Assembly: GCA_017447305.1 (NCBI GenBank)
Contig: JAFSNY010000045.1
Location: 1-52,860 of the forward strand
Direction of reading: 5' to 3'
DNA length: 52,860 nt
Origin: Bacilli bacterium
Lineage (GTDB): Bacteria > Bacillota_I > Bacilli_A > RFN20 > CAG-826
Both the position numbers and the translations under genes were made by a program. The notes under the pieces were generated by a model. The model did no database searches. It was not told where the DNA came from and saw only the letters and a program-made list of their open reading frames with translations. Positions 1 through 52,860 of this stretch are shown piece by piece (position 1 is the first letter of the stretch; the number at the start of each line of letters is the position of its first letter).

Positions 1-32
1 ATCCTTATTTATTTTACCAAGGAAGAAAAAGC

Positions 33-46
33 GACCCCTAGGGGTC
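33..46 (-). terminator. Perfect palindrome, possible terminator
   Basis: A 14-bp perfect palindrome (GACCCCTAGGGGTC). Read on the minus strand it gives a 5-bp stem with a 4-nt loop, followed by GC and five T residues, which is terminator-like. It lies beyond the topA terminator, so it could be a back-up terminator or end a short transcript. No gene is visible in positions 1-120. Confidence 0.35.
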
Positions 47-124
47 AACATTAATGCATCCCTTGGATACATATATTGTTAATGAGATGTTAAGAAAATT
101 ATATGATATCTCGCCTAGAATTAA

Positions 125-153
125 AATAATGGACCATCAAACGATCCATTATT
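125..153 (-). terminator. topA intrinsic terminator
   Basis: Two 9-bp arms (AATAATGGA at 125-133 and TCCATTATT at 145-153) enclose an 11-nt loop. On the minus strand a short T-rich stretch follows. The stem overlaps the topA stop codon, so it ends the minus-strand topA transcript. Confidence 0.7.
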
Positions 154-2251
154 TCTTATATTTTGTTTTACGTGGAAGTTTTTCCATATGGTGACATTTT
201 GGATAATTAGTGCATCCAAGGAAATAACCATGGGAACCTCTCTTCTTGATGAGATTACCATCTTCGCAGTCAGGGCATTTTTTATAGATGGTTACTTCAT
301 CCGCGGTTGGAGCTTCATTTTCGACATAATCACAATTTGGATAATCGGAACAAGCGATGAAGGAACGGCCATTTTTCATCTTACGATAAACTAGTTCATG
401 GACGTTACATTTTGGGCAAGTACGACCGACTTTTTCAATTTCCTTTTCTTCTTTTTTAACATATTTACATTTTGGATAATTGCTGCAGCCGATGAATTGT
501 CCGTGTTTACCTTCTTTATAGACGAGGTTCGCTCCACATTCTGGACATTTTTCTCCAGTGGTAATGCCACCTTCTTTTTTAATCTTCTCGTTAGCGTCAT
601 TCACATCATCGATAAATGGTTGGTAGAATCTTTCGAGAACTTGATTTCTAGTTTCAATACCTTTAGAAACATTATCGAGTTGGGTTTCCATCTTTGCAGT
701 GTATTTAACATTAACGACATCAGCGAAGTAGTTTTCTAAAACATATACAGTCTTCTTACCTTGATCGGTAATAGAGATATTTCCTTGAGAATTCGTTGTG
801 TATCCGCGTTGTTTTAATGTTTTGATGGTTGAGGCATAGGTTGATGGACGTCCAATTCCAACTTCTTCCATTAACTTAACGACCTTCGCTTCAGAGTAAT
901 GCGCGGGTGGTTGGGTGAACTTTTGTTCCACTTCTTTTTGAATTAATGGAAGCACTTCTCCTTCAACGAGTTCTGGGAAAGAGATGACTTTTTCTTTTTT
1001 ATCATCTAAGATTTCATAACCTTTAAATAGTGTACGGGTAATTTCAAAAGAAAGAGTGACTCCATTACTCTCTAAAGTGATTTCCATAACTTCTTCGGTT
1101 TTGGATTTCATTAAGCTCGCTAAAGCGCGGTTATAAATTAATTTGTACAATTTATATTCATCACCATCTTTTAAGAATTTCTTAATATATTCAGGAGTGT
1201 GGTGATTACTGGTTGGACGGATGGCTTCATGAGCATCTTGCATGTTAGAAATACTCTTAAGTTTCTTTGGATGACCTAGATATTCCTTGCCAAAGGTTTC
1301 AAGGATGAAGTTGGTTGCTCTTTGAGTGTATGTTGGGGATAAGCGGGTAGAATCTGTTCTAATATATGTGATTAAACCCATGTGCTCATCACCAACGGTG
1401 ATACCTTCATAAAGTTTTTGAGCGATAGACTGTGTCTTTTCTGTCCCAAATCTAAGTTTAGCGAAGGCTTCTTGTTGTAGAGTGGATGTCGTAAATGGTT
1501 CTTTACTTTCTTTAGTAACAACTTTTCTTGAGATTTCTTTAATAACAAGGTTATCTCCAAGCATTTTAAGTAAGGCGTCCGCGTCTTCTTTATTATTTAA
1601 TTTAGCTTTTTGACCATTGATGGTTTGAAGTGTTAGTTCGTATTCGGTTTTATCAATTATTGTTTTTGCGTTTAAAACCCAATATTCTTCACTGACGAAT
1701 TTATCGATTTCTTCTTCATGATCGCAAATCATCTTTAAAGTCGCAGATTGCACGCGACCTGCGGATTTAGATTTAATCTTACGAGAAACAAGACCAGAAA
1801 GGGTGAAGCCAATAATGCGGTCAATGATTCTTCTTGCTTCTTGTGAGGAGACAAGATTTAAGTCGATAGTTCTTGGAGTTTCAAGCGCTTCAGTGATGGA
1901 AGCACGAGTAATCTCGTGAAACTCTAATCTTTTAGTTTTTTCAATATCGAGTTTAAGCACTCTTGCGAGATGCCATGCGATTGCTTCACCTTCTCTATCA
2001 GGGTCGGTGGCAAGGATGACTTCATCGGCGTGAGCAGCTTTTCTAATTAACTCATTAACCACGCTTCTCTTCTTTGGAGAAATAACATAGTTAGGGGTAA
2101 AATCGTTATCAATATCCACGCCCAAACCACCTCTGCCGGTTGTGGCTAGGTCACATATGTGACCTATAGAAGCTTCAACCATGTAGTCTTGGCCTAGGTA
2201 TCTTTTGATTGTTGCACACTTCGCTGGAGACTCGACGATAACTAGTTTCAT
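149..2251 (-). CDS. topA: DNA topoisomerase I
   Basis: Type IA topoisomerase of about 700 aa that relaxes negative supercoils through a covalent tyrosine intermediate. The N-terminal Toprim domain carries the TDPDREGE acidic motif near residues 82-90, and the active-site motif YIRTDST places the catalytic Tyr near residue 296. Three C-terminal four-cysteine zinc ribbons are visible (CPEC..CSNYPKC, CPKC..CSDYPNC, CPDC..CTNYPKC). The open frame extends further upstream, but the ATG at 2251 is chosen because MKLVIVESPAK is the family's usual N-terminus and GAGG lies just upstream. It follows dprA as in Bacillus but has its own promoter. Confidence 0.97.
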   Translation of the reverse strand: MKLVIVESPAKCATIKRYLGQDYMVEASIGHICDLATTGRGGLGVDIDNDFTPNYVISPKKRSVVNELIRKAAHADEVILATDPDREGEAIAWHLARVLKLDIEKTKRLEFHEITRASITEALETPRTIDLNLVSSQEARRIIDRIIGFTLSGLVSRKIKSKSAGRVQSATLKMICDHEEEIDKFVSEEYWVLNAKTIIDKTEYELTLQTINGQKAKLNNKEDADALLKMLGDNLVIKEISRKVVTKESKEPFTTSTLQQEAFAKLRFGTEKTQSIAQKLYEGITVGDEHMGLITYIRTDSTRLSPTYTQRATNFILETFGKEYLGHPKKLKSISNMQDAHEAIRPTSNHHTPEYIKKFLKDGDEYKLYKLIYNRALASLMKSKTEEVMEITLESNGVTLSFEITRTLFKGYEILDDKKEKVISFPELVEGEVLPLIQKEVEQKFTQPPAHYSEAKVVKLMEEVGIGRPSTYASTIKTLKQRGYTTNSQGNISITDQGKKTVYVLENYFADVVNVKYTAKMETQLDNVSKGIETRNQVLERFYQPFIDDVNDANEKIKKEGGITTGEKCPECGANLVYKEGKHGQFIGCSNYPKCKYVKKEEKEIEKVGRTCPKCNVHELVYRKMKNGRSFIACSDYPNCDYVENEAPTADEVTIYKKCPDCEDGNLIKKRGSHGYFLGCTNYPKCHHMEKLPRKTKYKK

Positions 2252-2267
2252 AAAAACCTCACACAAA

Positions 2268-2296
2268 AATATAATGACGTAATATATCAATGTCAA
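2268..2296 (-). promoter_or_regulatory. topA promoter (SigA type)
   Basis: Minus-strand TTGACA (2291-2296) and TATATT (2268-2273) are separated by exactly 17 bp. The predicted start leaves a leader of only about 10 nt, which contains the GAGG ribosome-binding site. It would allow topA to be transcribed separately from dprA. Confidence 0.75.
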
Positions 2297-2369
2297 TAGG
2301 GTGAATTCCTTATATCCTTAATTAAATAAATACAATTTTTATTTAAACAATTTTCGGATTTTTTTCTTT

Positions 2370-3149
2370 CTAATAATTCCCCAAAAGTTCAATGATTTCT
2401 TCCTTGGTTTCAATTAATTCTGCCCCTTCATAGATTAGATGATTATTTATTGTTCCATCGTTATATGGATGAGGGATACAGTAAACGGTTATTCCGTTCA
2501 TTAACGCTAAATCGATGGTGATAAGAGTGCCAGATCTTTCTCTTACTTCTGGAACAATCACTGCTTTTGATATGCCAACGATAATACGATTGCGAGATGG
2601 GAGTTTTGCTGGAACAATTTCAAAAGGAAATGGGTATTCAGAGATGATTAAATGATGTTTGGACATAATCTTATAAATATCTCGGCTGGAATAAGGGTAA
2701 CACTCACTTATACAGCAAGGCAAAACTCCGATGGTCTTTCCACCACTTTCAATTACTTGTCGATGCGCATAGCTATCAATCCCAATGGCCATTCCAGAAA
2801 CTAAGATGTTTTTAACTGATAAAGCATCCGCGACCATCCTTGTGGCGTCTAGTCCATATTCACTCGCTTCTCTTGAACCGACAAGTGCGACATTCTTGTT
2901 CGTATCGCTTATTAGTGATATGTCGCCTCTATAATACAAAACAAAAGGCGGATGATAGATCTTGGATAATCGTTCTGGGTAGATGCCTTCATCAAATATG
3001 GTTATACATTTCTTTCTTAATTCTTCGGGGAAAGATTCGTATATTGACCAATCAACTTCTTCTCTACTTCTGAGAGCTTTATAGATGTTGTTCCAGTCTC
3101 CGTTATACTTTAGGGAAAAATAAATCAAGATATCTCTTCTATCTCTCAT
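2370..3149 (-). CDS. dprA: DNA-processing protein DprA
   Basis: DprA/Smf protein, 259 aa, which in transformable bacteria loads RecA on incoming single-stranded DNA. The Rossmann-like core is clear: the GSREASEYG motif, SGMAIGIDSYAH, GVLPC followed by YP, and the PSRNRIIVGIS / ERSGTLIT motifs that line the DNA-binding pocket. The protein is short for the family. It keeps a short helical N-terminal region but has no C-terminal winged-helix domain. The ATG at 3149 is preceded by GGAGG at good spacing, but that sequence is the 3' arm of a hairpin (see the repeat entry). Order rbgA-rnhB-dprA-topA is typical of Bacilli. Together with comFA and comFC it suggests a competence system, now or formerly. 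Confidence 0.93.
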   Translation of the reverse strand: MRDRRDILIYFSLKYNGDWNNIYKALRSREEVDWSIYESFPEELRKKCITIFDEGIYPERLSKIYHPPFVLYYRGDISLISDTNKNVALVGSREASEYGLDATRMVADALSVKNILVSGMAIGIDSYAHRQVIESGGKTIGVLPCCISECYPYSSRDIYKIMSKHHLIISEYPFPFEIVPAKLPSRNRIIVGISKAVIVPEVRERSGTLITIDLALMNGITVYCIPHPYNDGTINNHLIYEGAELIETKEEIIELLGNY

Positions 3150-3157
3150 AAAAAAAT

Positions 3158-3203
3158 CCTCCTACTTATATATAGGGAGGAAATCGCATTTTTCGTTAAA
3201 AAA
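3158..3203 (-). repeat. Hairpin repeat copy A, overlapping the dprA ribosome-binding site
   Basis: On the minus strand CCTCC (3176-3180) can pair with GGAGG (3158-3162), and a T-run follows directly before the dprA ATG. The structure therefore looks like a terminator and also hides the dprA ribosome-binding site. The 12-nt loop (TACTTATATATA on plus) and the flanking ATTTTTCGNTAAAAAA are shared with 20225-20273, where the stem is CCCC/GGGG. Both copies begin a few bases after the stop codon of the upstream gene. Confidence 0.6.
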
Positions 3204-3205
3204 TT

Positions 3206-3838
3206 TTAAAAAAGTGAAATTTTCTTAATTAAAGACTCTTTTACAGGCTTATATGAGAAGCGATGAAGACCTTTCTTTGGCCCATATTTATCAAGCGCTT
3301 CTAAATGATCCTTAGTCCCATACCCTTTATTATCCTTAATATTATATTCAGGGTATTGCTTGTCGAGTTCATAACATATATGGTCTCTTGTGACTTTAGC
3401 GATGATGCTCGCTGCTGCGATGCATAATGCTTTAGCGTCACCTTTAATAATTGCGTCTTGTGGTTTTTTAATATGTTTTAATGTCACCGCATCAGTTAAA
3501 ACAAAATCATATGGGTGATGCATATCTTCTAACGCTATTTCCATCGCCAATCTTGAAGCTTCTAAGATATTTATTTCATCAATCTTTTCTGGAGAGATGA
3601 TGCCCACTCCAACAGCGATCGCGTTTTCTTTAATAACTTGATATGCTTCTTCTCTCTTTTTTTCCGTTAATTTTTTAGAATCGTTAATTAATTCTGAAGT
3701 AAAGTTCTTTGGTAAAATTACCGCGGCGGCAACGACAGGTCCAAGAAGACATCCTCTTCCTGCTTCGTCGCATCCAGCGATATAACATATATTCTCTTTG
3801 TAATATTTCTTTTCTAAATCTAACGCCATAACAGCCAT
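3206..3838 (-). CDS. rnhB: Ribonuclease HII
   Basis: RNase HII, 210 aa, which cuts RNA in RNA-DNA hybrids and at misincorporated ribonucleotides. Signature motifs are GCDEAGRG near the N-terminus (catalytic Asp and Glu), the DSKKL motif, and KGDAKALCIAAASIIAKV with the following RD. Its start lies within the last codons of rbgA (19-nt overlap), so the two are translationally coupled. ATG at 3838 or at 3829 could be used, and neither has a strong Shine-Dalgarno sequence. The stop is followed within a few bases by the hairpin repeat that precedes dprA. Confidence 0.95.
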   Translation of the reverse strand: MAVMALDLEKKYYKENICYIAGCDEAGRGCLLGPVVAAAVILPKNFTSELINDSKKLTEKKREEAYQVIKENAIAVGVGIISPEKIDEINILEASRLAMEIALEDMHHPYDFVLTDAVTLKHIKKPQDAIIKGDAKALCIAAASIIAKVTRDHICYELDKQYPEYNIKDNKGYGTKDHLEALDKYGPKKGLHRFSYKPVKESLIKKISLF

Positions 3839-4668
3839 TCAAGGGTAATTTTCCCTAATTTGCCATTTTTAAATTCATGAAGAAGGAGAGATTCCGCTTT
3901 TTCAATATCTTCTTCCCCGGCTTTAATTAATCCACGTCTTTTCGCGATATGTTTCATCGTTTCTAGATAATCACCAATATCATTTATATCAAATCTAGAC
4001 AAAGCATTAGGATATTTCTCTTTTAAGAATTTAAGGAGATACATGCATAAATCAGAGTTTGGAAGAATCTCTTCTTTAATTGATCCAAGAAGAGCAAGTT
4101 TTGTCGCTTTATCTTTATTCTCGTAACTCATTGGTAAAACCCCGGGAGTGTCCAATAATTCAAAATCATTACTGACCTTGATCCATTGTTCCCCTCTTGT
4201 GAAACCAGGTTTATTTTGGACACCTGCAGCTTTTCTAGAAGCAAGGCGATTAATTAATGAAGATTTACCAACATTAGGAATCCCGAGGATCATCGCTCTA
4301 ATTGGTTGTGGCTTCATGCCTTTTTTGCGGTCTTTCTCGCGTTTTTCTTCCCCGAGAATATTAACAGCCTTAGCGATTTCTTTTTCCGCGCTTTCCTTGG
4401 TTAAATCAAGCGCAAGCACTTTATCATATCTTTGGGATAATTTTTCTGACCATAATTTGGTTTGATGGTCATCCGCTAAATCGATTTTACTTAAGATAAC
4501 TAGTTTCTTTTTATTTTGTGTTGCATCCTCTAGATTTTCATTTATAGAAGATAATGGCGCGCGCGCGTCTAAAAGCTCGATGATGACATCGACAGCTTTA
4601 ATTTTCCCTTCTATTTCTCTAAGGGCTTTGGACATATGTCCAGGAAACCAATGTATTTGTTTAGGCAT
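3820..4668 (-). CDS. rbgA: Ribosome biogenesis GTPase RbgA (YlqF)
   Basis: Circularly permuted GTPase, 282 aa, needed for late assembly of the 50S subunit in Bacillus. The G motifs come in permuted order: the G4-type motif LSKIDLAD comes before the P-loop GIPNVGKSS, and the DTPG motif follows. The N-terminal IHWFPGHMSKALRE is typical of YlqF. The C-terminal region is helical, as in the family. It starts 2 nt after lepB and overlaps rnhB. This lepB-rbgA-rnhB order matches Bacillus, where rplS lies just upstream as it does here. Confidence 0.96.
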   Translation of the reverse strand: MPKQIHWFPGHMSKALREIEGKIKAVDVIIELLDARAPLSSINENLEDATQNKKKLVILSKIDLADDHQTKLWSEKLSQRYDKVLALDLTKESAEKEIAKAVNILGEEKREKDRKKGMKPQPIRAMILGIPNVGKSSLINRLASRKAAGVQNKPGFTRGEQWIKVSNDFELLDTPGVLPMSYENKDKATKLALLGSIKEEILPNSDLCMYLLKFLKEKYPNALSRFDINDIGDYLETMKHIAKRRGLIKAGEEDIEKAESLLLHEFKNGKLGKITLEWLLWR

Positions 4669-4670
4669 AA

Positions 4671-5405
4671 TTATAAAAAGTAGATTGGGGTTTTATAGTA
4701 TTTATAGTCGTATAATTTTGACACTGTTTTACCACTAATAATTTGTTTTTCTAATGTACATGTCCCCTCAATTGCGGATAAAACACCAGCGATGTACATC
4801 TTTTTGATTACTCCAACATCTTGAGAATCACGGCTATTCGCACAGTTATCTCCAAGCACCCAATATTCATTTTCGTTTAAGGTGTGCTCTGGATGATCTT
4901 TCTTGGTAATTGAGGAGATATTACGAGAAAATGGTAAATTTGGAGAAACCCATTCACCATCAATCTTATAAGAAATGACACTGTTGACGATTTTAAATGT
5001 TTCGCCTGGTAAAGCGATAACGCGTTTGATCTTATAATCGGCGTCTTGCTTTAAGACTTCTTTACCACTCGCGTCAATGGTATAGCAATCATTGTAGTAA
5101 GTGATAACAATATCAAAGTGTTTTAAAGAATTAATGGCTTGTTTAGAACTATTTGCATACCCGAATTGAATGTTCTTTTCAATAACTGCATTAGTTTTAC
5201 CATCGACACTTGTTGATGAATCAGCGTTTAATGTTGGTCTCATTGATTCTCCATCAATATAAATAGAGATAAAGTTTCTCTTTTTGAAAACGGAGAACAG
5301 ACTAAATGAAAGAGTAACGACCAAAGCAAAATATAAGGTCGGGAAAAACAAAGGTTTGACCTTATTGATAAAACGACTCATTTTGCTTTTTGTGGTTTCT
5401 TTCAT
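4671..5405 (-). CDS. lepB: Signal peptidase I
   Basis: Type I signal peptidase, 244 aa, which removes signal peptides from secreted proteins. One N-terminal membrane segment spans about residues 19-40. Box B GESMRPTL carries the catalytic Ser near residue 54, the general-base Lys is in KRVIALPGE near residue 127, and the GDN / SRDSQDVG box is present. It is somewhat longer than typical because of insertions between the Ser and Lys boxes. There is no clear Shine-Dalgarno sequence. The leader holds an inverted repeat (CATTCATC/GATGAATG). It is separated from rplS by a terminator. Confidence 0.95.
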   Translation of the reverse strand: MKETTKSKMSRFINKVKPLFFPTLYFALVVTLSFSLFSVFKKRNFISIYIDGESMRPTLNADSSTSVDGKTNAVIEKNIQFGYANSSKQAINSLKHFDIVITYYNDCYTIDASGKEVLKQDADYKIKRVIALPGETFKIVNSVISYKIDGEWVSPNLPFSRNISSITKKDHPEHTLNENEYWVLGDNCANSRDSQDVGVIKKMYIAGVLSAIEGTCTLEKQIISGKTVSKLYDYKYYKTPIYFL

Positions 5406-5421
5406 AATTTAATATTCATTC

Positions 5422-5457
5422 ATCGATCTGTAATAGATGAATGTTTTCTTTATCATA
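5422..5457 (-). promoter_or_regulatory. Possible lepB promoter and leader hairpin
   Basis: An extended -10-like sequence TGTTATGAT (TATGAT at 5452-5457, minus) lies just after the rplS terminator. It is followed in the lepB leader by an 8-bp inverted repeat CATTCATC/GATGAATG. There is no good -35 and no Shine-Dalgarno, so this is tentative. Confidence 0.35.
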
Positions 5458-5463
5458 ACAAAA

Positions 5464-5483
5464 AAGTGGGACATTGCCCACTT
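5464..5483 (-). terminator. rplS intrinsic terminator
   Basis: A 7-bp stem AAGTGGG/CCCACTT with a 6-nt loop is followed on the minus strand by a run of T residues. It separates rplS from the lepB operon. Confidence 0.85.
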
Positions 5484-5499
5484 CTTTAGAATTTTCGTA

Positions 5500-5847
5500 T
5501 TAGAGAACTTCTTTAATACGAGCGGATTTTCCAGAACGTTTACGGATGTAGAAGATTTTATTTCTTCTAACTTTACCTCTTCTCACAACGGTAATGGTTG
5601 CGATAGAAGGGGAATTTAATGGGAAAGTTCTTTCAACACCGATGCCAGATGAAATTTTACGAACTGTAAATGTTTCACTAACTCCTGAACCACGTCTTTG
5701 AATGACGACGCCTTCAAAGTTTTGAATTCTGGATTTATTTCCTTCGATAATTCTAACGGAAACTCTAACAGTGTCACCAGAATTGAATTCAGGGAGGTCA
5801 TGGCGGATTTGTGAAGCGGTAATTTCATTAACTAAATTACTATTCAT
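5500..5847 (-). CDS. rplS: 50S ribosomal protein L19
   Basis: Ribosomal protein L19, 115 aa, at the interface of the 30S and 50S subunits. The sequence shows the family's hallmark segments: [47 protein letters not shown] and a basic C-terminus with [17 protein letters not shown]. The length matches the family. The ATG at 5847 has an AGGAGG sequence a few bases upstream. It forms its own transcription unit, with a strong promoter and a structured leader before it and a terminator after it. Confidence 0.98.
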
Positions 5848-5859
5848 GCTTATTTCCTC

Positions 5860-5928
5860 CTAACAAATGTGTTCTCTTGGTGTTCATTCTCATATTGACA
5901 GCGGAGCACCCGTAGCACTGCACGTGCT
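5860..5928 (-). promoter_or_regulatory. Structured rplS leader (L19-leader-like)
   Basis: The roughly 80-nt rplS leader can form AGCAC/GTGCT and CAGTG/CGCTG stems, followed by two near-repeats of AACACCAAGAGAACAC type before the ribosome-binding site. Ribosomal protein L19 leaders with autoregulatory structure are known in Bacilli. Position and length fit, but I have not matched the Rfam covariance model. Confidence 0.45.
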
Positions 5929-5933
5929 TTGAT

Positions 5934-5962
5934 ATATTATCAATAAGTAAAAAATCTTGCAA
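5934..5962 (-). promoter_or_regulatory. rplS promoter (SigA type)
   Basis: Minus-strand TTGCAA (5957-5962) and TAATAT (5934-5939) are separated by exactly 17 bp and sit immediately upstream of the structured L19 leader. Confidence 0.7.
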
Positions 5963-5986
5963 TATTATTTTTAAAATCTTTAAAAA

Positions 5987-6005
5987 GCGTCCCATAACGG
6001 AACGC
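5987..6005 (-). terminator. Terminator after the lipoprotein gene
   Basis: A 7-bp stem (GCGTCCC/GGAACGC with one G-T pair) and a 5-nt loop are followed on the minus strand by five T residues. It ends the aminopeptidase-lipoprotein unit before the rplS promoter. Confidence 0.8.
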
Positions 6006-6026
6006 CTTCTTAAGTGATTTGTTTGA

Positions 6027-7553
6027 TTAATTATTTTTGAGCAAGTTGATGATAGCGCCTAAATTAATGGTGTTCTTTTCATATTCCGCAAGTTCTTCAT
6101 CGCTTGGAATATGAGAAGCAACATTACGGTTGTAGCGGATTCTTGCTTCGACATCCGCACTAGCGTTATTAATGTAGATTGAAGTTGCTTGATCTTCAGT
6201 TTCTGGATCAATTTCTCTTTCATTTTCAAAAGAGAATCCTTCAACATCAAGACGAGCGTAGTCTAATTTCTTATCAGCGCCAGCTTCCATAACCATGGTG
6301 ATTTTATCAAATGAGATTTCATCTAGGACAAAATAGTCATCAATATCAAACTCAAATGGGAGTTCTTCTTCCACGGTTTCCATTAATTTATCAAGGAATT
6401 CCATATCTTTTTCCCAGTTATCTTTTGTAACAGATAATTCAATTCCAAGGAAATGATCTTCGTCACTAGTAACTTTAATGCTGACTAAATCGCTAACGAG
6501 ATATCCGTTATTGTTAGCAAAACTCTTAAGAGAAAGAAGAACATCAACGAAGCTAATACTTGAGAAAATGGAACTTTCATCTTCAAGTGATGTCAATTCT
6601 GATGTCATCATTTCTTCTTTGAAGTCATTAATGATAACTGGAATATATTCAGAAATGCCAGTAAGACAAAGTTTTCCACTATCAGGAATCATCATTTTAA
6701 TCATTGTTGGAAGATATGACATGCTGTCATCGACAAGTGTTGAAACAACACCAGTAGCGGTATCAACAAGGTCTTTAGAAAGATGGAGATATTCTTTGTC
6801 ATTCTTGTGATAAAGTTCCATTGTATTATCAACCAAGGAATACACTCCCATTTTTTCTTTTCCGTTTTCATCAAGTCGAGAGCAATTAACTGTGCCTTTG
6901 GTATCCTTTAACTCCATATAACCTAACAGGTTACTAGTGTCTTCTTCTTCGTTTTTAAGGATGGTTTCACCAAGAGACACGTTAAATCCGACATCTTTAA
7001 TGCCAACATTAATTGTATCTTCAACAATGATTGGTTCGGCTTCTGAAGTTAATTCACTAACAGGTTCCATTTCAGAAACGTATTCACTAACTAACTCTTC
7101 TGAAAGATCTTCAGACTCTTCTTCTGGATGAATTACTTTTTGAGTTTTTGCTCTTAAATCGAGAGAAAGATCCTTAGCGGAAATATCAAAGCCAGCGCTT
7201 GTTTCAAATCCTTTTAAGGTTTCAGCGATGACTTCCGCTATTTTATCTGATAAATCATTAACATTTGGTTCAGTAATTTGGAACTGTTCAACATCATCAT
7301 AGTTCATCGGTTCAATTGCTTCTTCTTCCTCTGAAGTAATAACTGACTCTTCGACTGGCGTCGATTCTTCTTCGCTATCTAGTAAAGATTCCTCACTAGC
7401 TGGAGTAATAGATGATTCTTCAACTGGTGTTGATTCTTCGCTTACAGGAGTGACGGATGATTCATCACTATTTGTTTTTGGATTTTTGCCTCCACAGGCA
7501 CTGAGCAAGAATAATGCTACGATGGAGCTAATAAGTAAATTTCTTTTCTTCAT
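6027..7553 (-). CDS. Large Ser/Glu-rich lipoprotein of unknown function
   Basis: Predicted lipoprotein, 508 aa. A signal peptide (MKKR then a hydrophobic run) ends in the lipobox LLSACGG, with the lipidated Cys at residue 20. Residues about 30-80 are a low-complexity linker of repeated EES and PVEES units, which probably acts as a flexible spacer from the membrane. The rest is acidic and predicted globular, with repeated segments of the kind GYMELKDTKG and GFNVSLGE, which would fit a beta-rich fold. I do not recognise the family. It starts 15 nt after the M29 aminopeptidase gene, so the two are probably cotranscribed, and it ends at a clear terminator. Confidence 0.75.
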   Translation of the reverse strand: MKKRNLLISSIVALFLLSACGGKNPKTNSDESSVTPVSEESTPVEESSITPASEESLLDSEEESTPVEESVITSEEEEAIEPMNYDDVEQFQITEPNVNDLSDKIAEVIAETLKGFETSAGFDISAKDLSLDLRAKTQKVIHPEEESEDLSEELVSEYVSEMEPVSELTSEAEPIIVEDTINVGIKDVGFNVSLGETILKNEEEDTSNLLGYMELKDTKGTVNCSRLDENGKEKMGVYSLVDNTMELYHKNDKEYLHLSKDLVDTATGVVSTLVDDSMSYLPTMIKMMIPDSGKLCLTGISEYIPVIINDFKEEMMTSELTSLEDESSIFSSISFVDVLLSLKSFANNNGYLVSDLVSIKVTSDEDHFLGIELSVTKDNWEKDMEFLDKLMETVEEELPFEFDIDDYFVLDEISFDKITMVMEAGADKKLDYARLDVEGFSFENEREIDPETEDQATSIYINNASADVEARIRYNRNVASHIPSDEELAEYEKNTINLGAIINLLKNN

Positions 7554-7568
7554 AGTTTTGTCTCCTAA

Positions 7569-8822
7569 TTAAAAAGCCCATGTTCCGTTTTTAAATATTT
7601 GTATTCTTTCACCTTTCGCGGTGATACCAACGATATCTAAATCTCTTGTGCCAATCATAAAGTCAACATGGATAATAGAATCGTTAATGCCAAGTTCTTT
7701 TGCTTCTTCCACGCTTAAATCTCTTTCATGAGCTTCGGCAAGAGTCATGATGAATCCAGCGCCTAAAGCAACGTGGCAACAAGCGTTTTCATCATACAGG
7801 GTATTGTAAAATAACATATTTGTTTGGTTGATTGGAGATTCAAATGGGACTAAAGCGACTTCTCCAAGCATGCATGAACATTCATCCATCTTGACCATTG
7901 TTTCGAGAAGTTTTTGGTTCTTTTTCGCATGTACCTCGCTTACTTTTCCATTTTTAAATACAACGTAGAAGTCATCGATGATTTCTCCATTATAGGAAAG
8001 AGGCTTGGACGCAACGAGTTTTCCTTCACATTTTCCTGCAAATGGAGAAGTAAACACTTCTTCTGTTGGCATATTTGGGTTATAAACTCTGCCATCTTTT
8101 AATGCTTCGCTTCCACATCCCCATAATGAATGAGGGATTAATTCAACTTCAAAATCAGTTCCATTAGAGGCGTGATAAATAAGTTTTCTGAGGTCTAAAT
8201 CGATGAGTTGTTTTTGCTTTTCGTGGAGGAATGCATTATGTTTTTCCCAATTTTCCACTGGATCGTTCTCATCAACTCTCACTGTGTAGAGGATTGCGTC
8301 CCATAAGGCATTAATCGCTTCTTCTCCTTTTAAATCAGGGAATACTTTTTCCGCCCACTCTTTTCCTGGAACACCGATAATACACCATTTATATTTATCT
8401 TCCATCTTGTCTCTAAATGGTTTGATAACGCGGTATGCTTTTTGTGATGCTTTGGCCATTTTTAATTGGTTAACACCTTTTAATGCATCTGGGTCATCAG
8501 ATTCAATATATAAACGAGTTGGTAAATGTTTTACCGCATATTTTAATCTTTCTTTTTCAAATGATTTAACTTTCCCCAAAGTGGCAACTGTTTGATACTT
8601 GTACGCCATTTTGGCAATAGGAGGATAATTCCATCTAACTGTAACGCTTTTTGCTTTGAGTTTATAGCATTCTTCAACAACCATCCCAACAAATTCTGGT
8701 TGATCAAGTCCTGCTTCAATCCAAACTTCTTCGCCTGGTTCTACTCTTAATCCGGTATGGGCGACAAGACGAGCGTATTTTCTAATTCTCTCTTTTCTGA
8801 CTTCATCTGTTAGTCTTTCCAT
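7569..8822 (-). CDS. M29-family metallo-aminopeptidase
   Basis: Aminopeptidase of the M29 (AmpS/AmpT/PepS) family, 417 aa, the usual length. These cytosolic enzymes remove N-terminal residues from peptides using two metal ions. The C-terminal motif IIHVDFMIGTRDLDIVG with its His and Asp metal ligands is characteristic, as are EVALVPFESPINQ and the ACCHVALGAGF segment with a His. The N-terminal part begins with a helical ERIRKYARLVAHTGLRVEPGEEV signature, close to the family's LVNYCLKVKPGD type. It is followed closely by a lipoprotein gene. An AAGGAAGGA sequence precedes the ATG. Confidence 0.92.
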   Translation of the reverse strand: MERLTDEVRKERIRKYARLVAHTGLRVEPGEEVWIEAGLDQPEFVGMVVEECYKLKAKSVTVRWNYPPIAKMAYKYQTVATLGKVKSFEKERLKYAVKHLPTRLYIESDDPDALKGVNQLKMAKASQKAYRVIKPFRDKMEDKYKWCIIGVPGKEWAEKVFPDLKGEEAINALWDAILYTVRVDENDPVENWEKHNAFLHEKQKQLIDLDLRKLIYHASNGTDFEVELIPHSLWGCGSEALKDGRVYNPNMPTEEVFTSPFAGKCEGKLVASKPLSYNGEIIDDFYVVFKNGKVSEVHAKKNQKLLETMVKMDECSCMLGEVALVPFESPINQTNMLFYNTLYDENACCHVALGAGFIMTLAEAHERDLSVEEAKELGINDSIIHVDFMIGTRDLDIVGITAKGERIQIFKNGTWAF

Positions 8823-8850
8823 ATAATATTCCTTCCTTTTTCGTAATTGT

Positions 8851-8856
8851 ATTATA
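8851..8856 (-). promoter_or_regulatory. -10 element for the aminopeptidase gene
   Basis: TATAAT on the minus strand, about 30 bp upstream of the start codon, with only a weak -35 (TTTAAT) 17 bp further upstream. The same weak -35 with perfect -10 arrangement appears before the diacylglycerol kinase-like gene. Confidence 0.5.
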
Positions 8857-8907
8857 CAAAAAATCTATTTTACATTAAAATGTATTTATCAAAAGAAGGA
8901 ACAACTT

Positions 8908-9483
8908 ATGAAAAACATTATCATTAGATTTAGATGGGTTGGTATTTTACTTGGTATACTTCTTATCGCTGCTGGAATCGTTATTGTTGCCATGTCAATT
9001 TACGATTTAATCAACGAAAAAAATATAGCCACAAATGTCCTCGCCATCACCGCTGCATCAATTTGTTTCATCATTGGAGCAGCATTTATTGTCGCAGGAT
9101 TATTAATTCCTCTTTCAAATTTCTTTGATTCATCATTTGCTTTTGGTGCAATTTCCATTGCTGCAGGTGTTGTATTATTAGTCTTTCTTGGAAAAGATAT
9201 TATTCCAGAAATTATCATTTATTTAGTCGCTGTTGCGCTTATAACTTTCGGCGCTATCTACCTTGTGAGAGGAATCTTGATGATTGTAAATAAATTGCCA
9301 GTTATCAAAATAGTGCTTGCCTTCGTTATTGCAACCATCGGTATCGCAGCAGGAATTGTTTCCATTGTTATGCGCGAACAAATCCTCTATGTCGTCTACA
9401 TAATTATTGGCTTATTAGTCATCACTGCTGGAACGATTGAATTGGTCACTTTACTCAAAAATAAGCGGGAACGCATAGAATAA
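8908..9483 (+). CDS. DUF308/HdeD-like membrane protein
   Basis: Integral membrane protein, 191 aa. About six hydrophobic segments (near residues 10-32, 42-70, 76-93, 97-126, 132-152 and 157-180) have short basic loops and many G/A/I residues. This pattern of repeated G-x-x-x-I/L membrane hairpins resembles the HdeD/DUF308 family, but no catalytic residues are visible and the function is unknown. It stands alone on the plus strand between divergent and convergent neighbours. AAGGA lies 8 nt before the ATG, and a bidirectional terminator follows. Confidence 0.7.
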   Translation: MKNIIIRFRWVGILLGILLIAAGIVIVAMSIYDLINEKNIATNVLAITAASICFIIGAAFIVAGLLIPLSNFFDSSFAFGAISIAAGVVLLVFLGKDIIPEIIIYLVAVALITFGAIYLVRGILMIVNKLPVIKIVLAFVIATIGIAAGIVSIVMREQILYVVYIIIGLLVITAGTIELVTLLKNKRERIE

Positions 9484-9490
9484 AGTCAAA

Positions 9491-9517
9491 AAAACAGGCT
9501 CGTCACGAACCTGTTTT
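9491..9517. terminator. Bidirectional terminator
   Basis: Stem AAAACAGG/CCTGTTTT with an inner TCG/CGA stem, flanked by A and T runs. It serves both the plus-strand membrane-protein gene and the converging minus-strand secG. Confidence 0.9.
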
Positions 9518-9541
9518 TTTATGTCTTTTTTTGGTTGCTTA

Positions 9542-9772
9542 TTAGTTAGCAACGTTAATCATAATAGCAATAATGAAGAAGATTCCTGCCATTATGAGAG
9601 TGAGGATGGAGACGACTTTTTCGGCTCCTCTTTCTTTTGTTTTAACGAAGACGTTTAATCCTCCACCAGTAATCGCACCAGAAGCACCTTCTGATTTACC
9701 ACCCTGGAGTAAGCATAAAACGATAATAATTAAGCCAACAACAAGAAATACCCAATCGTACCAGTTTGACAT
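9542..9772 (-). CDS. secG: Preprotein translocase subunit SecG
   Basis: SecG, 76 aa, an accessory membrane subunit of the SecYEG channel. Two hydrophobic helices (residues about 5-22 and 54-74) flank a Gly/Ser-rich loop with QGGKSEGASGAITGGG, which is the typical SecG signature. AAAGGAGAA precedes the ATG. It is monocistronic here, with a strong promoter upstream and a terminator downstream, whereas in many Bacilli it precedes rnr and smpB. Confidence 0.93.
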   Translation of the reverse strand: MSNWYDWVFLVVGLIIIVLCLLQGGKSEGASGAITGGGLNVFVKTKERGAEKVVSILTLIMAGIFFIIAIMINVAN

Positions 9773-9800
9773 AATCTTTCTCCTTTCGCTTTGCTAAAAT

Positions 9801-9829
9801 ATGATAGATAAAACAATACTTTATGTCAA
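9801..9829 (-). promoter_or_regulatory. secG promoter (SigA type)
   Basis: Minus-strand TTGACA (9824-9829) and TATCAT (9801-9806) with exactly 17 bp between them, immediately upstream of the secG ribosome-binding site. Confidence 0.75.
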
Positions 9830-9859
9830 TTAAAAATTGAAAATATCAATAATCTAGGC

Positions 9860-11836
9860 TTAGAGGCTCGCTTTCATCTCTAAAATAATGTCTCTAAGTT
9901 CGGCAGCTCTTTCAAAATCAAACTCTTTCGCTGCTTGTTTCATTTGTTTTTCTAATTCTTTAATTCTCGCTTCAATTTCTCTTCTTGATCCATGTTTTGT
10001 GAGATCAATCATTTCTTCGATTTCGTTATCAGTGTTTCTAATAGGAGCGCGAATCTCTTTAATAATTGTCATCGGAATAATGCCGTTTTCTTCGTTATAG
10101 GCGATTTGTTTAGCACGACGACGATTAGTTTCATCAATAGCATTCCTCATCGAATCTGTAATTGTATCAGCATACATAATAACAAGTCCGTTAGCGTTTC
10201 TCGCTGCACGACCAGTGATTTGAATTAATGATCTCGCACTTCTTAAAAACCCTTCTTTATCTGCATCTAGGATCGCCACAAGAGAGACTTCTGGAATGTC
10301 AAGTCCTTCCCTAAGAAGATTAATACCAACAAGAACATCATATTTTCCTTTTCTTAATTGATAGATAACTTCACTTCTTTCGAGTGTTTTGGTTTCATGA
10401 TGCAAATAAACAACTTTGATTCCTCTTTCCTTTAAGAAGTTTGTAAGGTCCTCCGCCATACGAATGGTAAGAGTAACTATCATCACTCTTTCATTTTTCT
10501 GAATTCTTTCTTTAATTTCAAAGAGAAGATCATCGATCTGACCCATGGTTTTTCTAACTTCAATACGTGGGTCGACAAGTCCGGTTGGTCGAATGATTTG
10601 TTCAGCGATTGGAGCATCTTTATTTTCTAACTCATAATCACCAGGTGTCGCTGATGTACAAATGACCTGCTTAATGAGTGAACTAAACTCATCAAAGTTA
10701 AGAGGGCGGTTATCTAAAGCAGATGGAAGTCTAAATCCATACTCAACAAGAGAGAGTTTTCTTGAATGATCACCATTGTACATACCTCTAATTTGAGGAA
10801 TGGAAACGTGTGACTCATCAATAAAAAGAAGAAAATCATCTGGGAAATAGTCAATCAAACAGAAAGGTCTTTCTCCTGGTTGACGTTTATCAATGTGTCT
10901 TGAGTAGTTTTCAATACCATGGCACATACCAAATTCCTGCATCGAATCCATATCTTGGTTAGTTCTCATTTCAAGACGTTCAGCTTCAAGATATTTTTCT
11001 TCTTTTTTGAAATATTCTAATCTCTCTTTTAATTCGACTTTAATACTCTCGCAGGCTTCAATAATCCTCTCTCTTGTAGAAGCGTGGTCGTACGCTGGGA
11101 AGATAGGAAATGTTCGATATGTTTGTCTTGTTTCTCCGGTAAGAATATTGACTTCACTAATCTTTTCAATTTCATCGCCAAAAGTGTCAATTCTAATGAC
11201 ATATTGTTCATCTAAATTTGGGGTTACAAGCTCGATAACATCGCCTCTCACTCTAAAGCTTCCGAAGGTTAAATCAAGATTGTTTCTTTTATACTGTGCA
11301 TCGACTAGTTTTTTATAGAATTCTTGGCGATTAATTTCTTCTCCAACACGAATATCAAACACTAATCTTTTATATTCGTCCGGATCTGTTAAACCATAAA
11401 TTGAGGCCACTGAAGCAACAACAATCGTGTCTCTTCTTTCAAGTACGGAATTGATTGCGGAGGTTCTTAACATCTCAATTTCTTCGTTCATTACCGCGGT
11501 CTTATCGATGTATGTATCACTCTTTGGAATATATGCTTCCGGCTGATAAAAATCGAAGTTAGAAACAAAATATTCCACCCTATTATTTGGAAAGAGTTCT
11601 TTAAATTCTGAGTATAGTTGACCAGCTAAAGTTTTATTGTGAACAAGGATTAAAGCAGGCCTTTGTTCGCGTTCGATAATGTTAGCCATCGTAAACGTTT
11701 TTCCGGTTCCGGTCGCTCCTAAAAGAACCTGAAATTTCTTGCCGCTTTCAATCCCCTCGCATAGCTGTTTAATGGCTTGAGGTTGATCTCCAGTTGGCTT
11801 GAATTTTGATACAATTTCAAAACGATGGTTACTCAT
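9860..11836 (-). CDS. uvrB: Excinuclease ABC subunit UvrB
   Basis: UvrB, 658 aa, the DNA damage-verification helicase-like subunit of nucleotide excision repair. The Walker A motif GATGTGKT is at residues 40-47, and the beta-hairpin region [16 protein letters not shown] that grips damaged DNA follows. Helicase motifs ([25 protein letters not shown]) are intact. A C-terminal UVR motif (about residues 625-655, [24 protein letters not shown] region) binds UvrC or UvrA. uvrA, often next to uvrB, is not in this window. It is 26 nt downstream of the YitT-type gene. Confidence 0.98.
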
Positions 11837-11862
11837 TATCTCTGCAAAACTCCAATTTTTAA

Positions 11863-12837
11863 TTAGATTTTTGATTTTTTATTAGTTTTAAAGCCTTCGC
11901 CAAATACAGCGTTGGTTTGAGTGAATGTTACGAACGCTTTTGGGTCAACCTGAGCGATAAAACTACGGATTTTACGATACTGTCTCTTATCAAAAACAAT
12001 TCTTAGAATGATACGTTCATCACCTTGATATCCACCATAAGCGTGAATGATTGTTGCACCTCTCAACAATTCGTTTTGAGCGTAGTTAGAAATCTCTTCC
12101 CACTTCTCAGAAATGATATCGACTTGGTATGAAGTTTGGCTTCCAATATAAATGAACTCAATAAGTAATGCTGTAACAAACGCTGAAAGAATTCCGCATA
12201 ATGAAGGAACGACGTTTCCTTTGATTAAAAACATGCTCAAAACAATGACCGTTCCATCGATAAAGAAAGAGGAAATTGATTCTTTAATCGGTGTATGTTT
12301 CGCAATTAAAGCGATAAGGACATCAACGCCACCAGTTGATCCTCCTCCAAGGAAGCAAAGCCCAACTCCAGAACCAACAAAAACGCCTCCGAATAAAGCA
12401 CATAATAGTAGGTTACCAATTGGAACGTTAGTTGGGACTCCATCAACAAATTCAGTAATGCCATAATAACAAATGGTTTCTGATAGTTGAATGAACGCTG
12501 GAACACGTAAAAATAAAGATAAAGCAAGTGGATAAATTAATGATGATGCTAGGGTTTTGATAGCGAATTCTTTACCGACGAAAATTAATCCAATAACCCA
12601 AAGTAACCATGTCAAAATCAAAACGACAATATCAATAACTTGGCCACCAAAATACTGAGCGAAATGGAACTGTAAAATAATACCAATACCGCTGAGACCT
12701 CCGGCGACAATGTTGAGTTTTGTAAGGAATATCGCTGTGCCAAAAGCCAAAGCAAGATTACCAATTAAAACGCATAAAAAGCTATTGAGAAGTCTTAGTT
12801 TCTCTTCTTTTGTTAATTTCTTTTTAATTTTAGCCAT
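11863..12837 (-). CDS. YitT family membrane protein (DUF161-DUF2179)
   Basis: Membrane protein of 324 aa. An N-terminal part with five to six hydrophobic helices contains the family motifs [11 protein letters not shown] and [15 protein letters not shown] (DUF161/YitT). A soluble C-terminal DUF2179 domain (about residues 235-315) contains the [19 protein letters not shown] segment. Its ligand is unknown, although the DUF2179 fold resembles PII-like regulators. It overlaps prfB by 8 nt and precedes uvrB, so it lies in a secA-prfB-yitT-uvrB run. Confidence 0.9.
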
Positions 12838-13934
12838 TATTTCTTGCCTCCATTTCTAGGTAAGCGATAAGGAATCCGTCAATATGACCATCCATAACCG
12901 CATAGACATCGCCTTCTTCGTATCCAGTTCTATTATCTTTTACTAGATTGTATGGGCAAAAAACATATGATCTAATTTGACTGCCCCATTCGATGTTTTT
13001 CTTTTCTCCAACAATGTTGTTAAGTTTGTTTTGTCTTTTTTCAAGTTCGATGAGATATAGTTTGCTTCTTAACATATTCATCGCTGTTTCTTTATTTAAA
13101 AGTTGGCTTCTTTCAATTTGACACGAAACGACTATGCCGGTTGGAAGGTGGGTAATTCTAACTGCGGTTTCAACTTTGTTGACATTTTGTCCACCTGCGC
13201 CGCCACTACGATATGTGTCAACTTTTAAATCAGACTCATTTATTTCAATATTAATGGAATCGTTTTTGAATTCTGGGATGACGTTTACTGCAGCAAATGA
13301 TGTATGTCTTCTCTTGTTTGCGTCAAAAGGAGAAATTCTCACGAGACGATGAACGCCTTTTTCTCCTTTTAATAAACCGTAAGCATATTTACCAGATACT
13401 TTTAAAGTTACTGATTTTAACCCAGCTTCTTCTCCTGGTTCATAGGAAAGTAATGCCATCTTAAAGCGATGTTCTTCCGCATATCTCACATACATGCGAT
13501 AAAGCATATCGGCCCAGTCATTCGCTTCTGTTCCACCACTACCTGGATGGACTTCAATAATCGCATTATGGTCATCAAATTCACCAACAAAAAGGACTTG
13601 AAGTTCAAATTCCTTCATTTCCTTTTTTAATTCTTCAGTAGAAGATTCAACTTCTTCTAAAAGAGAATCGTCTTCTAATTCTAGAAGATCGAGTAAATCC
13701 GTGCATAGTTGCACGATGTGATTATACTTATCGATTAAGTCACGACAATAATTTAATCTTGCGATGACTTTTAACGCTTCTTCTCTGTCGTTCCAAAAGT
13801 CTTCTCTTTCGGAAACTTCTTCAAGTTCTTTTTTCTCGTTTTCTATTTTATCGAGGTCAAAGTGAAGACCTGAGTTGATGGATTCTCTCATCAACTGCAC
13901 GCAAGTCCACTCTTAAAAGATTTGCGTCCTTCAT
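12830..13934 (-). CDS. prfB: Peptide chain release factor 2, with programmed +1 frameshift
   Basis: RF2, which reads UAA and UGA stop codons. The catalytic GGQ ([11 protein letters not shown]) and the RF2 anticodon-like SPF tripeptide (VRISPFDAN) are present. The ATG at 13934 overlaps the secA stop (TAATG). The first 25 codons run to CTT TGA C at about 13862-13856, with the in-frame UGA at 13857-13859, and the rest of the protein continues in the +1 frame, giving 367 aa. AGG six bases before CTT is a possible Shine-Dalgarno-like stimulator, but it is further away than in the classic AGGGGGTATCTTTGA. An annotation that starts at 13900 would carry wrong N-terminal residues. Confidence 0.95.
13857..13872 (-). 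promoter_or_regulatory. prfB recoding site
   Basis: Minus-strand AGGTCTTCACTTTGAC region: CTT in the P-site slips by +1 over UGA, so RF2 shortage favours synthesis of full-length RF2. This is a well-known autoregulatory arrangement, and it shows that UGA is a stop codon in this organism. Confidence 0.9.
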
Positions 13935-16342
13935 TATTCTTTATCTCCTTCTTGTTTTGGAGTATCTTCTTGCTTAGGTTCTTCTTGTTTAACGACTGGT
14001 TTAATATTAATTAAATTCAAAACAGCGTCAACACTAGCGAGTTCTAAGCAATTTCTAAATAATTCATATCCTTCGTTAACGTAATCTTGAAGTGGGTTTA
14101 CGTTAGCGTAACTTCTTAAGTGAATAGCTTCTCTAAGTCTTGACATAGTGTCAATATGAGTGGTCCAGTTTCTATCAATACATTGGAGAATAACCGCTCT
14201 TTCGATACGGCTTGCTTGTTCTTCTGGCCAAGTCTTTCTATTCGCATTGTAACGATCGTGAAGAATGAGGCCTAAATCTGGTCCAATATCTTCGACTGGA
14301 GCTTCATCATATAAAGCTTTATTTAATGAACCACTTGGAAGGAATCTTGGTTCAACGTTTTTGACAAGTAAATCGCCAGAAACGAAGCCATTATTATCTC
14401 CAACTGGCATAGATTTTTTAGCGAGGAATAAACCTGTGGTTTCAAAGATTTCTGCGATGATATCATCAATGTTTTCGCCCAAGATGATGCGGTCACGTTT
14501 GTCATAGACAATTTGTCTTTGTTTCGCTAAAACATCATCATAATCAAGTAATGATTTACGAGTATCGAAGTTTTGTCCTTCAACTCTCTTTTGCGCGCTT
14601 GTAATGACGTTAGTGACCATCTTGGCTTCAAGAGCTTCTTCACCAAAGTGTTTTTCTAAATATTCTTTGATGTTATCAGCAGCGAATCTTACAAGTAAGG
14701 TATCGTCAAATGAAACATAGAATCTGGAGTATCCTGGGTCACCTTGACGTCCTGAACGACCACGTAATTGGTTATCGATACGACGTGATTCATGTCTTTC
14801 AGTTCCTAAGACCGCTAGGCCAGCGAGGTTTTGAACTTTTCCAGATGGATCTTTAAGTTCTCTAACTTCTGGATCAAGTTTAATATCGGTACCACGACCG
14901 GCCATGTTAGTAGCAAGTGTGATGGCACCTTTCCTACCAGCAAGAGCGATAATTTCAGCTTCACGAGCATGGTTTTTAGCGTTTAACACCTCGTGTTTTA
15001 ATCCTGCTTCAGTAAGTAAAGCGGAGATTTCTTCTGAAGATTCAACAGAAACAGTACCAATCAAGATTGGTTGACCAAATTCGTGTCTTTCCTTAACTTC
15101 TTGGATTAACGCTTTTAATTTTGGTCCCTTATGTGCGTACACTTTATCAAGTGCATCCACACGGATAACAGGTCTGTTCGTAGGAATGCAAATAACGCGC
15201 ATGTTATAGATTTTTCTAAATTCTTCTTCTTCGGTTTTAGCGGTACCAGTCATACCACCGATTTTTTTGAATAAGCGGAAGAAGTTTTGGTATGTAATGG
15301 TGGCCATCGTGATGGTCTCTTGCTTAATTTCAACGTTTTCTTTAGCTTGAACGGCTTGATGTAAACCATCTGACCATTCTCTACCAGGAAGGACACGACC
15401 GGTGTTTTGGTCGATAATTTGAATTTGATTATCAGCATCAACGAGATAGTCAACATCACGAATCATAATTGCATTCGCTCTTAGAGCGTTGTGAATTCTA
15501 TGGACTAAATCTGAATATTCTGGATCATATAAGTTTTTGATGCCAAACATTCTCTCGGCTTTTGCGTTACCTTCATCGGTAAGGTTGACAGTTTTTTGTT
15601 TAACATCAATTGTGTAATCTCTATCCTTTTTAAGGCTCTTAACAAAACGGTCTGCGACTGTGTATTGAGAAGGAGACGCTTTAGCACCACCAGAAATAAT
15701 AAGTGGGGTTCTTGATTCGTCAATCAAGATGGAGTCAGCTTCGTCGATAATACAGTAGTTAAGTTCTCTAAGAACACGTCTGCCTCTTTCGGTGGCCATA
15801 TTATCTCTTAGATAATCGAAGCCAAGTTCGGAGTTTGTTGTATATGTGATATCGCAAAGATAGGCTTCCCTTTTCTCTGTGTTAGTTTTTTCTCTTAAGT
15901 TAACACCAACAGTTAATCCGAGGTAACGATAAATTTGTCCCATCCACTCGGCGTCACGTTTACTTAAATATTCGTTAACTGTAACAACTTCAACACCTTT
16001 ACCTGCTAAAGCATTAAGGTAAACGGCCATGGTTGCGGTTAAGGTTTTACCTTCGCCGGTCTTCATTTCGGCAACATCGCCATCGTTTAAAACTAACGCA
16101 CCAATAATTTGAACTCTATATGGGAATTCATTAATTGTTCTTCTCGCCGCTTCGCGAGCAACAGCAAAAGCTTCAACTTTAATATCATCAAGAGTTTTTC
16201 CGTTTCTAAGTTGTTCTCTAAAATAATCTGTTTTTGATCTAAGTTCTTCTTCAGATAAGGCTTCCATTTCTTTTTCGAGTTTAATAACCTTATCAGCAAT
16301 CTTGCCATAGCGTTTTACCGCTCTTCTATCAAAAAATCCCAT
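13934..16342 (-). CDS. secA: Preprotein translocase ATPase SecA
   Basis: SecA, 802 aa, the ATPase motor that pushes preproteins through SecYEG. It shows the Walker A MKTGEGKT near residues 96-103, the IIDEADSILIDE DEAD motif, GGMTGTA, NMAGRGTDI and LRGRSGRQGDPG. The C-terminus is a short Lys/Gln/Glu-rich tail without the usual zinc-binding SEC-C motif, as in several streamlined Firmicutes. The stop overlaps the prfB ATG as TAATG, giving the classic secA-prfB arrangement. GAGAGG lies about 10 nt before the ATG. Confidence 0.98.
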   Translation of the reverse strand: MGFFDRRAVKRYGKIADKVIKLEKEMEALSEEELRSKTDYFREQLRNGKTLDDIKVEAFAVAREAARRTINEFPYRVQIIGALVLNDGDVAEMKTGEGKTLTATMAVYLNALAGKGVEVVTVNEYLSKRDAEWMGQIYRYLGLTVGVNLREKTNTEKREAYLCDITYTTNSELGFDYLRDNMATERGRRVLRELNYCIIDEADSILIDESRTPLIISGGAKASPSQYTVADRFVKSLKKDRDYTIDVKQKTVNLTDEGNAKAERMFGIKNLYDPEYSDLVHRIHNALRANAIMIRDVDYLVDADNQIQIIDQNTGRVLPGREWSDGLHQAVQAKENVEIKQETITMATITYQNFFRLFKKIGGMTGTAKTEEEEFRKIYNMRVICIPTNRPVIRVDALDKVYAHKGPKLKALIQEVKERHEFGQPILIGTVSVESSEEISALLTEAGLKHEVLNAKNHAREAEIIALAGRKGAITLATNMAGRGTDIKLDPEVRELKDPSGKVQNLAGLAVLGTERHESRRIDNQLRGRSGRQGDPGYSRFYVSFDDTLLVRFAADNIKEYLEKHFGEEALEAKMVTNVITSAQKRVEGQNFDTRKSLLDYDDVLAKQRQIVYDKRDRIILGENIDDIIAEIFETTGLFLAKKSMPVGDNNGFVSGDLLVKNVEPRFLPSGSLNKALYDEAPVEDIGPDLGLILHDRYNANRKTWPEEQASRIERAVILQCIDRNWTTHIDTMSRLREAIHLRSYANVNPLQDYVNEGYELFRNCLELASVDAVLNLINIKPVVKQEEPKQEDTPKQEGDKE

Positions 16343-16483
16343 TTAATATGAACCTCTCTTTCTTTATAAAAGAATGCTCTTCATTTCATTCGCTTAAATA
16401 TCTTATCAAACAAAGACTAACTAGTCTATTATTTATTGCTTATCATATCGTTTACCACACAAAGTGTGATTCAAAATATATGT

Positions 16484-17143
16484 TCAAATAGTCTTCGAAA
16501 GCACTAATATTTCTATTTTCTTTGGTTTATATGGCTTTATTAAATTAATCATCGTTCTCATTGTTTCTCCCGTGGTAAATACGTCATCAACCAAGAGGAT
16601 TTTTTTGTCTTTTAAATCATAATCAGAATTAACCTGCAAGTATTTGGAAATATCCTTTCTTTCATCGCCTATGCAGTCCGCTTGTTTATGGTGCTCTGTC
16701 TTAATAAAGAATTTGACCATTTTAAGCTTTAATAATGAGAATATCATCTCGACATGATTAAAGCCTCTCATCTCATCATCAGGAGGGTATGATGGGGCCG
16801 GAATTACAATATAGTCTCTATATCGATAATGAAAGATCCAGGCGTAGTTACAAAGAAAGACTGGATATAGTTCATAATCGTAACATCCTTTGAATTGATA
16901 GAGGTATGTTCTTATTGTTTCATCATAATAATATACTGCAAATCCTGGACAATGTTCATGACTAAATTTGAGCAAAACTGGGGTAAATAAATTACGACAA
17001 GAATCACACAAAACATCATGTATCACCATTAGATTGCTTAATCTCTTCGGTTTTATCTCTTTGAAGCATATTTTGCAAACATCTGTTGGATCTTTCAATA
17101 TCACGAATAGATTCTTCCATAGATTTTGTAATCTTTTTAGCAA
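16484..17143 (-). CDS. comFC: Competence protein ComFC (phosphoribosyltransferase-like)
   Basis: ComFC, 219 aa, which works with ComFA in uptake of transforming DNA. An N-terminal zinc finger CKIC ... CDSC (about residues 23-51) is followed by a phosphoribosyltransferase-type domain with the PRPP-loop motif ILLVDDVFTTGET near residue 185. The first half of the zinc finger is encoded inside the 3' end of comFA in another frame. With the start at 17143 the overlap is 128 nt, and the next ATG (17029) would delete the first CxxC. The two-CxxC finger is standard in the family, so the long overlap is probably real. Confidence 0.88.
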   Translation of the reverse strand: MLKRLQNLWKNLFVILKDPTDVCKICFKEIKPKRLSNLMVIHDVLCDSCRNLFTPVLLKFSHEHCPGFAVYYYDETIRTYLYQFKGCYDYELYPVFLCNYAWIFHYRYRDYIVIPAPSYPPDDEMRGFNHVEMIFSLLKLKMVKFFIKTEHHKQADCIGDERKDISKYLQVNSDYDLKDKKILLVDDVFTTGETMRTMINLIKPYKPKKIEILVLSKTI

Positions 17144-18215
17144 TGTAAATCACCTCCCCTTCTGGCGCGTCTTTCTTTCTTCCAACTCTCCCAGATATTT
17201 GCACCAATGCTGCTTTATCATAGAGAGGATGATCAGCATTGAAGATAATAACTTGCAAATCTTTTACAGTTACTCCTCTTTCAAGAACTGCTGTCGTAAA
17301 AAGCGTTCTTATCAAACCTTTTTTAAACTCTTTAATTATCTTTTCTCTCTTTGCTCGTTTTGAATGTACATAGTTAACCTGCTTACAAAAGAGTCTAACC
17401 ACGTAATAGAGATTCTCGCATTGGTCAATTGTCGGAGCAAACACGAACACTTGTTTATTGTGTTTTTGATAATCTTTTATTTTCTTTATTAGGTAATAAT
17501 ATCTTTTTAAAATATTAGCTTTATAAAGCGTCGGAACAGGTAACGGATGATGATGGTGCCGAGCATTTAATTCTAATATCACTCTTCCTTCTTCTTTAAA
17601 AAACGATAATACCTTATCTGATGGTGTCGCTGACATTTGTATGTAGTGTCCTTTGATTGATCTAAAAAACATAATGTTTAAAACATCATTTTCATCAAAC
17701 GGAAAGGCATCAATTTCATCCAAAATTAATAAATCAAAATAGTTTGGATAGCGAAATAATTGATGAGTGGTCAGACATATAATATCGCCTTCTAGGTTGT
17801 CATTATGTCCCCCATATACAGAAATAACTTTGTTGTTTTTAAAGATTTTGTTTAGTCTCCAATAAATCTCTATAACAACATCTCTTCTAGGAATGGCAAA
17901 GCCAACTGTTCCCCCACTCGTTAGCACATAGGAAATAGTTTGTAAAACTATTTCTGTTTTACCAGATCCAGTCACCGCAAAAACTAGACTATCTATACCT
18001 TTCTTATAGTTCTCCACTAACTTATCCGATAGTTCTTTTTGCTCTGGGGATAGTTCATACTCAAGATAAATAGGTGCTTTTTTAGGATATGACGGCTTGT
18101 GTTCTACTTGTTCGCCTTTAAAAGAGATACACCTACGACAATATGGTTTGCCGTTCAAGTATCCAATTGAATGAATATCTGTGTTGCCACAAATTGGGCA
18201 TTTAAAAGTTTCTAT
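17016..18215 (-). CDS. comFA: ComFA, DEAD-type ATPase of DNA uptake, unusual start
   Basis: ComFA is a membrane-associated ATP-dependent DNA translocase in transformation. Visible are an N-terminal four-cysteine zinc finger (KCPICGNT ... YCRRC), Walker A TGSGKTE, LDEIDAF (DEAD variant), MSATP, and a C-terminal helicase motif QISGRVGRK. The zinc finger begins before the first in-frame TTG (18158), and no ATG, GTG or TTG lies further upstream before the in-frame TGA. The coordinates given start at an ATA (18215) about 10 nt after GGAAGGAG. Alternatively, translation from the ATG at 18222 could shift +1 at TTT TAA (18207-18202). The 5' third is duplicated twice upstream. Confidence 0.85.
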   Translation of the reverse strand: METFKCPICGNTDIHSIGYLNGKPYCRRCISFKGEQVEHKPSYPKKAPIYLEYELSPEQKELSDKLVENYKKGIDSLVFAVTGSGKTEIVLQTISYVLTSGGTVGFAIPRRDVVIEIYWRLNKIFKNNKVISVYGGHNDNLEGDIICLTTHQLFRYPNYFDLLILDEIDAFPFDENDVLNIMFFRSIKGHYIQMSATPSDKVLSFFKEEGRVILELNARHHHHPLPVPTLYKANILKRYYYLIKKIKDYQKHNKQVFVFAPTIDQCENLYYVVRLFCKQVNYVHSKRAKREKIIKEFKKGLIRTLFTTAVLERGVTVKDLQVIIFNADHPLYDKAALVQISGRVGRKKDAPEGEVIYIAKKITKSMEESIRDIERSNRCLQNMLQRDKTEEIKQSNGDT

Positions 18216-18233
18216 GTTGCATCATCTCCTTCC
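18202..18233 (-). promoter_or_regulatory. comFA translation-initiation region
   Basis: Minus strand: GGAAGGAG (18226-18233), then ATG codons at 18225 and 18222, followed by five sense codons and TAA (18204-18202). comFA is read one base out of this frame. The sequence TTTTAA could permit +1 slippage of the Phe tRNA. A non-AUG start at 18215 has better spacing from the Shine-Dalgarno sequence. The out-of-frame ATG is kept in both upstream copies. Confidence 0.55.
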
Positions 18234-18240
18234 TTTTGGT

Positions 18241-18374
18241 TTAATATATGTAGTGATTCGCATGTAGGAATCCTTTGTTGGTTCCTGTGAATCATCAAGT
18301 TGTCACGCAGGGCTGAATAGGCTCAGACAACCGCGCACCAATTGGCAGCTCGTTCTGCCCGATGCACTAAGTCC
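18241..18374 (-). other. Structured spacer between cassette gene 1 and comFA
   Basis: This 134-bp stretch has no gene. On the minus strand it can form three hairpins: GCATC-GGCAG/CTGCC-GGTGC, GTTGT-CTGA/TCAG-ACAAC, and TGATTC/GAATCA with an AGGAA/TTCCT inner stem. The TGATTC/GAATCA hairpin ends directly at the conserved comFA leader ACTACATATATTAAA. Equivalent positions in the other modules also hold an imperfect hairpin, but of unrelated sequence. Confidence 0.5.
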
Positions 18375-18752
18375 CTAGCGGACTTTTTTATTTTTTTGCT
18401 CCAAATACTTTTTATATTTTTTAGTTAATTGAGGTTTCTTTCTTTTAATTAATTCAATTCGAGGTTTATCTACCTTATTAACTTTCAAACCAACTAATTC
18501 ATGATCACCCAAATCTCCATGAGAAGCTATTACTGGTTTTTTATGCACAAAAGAAGCTTTTACGGTTGTTTCAATCGGAACTTTTAGCATTATTCTGTCA
18601 TTTCTTCCTGTAGTATCAAAAACGACTATCCAATACTTATTTCTTTTTCGATCCAGTTTAAAAACTAATGATGGGTGACCTAATCGGCCAGTATGGAAAG
18701 TTGTATAAAATTTTCCTCTCAGAATTCTGATTCTTTTTCGTTTTTTACTCAT
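18375..18752 (-). CDS. Cassette gene 1: small basic protein of unknown function
   Basis: Small, very basic protein, 125 aa, with a Lys/Arg-rich start (MSKKRKR). It contains RGKFY, GHPSLVFKLD, then RNKYWIVVFDTTGRNDRI and a long Lys-rich tail. The core resembles that of cassette gene 3 (KNKYWIVRFTDSEGRH), so the two are distant relatives despite different tails. The GHPS-then-hydrophobic-strand pattern is loosely reminiscent of PemK/MazF SH3-like barrels, but this is a weak resemblance and no function is assigned. The left-boundary motif lies about 20-35 nt before the ATG. The stop codon is inside a stem AAGTCC/GGACTT. Confidence 0.7.
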   Translation of the reverse strand: MSKKRKRIRILRGKFYTTFHTGRLGHPSLVFKLDRKRNKYWIVVFDTTGRNDRIMLKVPIETTVKASFVHKKPVIASHGDLGDHELVGLKVNKVDKPRIELIKRKKPQLTKKYKKYLEQKNKKVR

Positions 18753-18769
18753 AATTAATATTCTTTCTA

Positions 18770-19042
18770 TTATGGTTTTCGTGTCTTTGGAGATCCAGTG
18801 ACCGCAAAAACTAAACTATCTATACCTTTCTTATAGTTTTCTACTAACTTATTAGATAATTCTTTCTGTTCTGGAGATAATTCATACTCTAAGTGGATGG
18901 GTGCTTTCTTTGGATAAGAATGTTTATGCTCCACTTCTTCACCTTTAAAAGAAATACATCTACGACAATATGGTTTTCCGTTCAGTATTCCAATTGAGTG
19001 AATATCTGTGTTGCCACAAACTGGGCATTTATAAGTTTTGAT
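18770..19042 (-). pseudogene. Partial comFA copy (5' fragment, copy 2)
   Basis: A 273-bp open stretch homologous to the start of comFA: zinc finger CPVCGNTDIHSIG ... YCRRC, then SFKGEEVEH, PIHLEYELSPEQKEL and FAVTGS. It breaks at the Walker A Lys-Thr and ends in SPKTRKP plus stop. It is preceded by the same leader and a GAAAGGAGG ribosome-binding site (19052-19060), and by an out-of-frame ATG as in comFA. Differences from comFA are mostly synonymous. It could still be translated as a 90-aa truncated ComFA. With the next entry it accounts for the otherwise gene-free stretch 18753-19130. Confidence 0.85.
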
Positions 19043-19074
19043 ATTGCATTACCTCCTTTCGTTTGCTTTAATAT

Positions 19075-19130
19075 ATGTAGTTAGTGCTATCGGCTAGTCC
19101 GACCAAAGCCCAAGTTTAGTAGGTTTTACA
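19075..19130 (-). other. Hairpin at the end of cassette 2
   Basis: On the minus strand a perfect 7-bp inverted repeat GTTAGTG/CACTAAC encloses about 40 nt with an internal TCGG/CCGA stem. The right arm abuts the conserved comFA leader (TACATATATTAAA). It has the position of a cassette boundary or a terminator, but no T-run follows. Confidence 0.5.
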
Positions 19131-19427
19131 CTAACTTTTTTTGTTATTTAAATAGTTTTCAATTTCTATTAAATCGTCTTCTGAGAGATTGAATTTTTCT
19201 AAAAGTTGACCCCTCGTCTTAATCGGATCCTTTCTTAAATACTTTCTAACATATGCTTTGTCATTTCTTTTTGGATTAGGATTAACTTTTAGTTCAATAT
19301 ATCTATTCTTCTTAGTAGGTCTTGAAGTAACTTCTAAATTAATCCAAATAGTTCCGTTTGAATCTACTTCTATACTTGGATGATTTCTTGTTTTTCTATT
19401 CTTGTAGAATTTATATTTTTTGCTCAT
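19131..19427 (-). CDS. Cassette gene 2: small basic protein of unknown function
   Basis: Basic protein of 98 aa starting MSKKYKFYKNRK. It has RNHPSIEVDSNGTIWINLEV, a Lys/Asn/Pro-rich middle (KVNPNPKRNDK), and a C-terminal helical segment RGQLLEKFNLSEDDLIEIENYL that may be an oligomerisation or partner-binding helix. The N-terminal HPSI-strand-NG pattern aligns loosely with cassette genes 1 and 3, but overall similarity is low. AAGAGGTG precedes the ATG, and the cassette left-boundary motif lies just upstream. Not recognised. Confidence 0.7.
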   Translation of the reverse strand: MSKKYKFYKNRKTRNHPSIEVDSNGTIWINLEVTSRPTKKNRYIELKVNPNPKRNDKAYVRKYLRKDPIKTRGQLLEKFNLSEDDLIEIENYLNNKKS

Positions 19428-19446
19428 TTAATTCACCTCTTTTCTG

Positions 19447-19719
19447 CTATGGATTTCGTGTCTTTAGTGAACCGCACACCGCAAAAACCAAACTATCAAT
19501 TCCCCTTTTATAGTTTTCAACAAGCTTATCTGATAATTCTTTTTGTTCTGGGGGTAGTTCATACTCTAGGTGAATAGGTGCTTTCTTAGGATATGAAGGC
19601 TTACGTTCAACTTCTTCACCTTTAAAAGAAATACATTTACGGCAATAAGGCTTGCCATTGAGTGTTCCGATTGAATGAATATCTGTGTTTCCATAAACTG
19701 GACATTTATAAGTTTCGAT
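19447..19719 (-). pseudogene. Partial comFA copy (5' fragment, copy 3)
   Basis: A second 273-bp comFA 5' fragment, exactly the length of copy 2. It is open throughout but has lost one zinc-finger cysteine (CPVY in place of CPVC) and has VCGSLKTRNP plus stop at the Walker A position. Leader, AAGGAGG ribosome-binding site and out-of-frame ATG are kept. It is flanked by cassette gene 3 upstream and cassette gene 2 downstream. It accounts for the gene-free stretch 19428-19751. Confidence 0.85.
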
Positions 19720-19751
19720 ATTGCATTACCTCCTTCATTTTGATTTAATAA

Positions 19752-20159
19752 TTATAGTGAGCAAGCACATAGGGGCTGTAAAAGGCGCGTGTGGCTCATT
19801 TTTTCTTTTGTATCTTTTTTTACCGTTTTTCGATCATCTTTATGTATTCTAAAGTTTTCGTAAGGATAAGGATGTTTAAAATTCTCATACTTAACTATTT
19901 GTGGTTGTGTAATTACAAAACTTTTTGCGCCAGTGTTTTCTAATGTTGGGTCAATTTGGTGAAGCAGTAGCTCTCTATGTCTACCTTCTGAATCGGTAAA
20001 TCGCACAATCCAATACTTATTTTTCTTTGTATTCTTCTTGTATAATCTAGAATAATGACCGCCATTTGAATCCATTATTCTATAGAATTTGCCTTTAATA
20101 AGTGGCTTCTGGTATCTTCTTTCATAAGTTGATTTACGCTTTTTATTTCTTTTGCTCAT
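19752..20159 (-). CDS. Cassette gene 3: small basic protein of unknown function
   Basis: Basic protein, 135 aa, starting MSKRNKKRKS. It contains IKGKFYRIMDSNGGHYSRLY and KNKYWIVRFTDSEGRHRELLL, matching the core of cassette gene 1 (RGKFY ... RNKYWIVVFDTTGR), and then a Lys-rich tail. The last codons (after KEKMS) read through a GC-richer imperfect hairpin (GAGC/GCTC), so the natural C-terminus may have been changed. AGGAAG lies before the ATG. It sits directly after the rpiB terminator and the left-boundary motif, with no comFA fragment on its upstream side. Function unknown. Confidence 0.7.
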   Translation of the reverse strand: MSKRNKKRKSTYERRYQKPLIKGKFYRIMDSNGGHYSRLYKKNTKKNKYWIVRFTDSEGRHRELLLHQIDPTLENTGAKSFVITQPQIVKYENFKHPYPYENFRIHKDDRKTVKKDTKEKMSHTRLLQPLCACSL

Positions 20160-20174
20160 ATTTCTTCCTTTCTG

Positions 20175-20193
20175 TTATGGATTTCGTGTCTTT
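20175..20193 (-). repeat. Cassette left-boundary motif (three copies)
   Basis: The plus-strand sequence TTATGGATTTCGTGTCTTT occurs here and, with one or two changes, at 19447-19465 and 18770-18788. In each case it lies 15-35 bp upstream of a cassette gene. At the two inner sites it is fused to the truncated end of a comFA fragment and supplies its stop codon. Confidence 0.8.
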
Positions 20194-20224
20194 GGTTATA
20201 AATTGGTTTTCAAATAAATAAAAA

Positions 20225-20273
20225 CCCCTACTTATATATAGGGGCGTTTTTCGATTTTTCGCTAAAAAACTTT
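20225..20273 (-). terminator. rpiB terminator, hairpin repeat copy B
   Basis: Minus-strand CCCC-loop-GGGG followed by TTTTT ends the prfA-prmC-rpiB unit. The 12-nt loop and the flanking TTTTTTAGCGAAAAATCG are shared with the dprA-proximal copy at 3158-3203, while the stem bases differ in a compensated way. Confidence 0.7.
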
Positions 20274-20275
20274 AA

Positions 20276-20719
20276 TTATTTTTCAATATCGCTTATTAAT
20301 TCAACTCTTCTTTGGTGTATTCCACCTTCAAATTCAGTATTTAAAAATACAAATAATGCCTTTTCGACCATTTCGTAATCCATAAATTTTTGGCCAAACG
20401 CAATAACATTTGCATCATTATGTTGTCTCATTAATGCTGCAACTTGTGGGTTATAAGCAACACCACATCTAATTCCTTTAACTTTGTTGGCACTTATAGA
20501 GATTCCTTCTCCAGTCGTGCAGATTAAAACTCCATATTTAGCATCGCCATTTTTAACTAATTCAGCGACCTTTTTTCCGTATACAGGATAATCGCAAGAA
20601 TCCTCAGAATCGGTTCCAACATTGATAACTTCATATCCTTGTTCTTTTAGGAATTTCATTAATCTATTTTTATAATCTAGACCACCATGGTCATTTCCGA
20701 TTGCGATTTTTCCTTTCAT
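20276..20719 (-). CDS. rpiB: Ribose-5-phosphate isomerase B
   Basis: RpiB/LacAB family sugar-phosphate isomerase, 147 aa, interconverting ribose-5-phosphate and ribulose-5-phosphate. Motifs are GNDHGGLDYKN at the N-terminus, the active-site Cys in CTTGEGISISANKVKGIRC, and the RQHNDANVIAFG segment. The last residues, GGIHQRRVELI, also match the family. Its ATG overlaps the stop of the prmC-sua5 fusion (ATGA). Order prfA-prmC-sua5-rpiB corresponds to prfA-prmC-ywlC-ywlF in Bacillus. Confidence 0.95.
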   Translation of the reverse strand: MKGKIAIGNDHGGLDYKNRLMKFLKEQGYEVINVGTDSEDSCDYPVYGKKVAELVKNGDAKYGVLICTTGEGISISANKVKGIRCGVAYNPQVAALMRQHNDANVIAFGQKFMDYEMVEKALFVFLNTEFEGGIHQRRVELISDIEK

Positions 20720-22149
20720 AGTTTTAATCTCCTTTTAATCTCATCAAGCGTCAAGCTTCCTTCTCTTATAATTTTAATATCTTCACCTGTTAAATCAATA
20801 ATCGTTGAAGGAAGATTTCCTAACGAATCTCCTCCTAGATAATAGTCAATCTCATCACCAAATATTCTTTTTGCATCTTCAGTTGTTAAGGCAGGTTTTT
20901 CTCCAGATTTATTCGCTGATGGAACTAGGAGAGGCTTACCAACTTTTTTAATTAATGACTTAATTTGATTGTGGTCAGGAACCCTAATTCCAATCACATC
21001 AGTGCCATGCGTAACATAGTCTTTTATATTGTCTTTTTTCTTTAATAAAAATGTCATTGGATATTCGATGCATTTTTCCACTATTTCATTAAATCTAATG
21101 GAGATATGTGCGAAATTTGAAACTTCATCATAGGAATCAAGCATCAAAGTATATGGTTTATCATCTGGTCTATTTTTGATCTTGTTTAAATGATTATAAG
21201 CATCAAAATTATCATATACCACGCCCAAACCCATGACGGTTTCGGTTGGAAAACACACTATCCCTCCATCATTAAGGATTGAGGCAGCTTTATCTAAGTT
21301 TAGATCATGATCTTTCATATAATTAATAAATAAGAAACGCGTGTGTCCATATAGGTCTTTACGAAATTCGAACGTCGAATTTTTAAGGACATTTTTTATT
21401 ATAGCAGTAAGTCTTTCTTCCATATCATCTTCAATTTCAAAAGCGATAATCGAGTTATCGTTCATTATGAGTGGAATGGATATAATTATTTCTTGATAAA
21501 ATCTTGCCTGAGGATTCGCAAAAAGCGCCAAATGAGGTTCGTTATTTAAAACTAACGGATCAACACTTTCTTCTGATTTTATATATGGGGGGTTGCTTAT
21601 AAGAACATCGTATTTTTCTTCTCTTTCTAATATTGGATCAACAATGTTTTCATGATAGAAAAATACTTTGGTATTTAGTCTCTTGTTATTTAATTCCGCA
21701 ACATCGATAGCGTCATTAGAAATATCTGTTCCCACTACATGTGCATTAGGGAAATTATGCGCTAAAGAAATAGCGATACACCCACTTCCTGTACATACAT
21801 CAAGAAGGTTAAAACTATCCATGTGTTTTTCTCTGATTCTTCTTATCAATTCAAGAGTCAATTCTTCTGTTTCGTTTCGAGGAATAAGAACTCTTTCATC
21901 AACAAAGAAATCAAGATTGCAGAATTCAGATGAGTTTATGACATATTGATAAGGTCTGCCTTTTTCTATTTCTTGGACATAATTGTTGAAAAGGTCTATA
22001 TTTTGACACTCCTTATCCATTGATAAAGAGAAATCTGTCGAATCTCCGAGCCCATTAACTTTAATTAAAAGAGACCTAATAACTTCTTTCGTTAAATAGG
22101 TCGATTCTCTTTTTAGTGTTTTAAAATATATTTCTCTAATTGTGGCCAT
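20716..22149 (-). CDS. Fused PrmC (release-factor methyltransferase) and Sua5/TsaC-type protein
   Basis: A 477-aa fusion. Residues about 1-278 are PrmC/HemK, which methylates the GGQ glutamine of release factors: SAM motif LLDVCTGSGCIAISLA (115-130) and catalytic NPPY (186-189). Residues about 283-477 are a YrdC/Sua5 domain that makes threonylcarbamoyl-AMP for the t6A tRNA modification. It has GGIVCFPTETVMGLG, KIKNRPDDKP and PSANKSG, but no C-terminal Sua5 extension, so it is TsaC-like. The start overlaps the prfA stop (TAATG). In Bacillus these are separate neighbouring genes, so fusion here is a local joining of adjacent genes. Confidence 0.95.
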   Translation of the reverse strand: MATIREIYFKTLKRESTYLTKEVIRSLLIKVNGLGDSTDFSLSMDKECQNIDLFNNYVQEIEKGRPYQYVINSSEFCNLDFFVDERVLIPRNETEELTLELIRRIREKHMDSFNLLDVCTGSGCIAISLAHNFPNAHVVGTDISNDAIDVAELNNKRLNTKVFFYHENIVDPILEREEKYDVLISNPPYIKSEESVDPLVLNNEPHLALFANPQARFYQEIIISIPLIMNDNSIIAFEIEDDMEERLTAIIKNVLKNSTFEFRKDLYGHTRFLFINYMKDHDLNLDKAASILNDGGIVCFPTETVMGLGVVYDNFDAYNHLNKIKNRPDDKPYTLMLDSYDEVSNFAHISIRFNEIVEKCIEYPMTFLLKKKDNIKDYVTHGTDVIGIRVPDHNQIKSLIKKVGKPLLVPSANKSGEKPALTTEDAKRIFGDEIDYYLGGDSLGNLPSTIIDLTGEDIKIIREGSLTLDEIKRRLKL

Positions 22150-23225
22150 TAGCTTTCCGATGCCATTTTTTGTGCTTGGTCAAAGTGAATGAGAGCGTCA
22201 ATGACATCATCGATTTCCCCTTCCATTACTCGATCAAGTCTTTGAATTGTAAATCCGATACGGTGGTCGGTAACACGGTTTTGAGGATAGTTATAAGTTC
22301 TAATCTTTTCACTTCTCTCGCCTGTTCCAACTTTAAGTTTTCTTTCCGCACCCACTTTAGCTTGTTGTTCTTCTAATAAAGTTGCATACATTTTTGCTCT
22401 TAACATTTGCATAGCAATTTCTCTATTTTGAATTTGTGATTTTTCAGTTTGGCAAGCAACAACGATTCCTGTAGGAATGTGGGTAATGCGAACCGCGGAT
22501 TCTGTCTTATTAACGTTTTGTCCTCCAGCGCCTTGAGAATGATATGTATCAACTTGTAAATCGTTTGGGTTAATTTCAACATCAATTTCTTCAGCTTCTG
22601 GCATAACAAGAACTGTCGCTGTTGAAGTATGGATTCTTCCTGAGGCTTCAGTCTTAGGAACTCTTTGGACGCGGTGCGCGCCACTTTCAAACTTTAGTTT
22701 GGAATACACGCTATTACCTTTAATCATGAACGAAACCATCGCAAATCCACCAGCTTCAGAAGGGTTTTCATCAATCATTTGAATCTTCCAACCTTGTCTT
22801 TCGGCATATCTGGTGTACATTCTGAATAAATCACCGGCAAAAATGTTTGCTTCATCTCCACCAGCAGCGCCTCTAATCTCAACGATGATATTTTTGTCAT
22901 CATTAGGATCTTTAGGAAGCAATAGTGTTCTTAGCAATTCTATTATTTGTTCACATTCACTATCGATTCGCTTGATTTCTTCTTTTCCCATTTCGGAGAT
23001 TTCAGGGTCAGAATCATTCGCCATTTCGAGAGCAGCTTCGCGGTCTTCCACTAATTTAAGATATTTATTGAAGTTTTCGACTTGTGGTTCAAGAATTGCT
23101 CTCTCTTTGGTAAGTGCTTTAAAATGAGCGATGTCACGAGTAACATTCTCATTCATCAACTCCTCATCAATTTCTTGAAGTTTTTTCTTTGCAGCGAGCA
23201 ATCTTTGATACATGCTTTCTTCCAT
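22149..23225 (-). CDS. prfA: Peptide chain release factor 1
   Basis: RF1, 358 aa, recognising UAA and UAG. The GGQ motif is in [16 protein letters not shown], and the RF1-type recognition tripeptide region is RVPKTEASGRIHTST. The open frame extends 12 codons further upstream, but the ATG at 23225 has GGAG at 8-nt spacing and gives the normal family length. It is followed by its own modifying enzyme PrmC with a 1-nt TAATG overlap. Confidence 0.97.
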   Translation of the reverse strand: MEESMYQRLLAAKKKLQEIDEELMNENVTRDIAHFKALTKERAILEPQVENFNKYLKLVEDREAALEMANDSDPEISEMGKEEIKRIDSECEQIIELLRTLLLPKDPNDDKNIIVEIRGAAGGDEANIFAGDLFRMYTRYAERQGWKIQMIDENPSEAGGFAMVSFMIKGNSVYSKLKFESGAHRVQRVPKTEASGRIHTSTATVLVMPEAEEIDVEINPNDLQVDTYHSQGAGGQNVNKTESAVRITHIPTGIVVACQTEKSQIQNREIAMQMLRAKMYATLLEEQQAKVGAERKLKVGTGERSEKIRTYNYPQNRVTDHRIGFTIQRLDRVMEGEIDDVIDALIHFDQAQKMASES

Positions 23226-23251
23226 AAATTCATCTCCAATAAGCGTAAAGT

Positions 23252-23280
23252 ATTGTATCATAACTTCCTTTAAGTATGAA
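23252..23280 (-). promoter_or_regulatory. prfA promoter
   Basis: Minus-strand TTCATA (23275-23280) and TACAAT (23252-23257) with 17-bp spacing. The same TTCATA -35 is seen in the divergent dnaX promoter. Confidence 0.5.
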
Positions 23281-23316
23281 GAAACAATTATTTTTGCTTA
23301 ATATTTATATTAATTA

Positions 23317-23345
23317 TTCATAAGAAAGACAAAAATGTGTATAAT
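23317..23345 (+). promoter_or_regulatory. dnaX promoter
   Basis: TTCATA (23317-23322), 17-bp spacer, then a perfect TATAAT (23340-23345). The expected start near 23352 gives a leader of about 13 nt that begins at the AGGTGG ribosome-binding site. Confidence 0.6.
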
Positions 23346-23364
23346 CATTTCAGGTGGTTTATTT

Positions 23365-25077
23365 ATGGCATATAAAGCTTTGTATCGTACTTATCGACCA
23401 ATGACCTTTGAAGAGGTTGCCGGTCAGCAACATATTGTTAAAACTATTAAAAATGCATTAGCGACTGGGAAAATCGCTCATGCATATTTGTTTGCGGGTC
23501 CTAGAGGAACTGGAAAAACAACGATGGCCAAGCTTCTCGCAAAAGCGCTTAACTGCGATGAAGGAATTGGCTGTCAATGTAATCACTGCAAAAACTGTGT
23601 TTCCATTATTGATGGAACCCACCCTGATGTTATCGAAATTGACGCGGCCAGTAATAATGGTGTTGACCAAGTTCGTGACATTATTGACAAAGTCAAATAC
23701 TCAACCATTTTAGGTAAATATAAGGTTTATATCATCGATGAAGTTCATATGATGTCTACCGGTGCGTTTAACGCGTTACTTAAAACACTTGAAGAACCAC
23801 CAGAGCATGTCATCTTCATTTTAGCCACCACCGAACCACATAAGATTCTTCCAACTATCCTTTCAAGATGTCAAAGATATGACTTCTCAAAAGTCAGTGA
23901 TGAAGACATTAAAGAAAGATTAAAGGTCGTCTTAGAAAAAGAAGAAATCACCTATAACGAAGAGGCAATTAATATCATCATTAAACTCGCTGATGGAGGA
24001 ATGAGAGACGCTTTATCAATATTAGACCAAGTTCTCGCATACTCTGGTGATAAATTAGAGCCGCAAGATGTTTTAGAGATATTCTCTTTAGAGAGCCAGG
24101 AAGAAAAGATTGCTCTTATCAACTCGATCATTAGTGGCGATATTGGCGACGTCTTAAAAAGACTTAATAAATATATAGATAAAGGGACAGACATCAAGAG
24201 ACTTACCGAAGACCTTCTTGGAATTCTTAAAGACTTATTAATCTATTTAAATACGAGGAAGACATCATTCCTTCAAAATCTCTCAAGCGAACAAGCGACC
24301 GCTTTAGCGTCAAAATGTAAAGCAAAAGAAGTTTTAGAAATGATTGATATTTTGATGTCCGCTCAAAAGGACTTCAAGGTTGTCACCGCAATTAATCCAT
24401 TATTCGAAATCGCTTTATTAAAACTCATCAACATCTTCGGAATTAAACAATCACAAGTTAATAAAGAAGAAAAAGAAATTAGAATCGAGCCTGAACTCGA
24501 ACAAAACGATAACGAGACTGAGGATCTCTTTGAAAAAGAAGAAGAGAAACCAAAGCCAATTGTGGAAGAAAAACCAAAACAAGTCGAACAGCCATCCATC
24601 TTCGAGGCAAGCGTGACTCCTCAAGTTGTTGAAGACAAAGATCTAGTTCTTCCAAAGAGAGTTGAAGGTGAAGATTATTATAAGATTTCTTCTGAATTCA
24701 TGATTGAAATCATGGTCAGTGCAAAAAAAGAAATCAAAAATGTCATTATCGAGAAGTGGCCGATGCTAAAGAAATTAGTGGCTCATCCAACTCTTGGAAA
24801 AGCGACGACACTATTAATCGATTCACATCCACTTGTCGCTTCAAACAAGATATTAATTATCGAATGTCCACTTCAAAACATCGTTAACAAAGTTAATGAC
24901 AAAACAATGCAAAAGGATTTACAAAGCGTTATCGCGACAGTGTTTGGAAATAAGATGTTTGTCTACGCTGTTAGCAGAGCGGAATCAGTGGACTTTCAAA
25001 AGAAATATATGGATTTATTAAGTATTAATAAACTGCCAAAACCAAAAGATATCAACATAGAATTTGTAGGAGACTAA
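23365..25077 (+). CDS. dnaX: DNA polymerase III subunits gamma/tau
   Basis: Clamp-loader ATPase, 570 aa. N-terminal AAA+ domain with Walker A GPRGTGKTT, a four-cysteine zinc module (CDEGIGCQCNHCKNC), Walker B YIIDEVHMMS, sensor 1 LATTEPHKILPTILSRCQ and the SRC arginine finger. Domain III follows, then an acidic Glu/Lys/Pro-rich linker (about residues 385-440) and a tau-like C-terminal domain. The ATG at 23365 is chosen over the upstream in-frame ATG because MAYKALYRTYRP is the family N-terminus and AGGTGG lies 7 nt before it. It heads an operon continuing to rsmI. Confidence 0.97.
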   Translation: MAYKALYRTYRPMTFEEVAGQQHIVKTIKNALATGKIAHAYLFAGPRGTGKTTMAKLLAKALNCDEGIGCQCNHCKNCVSIIDGTHPDVIEIDAASNNGVDQVRDIIDKVKYSTILGKYKVYIIDEVHMMSTGAFNALLKTLEEPPEHVIFILATTEPHKILPTILSRCQRYDFSKVSDEDIKERLKVVLEKEEITYNEEAINIIIKLADGGMRDALSILDQVLAYSGDKLEPQDVLEIFSLESQEEKIALINSIISGDIGDVLKRLNKYIDKGTDIKRLTEDLLGILKDLLIYLNTRKTSFLQNLSSEQATALASKCKAKEVLEMIDILMSAQKDFKVVTAINPLFEIALLKLINIFGIKQSQVNKEEKEIRIEPELEQNDNETEDLFEKEEEKPKPIVEEKPKQVEQPSIFEASVTPQVVEDKDLVLPKRVEGEDYYKISSEFMIEIMVSAKKEIKNVIIEKWPMLKKLVAHPTLGKATTLLIDSHPLVASNKILIIECPLQNIVNKVNDKTMQKDLQSVIATVFGNKMFVYAVSRAESVDFQKKYMDLLSINKLPKPKDINIEFVGD

Positions 25078-25081
25078 ATTT

Positions 25082-25381
25082 ATGAATATGCAACAAATGC
25101 TAATGCAAGCACAAAAAATGCAAAGAGAACTTCGTAAAGCTAAAGAAGCTTTATACGAAAAAGAATTCACCTTATCCAAAAGTGGATTAGTTACTGTTAT
25201 CATGTACGGAAATAAAGAAATTAAATCAATCGATATCGATAAGGATGCAATTGAACCAGACAACAAAGAAATGATTGAAGATACAATTGCTGCTTGCGTT
25301 AATGAACTCATCGAAAAGATTAACGATGAGGAAGATGAAATCGAAGAAAAGATTACTGGAAAATCAGGAATGGGATTTTAA
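25082..25381 (+). CDS. YbaB/EbfC family nucleoid-associated protein
   Basis: Small dimeric DNA-binding protein, 99 aa. The sequence MNMQQMLMQAQKMQREL begins a long N-terminal helix. It is followed by the central strand region with VTVIMYGNKEIKSIDID, and acidic helices at the C-terminus. Gene order dnaX-ybaB-recR is one of the most conserved in bacteria and supports the assignment. The stop overlaps the recR ATG (TAATG). Confidence 0.95.
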   Translation: MNMQQMLMQAQKMQRELRKAKEALYEKEFTLSKSGLVTVIMYGNKEIKSIDIDKDAIEPDNKEMIEDTIAACVNELIEKINDEEDEIEEKITGKSGMGF

Positions 25382-25977
25382 TGGATAAACTTAAAGCTCT
25401 AATTCGTTTAGAAGAATCATTAGCGAAACTCCCATCCATCGGCCGTAAGTCTGCAGAAAGGATGGCGTATGCGCTTTTAGACATGAGTGATGAAGATCTC
25501 ATGGAATTTTCTAATGCGATTAGAGAATTAAAATCATCCATCCATCGTTGCCCAGTATGCGGTAATCTCACCGATCACGATTTCTGTGAAATATGTTCAG
25601 ATGAATATAGAGATAAAGAGACATTAATCGTTGTTTCTTATCCAAAAGACGTCATCGCGATTGAAAATTCAGGTGGATATCGCGGTTTATATCATGTTTT
25701 ACATGGCGTTATCGCTCCTAACAAAGGAATCGGATTAGAAGAACTTAACTATCGTTCTTTGATTGCGAGAATTGAAGAAGGAACAATTAAGGAGATTATC
25801 TTTGCAACAAATCCAACTGTTGAAGGAGAAACCACCGCGCTTTATCTAGCTAAGAAACTCGAACCATATCACCTGACGATGACTAGACTCGCTTATGGCC
25901 TCCAAATGGGAGGAAATTTAGATTATACAGACTCAATTACTTTAGGTCGCGCGCTTGAAGGAAGAAGAAAAATATAG
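25381..25977 (+). CDS. recR: Recombination protein RecR
   Basis: RecR, 198 aa, which acts with RecO and RecF to load RecA at gaps. A helix-hairpin-helix lies at the N-terminus (KLPSIGRKSAERMAY), then a four-cysteine zinc finger CPVCGNLTDHDFCEIC (about 57-72), then a Toprim domain with VVSYPKDVIAIENSGGYRGLYHVL and NPTVEGETTALYL. The length is normal. It begins at the ybaB stop codon. Confidence 0.97.
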   Translation: MDKLKALIRLEESLAKLPSIGRKSAERMAYALLDMSDEDLMEFSNAIRELKSSIHRCPVCGNLTDHDFCEICSDEYRDKETLIVVSYPKDVIAIENSGGYRGLYHVLHGVIAPNKGIGLEELNYRSLIARIEEGTIKEIIFATNPTVEGETTALYLAKKLEPYHLTMTRLAYGLQMGGNLDYTDSITLGRALEGRRKI

Positions 25978-25988
25978 GGGGATGCTAT

Positions 25989-26609
25989 ATGTTCATTACA
26001 TTAGAAGGACCTGAAGGATCAGGAAAAACCACCGCCGTTAACTATGCTGTCAAAAAGTTAGAAGAACTCGGATATCAGATTGTTAGAACAAGAGAACCAG
26101 GTGGCACTCCAATCGCAGAACAAATTAGAAATGTCATCTTGGATAAGGCCAACACCAACATGGATCCAAGAACTGAAGCTCTCCTTTATGCTGCAAGTAG
26201 AAGACAACATCTCGTAGAAAAAGTTTGGCCAGCCATCAAAGAAGGCAAAATTGTTATATGCGATCGTTATCTTGATTCATCGCTCGCCTATCAAGGCGGC
26301 GCAAGAGATTTAGGAGTAGATAATATTTTAAATATTAATATGTTCGCTACCGAAGGTACATTCCCTGATTTAACTCTTCTCTTTGATATCGATCCAAAAA
26401 TTGGATTAGCGAGAATCGCCGCTAATGCATCTAGAGAAGTTAATCGTTTAGATTTAGAAAAATTAGACTTCCACGAAAAAGTTCGTAATACCTTCCTTCT
26501 TCTCGCTAAAAGATATCCTGAAAGATTTGTCATCATTGATGCATCCAAATCACAAGAAGAAGTCGCAGATGCCACACTTAAAGTAATCCTAGAAAGACTA
26601 TGCAAGTAG
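25989..26609 (+). CDS. tmk: Thymidylate kinase
   Basis: dTMP kinase, 206 aa, making dTDP for DNA synthesis. P-loop GPEGSGKTT at residues 6-14, the REPGGTPIAE substrate motif and the DRY motif in CDRYLDSSLAYQGGARDLG are clear. It overlaps holB by 10 nt and has AGGGGGATG-type spacing before the ATG, so it is part of the dnaX operon. Confidence 0.97.
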   Translation: MFITLEGPEGSGKTTAVNYAVKKLEELGYQIVRTREPGGTPIAEQIRNVILDKANTNMDPRTEALLYAASRRQHLVEKVWPAIKEGKIVICDRYLDSSLAYQGGARDLGVDNILNINMFATEGTFPDLTLLFDIDPKIGLARIAANASREVNRLDLEKLDFHEKVRNTFLLLAKRYPERFVIIDASKSQEEVADATLKVILERLCK

Positions 26610-27595
26610 AGGAATATTTAAAAAAATATCAACCTGTTATATATCAAACTTTTATCCGCCAACTTCAAAGCGGAAAGCTTTCTCATGCTTACCTCATTTC
26701 TGGAAATCCAGGGACCCCGTTATATGAAGTTGCGATGTTTTTAGCAAAATCCATCCTTTGTGATGACCCAGAACCTTTGGCCTGTAATTCATGTATTACT
26801 TGCTTAAGAATTGAAGATGAAAACTATCCTGATTTCATTTGCTTTGATGGTTCGAAAGAATCAATTAAGAAAGAAGCTGTTTCTTTAATTGAATCGATGT
26901 TTGAGAAAGAAGCCTTTGAAGCAAAAGGAATCAAGATTTACATGCTTCATTTAATTGAAAATATGACGGACGAAGCAAAGAATTCCCTTTTAAAATTCCT
27001 AGAAGAACCACATCCAAACATCTATGCATTCTTGACAACAAATAACGAAAACATCATCCTTCCAACAATTATCTCTCGTTGTCAAAACTTTCACATTAAA
27101 TCAATCAATCGTCAAAGAGTCATTGATGATGCGATAATGCTAAATGTTAAAGATGAGGATGCTGAATTCTTATCATATTTCTATAACGAACCAAATCTCA
27201 TCTACGAACTTGTTAATGATGAAGATGAATTTGAATACTATAGCAGCGCGAAAAAATCACTCTTTACCTTTTTAGAAGCTTTTATTAGAAACAAAAGAGA
27301 AGCGATATTCATCGCTCAAAATAAAGTATCCCCACTTCTTGGAAGCAAGGAAGCATTAAGGTTCTTTATCGATATGCTGACTCAAATATTAGAAGATGTT
27401 TTAAATTATTTGAATCACCAGCCACTTATCCTTAAAAGTAATGAAAAAATAATCGCTTCCCTCTCGGAAAAAATAAATAATCCAAACGAAATTCTTCTAG
27501 AAGTGCTAAAATGTCGTGGATTAATAAATTTAAATGTTAATCCAGCCTTAATTCTTGATCACATCGTCTATCACCTAGCAGGAGAAAATAAATAA
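26600..27595 (+). CDS. holB: DNA polymerase III subunit delta prime
   Basis: Clamp-loader delta-prime subunit, 331 aa. The P-loop position reads SGNPGTPLYE, without the Lys-Ser/Thr needed to bind ATP. That is normal for this non-hydrolysing subunit. A zinc module (CDDPEPLACNSCITC) and the SRC motif in TIISRCQ that supplies an arginine finger to the neighbouring ATPase are kept. It overlaps tmk, and the order tmk-holB-ricT-rsmI is that of Bacillus. Confidence 0.93.
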   Translation: MQVEEYLKKYQPVIYQTFIRQLQSGKLSHAYLISGNPGTPLYEVAMFLAKSILCDDPEPLACNSCITCLRIEDENYPDFICFDGSKESIKKEAVSLIESMFEKEAFEAKGIKIYMLHLIENMTDEAKNSLLKFLEEPHPNIYAFLTTNNENIILPTIISRCQNFHIKSINRQRVIDDAIMLNVKDEDAEFLSYFYNEPNLIYELVNDEDEFEYYSSAKKSLFTFLEAFIRNKREAIFIAQNKVSPLLGSKEALRFFIDMLTQILEDVLNYLNHQPLILKSNEKIIASLSEKINNPNEILLEVLKCRGLINLNVNPALILDHIVYHLAGENK

Positions 27596-27596
27596 C

Positions 27597-28460
27597 ATGG
27601 AAGAAAATAACGAATTATCAATGTATAAATCATATGTCGGGGTTCGCTTCAATAATGGAGCGAGAGCCTACTTTTTTGGTGTCAAACACGAAGATAACAT
27701 TGAATTAAATGATTATGTTGTCGTTGAAACCATCCGCGGTCTTGAATTAGGTCAAGTCGTCATTTCTCCTGTCGACATCACTAATTACAATTCAGATTTT
27801 GGACTTAAACCAGTAATTAGAAAAGCATCTGATGTTGATTTAAGAATTCACCAAAATAACCTAAAAGACGCGCAAATCGCAATGGAAATTTGTCAAGCCG
27901 AGGTCAAAAGACTTGGTTTAGACATGAATTTAATCTCATGTGAATACACTCTTGATAAGAGTAAAGTTATCTTCTCATTTTTAAGTGATGACCGTGTTGA
28001 CTTTAGAGAATTATTAAAGTCTCTCGCCGCTAAACTAAGAGCGAGAATTGAACTTAGACAAATCGGAACACGTGATAAAGCAAAAATGATTGGCGGTATC
28101 GGTGTTTGCGGTCTTCCACTTTGCTGCGCTAGATTTTTAAATGAATTTGATGGAATTTCCATCTCAAGAGCGAAGAATCAAATGCTCGCCATTAACATTC
28201 CTAAGTTATCTGGGCACTGCGGAAAGCTTATTTGTTGCTTAAAATTCGAAGACGATGCATATACTGATGCAAGAAAAGAATTCCCAGAACTCGGAACGAA
28301 AGTTTGGTTGGATAAGAAAGAATACACCATTACTAGTTATAACGTTATTTCTGGAATCGTCAAAATCGAAGGAGATGAAGACGAGATTCAATTCGTTCAC
28401 ATCAACGAATTAAAGAAAAACGGCAAGTTCAGAAAGAAAGAAAAGAATGAGAAGAAATAA
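27597..28460 (+). CDS. ricT: PSP1-domain protein RicT (YaaT)
   Basis: PSP1 family, 287 aa. In Bacillus, RicT forms the Y-complex with RicA and RicF, which binds Fe-S clusters and directs RNase Y cleavages. The sequence has the conserved N-terminal GVRFNNGARAYFFG and the PSP1 core RAKLRARIELRQIGTRDKAK. Cysteine-bearing segments GVCGLPLCC and CGKLICCLKFE are also present. The C-terminus is a short basic tail. It overlaps rsmI by 14 nt. Confidence 0.92.
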   Translation: MEENNELSMYKSYVGVRFNNGARAYFFGVKHEDNIELNDYVVVETIRGLELGQVVISPVDITNYNSDFGLKPVIRKASDVDLRIHQNNLKDAQIAMEICQAEVKRLGLDMNLISCEYTLDKSKVIFSFLSDDRVDFRELLKSLAAKLRARIELRQIGTRDKAKMIGGIGVCGLPLCCARFLNEFDGISISRAKNQMLAINIPKLSGHCGKLICCLKFEDDAYTDARKEFPELGTKVWLDKKEYTITSYNVISGIVKIEGDEDEIQFVHINELKKNGKFRKKEKNEKK

Positions 28461-29298
28461 ATCTTTTACTGACCATCATCCCATTCTTTATATGATTGCC
28501 ACCCCAATCGGTAATCTAAAAGAAATGACCCCGTATGCCTTAGAAGTATTAAATTCTATCAATTATATATTTTGTGAAGACACTAGAAACACTAAGGCTT
28601 TGTTATTAAAATTTGACATTCATAAGGAATGTTTTTCCTTAAGAGAACATAATGAAACGTCGATGACCAATAAGGTTCTTTCTTTTCTTGAGGAAGGAAA
28701 GAACGTCGCGTATATGAGTGATGCTGGATATCCAGGAATTTCTGATCCAGGAAAAATCCTTGTTAAAAAAGTGAGAGAGGCCGGATATAGTGTTACCACT
28801 ATTTCAGGAAGTAACGCAATGTTATCAGCTTTGGTTTCTTCCTCAAGGGATTCTGACCATTTCTATTTCCATGGATTCTTACCCGCTCAAGAGGGCAAAG
28901 CTATTGAAGAATTAGAACTTATCAAAGATAAGAAAGAAACATTAATCTTTTACGAAGCTCCACATCGGATTAATAAGACATTGAAGTTATTATTAAATGT
29001 CCTCGGTGATAGAGAGGCCACTATCGCTAGAGAATTAACAAAACTGAATGAAGAATTTATCGAAGGCAAACTTAGTGAACTATGCGAAATTGATGGATCA
29101 ACTTTAATTGGTGAAATGGTCATACTTGTCGATGGAAATAAAGAAGAAATTAAAGTCGGCGATGAAGAAATAATTGAAAGAGCGAATTATTTGCTTGATA
29201 AAAATATTCGAACGAAAGATGTTGCAGAAATTATTGCCTACGAATTCAAAGTTAATAAAAACTACGTATACGATTTAATCATCCATCATCAAAAATAA
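28447..29298 (+). CDS. rsmI: 16S rRNA 2'-O-ribose methyltransferase RsmI
   Basis: RsmI (YraL), 283 aa, which methylates C1402 of 16S rRNA. Tetrapyrrole-methylase fold with ATPIGNLKEMTPYALEVL, CEDTRNTKALLL, MSDAGYPGISDPG, and FYEAPHRINKTL. The start could be ATG at 28447 (overlapping ricT) or 28492 (MIATPIGNL). The first gives a 15-residue extension and is coupled to ricT. It is the last gene of the dnaX operon. A short hairpin region follows. Confidence 0.95.
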   Translation: MRRNKSFTDHHPILYMIATPIGNLKEMTPYALEVLNSINYIFCEDTRNTKALLLKFDIHKECFSLREHNETSMTNKVLSFLEEGKNVAYMSDAGYPGISDPGKILVKKVREAGYSVTTISGSNAMLSALVSSSRDSDHFYFHGFLPAQEGKAIEELELIKDKKETLIFYEAPHRINKTLKLLLNVLGDREATIARELTKLNEEFIEGKLSELCEIDGSTLIGEMVILVDGNKEEIKVGDEEIIERANYLLDKNIRTKDVAEIIAYEFKVNKNYVYDLIIHHQK

Positions 29299-29339
29299 GC
29301 GGGAATACACATAGTTTTCTCGTTTTTTTATATAATAAT

Positions 29340-29358
29340 CGCCTTGCTTGTCAAGGCG
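29340..29358. other. Hairpin after rsmI
   Basis: Perfect 7-bp inverted repeat CGCCTTG/CAAGGCG with a 5-nt loop in the 175-bp gap after rsmI. No T-run follows on either strand, so it is only weakly terminator-like. A second small palindrome, TAGTG-TATAT-CACTA, lies at about 29377-29392. Confidence 0.45.
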
Positions 29359-29405
29359 GTTAAATAAAGATTTTTCTAGTGTATATCACTATATTTTTGT
29401 TAAAA

Positions 29406-29466
29406 TATAATCAAATACGAGACAATTCATATTTCATTTGAAGAAAGGAGTATCTGTTTTTAGATA
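29406..29466 (+). promoter_or_regulatory. -10 and hairpin-bridged ribosome-binding site for the 143-aa gene
   Basis: TATAAT at 29406-29411 has no good -35. The Shine-Dalgarno AAAGGAG ends at 29450, 23 nt before the ATG at 29474, which is too far for normal initiation. Between them TATCT (29451-29455) can pair with AGATA (29462-29466). Folding would reduce the effective distance to about 7 nt. Confidence 0.5.
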
Positions 29467-29473
29467 ATTTATT

Positions 29474-29905
29474 ATGAATATCGACACATTCAAAGGTTTA
29501 TTAGCCACACAAACCACTCCTAGAGGATTTGCTTGGAGCGAAGAACAAACAGATGATAAAAGTATCGCTGTCTTATCATGCAACATAGGTTTCCCATACT
29601 ATGATGATGATTGTGTTATTCGTGTAGTTGTGTCTCAAAAAACGTTGGAAGTCGTTTTCCTTTTAGATGCGATTGTTCCAACATTTGACAATTTGAAGTT
29701 AGTTAATGACTTTAACGCTCAAGTGTCATATTTGAAAGCACACATTCATAAAACACAAAGATCTTATTTATTATTTATCTCTTCCGGCATTATCAATATT
29801 GATAATGAACAAACCGCTGTTAATAATGTTGTCTCCTTGGTTGATTATGTCGCATCTCAAGATGTCGCCATCTACCTTAGACCATTAACCGTTATTACTC
29901 AATAA
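29474..29905 (+). CDS. Small protein of unknown function next to the AAA-M41 gene
   Basis: A 143-aa alpha/beta protein without signal peptide or membrane segments. The pattern (helix, strands IAVLSCNIGFPYYDDDCVIRVVV and LEVVFLLDAIV, helix LVNDFNAQVSYLKAHI, strand RSYLLFISSG, C-terminal helix) resembles YbjN or type III secretion chaperone-like folds, but I cannot assign a family. It ends 11 nt before the ATG of the large AAA-metallopeptidase, which has AAGGAGAG in between, so the two are cotranscribed. A role as adaptor or substrate-binding partner of that protein is inference. Confidence 0.7.
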   Translation: MNIDTFKGLLATQTTPRGFAWSEEQTDDKSIAVLSCNIGFPYYDDDCVIRVVVSQKTLEVVFLLDAIVPTFDNLKLVNDFNAQVSYLKAHIHKTQRSYLLFISSGIINIDNEQTAVNNVVSLVDYVASQDVAIYLRPLTVITQ

Positions 29906-29916
29906 GGAGAGCCATT

Positions 29917-32900
29917 ATGAAAAGAATCGTTGTAAACATCAACCACGAATTTAACCAAAACTTCAAAGAAGCCGCAAATGTAAGCTTTTTTGATGCTGTT
30001 ATTGGACTTTTAGGAAAACAATTCGGTAATGAAAATATCACTGTTATCGATAGAGATGATTTCAATTTACAGCTCGAAGTTAATAACGGAAGACAAGAAG
30101 TTGATTCTAACGCTTTAATCAAATTCATCGTTGATTCCTTAGGTGTTGGAAATCTCTTCGGTAAAGCGTTCTCCATTTCTTGTTATAATGTCGCACCTAA
30201 AGAAGGCGGTTTATTCGAACTTCCTAAAATAGGTGAATCAAAATTCGCTAAACAAGTTAAAAAGATTAAGGGCTTAAATGAGTATTTACTCGATAAAGTT
30301 GTCGGACAAGAATTCGCTGTTAACACCGTTGTTAATGGTTTTATTGAAACATCAACATTCAAAACAAAGAATGATGATCGTCCAAAATTAACATTCTTCT
30401 TTGCCGGACCAGAAGGAACTGGTAAATCAGTTTTAGCGAAAGAAACCGTTAATTATTTAGAGATTCCAAACGTTGCTTTCAATTCCACGGACTACACAAA
30501 TGCGGATAGAGTGTACGCGAAGATTTCTAAACTAATCAATGCCAATCCAAATAACTGTGCAATTATCTTCGATGATTGTGATCGTTTCAATATGGATATG
30601 ACATCTTTAGTCTATGGCATTTATCTAAACGGTCAACTCGGAGGTTTGTCTTTCCGTAATGTTACCGTCTTCTTTACCACTAATGCTGGACGTTCCCTCT
30701 ATGAGAACACTCCAAGAAAGAACTTATCTCACTTAGCCAAACAAGACATTCTTGATGCATGTGGAAGAGAAATTGATAAACTTACCAATTCATATTGCTT
30801 CCATCCTTTACTTCTTAGGATGTTCCAAAACGAACATGTCGTCATGTTCAATCATTTACAAACCATCAACTATCAATTCATCCTTGTTCACCATATTGAA
30901 GAACTCATCAATAGCTTCATGGAAAACACAGGAATCGCTGTGAAAGCTGATGCTTATGAATTATCGAAGGTTGTCATTTATTCCAACCCAGAAGAAAGAG
31001 ATATCAAAAAGCTCAAAGAAGCCGCTGAAAAACTCTTATCTAACGAAATTCAATACATCGTTAAGCAAAATGGCGAAGAAGATAAATCACTTCTTCTCTC
31101 AATTGAACAAATCGCCTTTGATATCGACTTAAAGGGCGCAGAAAAGCCTGTTAAGACACTCTTTAGGGATAGAATGTATAAAGTCCTTGTTGCCTCTGAT
31201 GACGCCGAAATGGAAGTCATTAAAAATGCTGCACATGAAACATACGAATTTATCCATGCTTCTACACTTGAACAAGTGAAGAAAGATATCAAGAAAGGTA
31301 TCGACCTTGTCTTAGTTGATCCTTTATTTGGATTAAGAGATGAGGAATTGCCAGTTGATATCGAAGATTACAATAGCGTCGGTAATGACATCTTTGAATA
31401 TGTCAACCGCTTCTATTCAAGAATTCCACTATTCATCATTTCTAATACACGTTATGAGAAACCATATAACGCTTATCAAACTTTAATCAACAAGGGCGTT
31501 AGTGAACTTATTCATTACAGCAATGATGACGTTTCTAATTTAGCAAACGCTATTTACGCTGACATTGCGGGATTTGAACTCGAAAACGATGTCCAAGCGT
31601 TAAGAAAAGGCAATATGCATCTTGAATTTAACGCTAAACAAGAAATCAAAGGAAAAGATGCGAAAGTAATCTTATCCAAACTCTCCTTAAGACCTGTTGC
31701 TTTAGAACACTACAACAATAAAGATGCAGACTTTAGAAGAATTAAGAATTTAGATGATGTTATCGGTAATGACGTCTGTAAAGATTCATTAAGAAAATTT
31801 GGTCGTTATTTATCCGCAACTTCTGAATACTTAGAAGAAGGTTCTTTACCACCAAAACTCCTCATTATCAATGGACGTAATGGAACAGGTAAAACCTCCC
31901 TTGTTAAAGCTTTAGCGGAAGAAACTTCATCATGCATCATCTCTATTGATGTTAAAGACTTCATCATCAAGCAACGTGATTATGTTGATGAAATGCAAGA
32001 AGCCTTTAAGAAAGCAAGATATTCCTCTCCTGCTATTATCCACTTCCAAAACATCAACATCTTATTTGGAGGATATGAGAACTTTGATTCCATTAGAGCC
32101 TTTGAGACGCTTAATAACGAATTAACATATTCATATAACGACTACTATCACCCAGTTATTGTTATTGGTGAATGTGATCCTAACTATTCAGTTAGTCCAA
32201 AGCTTACTGAAATCGCAACGAGATTCTTCCGCCTCCCAATTCCAACAGTCGCAGATATTGAAAAATACATTAGAAAATATCTCACTGATAAGAACATTAC
32301 CACCGTTTCTGATAAGGCTATCCATAACTTTGCTTTAAGAAATGGATTTGGAACCTTTGGTTCAACAAAGAAAGCCTTAGAATTCGCTTTAGGTAACTCA
32401 GGCGGAAAAGGCCTCACTGATGAAGTCTTAAAAGAATCCTTCGATGTCTTAATGTTTGGTGATATCGACTTAAGAAAACGTTCCGAACACGACTTAAGAA
32501 CAACCGCATATCACGAAATTGGTCACTACATCTTATTTAGACTCTTTGGTATTAGACCGCCATTTGTCACTATCGTTCCAAGAGGATACTATAATGGCTA
32601 TACTCTTCACGAAGTGAAGGATGAAAGCACACACCACACCAAGCAAATGAATTTGAATGACATTTGCGTCTCCTTCGGTGGACGTGCCGCTGAAGTCACT
32701 CTTAATGGTGATAAAGAAGGTATTACCTCTGGTATTAGTGGCGATATCGTCATGGCGACAGAAACCGCCTTCATGATGGTTGCCTGCTACGCGATGGGTG
32801 ATAAACTCGCCGCCTACACCGATGACTTACCACCAGAGATTAGATATCAATCTCCTGAAATCTATGATAATGTCAACCGCATTCTCGATGAGCAATACGC

Positions 32901-33036
32901 CAGAGCGTTAAAACTCATTAAACTCAACGAGAAATCACTTATCAAGCTCGGTGAAGCACTCTTGAAGAATCGTTCCATGACTGGTGATGAACTCGAAGAA
33001 TTGCTTCCTGATGATAAATTAATCAAAGAAGAATAA
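29917..33036 (+). CDS. Two-AAA-domain protein with a receiver-like insert and an M41 (FtsH-type) zinc peptidase
   Basis: A 1039-aa cytosolic protein. Residues about 120-330 are a Clp/Hsp100-like AAA module: Walker A GPEGTGKS (164-171), Walker B IIFDD (216-220), sensor 1 FFTTNAG (252-258), arginine finger near R301. Residues about 420-550 look like a receiver fold (VLVASDD, DLVLVDP with D468, IPLFIISN) without the usual Lys. Residues about 610-850 are FtsH-like AAA: Walker A GRNGTGKT (653-660), but the Walker B position reads IIHFQN, so both acidic residues are gone. Residues 866-870 are HEIGH, and the third zinc ligand is likely D943 in TSGISGDI, so the peptidase looks intact. FtsH's membrane helices are absent. 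A terminator follows. Confidence 0.85.
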   Translation: MKRIVVNINHEFNQNFKEAANVSFFDAVIGLLGKQFGNENITVIDRDDFNLQLEVNNGRQEVDSNALIKFIVDSLGVGNLFGKAFSISCYNVAPKEGGLFELPKIGESKFAKQVKKIKGLNEYLLDKVVGQEFAVNTVVNGFIETSTFKTKNDDRPKLTFFFAGPEGTGKSVLAKETVNYLEIPNVAFNSTDYTNADRVYAKISKLINANPNNCAIIFDDCDRFNMDMTSLVYGIYLNGQLGGLSFRNVTVFFTTNAGRSLYENTPRKNLSHLAKQDILDACGREIDKLTNSYCFHPLLLRMFQNEHVVMFNHLQTINYQFILVHHIEELINSFMENTGIAVKADAYELSKVVIYSNPEERDIKKLKEAAEKLLSNEIQYIVKQNGEEDKSLLLSIEQIAFDIDLKGAEKPVKTLFRDRMYKVLVASDDAEMEVIKNAAHETYEFIHASTLEQVKKDIKKGIDLVLVDPLFGLRDEELPVDIEDYNSVGNDIFEYVNRFYSRIPLFIISNTRYEKPYNAYQTLINKGVSELIHYSNDDVSNLANAIYADIAGFELENDVQALRKGNMHLEFNAKQEIKGKDAKVILSKLSLRPVALEHYNNKDADFRRIKNLDDVIGNDVCKDSLRKFGRYLSATSEYLEEGSLPPKLLIINGRNGTGKTSLVKALAEETSSCIISIDVKDFIIKQRDYVDEMQEAFKKARYSSPAIIHFQNINILFGGYENFDSIRAFETLNNELTYSYNDYYHPVIVIGECDPNYSVSPKLTEIATRFFRLPIPTVADIEKYIRKYLTDKNITTVSDKAIHNFALRNGFGTFGSTKKALEFALGNSGGKGLTDEVLKESFDVLMFGDIDLRKRSEHDLRTTAYHEIGHYILFRLFGIRPPFVTIVPRGYYNGYTLHEVKDESTHHTKQMNLNDICVSFGGRAAEVTLNGDKEGITSGISGDIVMATETAFMMVACYAMGDKLAAYTDDLPPEIRYQSPEIYDNVNRILDEQYARALKLIKLNEKSLIKLGEALLKNRSMTGDELEELLPDDKLIKEE

Positions 33037-33052
33037 TTCACTGATTAATCAA

Positions 33053-33084
33053 AAAGGCTCGCCTTCAACAGCGAGTCTTTTTTT
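33053..33084. terminator. Bidirectional terminator
   Basis: A 10-bp stem (AAAGGCTCGC/GCGAGTCTTT with one G-T pair) and an 8-nt loop, flanked by A and T runs, between the converging AAA-M41 and YfhO-type genes. Confidence 0.85.
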
Positions 33085-33106
33085 AATTAATTATATGATA
33101 TTCCTA

Positions 33107-36100
33107 TTATTTTACCATGGAGAGGAATTCTTCGATCTCTTTATTTCTGTTTCGATTATCGAGATAAATGTAACCGAGAAGTGTTGATAAGAAGATCAAT
33201 GAACCAACACATGAGAGGAAGATGCCACCTCTTAAATATGGAGTGTAATAATCCATCTCATATTTGACCGCGCCTTCTTCACCAAGGAATCCAACGAATC
33301 CACCTTGGGAGAGATAGGTGTCAAGTTTCTTTGTCGTTCCATCACTTGATTTAGCTTTGACGGACCATCCCTTATCATAAGCAACTTGAGTAACGATAAA
33401 TCTTTGCTTATCGAAGTTTGTGGTGAAGTCAAAATGATTATCACGGTAATGGACATTTTCAACTTTGTATTGTTTTAGTTCCGCCATCTTGTTTTCATTA
33501 AATGACGTATATGATTCATAGAAAACATCTTCTCTAGTATTGAATGTTCCCCAACGTGGAACGATGATGATTTCTTTGACTTTTCTAGCTGGGGTATTAT
33601 TGACCGCTCTTGAATAAAGAGCACGTGGTCCACGTCTAGAAGTATTGTCGCTTCCACGATCATCATTATGGTTATCACCAGTGATGACTTTGTCATCATC
33701 ACCAATAAGATAGATATCTACTTTTTGACTGTTATAGTAGTTAGCGTTACAGTAGAATACCATTCCCTTAGGATCATAGAATAAATCTTCATTTCCTGGT
33801 TTTGGTCTAATAACGATAACGTAAACTAGTCCACTATTCTTTTCAGGACGAGGATCGACGATTCTATTATCATCATTAACTTGATTAATGATATCTGCAA
33901 TTTTCATATTCTTAGCAACTTTGCTCATCTTATAAACAGTGGAATACCATTTACTGCTGTTAGGTAACGATTTTGCATACACTCTTTGAGCATCAACAGT
34001 GTCTAAAACACCTTTAACTGGCTGGAGAGTTAAATCGCCATCAGCTTCTTCAATAACCTTATTAGCTTCTTCTTTATCAAGAATTGCGCCTTTTAAGAAC
34101 AAATCGTCGTTTCTTAAAGCGGTCCAAGAAGTGTCGATGGTTTTATCAGCGGAAATCAAATCGTTTTCTTCATCATATGGATAAATATCATCATATGTTA
34201 AAGCAAAATCGATATGATTGGTGTCCATATAGGTTTTGAAGTAATCGCTTTGATATTTGCTTGTTACTTCAACGAAATCAAATGGAACATTCGCGTATCC
34301 TGCATATAATCTATCTTTTTCGAGGAAATAATATTTAATACCCAAGAATCTATCTAATCCAATACGTTTTTCCACGTATCTTCCAGACCAACCAGATTTA
34401 GATGTTAAAATCATTGACCAATAGGAGAAATTACAGACATCGAAGTTATAAACTGAATGGAAGAAGGAGGCACCATTAAAGTCATTTCTCGCTCCATCGT
34501 TCTTATTCGCATCCGTACTCATCGTGGAATAGGCTCTGAAATAGGATTTATCATCGTTATTGATTCTTTCAACGATGCTATGTAATGCTTCATTCTTGTA
34601 GAAACCGTAGTTAACATCGAGATACTCTTTTGTTCCATGACCATAAATTGTTAAAGCGCCCATGACACCAGCTTCAACGACAAGGAATCCATAAAGAATT
34701 TTTCTAATGTGCTTATAGTTAAGGAAGATTACCCAAATTGTTGTAAGACCACACACATAGACAATCGCGATGATAGCCGCGGTCATGATGTTGTTTCTTT
34801 CGGTAAAACTGGAATATGTGGAAACGATATATTTCGCAAGTGCAGCAGCGGCGATAATACCAATAACTGTGAATAATCCACCAGCGATAAGCGTTCCTTT
34901 TGGCTCTTCTTTTATATGGTCGAGATATTCCGCTGTATAAGTTAAGAGTGAGGTTGTAACAAAGATTGTCCAACGAGAATATGGTTTGGTAAAACCAAAG
35001 AATAGATAATAGAAGAATGGGGTGAAAATGGTAAAGACCATTAAGCAAACACCAACGACGTGTGACCATTTCTTTTGTTTGATACTTCTAATAAAGGCAG
35101 GAACTAAAAGAATAATGAATGGATAATAACAGAAGGTACTTCCCGCAACATTATCGTATGTTTCGTTGCCTAATTGAGTTAGTGGTGTGCCACGATCAGA
35201 CATCGCTGGGAAGAAGAATTCAATCGCTGGATATAAGTTACGATATTCCGATTTATTATCAAGATTTTTCCAGTTGAAAATATAATCAAATAATTCTTTA
35301 AACTTACCAGCTTTGAGGAATTCTTTGAGAGAATCTAAATAGGTCGCGCTTGTCGCTCTTGGAGCTTCTAAAGCTACCATAATTGATGGAAGAGCGATGA
35401 TGCTCGCCATTAAAATACCGGCGACGAAAGCGATAAACCCAATTCCAAGGATCATCCAGTTATCTTTCATCGTGTTTTCTTTTAATCTTTGGAACCATCT
35501 AAACATCGCATAGACAAACGCCATCATAACAAAGCAGACAAGGAAGAAATAATTAACTAATCCAGAAAGGAAGATGGACGCCATTAAGAACCATGGTTTC
35601 TTGTCGCGAATAATCTTTTCAACACCCCAAAGCATCAAGACGAAGACCAAAGCGTTCTCTGTATAACAGTTGAACCATAAATACCATGCTGTCCAGCCAC
35701 AATATGCAAAAGCAACACCAGCAAGTCTAGATGAACGGTCACTGACCTTCATATATCTTAGATATCCATAGAAGACGAGACCTGCTAAAGACATCCTAAT
35801 AATCGTTGAAATAGCCATCATTTGTCCCATCCATGATCTTGGGAAGAATAAGACAATGAAGAAGAATGGGTCAAATAACGAATAGAAGCTATTAGAGCCA
35901 ATATTATTTACACCTAAGAAGGTGTTCATATCAAATAAACGGAATGAGCCAGTTTTAATAAAATGCCACCAATCATCATAAAGATTCAAATAGAAGGCAT
36001 ATTGCTGGGTGTTATAGTCTCCAGAGAATGGTGTGGTGAAGTGATTGGTGAACAAAGACACCATGAAAAAGATAACTCCAACACCGAGGAGAAAAATAAA

Positions 36101-36187
36101 GTAATAAAACAATGAATTAAGGTTCTTTAAGAAAGAGAATGCTTTTTTAATCTTTCCCTTAATATCTAAAGTTTCATTTGTTTCCAT
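33107..36187 (-). CDS. YfhO-family polytopic membrane protein
   Basis: A 1026-aa membrane protein. The N-terminal half has about a dozen hydrophobic helices with the family's characteristic loop motifs (YAFYLNLYDDWWHFI, YYPFIILLVPAF, KPYSRWTIF). A long extracytoplasmic domain with few helices follows (about residues 520-970), and one C-terminal helix with a basic tail ends the protein. YfhO proteins resemble GT-C glycosyltransferases and have been linked to glycosylation of lipoteichoic acid or other cell-envelope polymers in Bacilli. The exact acceptor here is unknown. There is no clear Shine-Dalgarno sequence before the ATG, and a TATATT lies only 9 nt upstream. Confidence 0.88.
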   Translation of the reverse strand: METNETLDIKGKIKKAFSFLKNLNSLFYYFIFLLGVGVIFFMVSLFTNHFTTPFSGDYNTQQYAFYLNLYDDWWHFIKTGSFRLFDMNTFLGVNNIGSNSFYSLFDPFFFIVLFFPRSWMGQMMAISTIIRMSLAGLVFYGYLRYMKVSDRSSRLAGVAFAYCGWTAWYLWFNCYTENALVFVLMLWGVEKIIRDKKPWFLMASIFLSGLVNYFFLVCFVMMAFVYAMFRWFQRLKENTMKDNWMILGIGFIAFVAGILMASIIALPSIMVALEAPRATSATYLDSLKEFLKAGKFKELFDYIFNWKNLDNKSEYRNLYPAIEFFFPAMSDRGTPLTQLGNETYDNVAGSTFCYYPFIILLVPAFIRSIKQKKWSHVVGVCLMVFTIFTPFFYYLFFGFTKPYSRWTIFVTTSLLTYTAEYLDHIKEEPKGTLIAGGLFTVIGIIAAAALAKYIVSTYSSFTERNNIMTAAIIAIVYVCGLTTIWVIFLNYKHIRKILYGFLVVEAGVMGALTIYGHGTKEYLDVNYGFYKNEALHSIVERINNDDKSYFRAYSTMSTDANKNDGARNDFNGASFFHSVYNFDVCNFSYWSMILTSKSGWSGRYVEKRIGLDRFLGIKYYFLEKDRLYAGYANVPFDFVEVTSKYQSDYFKTYMDTNHIDFALTYDDIYPYDEENDLISADKTIDTSWTALRNDDLFLKGAILDKEEANKVIEEADGDLTLQPVKGVLDTVDAQRVYAKSLPNSSKWYSTVYKMSKVAKNMKIADIINQVNDDNRIVDPRPEKNSGLVYVIVIRPKPGNEDLFYDPKGMVFYCNANYYNSQKVDIYLIGDDDKVITGDNHNDDRGSDNTSRRGPRALYSRAVNNTPARKVKEIIIVPRWGTFNTREDVFYESYTSFNENKMAELKQYKVENVHYRDNHFDFTTNFDKQRFIVTQVAYDKGWSVKAKSSDGTTKKLDTYLSQGGFVGFLGEEGAVKYEMDYYTPYLRGGIFLSCVGSLIFLSTLLGYIYLDNRNRNKEIEEFLSMVK

Positions 36188-36274
36188 GCTCTTAATAATA
36201 TAACCCCAATAACATAAAATTGCATTTTATTTTCTCATAATATGCATAAATCTAATAAAAAATTGCATTTTTTC

Positions 36275-36303
36275 TTGAAAGTCGTTTTTCACTTTTCTAT
36301 TAT
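36275..36303 (+). promoter_or_regulatory. typA promoter (SigA type)
   Basis: TTGAAA (36275-36280), 17-bp spacer, TATTAT (36298-36303). The intergenic region also holds two copies of AAATTGCATTTT (near 36217 and 36260) of unknown meaning. Confidence 0.7.
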
Positions 36304-36337
36304 AGAAAAGCAATTTTTGTAGAAAACAAGAAAAATT

Positions 36338-38167
36338 ATGAACATTAGAAACATCGCTATCATCGCCCATGTCGACCATGGAAAGACCACTCTAGTCGAT
36401 CAATTACTCAGAACCGCAGGAACCTTCAGAAACAATGAAGAAGTCTCGGATCGTGTTTTAGATAGTAATGACATCGAAAGAGAAAGAGGAATCACTATTT
36501 TAGCTAAAACCACATCCATCAATTATAACGGCTGCAGGATTAATATTTTAGACACTCCTGGGCACGCTGATTTTGGTGGTGAAGTTGAAAGAATTATGAA
36601 CATGGTTGATGGCTGTTTGCTTCTTGTTGATGCCTTTGAAGGAACAATGCCACAAACTCGCTTTGTTTTGAAAAAAGCCCTAGAAGCGCATATTAAACCA
36701 ATTGTTTGCATCAATAAAGTCGACCGCGCTAACATCAATATCGCTGATACTTTAGACCAAGTTTTAACTCTTTTTATCGAGTTAGGCGCACCTGATGAAT
36801 TCTTAGATTTCAAAGTCGTTTATACATCAGCTTTGAAAGGAACATCATCAACTAATCCAGACCCAAGCACTCAAACTCCTGGGATGGATGCTGTTCTTCA
36901 AACAATCATTGATGAAATCCCTGCGCCAAAAGTTGAAGAAGACAAACCACTTCAACTCCAAATCTCTCTTCTTGACTACAATGACTTCGTCGGAAGAATT
37001 GGCATCGGAACAATTAAAAGAGGAACAATCGCTGTTAATGATATCGTCGCTGCAAGTAGACTTGATGGATCCACCACAACCTTTAGAATTATGAAACTCT
37101 TTGGTTTTGAAGGATTAAAGAGACTTGAAATTGAAAAGGCCAGCGCTGGGGAAATTGTCGCTGTTGCCGGTCTTCCAGATATTAACGTTGGAGAAACTAT
37201 TTGCCCAACCAACTACGTTGAGCCACTTCCACTAATTAGACTTGATGAACCAACTCTTCAAATGACCTTTGGAACAAACACATCACCATTTTCTGGACAT
37301 GACGGAAAACTCTTAACTGCGAGAAAGATTGAAGAACGTCTCTTCAGAGAAACTCAAAAAGATGTTGCTTTAAAAGTTAAAAGAATTCCTGATTCTGAAA
37401 GTTGGATTGTCTCTGGTAGAGGCGAATTACATTTATCCATCCTCATCGAAAACATGAGAAGAGAAGGATTTGAACTCCAAGTTTCTAAGCCAGAAGTCAT
37501 CATCAAAGAAATTGATGGGGTGAAATGTGAACCTTATGAAGATTTAGAAATTGATATTCCTAATGAATACGTCGGGGATGTCATGACCACGATGGGCGCA
37601 AGAGGCGCAGAACTAATTAATATGGATGCGAAAGAAACGATTACTAAACTAACATACGTTATCGCTTCCCGTGGATTACTTGGATATATGACAAACTTTA
37701 TGACTTTGACCAAAGGTTATGGAATTTTGTCTCATACTTATAAAGAATATCGTCCAATCACCACTGCTTCTCTTGGAGAAAGACAAATCGGCGTCTTAGT
37801 CGCAACGGAAAACGGCATGGCCACTCCATATGCAATCGAACACGTTGAAGAAAGAGGGACGATGTTTATCGAACCAGGTACTGAAGTGTATGAAGGAATG
37901 ATTATTGGCGAAAACCGTTACGATATCGATTTAGCGGTCAATGTCGTATTGAAAAAGAACCTCACCAACGTCAGAAGTTCAACAAAAGATAACACCGTGG
38001 TCCTTAAAACTCCTCGTAAGATGTCATTAGAAGCATGTCTTGATTACATTAATTCAGATGAACTTGTTGAGATTACTCCTAACACATATCGCATGAGAAA
38101 GAAGATTCTTAACACCACCGAAAGAAAGAAATACGACGCTCATAAAAGAGCGGAAGCAAAAGAATAG
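36338..38167 (+). CDS. typA: Translational GTPase TypA/BipA
   Basis: BipA, 609 aa, a ribosome-associated GTPase involved in 50S assembly and stress adaptation. G1 AHVDHGKTT near residue 11, G2 region with RERGITI, G3 DTPGHADF, G4 NKVD and the G5-like TSALKG are visible. They are followed by EF-Tu-like domain 2, EF-G-like domains III and V, and the specific C-terminal domain with EHVEERGTMF and a basic end (RMRKKILNTTERKK). The length is standard. It has its own promoter and a convergent neighbour. Confidence 0.97.
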   Translation: MNIRNIAIIAHVDHGKTTLVDQLLRTAGTFRNNEEVSDRVLDSNDIERERGITILAKTTSINYNGCRINILDTPGHADFGGEVERIMNMVDGCLLLVDAFEGTMPQTRFVLKKALEAHIKPIVCINKVDRANINIADTLDQVLTLFIELGAPDEFLDFKVVYTSALKGTSSTNPDPSTQTPGMDAVLQTIIDEIPAPKVEEDKPLQLQISLLDYNDFVGRIGIGTIKRGTIAVNDIVAASRLDGSTTTFRIMKLFGFEGLKRLEIEKASAGEIVAVAGLPDINVGETICPTNYVEPLPLIRLDEPTLQMTFGTNTSPFSGHDGKLLTARKIEERLFRETQKDVALKVKRIPDSESWIVSGRGELHLSILIENMRREGFELQVSKPEVIIKEIDGVKCEPYEDLEIDIPNEYVGDVMTTMGARGAELINMDAKETITKLTYVIASRGLLGYMTNFMTLTKGYGILSHTYKEYRPITTASLGERQIGVLVATENGMATPYAIEHVEERGTMFIEPGTEVYEGMIIGENRYDIDLAVNVVLKKNLTNVRSSTKDNTVVLKTPRKMSLEACLDYINSDELVEITPNTYRMRKKILNTTERKKYDAHKRAEAKE

Positions 38168-38168
38168 A

Positions 38169-38186
38169 CTCGGAGATCCGAGCCTA
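38169..38186 (+). terminator. typA terminator (weak)
   Basis: CTCGG-AGAT-CCGAG stem directly after the typA stop, followed by CCTATTTTG. The T-run is short. It overlaps the end of the converging PII-like gene. Confidence 0.5.
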
Positions 38187-38573
38187 TTTTGTTTCTTTGG
38201 AAGCTTTTTCTTCTTTAGATTCGGCTTCCTTTTTCTTTTTCTTATCTTCGTCAACGACGTAATGTTCAAATTTTAATCCGACAACATCTTCAACTGGTAA
38301 GGAGAAAGCAATGCCTTGTCCTTTCGTTTGTAGACCTGCTTTTTCATAGATAGCTTTTAAAACCTTATCGCTAATTTTATCATTCACAACAATAAGGACC
38401 ATTTCTTTATCAGGAGTGATGATAATGCCAAAACGTTTTTCCATCTCTTTGTTTCCGGTTCCGCGGGCATGAACAACAGTTCCGCCATAGGCGCCTTCGC
38501 TTCTAGCAGCGTCCATCACTAGTTCGGTAAATCCAGTGTTGACCATTGCGATGATTAAGACAAATTTATCCAT
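38184..38573 (-). CDS. PII-like protein, second of a pair
   Basis: Protein of 129 aa with a PII-like ferredoxin fold: strand FVLIIAMVNTG, helix ELVMDAARSEGAYGGTVVHARGTG, strand RFGIIITPDKEMVLIVVN, helix SDKVLKAIYEKAGL, then GIAFSLPVEDVVG. The T-loop region GGTVVHARGTGN matches the nucleotide-binding signature of PII-like proteins. There is no uridylylation Tyr at the usual place. The C-terminal 25 residues are a Lys/Glu-rich tail. It is adjacent to a second PII-like gene and a DUF1538 membrane protein. Regulation of that membrane protein is inference. Confidence 0.85.
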   Translation of the reverse strand: MDKFVLIIAMVNTGFTELVMDAARSEGAYGGTVVHARGTGNKEMEKRFGIIITPDKEMVLIVVNDKISDKVLKAIYEKAGLQTKGQGIAFSLPVEDVVGLKFEHYVVDEDKKKKKEAESKEEKASKETK

Positions 38574-38585
38574 GTATCCCTCCTT

Positions 38586-38984
38586 TTAGTATGAATTAGT
38601 TAAGAAATAATATAGTCTTGCTCCAATAACGGAGTTTAGTGGTATTGAGAACGATATACCTTTATTTGTTGACCCATCTCCAGTTAGATATTCATTAAGA
38701 AGATATATTGCTTCTTCTTTTTTATCATCCCTGACGATGGATAAGATGACTCCTTTTTTATCATCATGGATACCAAGGATATCATATGCCTTATTCTTTG
38801 ATGTTCCTTGACCAACTTGAATGAAGCTTGCTCCACTACCAACGCTTTCAAATAATTTCACAACTTGATCACTTTGGTGATATCCAACAATCGTAATAAA
38901 GGCATAAAGTTTATGCAAGTTTTTACGATTTTCGATTTTGGTGGTATCGCTCTTTTTACGATTAACAAATGGGACTTTTGCCAT
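38586..38984 (-). CDS. PII-like protein, first of a pair
   Basis: Protein of 132 aa. After a basic N-terminal extension (MAKVPFVNRKK) come LYAFITIVGYHQSDQVVKLFESVGSGASFIQVGQGTSK, VILSIVRDDKKEEAIYLLNEYL and GISFSIPLNSVIG, the same strand-helix-strand pattern as the next gene. The shared end motif G-I-[AS]-F-S-[IL]-P places both in the same PII-like group. TAGGAGG precedes the ATG. It is cotranscribed with the DUF1538 gene 11 nt upstream. The two paralogues may form a hetero-oligomer, which is inference. Confidence 0.82.
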   Translation of the reverse strand: MAKVPFVNRKKSDTTKIENRKNLHKLYAFITIVGYHQSDQVVKLFESVGSGASFIQVGQGTSKNKAYDILGIHDDKKGVILSIVRDDKKEEAIYLLNEYLTGDGSTNKGISFSIPLNSVIGARLYYFLTNSY

Positions 38985-38995
38985 AATGATACCTC

Positions 38996-40561
38996 CTAGA
39001 AATGAATGATTTGCTCATCATCTGCTTCATATGGTTGCATACGCATACGACGGATGGCGAGTTCTTCACTAATTTTCTGACTAACACCGATGATTTGAAT
39101 AGCGATAATTGGAGTTAAAGCAATTAACGCAACAAGCCCAAAGGCAAATTCATAGACATTTCCATCTGGTGTTTTGGTGATAAATATTCCAATCGCAAGA
39201 GGAAGGACAAAGGAGACCGCGACAGGTCCTGAAGCAGTTCCACCAGAGTCAAAGGCAATCGCGGTGAACAAATCTGGGGTGACAAACATTAACGCGATCG
39301 ATAATAAGTACCCAGGAACGATATAATACATGACACTAAATTGATATATAGAACGAGTTATCGCTAGGGCGATAGCTAAACCAACGCCCAACGCTAATGC
39401 GAAGAGGATGGTTGATCTTTTAATCGTGCCAGAACTAACGTCTTCAATTTGTTTCGTTAAGACATGGACGGCAGGTTCGCAAAGAATTGTCACCATTCCA
39501 AGAAGGAACGCGAAGAGGATAACAACGACATTATCAATTGAACCTAAGGCAACGCCAATCTTACGACCAATTGGAGTTAAACATGAACCAACAGCAGTTA
39601 GGAATAAAACTAATCCAACATAGGAAATACCAAAGCCGATAATCATTGACCAAATTTTACTAACTGGGAGTTTGATATAAATAAGTTCATAGACAAGGAA
39701 AATTAAGATGATTGGAAGCATCGCAATCAAAACTTCTATCATTGTGCCCATCTTTGTCATCGAGCTAGGAAGTAACGTGTTAACGACAGTTTTTAATACG
39801 CTTCCCCACGTGGATGAGTCAAATGCACCATAAGCGGAGATGTCATATCCAGCAAATCCTTGAGGCGCAATCCACTCATTAATGATAATGATGAGAGTCA
39901 TCGTTAAGATAGGTCCAATAGAGGCGACACCAACTAAACCGAAACTATCTTTATGAGCGTCTTTTCCTGATCTAACTGTAGCGATACCTAAACCTAAGGA
40001 AAGGATAAATGGAACAGTCGCAGATCCAGTCGTAATTCCACCCGCATCAAAGATGAATGGGAGGTATTGACCGTTTTTAATAAGACAAATAAGAATAAAG
40101 ACGATGAAATATAAGAATAAGTACCAAACTTTTAGTTGACCATGGATAATGATACGAATAACTCCAATGACAACAAAGAGACCAACACCAACAGATATAC
40201 CGCCTAGAAGTAGCCATTTATCAATAGAAACACTTCCAGCGACGATAAGGATGGATGGTTCCGCTAAAGTGATTAACGTTCCTAGAAGGAACGCAAATGT
40301 AATAACGACGAGGATATTCTTTTGACGAGATAAGGATGAACCCATATATTCGCCAATCTTAGTTAATCCACTTGTGCATCCAACACTAAAGAGGGCTAAT
40401 CCGAGGATTAAAGAAACACCGCCAATGGCTAAAAAGATATAATCAACCGCATTAAAATCAATTAGTTTGATTAAGGCCATAACTAAACAAACAACGATAA
40501 TAGGAGTAATCGATATCGAGGCAGTAACAATTGATTTTAAATAGTTATTTTTGATTTTCAT
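38996..40561 (-). CDS. DUF1538 family membrane protein
   Basis: Polytopic membrane protein of 521 aa with 12 or more hydrophobic helices, built as an internal duplication. The motif FDAGGITTGSATVPFILSLG in the first half reappears as FDSGGTASGPVAVSFVLPL in the second, and EPSILIVAGSV as EPAVHVLTKQI. An inverted-repeat architecture of this kind is usual for ion or small-solute transporters. DUF1538 proteins occur next to PII-like genes in many Firmicutes, but the substrate is not established. The two downstream PII-like genes are probably its regulators. Confidence 0.88.
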   Translation of the reverse strand: MKIKNNYLKSIVTASISITPIIVVCLVMALIKLIDFNAVDYIFLAIGGVSLILGLALFSVGCTSGLTKIGEYMGSSLSRQKNILVVITFAFLLGTLITLAEPSILIVAGSVSIDKWLLLGGISVGVGLFVVIGVIRIIIHGQLKVWYLFLYFIVFILICLIKNGQYLPFIFDAGGITTGSATVPFILSLGLGIATVRSGKDAHKDSFGLVGVASIGPILTMTLIIIINEWIAPQGFAGYDISAYGAFDSSTWGSVLKTVVNTLLPSSMTKMGTMIEVLIAMLPIILIFLVYELIYIKLPVSKIWSMIIGFGISYVGLVLFLTAVGSCLTPIGRKIGVALGSIDNVVVILFAFLLGMVTILCEPAVHVLTKQIEDVSSGTIKRSTILFALALGVGLAIALAITRSIYQFSVMYYIVPGYLLSIALMFVTPDLFTAIAFDSGGTASGPVAVSFVLPLAIGIFITKTPDGNVYEFAFGLVALIALTPIIAIQIIGVSQKISEELAIRRMRMQPYEADDEQIIHF

Positions 40562-40583
40562 ATATCTATCTTAACAAGGATTG

Positions 40584-41537
40584 TTAGTTTTTGGCTTTTT
40601 TATTTGTTTCTTTTTTGATGAATGTTCCATCCATCAACGCTAGAAACTCTTTTGGCATTGTCGTGGTGAAATCTAAAACTTTACCAGTAAATGGATGTGT
40701 AAGTTTTAATTCGTAAGCGTGTAGTCCTAATCTACCTAATGGATTAGATGGGTTCCCATATTTATCATCCCCAATGATGTTGTGTCCTTTTTCACCAAGA
40801 TGAACCCTAATTTGGTTCTTGCGGCCCGTTTCAATCTCAACATCAAGGAGAGAATATTTATCGTTTGTTTTTAGAGTTTTGTATTTGGTAATCGCAAGTT
40901 GCCCATCGCCTTTTTTAAAAGATGAATACATCAAATTGAGGGAGTTTTTCTTCAAATATGATGTAATAGTTCCGCTCTTTTCCTTCATTTCCCCTTCGAT
41001 GATTGCGAAATATCCTCTCTTAATAACGAGGTCATTCCACTTATCTTGAAGAGCGTCTCTAAGCTTTGAATTTTTCACAAACATCAAAACGCCAGAAGTA
41101 TCTTCATCAATACGATGAACGACAAAAATGCGGTTATGTTTATCTTTTTGCTGAACATAATCACTAACGATACGGAATGCGGTTGATCCTTTTTCCTTAT
41201 CGGAAGCAACAGATAAAAGACCGCTTGGTTTATTAATGACGATTATCTCATCATCCTCAAAGAGGATAGGAAGATTGCTTCGAGCTTTTTGCCTAATTCC
41301 AGTTTTAGCAATCATTACAACATCATCAGGATAGAGCTTGTAATTAAACTGACTAATAGGGGCGCCATCAACTAAAACACGATGGTTTGAAAGAAGAGAT
41401 TTAACACTGGTTTTTGAGCTATCTTTAAAGATTTCATAAAGAAATTCAAGGAGCTCACATTCGTGAGTGACCTTGTATTCTCTAATTCCTTCATAGTCTT
41501 TGCTACGATGTTCAAATCTTTTCTTGTTCTTATTCAT
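40584..41537 (-). CDS. RluA-family rRNA/tRNA pseudouridine synthase
   Basis: Pseudouridine synthase, 317 aa. An S4-like RNA-binding domain lies at about residues 30-80 (VKSLLSNHRVLVDGAPIS). The RluA catalytic domain has INKPSGLLSV, HRIDEDTSGVLMF with the catalytic Asp near residue 144, GRKNQIRVHL and GRLGLHAYELKLTHP. Which uridine is modified (RluC, RluD or another position) cannot be read from the sequence. It follows the RimK-like gene by 2 nt. Confidence 0.94.
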   Translation of the reverse strand: MNKNKKRFEHRSKDYEGIREYKVTHECELLEFLYEIFKDSSKTSVKSLLSNHRVLVDGAPISQFNYKLYPDDVVMIAKTGIRQKARSNLPILFEDDEIIVINKPSGLLSVASDKEKGSTAFRIVSDYVQQKDKHNRIFVVHRIDEDTSGVLMFVKNSKLRDALQDKWNDLVIKRGYFAIIEGEMKEKSGTITSYLKKNSLNLMYSSFKKGDGQLAITKYKTLKTNDKYSLLDVEIETGRKNQIRVHLGEKGHNIIGDDKYGNPSNPLGRLGLHAYELKLTHPFTGKVLDFTTTMPKEFLALMDGTFIKKETNKKAKN

Positions 41538-41539
41538 AA

Positions 41540-42412
41540 TTATTTCTTAAGAGTATTAATAATCATTCCTAAATATTGTTTAGCGACGTTAATTCCTGTC
41601 ACTTTTTCAAATTCTTCAAAGAAGGCATTGGAATTTATTTCACATAAAATAGGTTCATCATTATCAAATAGTAAATCGATTCCCGCATATTTTATGTGTA
41701 AGAGCGAAGCAATTTTATTAACAAACTCCTCTTGTTTCTTATTTAGGGCTAATGGACGAGAAGATGCGCTTCCGCCATAATTGCTTCTAAAATCCTTAGG
41801 ATTATAACGTTCAAACGCTCCAACGATTTTCTCATCGATAACGATAACTCTCGCACTTCTTCCTTTGCTATTTTCAACATACGATTGGAATAAAAGCGGA
41901 TACATAAAGTTTTTGCTATATATTTCTTTTAATTCTTCTTTGTTGTTCGCTAAATAGACACCTTCTCCTAGAGAGCCATAAACTTTTTTGACCACTAAAG
42001 GAAGGCCGATGGTTTTAATGACTTTATCTAAGAATAGATAATTCTCTTCATTAATATAATCACGATAAATTAGAGGTGCACTCATCGTAAGAGGCATTCT
42101 AATTCCATGGTTAGATAAGGTGATGTATGTCAGCATTTTATCATCGCATAATTTTAAGAATTTAGGATCATTAAATAGCGTATATCCCGCTTGTTCTAGC
42201 ATTCTTGCTAAATAATAATCTTTATCGAGATAGATGATAAAATCGCATTTTAAATCGGTGACGACTTCACCGTTTTTATCTATATAAGCAATAGTCCCGT
42301 CATTAACAATGACATCTAAATCTAAATGAAGAAGAGCGGCCTCTTCTTTTAAGCGTTTTATTTTGGAAAGGTTATGGGAATTATCTTGGTTGATAATAAT
42401 AACGCCGCGCAT
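41540..42412 (-). CDS. RimK-like ATP-grasp ligase
   Basis: ATP-grasp protein, 290 aa. An N-terminal domain with INQDNSHNLSKIKRLKEEA is followed by the ATP-grasp domain with LPLVVKKVYGSLGEGVYLA (ATP-binding loop), FQSYVENSKGRSARVIVID, and a metal-binding YAGIDLLF ... PILCEINSNAFF. It is closest to the RimK group, which adds amino acids such as glutamate to peptides or cofactors. The substrate is unknown. It lies 2 nt downstream of the zinc-ribbon membrane-protein gene and just upstream of the RluA-type gene, in one operon. Confidence 0.88.
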   Translation of the reverse strand: MRGVIIINQDNSHNLSKIKRLKEEAALLHLDLDVIVNDGTIAYIDKNGEVVTDLKCDFIIYLDKDYYLARMLEQAGYTLFNDPKFLKLCDDKMLTYITLSNHGIRMPLTMSAPLIYRDYINEENYLFLDKVIKTIGLPLVVKKVYGSLGEGVYLANNKEELKEIYSKNFMYPLLFQSYVENSKGRSARVIVIDEKIVGAFERYNPKDFRSNYGGSASSRPLALNKKQEEFVNKIASLLHIKYAGIDLLFDNDEPILCEINSNAFFEEFEKVTGINVAKQYLGMIINTLKK

Positions 42413-42414
42413 AG

Positions 42415-43671
42415 TTATTGACCATTAATCCATTTCTCAGTAAAGATGATTTCTCTTGGTTCTTCACCTTGATATGGTTGGAATTCAAAAGAATAATCAA
42501 TCACAAAGGTGTTGTTTGAAAGCTTTTGGAAATTACCAATAATCGTATCGTTTGTCGATTTCCTTGGGAAATATTTCACTAATTTAACACTTGTATAGAA
42601 AAGCACCAAGAGAGCAATGGCTCCAGCGAATATTGCAAACCAGTTAATTCTCATCTTGATACCCGCGGTCACAATACCAGAAACGCAAACAAGGAAGAGG
42701 ATAGTCAATCCAGTAACCGCTAAAATTGGATGTTTTTTAAACAATCCTTGTTTTGCAAACAAAACTAGTGAGGATACTAATAGTAAAACCGTGAATATTG
42801 ATGCTGAGAAATATAGGAAGACTAAGTTACTCATCATATCAACATTTAAGATAGAAAGAATAATCTGCGTCATTGAAAGAACGAATGTTAATAATGAGAT
42901 AAGATAAAAGACAACATATCCAATGAATACTGGTCTATTGCCTGGATTTGGCGTGCGATCATAGTCATCTTTAACATGATTCTCCACCGATTGATTATAA
43001 CGATATAAATCCACTTCTGCGTGGGCTACTTGGTTTAACCAAATCTTGATGTTATATGTAATATTCTTTTGATCTTCATCAGAAGCGTATTGATCTAATT
43101 TCTCAAGATATTCCTCACGAATAATAGAGGCTACTTTGGAATAACTATTGATGAGCTCAACTTTTTCTTCGTATTTTGTTCTCGCTTTATTCCATTTCTT
43201 TTTGTTATTGCCTGGAATATCGGGGTAGTATCCAGCGATTTTGTTAAAAGCGAGTTGAGTTGTTTGAGAATATTTCTTTCTCACATAATGATAATATCTC
43301 GCTCTGGCATCTTCCTTAACTTCTTCATCATCAAGCGCGTAATCGACCTTAGGAATAAGGAAGATGAAATCTATTTCTGTTCTACCAATAAGTTCAAATA
43401 GAACACTCCAATAGTTTTCTGGATAAAGTTCTTTCATTAATTTAGTAAACTCAAGGAGTCGATTGTATGAACGGAAATAAAGCAATCTAAAAGCGTGTCT
43501 TAAAGCGCTTTGAAGGGAATCGATATCACCAGGAACACTTAAATCAGGTAAATCAATTTCTTCACCTTCAAATAAAGGCGCTCCACAAAGTGGGCATATT
43601 AAATATTTACTATCTGCGGTCGCAGTGTAAATTTGTTCACATTTAGGACAGACAATCTTAGTTAACGCCAT
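42415..43671 (-). CDS. Zinc-ribbon membrane protein of unknown function
   Basis: About 418 aa. The N-terminus is a zinc ribbon CPKC ... CPLC (residues about 7-30). A long helical soluble region (about 45-240) follows, and then four hydrophobic helices (about 250-370) and a short C-terminal domain. The open frame runs further upstream to 43737, but that part crosses the degV terminator (43725-43748), so the start must be ATG at 43671 or 43680. Neither has a good Shine-Dalgarno sequence, and the inverted repeat CTTATC/GATAAG lies immediately before the second. The family is not recognised. Confidence 0.75.
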   Translation of the reverse strand: MALTKIVCPKCEQIYTATADSKYLICPLCGAPLFEGEEIDLPDLSVPGDIDSLQSALRHAFRLLYFRSYNRLLEFTKLMKELYPENYWSVLFELIGRTEIDFIFLIPKVDYALDDEEVKEDARARYYHYVRKKYSQTTQLAFNKIAGYYPDIPGNNKKKWNKARTKYEEKVELINSYSKVASIIREEYLEKLDQYASDEDQKNITYNIKIWLNQVAHAEVDLYRYNQSVENHVKDDYDRTPNPGNRPVFIGYVVFYLISLLTFVLSMTQIILSILNVDMMSNLVFLYFSASIFTVLLLVSSLVLFAKQGLFKKHPILAVTGLTILFLVCVSGIVTAGIKMRINWFAIFAGAIALLVLFYTSVKLVKYFPRKSTNDTIIGNFQKLSNNTFVIDYSFEFQPYQGEEPREIIFTEKWINGQ

Positions 43672-43724
43672 AGCGCTCATCTTATCACAAGATAAGTTTT
43701 TCTTCAACGCGCACATGTAAAAGA

Positions 43725-43748
43725 AAATAGAATGCAAGCATTCTATTT
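43725..43748 (-). terminator. degV terminator
   Basis: An 11-bp perfect inverted repeat (AAATAGAATGC/GCATTCTATTT) with a very short loop. On the minus strand a TTTCTTTT run follows. It rules out the far-upstream start of the zinc-ribbon protein gene. Confidence 0.8.
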
Positions 43749-43777
43749 CTTAATTTCGTTTAAAAACTTATCAAAGA

Positions 43778-44677
43778 TTAGTTTTTGGCATCTTCACCGA
43801 TTGTGGTGACGGTTTTGCCATAGCAGAATGTCGCAATGACACCTGGTCCACATGTGATACCGATGATCGGTCCAATCCATGCATCGATAACATTAACGCC
43901 AAGTTCTTCAATTAATCTCTTCTTAAGTTCAGCAGCCTTTTCTTGCGCCATACCTTGGCAAACAAAGACAGTATCATTTTCCTCTTTAATGATTCTTTCT
44001 TTGGTTAATTCAAAAATTCTATTTAAAGCTTTTTTGCTTCCTTTAACTTTTTCAATAACGAGGTTATGTCCAACCGCGTCACTAATGAAGATTGGTTTAA
44101 CACCGATGATATCTCCAAAGAACGCAGATGTTCCAGAAACACGACCAGCTTCCTTTAAATATTTAAGGGTCTCAACAGAAGCGGCTTGGTTATAGTTAAG
44201 GCGATGGAGTTCGAGCCAGCCAACGACTTCATCAAGGGATTTACCTTGTTGCTGAAGTTTAGCAGCGTCAATAGCCATCATACCTTCACCTAAACATGCA
44301 TTGAGGGAGTCAAATCCAACCATGCGTCTGTCTGGGAATTCTTCTTTGAGTTCTTCTCTAATAAGATTGAAGATATTCATTGAACCAGTGAGTTTGTGAG
44401 AGCAGGCAATGTAGAGAATGTCATATCCACCTTCAAGATATGGTCTCATTTTGCTTTCGAATTCTTCACCTGGAACTTGGGTGGTTTTGCAGTGATTCTT
44501 AACGTCAGCGATCCAACCATATAATTCTTCTGGTGTATACTCTTCGAAGTTAAGGTCGGCGTGTTTTTCTTCACCTTTAACCACGATGTTCATTCTGAAG
44601 TAATCGATTCCGTATTTTTCTCTGATCTCTTTGCTTAAGTCAGAGCAGGAGTCTGTAAAGATTTTAAATTTAGACAT
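43778..44677 (-). CDS. DegV family fatty-acid-binding protein
   Basis: DegV/FakB-type protein, 299 aa. The N-terminal motif IFTDSCSDLSKEI, the TTQVPGEEFESKMRPYL segment with the conserved TSQP-like motif, and the EAGRVSGTSAFFGDIIGVKPI segment all match. Several Bacilli carry multiple DegV paralogues, of which some (FakB) present fatty acids to the kinase FakA. No fakA is in this window. AAAGGAGA precedes the ATG. It has its own terminator. The gap 44678-44755 contains a weak promoter-like TTATAG only. Confidence 0.93.
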   Translation of the reverse strand: MSKFKIFTDSCSDLSKEIREKYGIDYFRMNIVVKGEEKHADLNFEEYTPEELYGWIADVKNHCKTTQVPGEEFESKMRPYLEGGYDILYIACSHKLTGSMNIFNLIREELKEEFPDRRMVGFDSLNACLGEGMMAIDAAKLQQQGKSLDEVVGWLELHRLNYNQAASVETLKYLKEAGRVSGTSAFFGDIIGVKPIFISDAVGHNLVIEKVKGSKKALNRIFELTKERIIKEENDTVFVCQGMAQEKAAELKKRLIEELGVNVIDAWIGPIIGITCGPGVIATFCYGKTVTTIGEDAKN

Positions 44678-44791
44678 AAAATGGTCTCCTTTTTAACTCT
44701 ATAATCATCTCCTTTTCTTTATGAAAAGTCCACCATTTTTTTAAAGAAATGATGTTTTTATTAACAATCGCCTAAAGGCGATTAAAAAATA

Positions 44792-44807
44792 GCACTCTTT
44801 CGAGTAC
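44792..44807 (-). terminator. Terminator after the 46-aa ORF
   Basis: On the minus strand GTACTC-GAAA-GAGTGC, with a GNRA-type tetraloop, is followed by TATTTTTT. A second hairpin, AATCGCC/GGCGATT (44766-44783), lies just beyond. It ends the ATP-grasp transcript. Confidence 0.75.
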
Positions 44808-44815
44808 CATTTTCA

Positions 44816-44956
44816 TTACGCCCCATCAATGTGTGTGTCACAGATTGAAGAGCGTCTGTCTTTTTTCTCATTTTTCTCGCGAAGCATATCGATATCTTCG
44901 CCAGTTTTGTAATTATGCTTCCTGCGTCTTTTACGACGAACATCAAGATCAACCAT
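44816..44956 (-). CDS. 46-aa basic ORF coupled to the ATP-grasp gene
   Basis: A small ORF whose ATG overlaps the stop codon of the ATP-grasp gene (TAATG), as in other coupled pairs of this window. It begins MVDLDVRRKRRRK and continues with charged residues (HNYKTGEDIDMLREKNEKKDR), followed by SSICDTHIDGA. It has no Shine-Dalgarno sequence of its own, ends just before a clear terminator, and uses the same codons as its neighbours. No similar family comes to mind. Confidence 0.55.
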   Translation of the reverse strand: MVDLDVRRKRRRKHNYKTGEDIDMLREKNEKKDRRSSICDTHIDGA

Positions 44957-46152
44957 TATTTTTTGGCTTCTACATACTCTTCAAAAGCATGTAGCTCCTC
45001 GAGTGTCTTGAACTTCGCCATGAAGTAGCTATTCCCCATCGTTCCCGAGAAGACGATTGGGTATCTTCCGGATAAGCACAATGAATTGCGGAAGGTGTTT
45101 TTGATATCCTCAACACTATGAACGTATTCATAGCAATCTCTTCTAGATGCACATCCAGCGTAGAATTTCTCTAGCTTCATATCTTGACGGTTTTCATCAA
45201 AAGCCATACAGTCTGCATAGATTTGATAGCAGTCAACAGAATTAGCAAAATTGATTAAGTCTGGAGTGTAGCCTCCCGCTGGTCTCATATTAGTTTCAAG
45301 AGCGGTAATTTGACCTTTCTTACCAACACCAGGAACATCTTTGGTTAAGCGGAAGAATTCGAGATGGAAGAATCTATTCTTCACTTCGAATGTTTTGACA
45401 ACTTTTCTTCCTAATGTTTCTAAATCCTTCTTGACGAATGGATCAGTATAATAGAAGACATCACGATGTTCATTTAATACATCGGAGATGGAAGGTGGAA
45501 AGTGATTGCAAGTGCAGAAGATGACTTCGCTTTTAGAATTAGCCACTCCATCAAAGGAGATGATTTCACCAGTGATAAATTGTTCGCAGATATAGGTGAC
45601 ATCTGGCCACTTCTTTTCAAAGAAATCTTTTAAGTCATTTTCATCTTTGATTTTGAAGTCTCCGGCTGCGCCAACACCTTGGTCAGGCTTGATAAATATA
45701 GGATATCCCACTTCTTTTGCAAATTTCTTCACTTGTTCCATATCTTCAACAAGGATGAATTTTGCGACTGGACAACCCGCTTTAATGTAACGGGCCTTCA
45801 TCATAGATTTGTGTTGATAAACTTCGATATCACGGCCTTGTATTCCAGTATCAATACCGAATCTTTCTCTTAACAACGCATCTTTTTCTAACCAAAACTC
45901 ATTGTTACTTTCAAGATAATCGATGTGTCCATATTTATCTTGGAAATAAGTTAAGGCTCTGACTTCGTTATCAAAGTTCTCCATGTCTACACAGCAATAA
46001 TATTCTGTTAAGGCATTCTTTAATGATGGATTAAGTTCATCATAAGGTGCATCACCAATTCCTAACACCCTAAAGCCATTCTTTTTGAGAGCTTCAATAA
46101 AGTGATAATAAGAATCGGGGAAGTGCGGAGATATAAAAACAAAGTTTTTCAT
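44956..46152 (-). CDS. ATP-grasp domain protein
   Basis: ATP-grasp enzyme, 398 aa. An N-terminal Rossmann-like domain (FVFISPHFPDSYYHFIEALKK) is followed by the ATP-grasp fold: MMKARYIKAGCPVAKFILVED, YPIFIKPDQGVGAAGDFKI (ATP-binding loop), ICEQFITGEIISFDGV and ALETNMRPAGGYTPDLINFA (metal-binding Glu/Asn). It is a carboxylate-amine ligase of the biotin-carboxylase or carbamoyl-phosphate-synthase-like group, with an unknown substrate. GGAGG lies 8 nt before the ATG. A 46-aa ORF is coupled to its stop. Confidence 0.85.
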   Translation of the reverse strand: MKNFVFISPHFPDSYYHFIEALKKNGFRVLGIGDAPYDELNPSLKNALTEYYCCVDMENFDNEVRALTYFQDKYGHIDYLESNNEFWLEKDALLRERFGIDTGIQGRDIEVYQHKSMMKARYIKAGCPVAKFILVEDMEQVKKFAKEVGYPIFIKPDQGVGAAGDFKIKDENDLKDFFEKKWPDVTYICEQFITGEIISFDGVANSKSEVIFCTCNHFPPSISDVLNEHRDVFYYTDPFVKKDLETLGRKVVKTFEVKNRFFHLEFFRLTKDVPGVGKKGQITALETNMRPAGGYTPDLINFANSVDCYQIYADCMAFDENRQDMKLEKFYAGCASRRDCYEYVHSVEDIKNTFRNSLCLSGRYPIVFSGTMGNSYFMAKFKTLEELHAFEEYVEAKK

Positions 46153-46224
46153 ATTAGGGTCCTCCGTTGCTAATTATTATAAACAATATTTTCTATTAGT
46201 AAACAAAAACGAGAAAAATAAAAA

Positions 46225-46244
46225 ATGAAGGGAAAATCCCTCAT
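46225..46244 (-). terminator. Terminator after the 239-aa lipoprotein gene
   Basis: ATGAAGGGA/TCCCTCAT stem with one bulged A and a 3-nt loop. On the minus strand TTTTTTATTTTT follows. Confidence 0.8.
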
Positions 46245-46274
46245 TATCATATTCAAATAACCACGTAAGAATCG

Positions 46275-46994
46275 CTATTTAATGGAATCTTTTGTTAAGG
46301 TTACTTCGTAACTGATTTGATATTTATGTGTGGTGTTAAAGTTCTCTTCTCGATACGATAATGAAATAAGATATTTATCTTTATATTCAAAAGCAAAAGA
46401 AGAAAGGAAGTTCTTGTGGTTTCTATCACTATAGATTTTGACATCACCACTGACATGGAAGTTCTTTTTGGTGCGGTATTTTTGAGCGATATTTTCTTCG
46501 TTCACGCTCTTTAAGTCTTCTAATCTTTGTTTTGTGTTAGCAGGGCGATCGATTTCATTGATTTTCTTTTCCGCTTTATCACTCGCTACCGCATAGTAGT
46601 AAACATTAAATGTTGATAAAGCTTTATCTTCATCACCTTCAACGATTGAAGTGAAGATTTTTCCGTCTTCTCCTTTGATTGAGCAATATAAAATATTGGA
46701 GTCGACATAATACCACGATTCCGCGATTTCTTCGGCCTCATTGTAGATATGAATGATGTTATTTATTTTTGATACTTCATAAAAGCAAACAATGTTTTCT
46801 TTGTCACCTTCAATGGTTGAATAATAGAAAGAAACTTCATCGAATGTTCTTAAATCACCATTCGTATAACGATCATAAATAATCATGTCTAAAATCTGCG
46901 CTGCTTGATTCGCATTAATCGAGGTATTTTGCGAACATGAAGCGAACACTAAAGTAGGCACTAATACGAGTAAAGGGATGAGCTTCTTCTTCAT
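46275..46994 (-). CDS. Small lipoprotein of unknown function
   Basis: Predicted lipoprotein, 239 aa. The signal peptide MKKKLIPLLVLVPTLVFASC ends in a lipobox with Cys at residue 20. The mature part is polar, with beta-rich segments (VSFYYSTIEGDKENIVCFYEV, YYVDSNILYCSIKGEDGK) and a C-terminal FEYKDKYLISLSYREEN. The open frame extends to a TTG at 47030, but the ATG at 46994 places the signal peptide correctly, and 47003 is another possibility. It is monocistronic and divergent from the GH13 gene. The family is not recognised. Confidence 0.75.
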   Translation of the reverse strand: MKKKLIPLLVLVPTLVFASCSQNTSINANQAAQILDMIIYDRYTNGDLRTFDEVSFYYSTIEGDKENIVCFYEVSKINNIIHIYNEAEEIAESWYYVDSNILYCSIKGEDGKIFTSIVEGDEDKALSTFNVYYYAVASDKAEKKINEIDRPANTKQRLEDLKSVNEENIAQKYRTKKNFHVSGDVKIYSDRNHKNFLSSFAFEYKDKYLISLSYREENFNTTHKYQISYEVTLTKDSIK

Positions 46995-47100
46995 ATCTAT
47001 CATTCTATTGATTTTTACTTCCTTATTCAAATATTTGTTCCGACTTCTTTTTTATAGTTATAAAAGAAAAAAATATATAAAATGATTAAGGAGAATTTTT

Positions 47101-48396
47101 ATGGAATCATTAGATGGGAAAGTCATATATCAAGTTTTTGTAAGAAACTATCAAAAAGAAGGAAACTTCAAAAGCGTTAAAAAAGATCTCGATCGCATTA
47201 AATCTTTAGGTGTCGATATTCTTTATCTCATGCCGATAAACGAGATTGGAAAAGCATCTCGTAAAGGGACATATGGTTCACCGTACGCGATTAAAGATTA
47301 TTACGCTATTAGCAAAGATTTAGGAACTAAAAAAGATTTAGTTGAATTAATCAAAGCCACTCACGAAAAAGGAATGAAAATCATTTTAGATATGGTTTTC
47401 AATCACACTTCTCCAGATAATGATTTGACCACAAAGCATCCAGATTTCTATTATCTTAAAGAGGGAGTCCCATCACATCGAATCGCCGATTGGAGTGATG
47501 TTATTGACCTTAATGTGGAAAAGATAGAGACACAAGAATATCTCATTGATGTTTTACGTTACTATGTCTCGTTAGGATTTGACGGATTTAGATTCGATGT
47601 CGCCAGTATTATTCCTTTAGAATTTTTTGCACGTGCGCGTTTAGCGTTAGGAAACGATATTATTTTCTTTGCAGAATCAGTTTCTAAAGACTTCAAAGTC
47701 TATCTTAAGAAGATGCATTACTATTACGAGGAAGATGAATATCTTCCACCAACATTTGATATCCTTTATAACTACAACTATTTAGATGATTTTAAACATT
47801 ACTTAGAAACAAGAGACGAAGAATATTTAAGAAGTGTAATGCGCATCATCAATAAAGAAAATGTCATCAACCAAGAAGTCATTAGATCGAATGGTTTAGA
47901 AAACCACGACTTAGACCGTCTCGCTTCTAAATTAAGTAGAAAAGAATTAATCAATTTCACCACGATGTTTATTTCCATCAGAGGAAGCGCTTTCATCTAT
48001 GCAGGTGGGGAATATGGATTTAAACATCGACCAGACTTATTTGAAAAAGATCCAATTGATTGGACCATCAAAGATGAGGAACTATGTGAATATATCAAAG
48101 AACTCATTGAATTAAAGAAAGAGTTTGGAGAAATTGAAACACAATACATTGAAGAAATCGGTCAACTACTCGTATATAAAATCACCCTCCGTAATAAAGA
48201 GGGATTAGAGAGGAAATTTATCGTTAATCTTAGTGATAGAACAATTCTTCTAGAGCAATTAATGGAAGATTTATATGACGATGATTTGCTCACTATTATT
48301 GATGGAATGATCAAAAACGGAGATATCGTTTTAGACCATCCATTAATCTTTACATTTTCGTTAGAAGATAAGACGAAAGAAGCAGTCCAGAGCTAA
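47101..48396 (+). CDS. GH13-family alpha-glucosidase or amylase-like enzyme
   Basis: Glycoside hydrolase family 13, 431 aa, acting on alpha-glucans or short oligosaccharides in the cytosol (no signal peptide). GH13 conserved regions are present: DMVFNH (97-102), GFRFDVAS with nucleophile D166, FFAES with acid/base E192, and ENHD with D270. The protein lacks a long C-terminal beta domain, consistent with an oligo-1,6-glucosidase or neopullulanase-type small enzyme. The exact specificity cannot be told. AAGGAG lies 7 nt before the ATG. Its last 47 bp overlap the end of the converging flavoprotein gene. Confidence 0.93.
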   Translation: MESLDGKVIYQVFVRNYQKEGNFKSVKKDLDRIKSLGVDILYLMPINEIGKASRKGTYGSPYAIKDYYAISKDLGTKKDLVELIKATHEKGMKIILDMVFNHTSPDNDLTTKHPDFYYLKEGVPSHRIADWSDVIDLNVEKIETQEYLIDVLRYYVSLGFDGFRFDVASIIPLEFFARARLALGNDIIFFAESVSKDFKVYLKKMHYYYEEDEYLPPTFDILYNYNYLDDFKHYLETRDEEYLRSVMRIINKENVINQEVIRSNGLENHDLDRLASKLSRKELINFTTMFISIRGSAFIYAGGEYGFKHRPDLFEKDPIDWTIKDEELCEYIKELIELKKEFGEIETQYIEEIGQLLVYKITLRNKEGLERKFIVNLSDRTILLEQLMEDLYDDDLLTIIDGMIKNGDIVLDHPLIFTFSLEDKTKEAVQS

Positions 48397-49516
48397 TAGA
48401 AAATCTTAAGTTATAGCCACCACATTCTCCATCAATATCGAGAATCTCACCAATAAATGATATGTTCTCTTCTTTAATAGAAGAGAATTTTTCATCTATC
48501 TCCTTAATATCAAGTCCGCCTCTTGTCACTTGCGCATCTTTAAATCCATATAAAGAATCGAAAGTGAAAGTCATCGAACTCAAGTATTTGACTATTCTTT
48601 CATAATTGGAGGAATCTAGAAGACTATCTTCTTTGATTTTTAGTTCCTTCATGACGTATTTAGCAAGATTATCTTTAACGAGAGATAATAGATACTCTTT
48701 GCATGTAATATCATCAATTTTCTTAACGTTTTTGTTCATCAAGAAATCAACTTTAATAGTGTATATCTCCATTGGATTGATATATTTGGATAAATTCATG
48801 ATGCAGATTCCAGAAAGTGCGTCACTCTTAAACTGTAGTTCTCCCTCTTCCTCTTTGATGAGTTTATTTCCTTGATAAAGAGATACTTTCGCATCCCCTC
48901 TCACACCAAAGAGGGAAGAGACATCTTCTTTAACTTTAATTGGGCATAATGAAGGAACGAGAGGATTAATCTTATAGCCGTGTTTCTCTAGGGTTAAGAA
49001 CATTTCTCCCTTTGATCCAGTCTCTGGATGTGACTTTCCTCCAGTGGCAATAACAAGGTGATCGAAGGAATAATTCTCTTTGCTGCCTCTAACTTTGACT
49101 AAGTCTTTTCCAATTTTATAATCAGAAACAAAATCATAAATGATTTTAATTCCTAATCTTTTACATTTATTAATTAATATCTCTGCGACATTTGGAGCGG
49201 ATTCACTAATTGGATAATATCCGTAATCTTTGATAATTTTTGTTAAGATTCCTAGTTCAGCGAGCTCTCTTAAATATTCATCAAAAGGAATCGCATCGAA
49301 TAACTTTTTAACAAAATTTTGATTGTTGTATTTAGAAACATCATCTTTGATGGGTGCGATATTACATTTGCCATTTCCAGTCATTCTGAGCTTCTTAAGT
49401 AGTTGTTCATTTCTATCGATAATAAAAATATCAAGGTCGTTCCTTAATTCTTTTAATTTAATTGCTGAAACAAGAGAGGCTGGACCGCCTCCGATAAACG
49501 CAACAGTTTTACTCAT
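48350..49516 (-). CDS. HI0933/YhiN-family FAD-dependent oxidoreductase
   Basis: Flavoprotein of the HI0933 (YhiN/BaiN) family, 388 aa. Dinucleotide-binding motif FIGGGPASLVSAIKL at the N-terminus, MTGNGKCN, the LVIATGGKSHPETGSKGE segment, and the C-terminal VTRGGLDIKEID ... GEILDIDGECGGYNLRFS all match the family. Its natural reaction is mostly unknown, although some members reduce bile-acid-like substrates. It overlaps the upstream amidohydrolase by 8 nt, so they form an operon, and it converges on the GH13 gene with a 47-bp overlap. Confidence 0.94.
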   Translation of the reverse strand: MSKTVAFIGGGPASLVSAIKLKELRNDLDIFIIDRNEQLLKKLRMTGNGKCNIAPIKDDVSKYNNQNFVKKLFDAIPFDEYLRELAELGILTKIIKDYGYYPISESAPNVAEILINKCKRLGIKIIYDFVSDYKIGKDLVKVRGSKENYSFDHLVIATGGKSHPETGSKGEMFLTLEKHGYKINPLVPSLCPIKVKEDVSSLFGVRGDAKVSLYQGNKLIKEEEGELQFKSDALSGICIMNLSKYINPMEIYTIKVDFLMNKNVKKIDDITCKEYLLSLVKDNLAKYVMKELKIKEDSLLDSSNYERIVKYLSSMTFTFDSLYGFKDAQVTRGGLDIKEIDEKFSSIKEENISFIGEILDIDGECGGYNLRFSISSGLLLSSYLLTKM

Positions 49517-50795
49517 ATCGACCTACAGCTTTTAATAATTTTATTGTGATTTCCTGGCTCTTTTGATAAATTTGTTCAACATCTTCATCAACAAAGAACT
49601 TTCCATCTTCATATAAAATCTTTCCATCAATCATTGTCATCTTGATATTCTCTTTAGAGCCAGAGAAGACAATGTTCTTTTCGATATTTAAAAGAGGTCT
49701 CATGTTTGGACGAGATAAATCAATCATGATGATATCCGCAAGTTTACCAACTTCTAATATATCCGCATCTTTTAAATTTAATGCTTTACTACCATTGACA
49801 GTCGCCATCTTTAAGACTTCTTCCGCTGGTAAAGCGCTAGCGTCCATATTCTTAAGTTTAGCAAAGCTAAAAGCAAGCATCATTTCCTTAAACATATCTA
49901 AGCAGTTATTAGATGCTGGGCCATCTGTTCCTAAGCAAACATTAACTCCTGCTTTTCTAAGTTTTTCAATATCACAAATACCAGAGGCAAGTTTAGAGTT
50001 ACTTCCTGGATTACTGACAACCGATAAATTATATTTCTTAAATATTTCAATATCCTTATCGGACATATAAATGCAGTGATAACCGCCACCGCCAAAATCA
50101 AATAATCCTTCTTTTTCAAAATATTCAATTGGTGACATTCCTCTTTTTTCATAACATTCATCAACTTCTTTTTTGGTTTCGGAAAGATGAGTGTAGAAAG
50201 GCACTTTATAGTGGTGGACTAGTTCATTAATCAAATCCACTTCTTCTTTTGATGTCGTGTATTCAGAATGAAGGGAGAAACAATATTTCGTGAGGGAATG
50301 TACATCGTTTTCTTCTTTTTCAAACATCCTCATCATGTCTTCTTTAGAATAATAGGATGTTGGCATAAAACACACTAAGGATCTCATTCCAAAATCCTTA
50401 CAAGCTTTGATAAACATATGAGGATAGAAATATTGATCAAAGCAAGCGGTAATACCAGAAGATAGGTATTCTAAGAACGCTAGTTTTGATAAGTGATAAA
50501 TGTCTTCTCCGGTGAGATTCTTTTCCGCTGGGAAGCAATAATTAAATAGCCAATCTTGCAAAGGTAAATCATCTGCGAAGCTTCTTAAAAACACCATTGG
50601 AGAATGAGTGTGACAGTTTTTAAATCCTGGCATAAGAAGGTTACCATCACATTGAATAATTCGATCGAATGTATCTTTATGGTCAATTGACTTACCAACA
50701 TAAGCGATTCTATTGTCTTTAACAATTAAATCTCCGAAGAAGATTTCTTCTCCGTTCATTTTTAAAATACGAGCGTTTTTGAATAAATATTTCAT
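49509..50795 (-). CDS. Metal-dependent amidohydrolase, MTA/SAH deaminase-like
   Basis: Amidohydrolase of the TrzA/AtzA/MtaD group, 428 aa. The metal motif HTHSPM follows LLMPGFKNC, the third His is in FYTHLSETKKEVDE, and the metal Asp is in VCLGTDGPASNN. The N- and C-terminal beta-sandwich segments (KNARILKMNGEEIFFGDLIV and GKLADIIMIDLSRPN) are present. Members deaminate methylthioadenosine, S-adenosylhomocysteine or related purines, and the exact substrate is not settled. There is no Shine-Dalgarno sequence, and a -10-like TGTTAGAAT ends 6 nt before the ATG. Confidence 0.9.
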   Translation of the reverse strand: MKYLFKNARILKMNGEEIFFGDLIVKDNRIAYVGKSIDHKDTFDRIIQCDGNLLMPGFKNCHTHSPMVFLRSFADDLPLQDWLFNYCFPAEKNLTGEDIYHLSKLAFLEYLSSGITACFDQYFYPHMFIKACKDFGMRSLVCFMPTSYYSKEDMMRMFEKEENDVHSLTKYCFSLHSEYTTSKEEVDLINELVHHYKVPFYTHLSETKKEVDECYEKRGMSPIEYFEKEGLFDFGGGGYHCIYMSDKDIEIFKKYNLSVVSNPGSNSKLASGICDIEKLRKAGVNVCLGTDGPASNNCLDMFKEMMLAFSFAKLKNMDASALPAEEVLKMATVNGSKALNLKDADILEVGKLADIIMIDLSRPNMRPLLNIEKNIVFSGSKENIKMTMIDGKILYEDGKFFVDEDVEQIYQKSQEITIKLLKAVGRYE

Positions 50796-50801
50796 GCGAA
50801 C

Positions 50802-50807
50802 ATTCTA
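50802..50807 (-). promoter_or_regulatory. Extended -10 at the amidohydrolase start (possible leaderless mRNA)
   Basis: TGTTAGAAT on the minus strand (TAGAAT at 50802-50807) ends only 6 nt before the ATG, so transcription would begin at or within one or two bases of the start codon. No ribosome-binding site is present. Confidence 0.45.
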
Positions 50808-50893
50808 ACATTTATTAAACAAAAAGTTTACTGAAAGTACCCCAATTTTTACTAACTGAAAAAATTTGCTTTTAATCGTCAATCTTTTTCACA

Positions 50894-50899
50894 TATAAT
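50894..50899 (+). promoter_or_regulatory. -10 for the dagK-plsC pair
   Basis: Perfect TATAAT at 50894-50899, with a weak TTTAAT 17 bp upstream. AAAGGA follows 5 nt later and serves as a rather distant ribosome-binding site for the ATG at 50923. Confidence 0.55.
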
Positions 50900-50922
50900 G
50901 TGATAAAGGAAAATTTCGTAAT

Positions 50923-51834
50923 ATGAAAAACTTAATTATTTTTAATGGCGCCGCCGGAGAAGGGGCTGCTGCTGCAAGATTTGAAGAAATCAAAAAAGAG
51001 TTTGAAGGAATGGATCATGAAATCCACCTTACAACTGCACCAAAAGAAGCTATTACATTCATCAGAAATTATCTTGAAGCCAATAAAGGCGAAAAAGTTA
51101 GAATTTATGCTTGTGGAGGAGACGGAACAGTTCACGAATGCGCCAACGGTATGGTTGGATATGATAACGCTGAACTAGCTATCTTCGCTATCGGTACAGG
51201 AAACGACTTTGTTAAATACTATGGTGGAGCAGAAAAGTTCTTAGATTTAAAGAAACTCATGAAAGCCAAATCCCATCCTGTCGATTTAACAAAGATTGAA
51301 GGACCATCTCTTGATGAACCACTTTATTCCATCAATGTCATCAACTTTGGTTTTGACGCTGTTGTTGGAGCAGTTGGAAACAAGAACAAAGAAAAAGGTA
51401 AGAAAAAACCATACGATAAGGCCATCCCTGTTGCCATCATGAAAGCTAGATTCAATAAGATTATTGTTACCGCTGACGGAGAACAATTAAATAAGAAGAA
51501 AATGCTTCTTTGTACCCTTGCTCATGGTAGATTTGTTGGTGGTAAATTTATGTGTGCCCCGCATTCCATCAATGATGATGGTTTAATCGATGTTTGTTTA
51601 CTTAAGACCAGATGCTTATTTGCCTTCTTAGGTATCCTTGGACCATACACCGAAGGAAAGCACCTCGATACACCAAAATATAGAAAGACCTTGGAATATA
51701 GAAGAAGTAAGGTTATCGATATCAAAGCACCTAAAGACGTCGACATTTGTGTTGATGGTGAAATGATCAGAGGAAGTGAATTCAAAGCAACCTCTATGCC
51801 AGGCGCTATCAAGTTAGTTATTCCTGGGGAATAA
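50923..51834 (+). CDS. Diacylglycerol kinase-family lipid kinase
   Basis: DagK/YegS/BmrU-type kinase, 303 aa, phosphorylating diacylglycerol or a related lipid. The ATP-binding motif GGDGTVHECANGM and GTGNDF are typical, as are INFGFDAVVGAVGN and the C-terminal VDICVDGEMIRGSEF. It is next to a PlsC-type acyltransferase 2 nt downstream, so together they could return diacylglycerol to phosphatidic acid and supply glycerophospholipid synthesis. Confidence 0.93.
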   Translation: MKNLIIFNGAAGEGAAAARFEEIKKEFEGMDHEIHLTTAPKEAITFIRNYLEANKGEKVRIYACGGDGTVHECANGMVGYDNAELAIFAIGTGNDFVKYYGGAEKFLDLKKLMKAKSHPVDLTKIEGPSLDEPLYSINVINFGFDAVVGAVGNKNKEKGKKKPYDKAIPVAIMKARFNKIIVTADGEQLNKKKMLLCTLAHGRFVGGKFMCAPHSINDDGLIDVCLLKTRCLFAFLGILGPYTEGKHLDTPKYRKTLEYRRSKVIDIKAPKDVDICVDGEMIRGSEFKATSMPGAIKLVIPGE

Positions 51835-51836
51835 TC

Positions 51837-52709
51837 ATGTTAATTTACATATCAACAATAGTCATCGCTCTTGCTTTATCCATTGCCGGTTCATTGACCT
51901 TTTGGAGAATACAACATTGGTATGATTTCTACATTCCAATCGTTTTATTCATCGCTGGGCTAGTTGGTATGATTGCTTTCTGGTGGATCTTTGTGTGGAT
52001 CGCTGGAAAATTTGTCAAAAAAGAAATGCATCCAAAGCAATCAAAATGGGCAAGATTTTGGCTTGAAGAAGGTCATGACTTCCTCATGCTTGCGGCTCTT
52101 GTGAAAATTGTTGTTAATAACAAAGAAAAATTACCTACTAACCAAAGATTTCTTTTAGTGGGAAACCATCGTTCTAATTTTGATTCGATGTCTATGACAT
52201 CAAAACTCAAAAAATACGATTTAGCTTTTATCACTAAGCAAAGCAACTATAAGATTCCACTATTTGGAAGACTTCTCTATGGTGCGTGTTTCTATCCAGT
52301 TGATCGCGAAAATCAAATCCAATCATTAGAGACATTTAAAAAAGCATCCGAACTTATCACTAATAACGAATGCAGTGTCGCCGTCTTCCCAGAAGGAACA
52401 AGACAAAGAGAGAAAGTCTTAGGAGACTTCCATGAAGGTGTCTTCAATATCGCCTTAAGAGCGAAATGTCCTGTGGTTATCGTCACCGCTAAGGGAAGCG
52501 AGATGGTTCATCGTAATTTCCCATTTAGACCAACAAAAATTACCATTGATGTCTTAGGAACTCTTCCATACGAAGCGATTGAAGGAATGACCGCAAAAGC
52601 AATCTCTGATCAAGCCCATTCCATCATGGAAGACCATCTTAAAAAGATTGATATCCTTGAGTACGAAAGAAAGCGCACAGAAAAAGAAAGTAAAAAGAAA
52701 GGAGTATAA
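51837..52709 (+). CDS. 1-acyl-glycerol-3-phosphate acyltransferase (PlsC type)
   Basis: Membrane-bound acyltransferase, 290 aa. Two N-terminal hydrophobic helices (about residues 1-20 and 28-62) are followed by the acyltransferase motifs NHRSNFDS (HX4D; about residues 104-111), the conserved substrate-site segment YGACFYPVDRENQ, and FPEGTRQREKVL. The C-terminus is Lys/Glu-rich. It transfers the second acyl chain to make phosphatidic acid. It starts 2 nt after the kinase gene, and a terminator overlaps its stop. Confidence 0.93.
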   Translation: MLIYISTIVIALALSIAGSLTFWRIQHWYDFYIPIVLFIAGLVGMIAFWWIFVWIAGKFVKKEMHPKQSKWARFWLEEGHDFLMLAALVKIVVNNKEKLPTNQRFLLVGNHRSNFDSMSMTSKLKKYDLAFITKQSNYKIPLFGRLLYGACFYPVDRENQIQSLETFKKASELITNNECSVAVFPEGTRQREKVLGDFHEGVFNIALRAKCPVVIVTAKGSEMVHRNFPFRPTKITIDVLGTLPYEAIEGMTAKAISDQAHSIMEDHLKKIDILEYERKRTEKESKKKGV

Positions 52710-52716
52710 CTCCTTT
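52698..52716 (+). terminator. plsC terminator
   Basis: AAAGGAGT-ATA-ACTCCTTT followed by TTCTTT, overlapping the stop codon of the acyltransferase gene. Confidence 0.8.
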
Positions 52717-52734
52717 TTCTTTATCATGGTGAAT

Positions 52735-52860
52735 TTACCGTTCAAGTGCAACATTTCTAGACAAAAATAAAGGCTCATATTAATCCTGGTGTAAGATATA
52801 GTTGCGACACTTATCTACAGGAGGTTCTTTATGAGCTATTCACATTTTACCATAGAAGAA
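52735..52860 (+). mobile_element. Left end of an IS30-family insertion sequence (cut by window edge)
   Basis: The sequence from about 52735, containing CGTTCAAGTGCAACATTTC, looks like an IS30-type terminal inverted repeat. It is followed by a promoter region and a transposase start. The exact outer boundary and any target duplication cannot be seen because the other end is outside the window. Confidence 0.7.
52831..52860 (+). CDS. IS30-family transposase, N-terminus only
   Basis: The first ten codons encode MSYSHFTIEE, the usual start of IS30-family transposases (x-y-x-H-[FL]-T-I-E-E-R). An AGGAGG ribosome-binding site lies 6 nt upstream of the ATG. The rest of the gene is beyond the window. 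Confidence 0.75.
   Translation, partial: MSYSHFTIEE

Follow-up and report, generated by a model that had tools for sequence, protein, structure and literature searches.

AAA proteases normally couple a motor with a proteolytic chamber; in FtsH and Lon both are parts of one chain, and in Clp they are on two. Clp/Hsp100 proteins work with a separate peptidase, ClpP or HslV. Here we consider a protein, P0001, that carries a Clp-type module as well as a complete enzyme of the FtsH type, fused into a single soluble polypeptide. It is encoded by a gut-type Bacilli genome, by an open reading frame of 1039 amino acids with an ATG start. The stretch of DNA that we analyzed (the window) is 52,860 nucleotides long, and the features of interest are:

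29474 to 29905, + strand: 143-aa protein (P0003) with a YbjN / type-III-chaperone fold, probable partner (AF2, Foldseek, hhalign, adjacency)
29904 to 29909, + strand: AAGGAG, Shine-Dalgarno-like, which precedes P0001 and overlaps the stop codon of the gene for P0003 (read from the sequence)
29917 to 33036, + strand: P0001, the soluble hybrid AAA/receiver/AAA/M41 protein (Pfam, NCBIfam, PDB search, hydropathy)
29917 to 30201, + strand: N-terminal alpha/beta domain, residues 1-95, of no known family (Pfam; model pLDDT about 63-82)
30217 to 31116, + strand: Clp-type AAA module (AAA1), residues 101-400 (ClpA model match, Clp alignment)
31159 to 31596, + strand: degenerate receiver-like domain, residues 415-560 (hhalign profile comparison)
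31732 to 32466, + strand: FtsH-type AAA module (AAA2), residues 606-850 (PDB search, alignment)
32467 to 33033, + strand: M41 zinc peptidase domain, residues 851-1039, with HEIGH at 866-870 and D943 (Pfam, PDB search, alignment)

An earlier sequence-only reading of this DNA had proposed this order of domains, and Pfam, NCBIfam, a PDB search, and hhalign bear it out. Residues 112-378 match the NCBIfam model of ClpA (1.1e-14), and Pfam places an FtsH-like AAA domain at residues 650-764 (E = 1.1e-19) and M41 at residues 856-1029 (E = 5e-23). Residues 612-1029 align with solved FtsH structures (1.8e-22). The zinc site was correctly described as intact: the ligands H866 and H870 and the catalytic E867 are present, and D943 falls on the third zinc ligand of solved FtsH, in keeping with the likely Asp ligand that had been proposed. 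The claimed absence of a membrane anchor also holds: the maximum 19-residue hydropathy of P0001 is 1.25, which is below the threshold for a transmembrane segment, whereas two membrane segments were found in 29/29 FtsH proteins from related genomes. The model of full-length P0001 (pLDDT 45.4, from a two-row alignment) is too poor for conclusions about ring assembly or pore geometry; the C-terminal domain of ClpB (4fct) was among its weak fold matches.

Like FtsH (TIGR01241, PF01434), P0001 has an AAA module followed by M41, with HEIGH and an Asp as zinc ligands. Unlike FtsH, it has no transmembrane helices, and a Clp-type AAA module and a receiver-like domain stand in front; its score of 114 bits against the NCBIfam equivalog for FtsH is below the 600-bit family cut-off. 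AAA1 has a Clp-type sequence (ClpA, ClpB D2; AAA_2), but P0001 differs from Clp/Hsp100 proteins in having a single Clp-type module and a built-in peptidase, and it scores far under all of the Clp cut-offs. The genome also encodes an ordinary full FtsH, on another contig, so P0001 is an extra protease. The suggestion that no standard protease has such a domain order agrees with our searches, as we found no named family in the libraries and literature that we covered: no curated family in Pfam or NCBIfam is above its cut-off for the whole of P0001, and our literature search found no paper that joins M41 with a receiver domain.

The original proposal placed a degenerate receiver-like domain at residues 420-550. 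It held up: when a profile of four hybrid homologues was compared to 15 true receivers from the same genomes as the hybrids, hhalign gave a probability of 93% (E = 3e-7), while the best of 200 column shuffles reached 7.2%. (Pfam's Response_reg has no match in P0001 or its homologues.) The segment V-L-V-D468 of P0001 aligns with the strand that carries the phosphoacceptor in CheY-like receivers, and this Asp is retained in P0001 and in two of its relatives (P0004 and P0005, described below). Unlike working receivers, these proteins lack the acidic pair and the conserved Lys, and the domain sits between two AAA modules. As judged from these alignments, the middle domain is a pseudo-receiver.

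It had been suggested to search other Bacilli for the same domain order. We examined 279 genomes of the order and found it at three further loci; when only the receiver part served as the query, exactly the same four genomes were recovered. The closest relative is P0004, from the rumen metagenome-assembled genome RUG14810 of an uncultured Erysipelotrichaceae (G236; contig CADCNT010000009.1). P0004 is 36-37% identical to P0001 over its full length (1038 versus 1039 codons), and only this locus (L094) shares the N-terminal domain of P0001. The second relative, P0002 (from G075), has 941 amino acids. The third, P0005 (from G251), is on a contig that ends after the receiver part, so that its AAA2 and M41 would lie beyond the contig end. 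RUG14810 was assembled from a metagenome, and the genomes of the other carriers are drafts in several contigs, but an assembly chimera is very unlikely because the same domain order is found in separate assemblies.

We found no further hybrid in about 460 additional genomes of the class (searched in overlapping samples of 395 genomes from the class and 392 from the phylum); beyond the known hybrids, these searches returned Clp proteins only. Among genome contigs, a scan with P0001 by itself found no relative, and a scan with the two-row alignment found RUG14810 as the sole relative. Viral contigs contained no relative, no match in phages or plasmids covered 80% of P0002, and none in plasmids covered 80% of P0005. 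Some plasmid matches came in two pieces, and we rejected these as hybrids, as they are ClpK and FtsH genes that lie close together. The hybrid family is real but very rare, although its rarity is not fully proven, since the class and phylum samples overlap and only three candidates per genome were scored in them.

The hybrids probably share an origin. In a tree of AAA1 with 40 Clp proteins, the four hybrids group together (support 99/98), and in a tree of AAA2-M41, the three complete hybrids group together (support 94/93), with long branches. Therefore, a single fusion is the simplest reading of how the family arose. We also noticed soluble AAA-M41 proteins of about 415-505 amino acids in the same order of bacteria (L115:5854-7179, L116:5914-7239, L121:4539-5867, L117, L122, L123, and L124). 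Like the hybrids, these proteins, typically of about 440 amino acids, lack a membrane anchor and have an AAA module and HExGH, and those that we aligned lack the FVG motif. Unlike P0001, they have no Clp or receiver part, and the aligned ones keep the DE of Walker B. We considered whether the hybrid arose by way of a split gene from such proteins and rejected this, as they form their own group in the tree, apart from both FtsH and the hybrids, and no Clp-receiver gene lies beside them in the neighborhoods that we read.

The two AAA modules of P0001 look degenerate as motors. In AAA1, Walker A (G164-S171) is intact and the sensor-1 residue N256 is retained. Compared to Clp proteins, the pore-loop segment (with its GYVG) is gone after residue 197, the arginine finger and the sensor-2 arginine are lost, and Walker B has D219-D220, with Asp in place of the catalytic Glu; slow hydrolysis could remain with this substitution. 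In AAA2, Walker A (G653-T660) is intact, but Q711-N712 replaces the DE of Walker B, and both the FVG pore motif of FtsH and sensor 1 are lost. P0004 shows much the same losses: its AAA1 lacks the pore-loop segment, the arginine finger, and sensor 2 and has NE at Walker B, while its AAA2 lacks the pore motif and sensor 1 and has EE at Walker B. P0004 thus retains Glu at the catalytic position of both modules, and Walker A is intact in one of its modules as compared to both in P0001. The two more distant relatives are different. AAA1 of P0002 and of P0005 retains a Clp-type Walker B (DEFEK and DEVEK, respectively), the arginine finger, and the sensor-2 arginine; P0005 also retains a GYNG pore loop; and AAA2 of P0002 retains FIDEID, an aromatic pore motif (YRG), and AATN. 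All three complete hybrids (P0001, P0004, and P0002) have an intact zinc site.

These observations bear on the proposal that the hybrid is unfoldase and protease in one, self-contained and cytosolic, and that ATP hydrolysis by the Clp-like ring would thread the substrate into the M41 chamber. Both Walker A motifs, the D219-D220 pair, and N256 of P0001 are compatible with this, and relatives have kept a Clp-type motor. But it is hard to see the first ring of P0001 doing the ATP-driven work, as had been suggested, given what AAA1 has lost, and the loss of the pore loop, Walker B, and sensor 1 from AAA2 weakens the idea further. We think that this mechanism is unlikely for P0001; it fits better with P0002 (L004) and P0005 (L064), which keep the motor residues.

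Because the ATPase motifs persist in these two distant relatives, P0001 is best placed in a degenerate branch of the family, of which the peptidase is the best conserved part. Between P0001 and P0004, identity is 50.5% for M41, 38.8% for AAA2, and 30.3% for AAA1. Also, the differences between these two genes are 0.49, 0.38, and 0.63 at first, second, and third codon positions. Second positions differ the least and third positions the most, which is the pattern of a selected gene. So it appears that in the branch with P0001 and P0004, selection held the peptidase and relaxed both motors. The many missing AAA catalytic residues might instead mean that the gene is decaying and heading for loss. 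We consider this very improbable, as frames of 1039 and 1038 codons are intact in two genera, the codon positions show the pattern of a selected gene, and conservation is highest at the peptidase.

Another possibility is that P0001 is a regulatory subunit, which would join mixed rings with ordinary FtsH or Clp and alter their targets, with its own peptidase being secondary. Each genome with a hybrid does encode a full FtsH, and mixed rings with degenerate FtsH subunits are known, for example plant FtsHi (PMC8197885, PMC8042743). On the other hand, FtsHi has lost the peptidase and kept the AAA motor, which is the opposite of P0001; P0001 has no membrane anchor; and M41 is its best conserved domain. 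We consider this explanation improbable.

The gene for the 143-aa protein lies 11 bases upstream of the hybrid gene, on the same strand. For its AF2 model (pLDDT 80.5), the best Foldseek match in the PDB is E. coli YbjN (6vu7, probability 1.00, TM 0.57/0.60), followed by PA14_16140, SycH, and AmyR, with DR_1245 also among the top chaperone-type matches. The E-values are modest (5.9e-03 at best), and YbjN/SycH-type structures fill the top of the list. The protein has no match in Pfam, including to the YbjN family (PF10722), but hhalign gives 91% to L113, which is a marginal member of PF10722 (22.7 bits, with a cut-off of 22). Going by the model, the 143-aa protein has a YbjN/type-III-chaperone fold. 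It resembles YbjN and the TY-chaperones (6vu7, AmyR 5fr7, DR_1245, SycH) in predicted fold and in the order of its elements; unlike them, it adjoins an AAA protease, and we did not find such an adjacency described.

It had been asked whether this neighbor always accompanies the hybrid, and it does so only in part. At one of the three other loci, in RUG14810 (L094), an ortholog is directly upstream of the hybrid, even though the surroundings differ from those in the window, with ribokinase-type genes on one side and c-di-GMP genes on the other. (By eye, we recognized a receiver-like/PAS/GGDEF protein, HD-GYP proteins, and another GGDEF protein preceding the pair on the same strand, at L063:10525-17386.) In G251 (L064), a YbjN gene is likewise present two genes upstream of the hybrid, but it is a different one (PF10722, 3.9e-10); the genes upstream (L064:29-4067) encode a membrane protein of 971 amino acids that matches nothing in Pfam, the YbjN protein, and a protein of 169 amino acids that weakly matches PGDYG. 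G075 has neither an ortholog of the 143-aa gene nor another YbjN gene nearby; its hybrid is flanked by a DUF1292-like protein of 99 amino acids and by one of 367 amino acids that contains DDETEDF repeats and weakly matches FtsK-gamma (L065:7524-7823 and 10644-11747). Relatives of the partner are present in 26/279 genomes, and no AAA protease is beside them in the nine neighborhoods that we read. Thus, the association is specific to the hybrid carriers, with G075 as the exception. Those nine loci (L151-L159) hold YbjN-like proteins of about 143 amino acids from the same order of bacteria, including a tandem pair in L157.

The YbjN-like protein raises the possibility of a system for stress or conflict (phage defense), in which the chaperone would sense modified or foreign protein and pass it to the protease. 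Predicted ADP-ribose conflict systems include TY-chaperones (PMC9503650), other conflict systems include FtsH-like AAA proteins (PMC7159879), and the distribution of the hybrid is patchy. However, there was no match to a specific defense model (the PADLOC matches were to general AAA domains), and in the window the pair lies in a housekeeping replication cluster. The PHROG search matched general AAA or protease domains only. A defense role seems improbable to us. Elsewhere in the window, a large YfhO-family membrane protein lies directly downstream of the hybrid gene and is convergent with it (33107-36187, - strand), and there is a 251-aa open reading frame with no Pfam match at 46275-47030 (- strand).

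We prefer the explanation that P0001 is an accessory zinc protease on a nucleotide-binding scaffold, which is fed flexible substrates by a YbjN-like adaptor, and we give this about an even chance of being correct. P0001 would be an accessory cytosolic M41 protease whose two AAA modules do not thread substrates but still bind nucleotide and build a ring that holds the peptidase sites. Because the pore loops and hydrolysis residues are lost while both Walker A motifs and the zinc site are kept, the residues suggest that ATP binding acts as a switch: it would set the assembly or the on/off state of the protease rather than drive unfolding. The substrates would then be flexible or already unfolded proteins, and the peptidase of FtsH itself digests unfolded protein (PMC9020784). 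The co-encoded 143-aa protein may deliver substrate to P0001, by selecting and presenting it, and the pseudo-receiver and the N-terminal domain could be docking or sensing surfaces. TY-chaperones, including YbjN, are predicted to bind peptides (PMC9503650), and YbjN proteins are thought to work via protein-protein contacts (PMC5398634). In the literature that we searched, we did not find an adaptor role for YbjN proteins to be established; peptide binding is a published prediction (PMC9503650). Because the family includes motor-competent relatives, P0001 would be a derived branch, and the trees and motifs point to an ancestor that was a self-contained fusion of unfoldase and protease. A fuller version of this explanation is that the two fused AAA rings are scaffolds locked by nucleotide, that ATP binding gates M41 without threading, that the YbjN-fold chaperone presents the clients, and that the motor-driven ancestral form persists in sister genomes. 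We offer this version tentatively, as we suspect that it is not correct in every part.

The modules of the hybrid are all known. Within the searches that we made, their combination is new, as is a branch in which the motors are degenerate while the peptidase site is intact. Motor-competent and motor-degenerate versions in related bacteria form a natural pair, with which it should be possible to test how an AAA ring serves a peptidase if it is unable to thread, and whether proteases can have a YbjN-fold protein as their adaptor. If the adaptor role is true, it would give a function to the widespread but poorly understood YbjN family. And if our explanation of P0001 is true, these bacteria would have regulated proteolysis without an unfolding motor, which evolved from a motor-driven ancestor.
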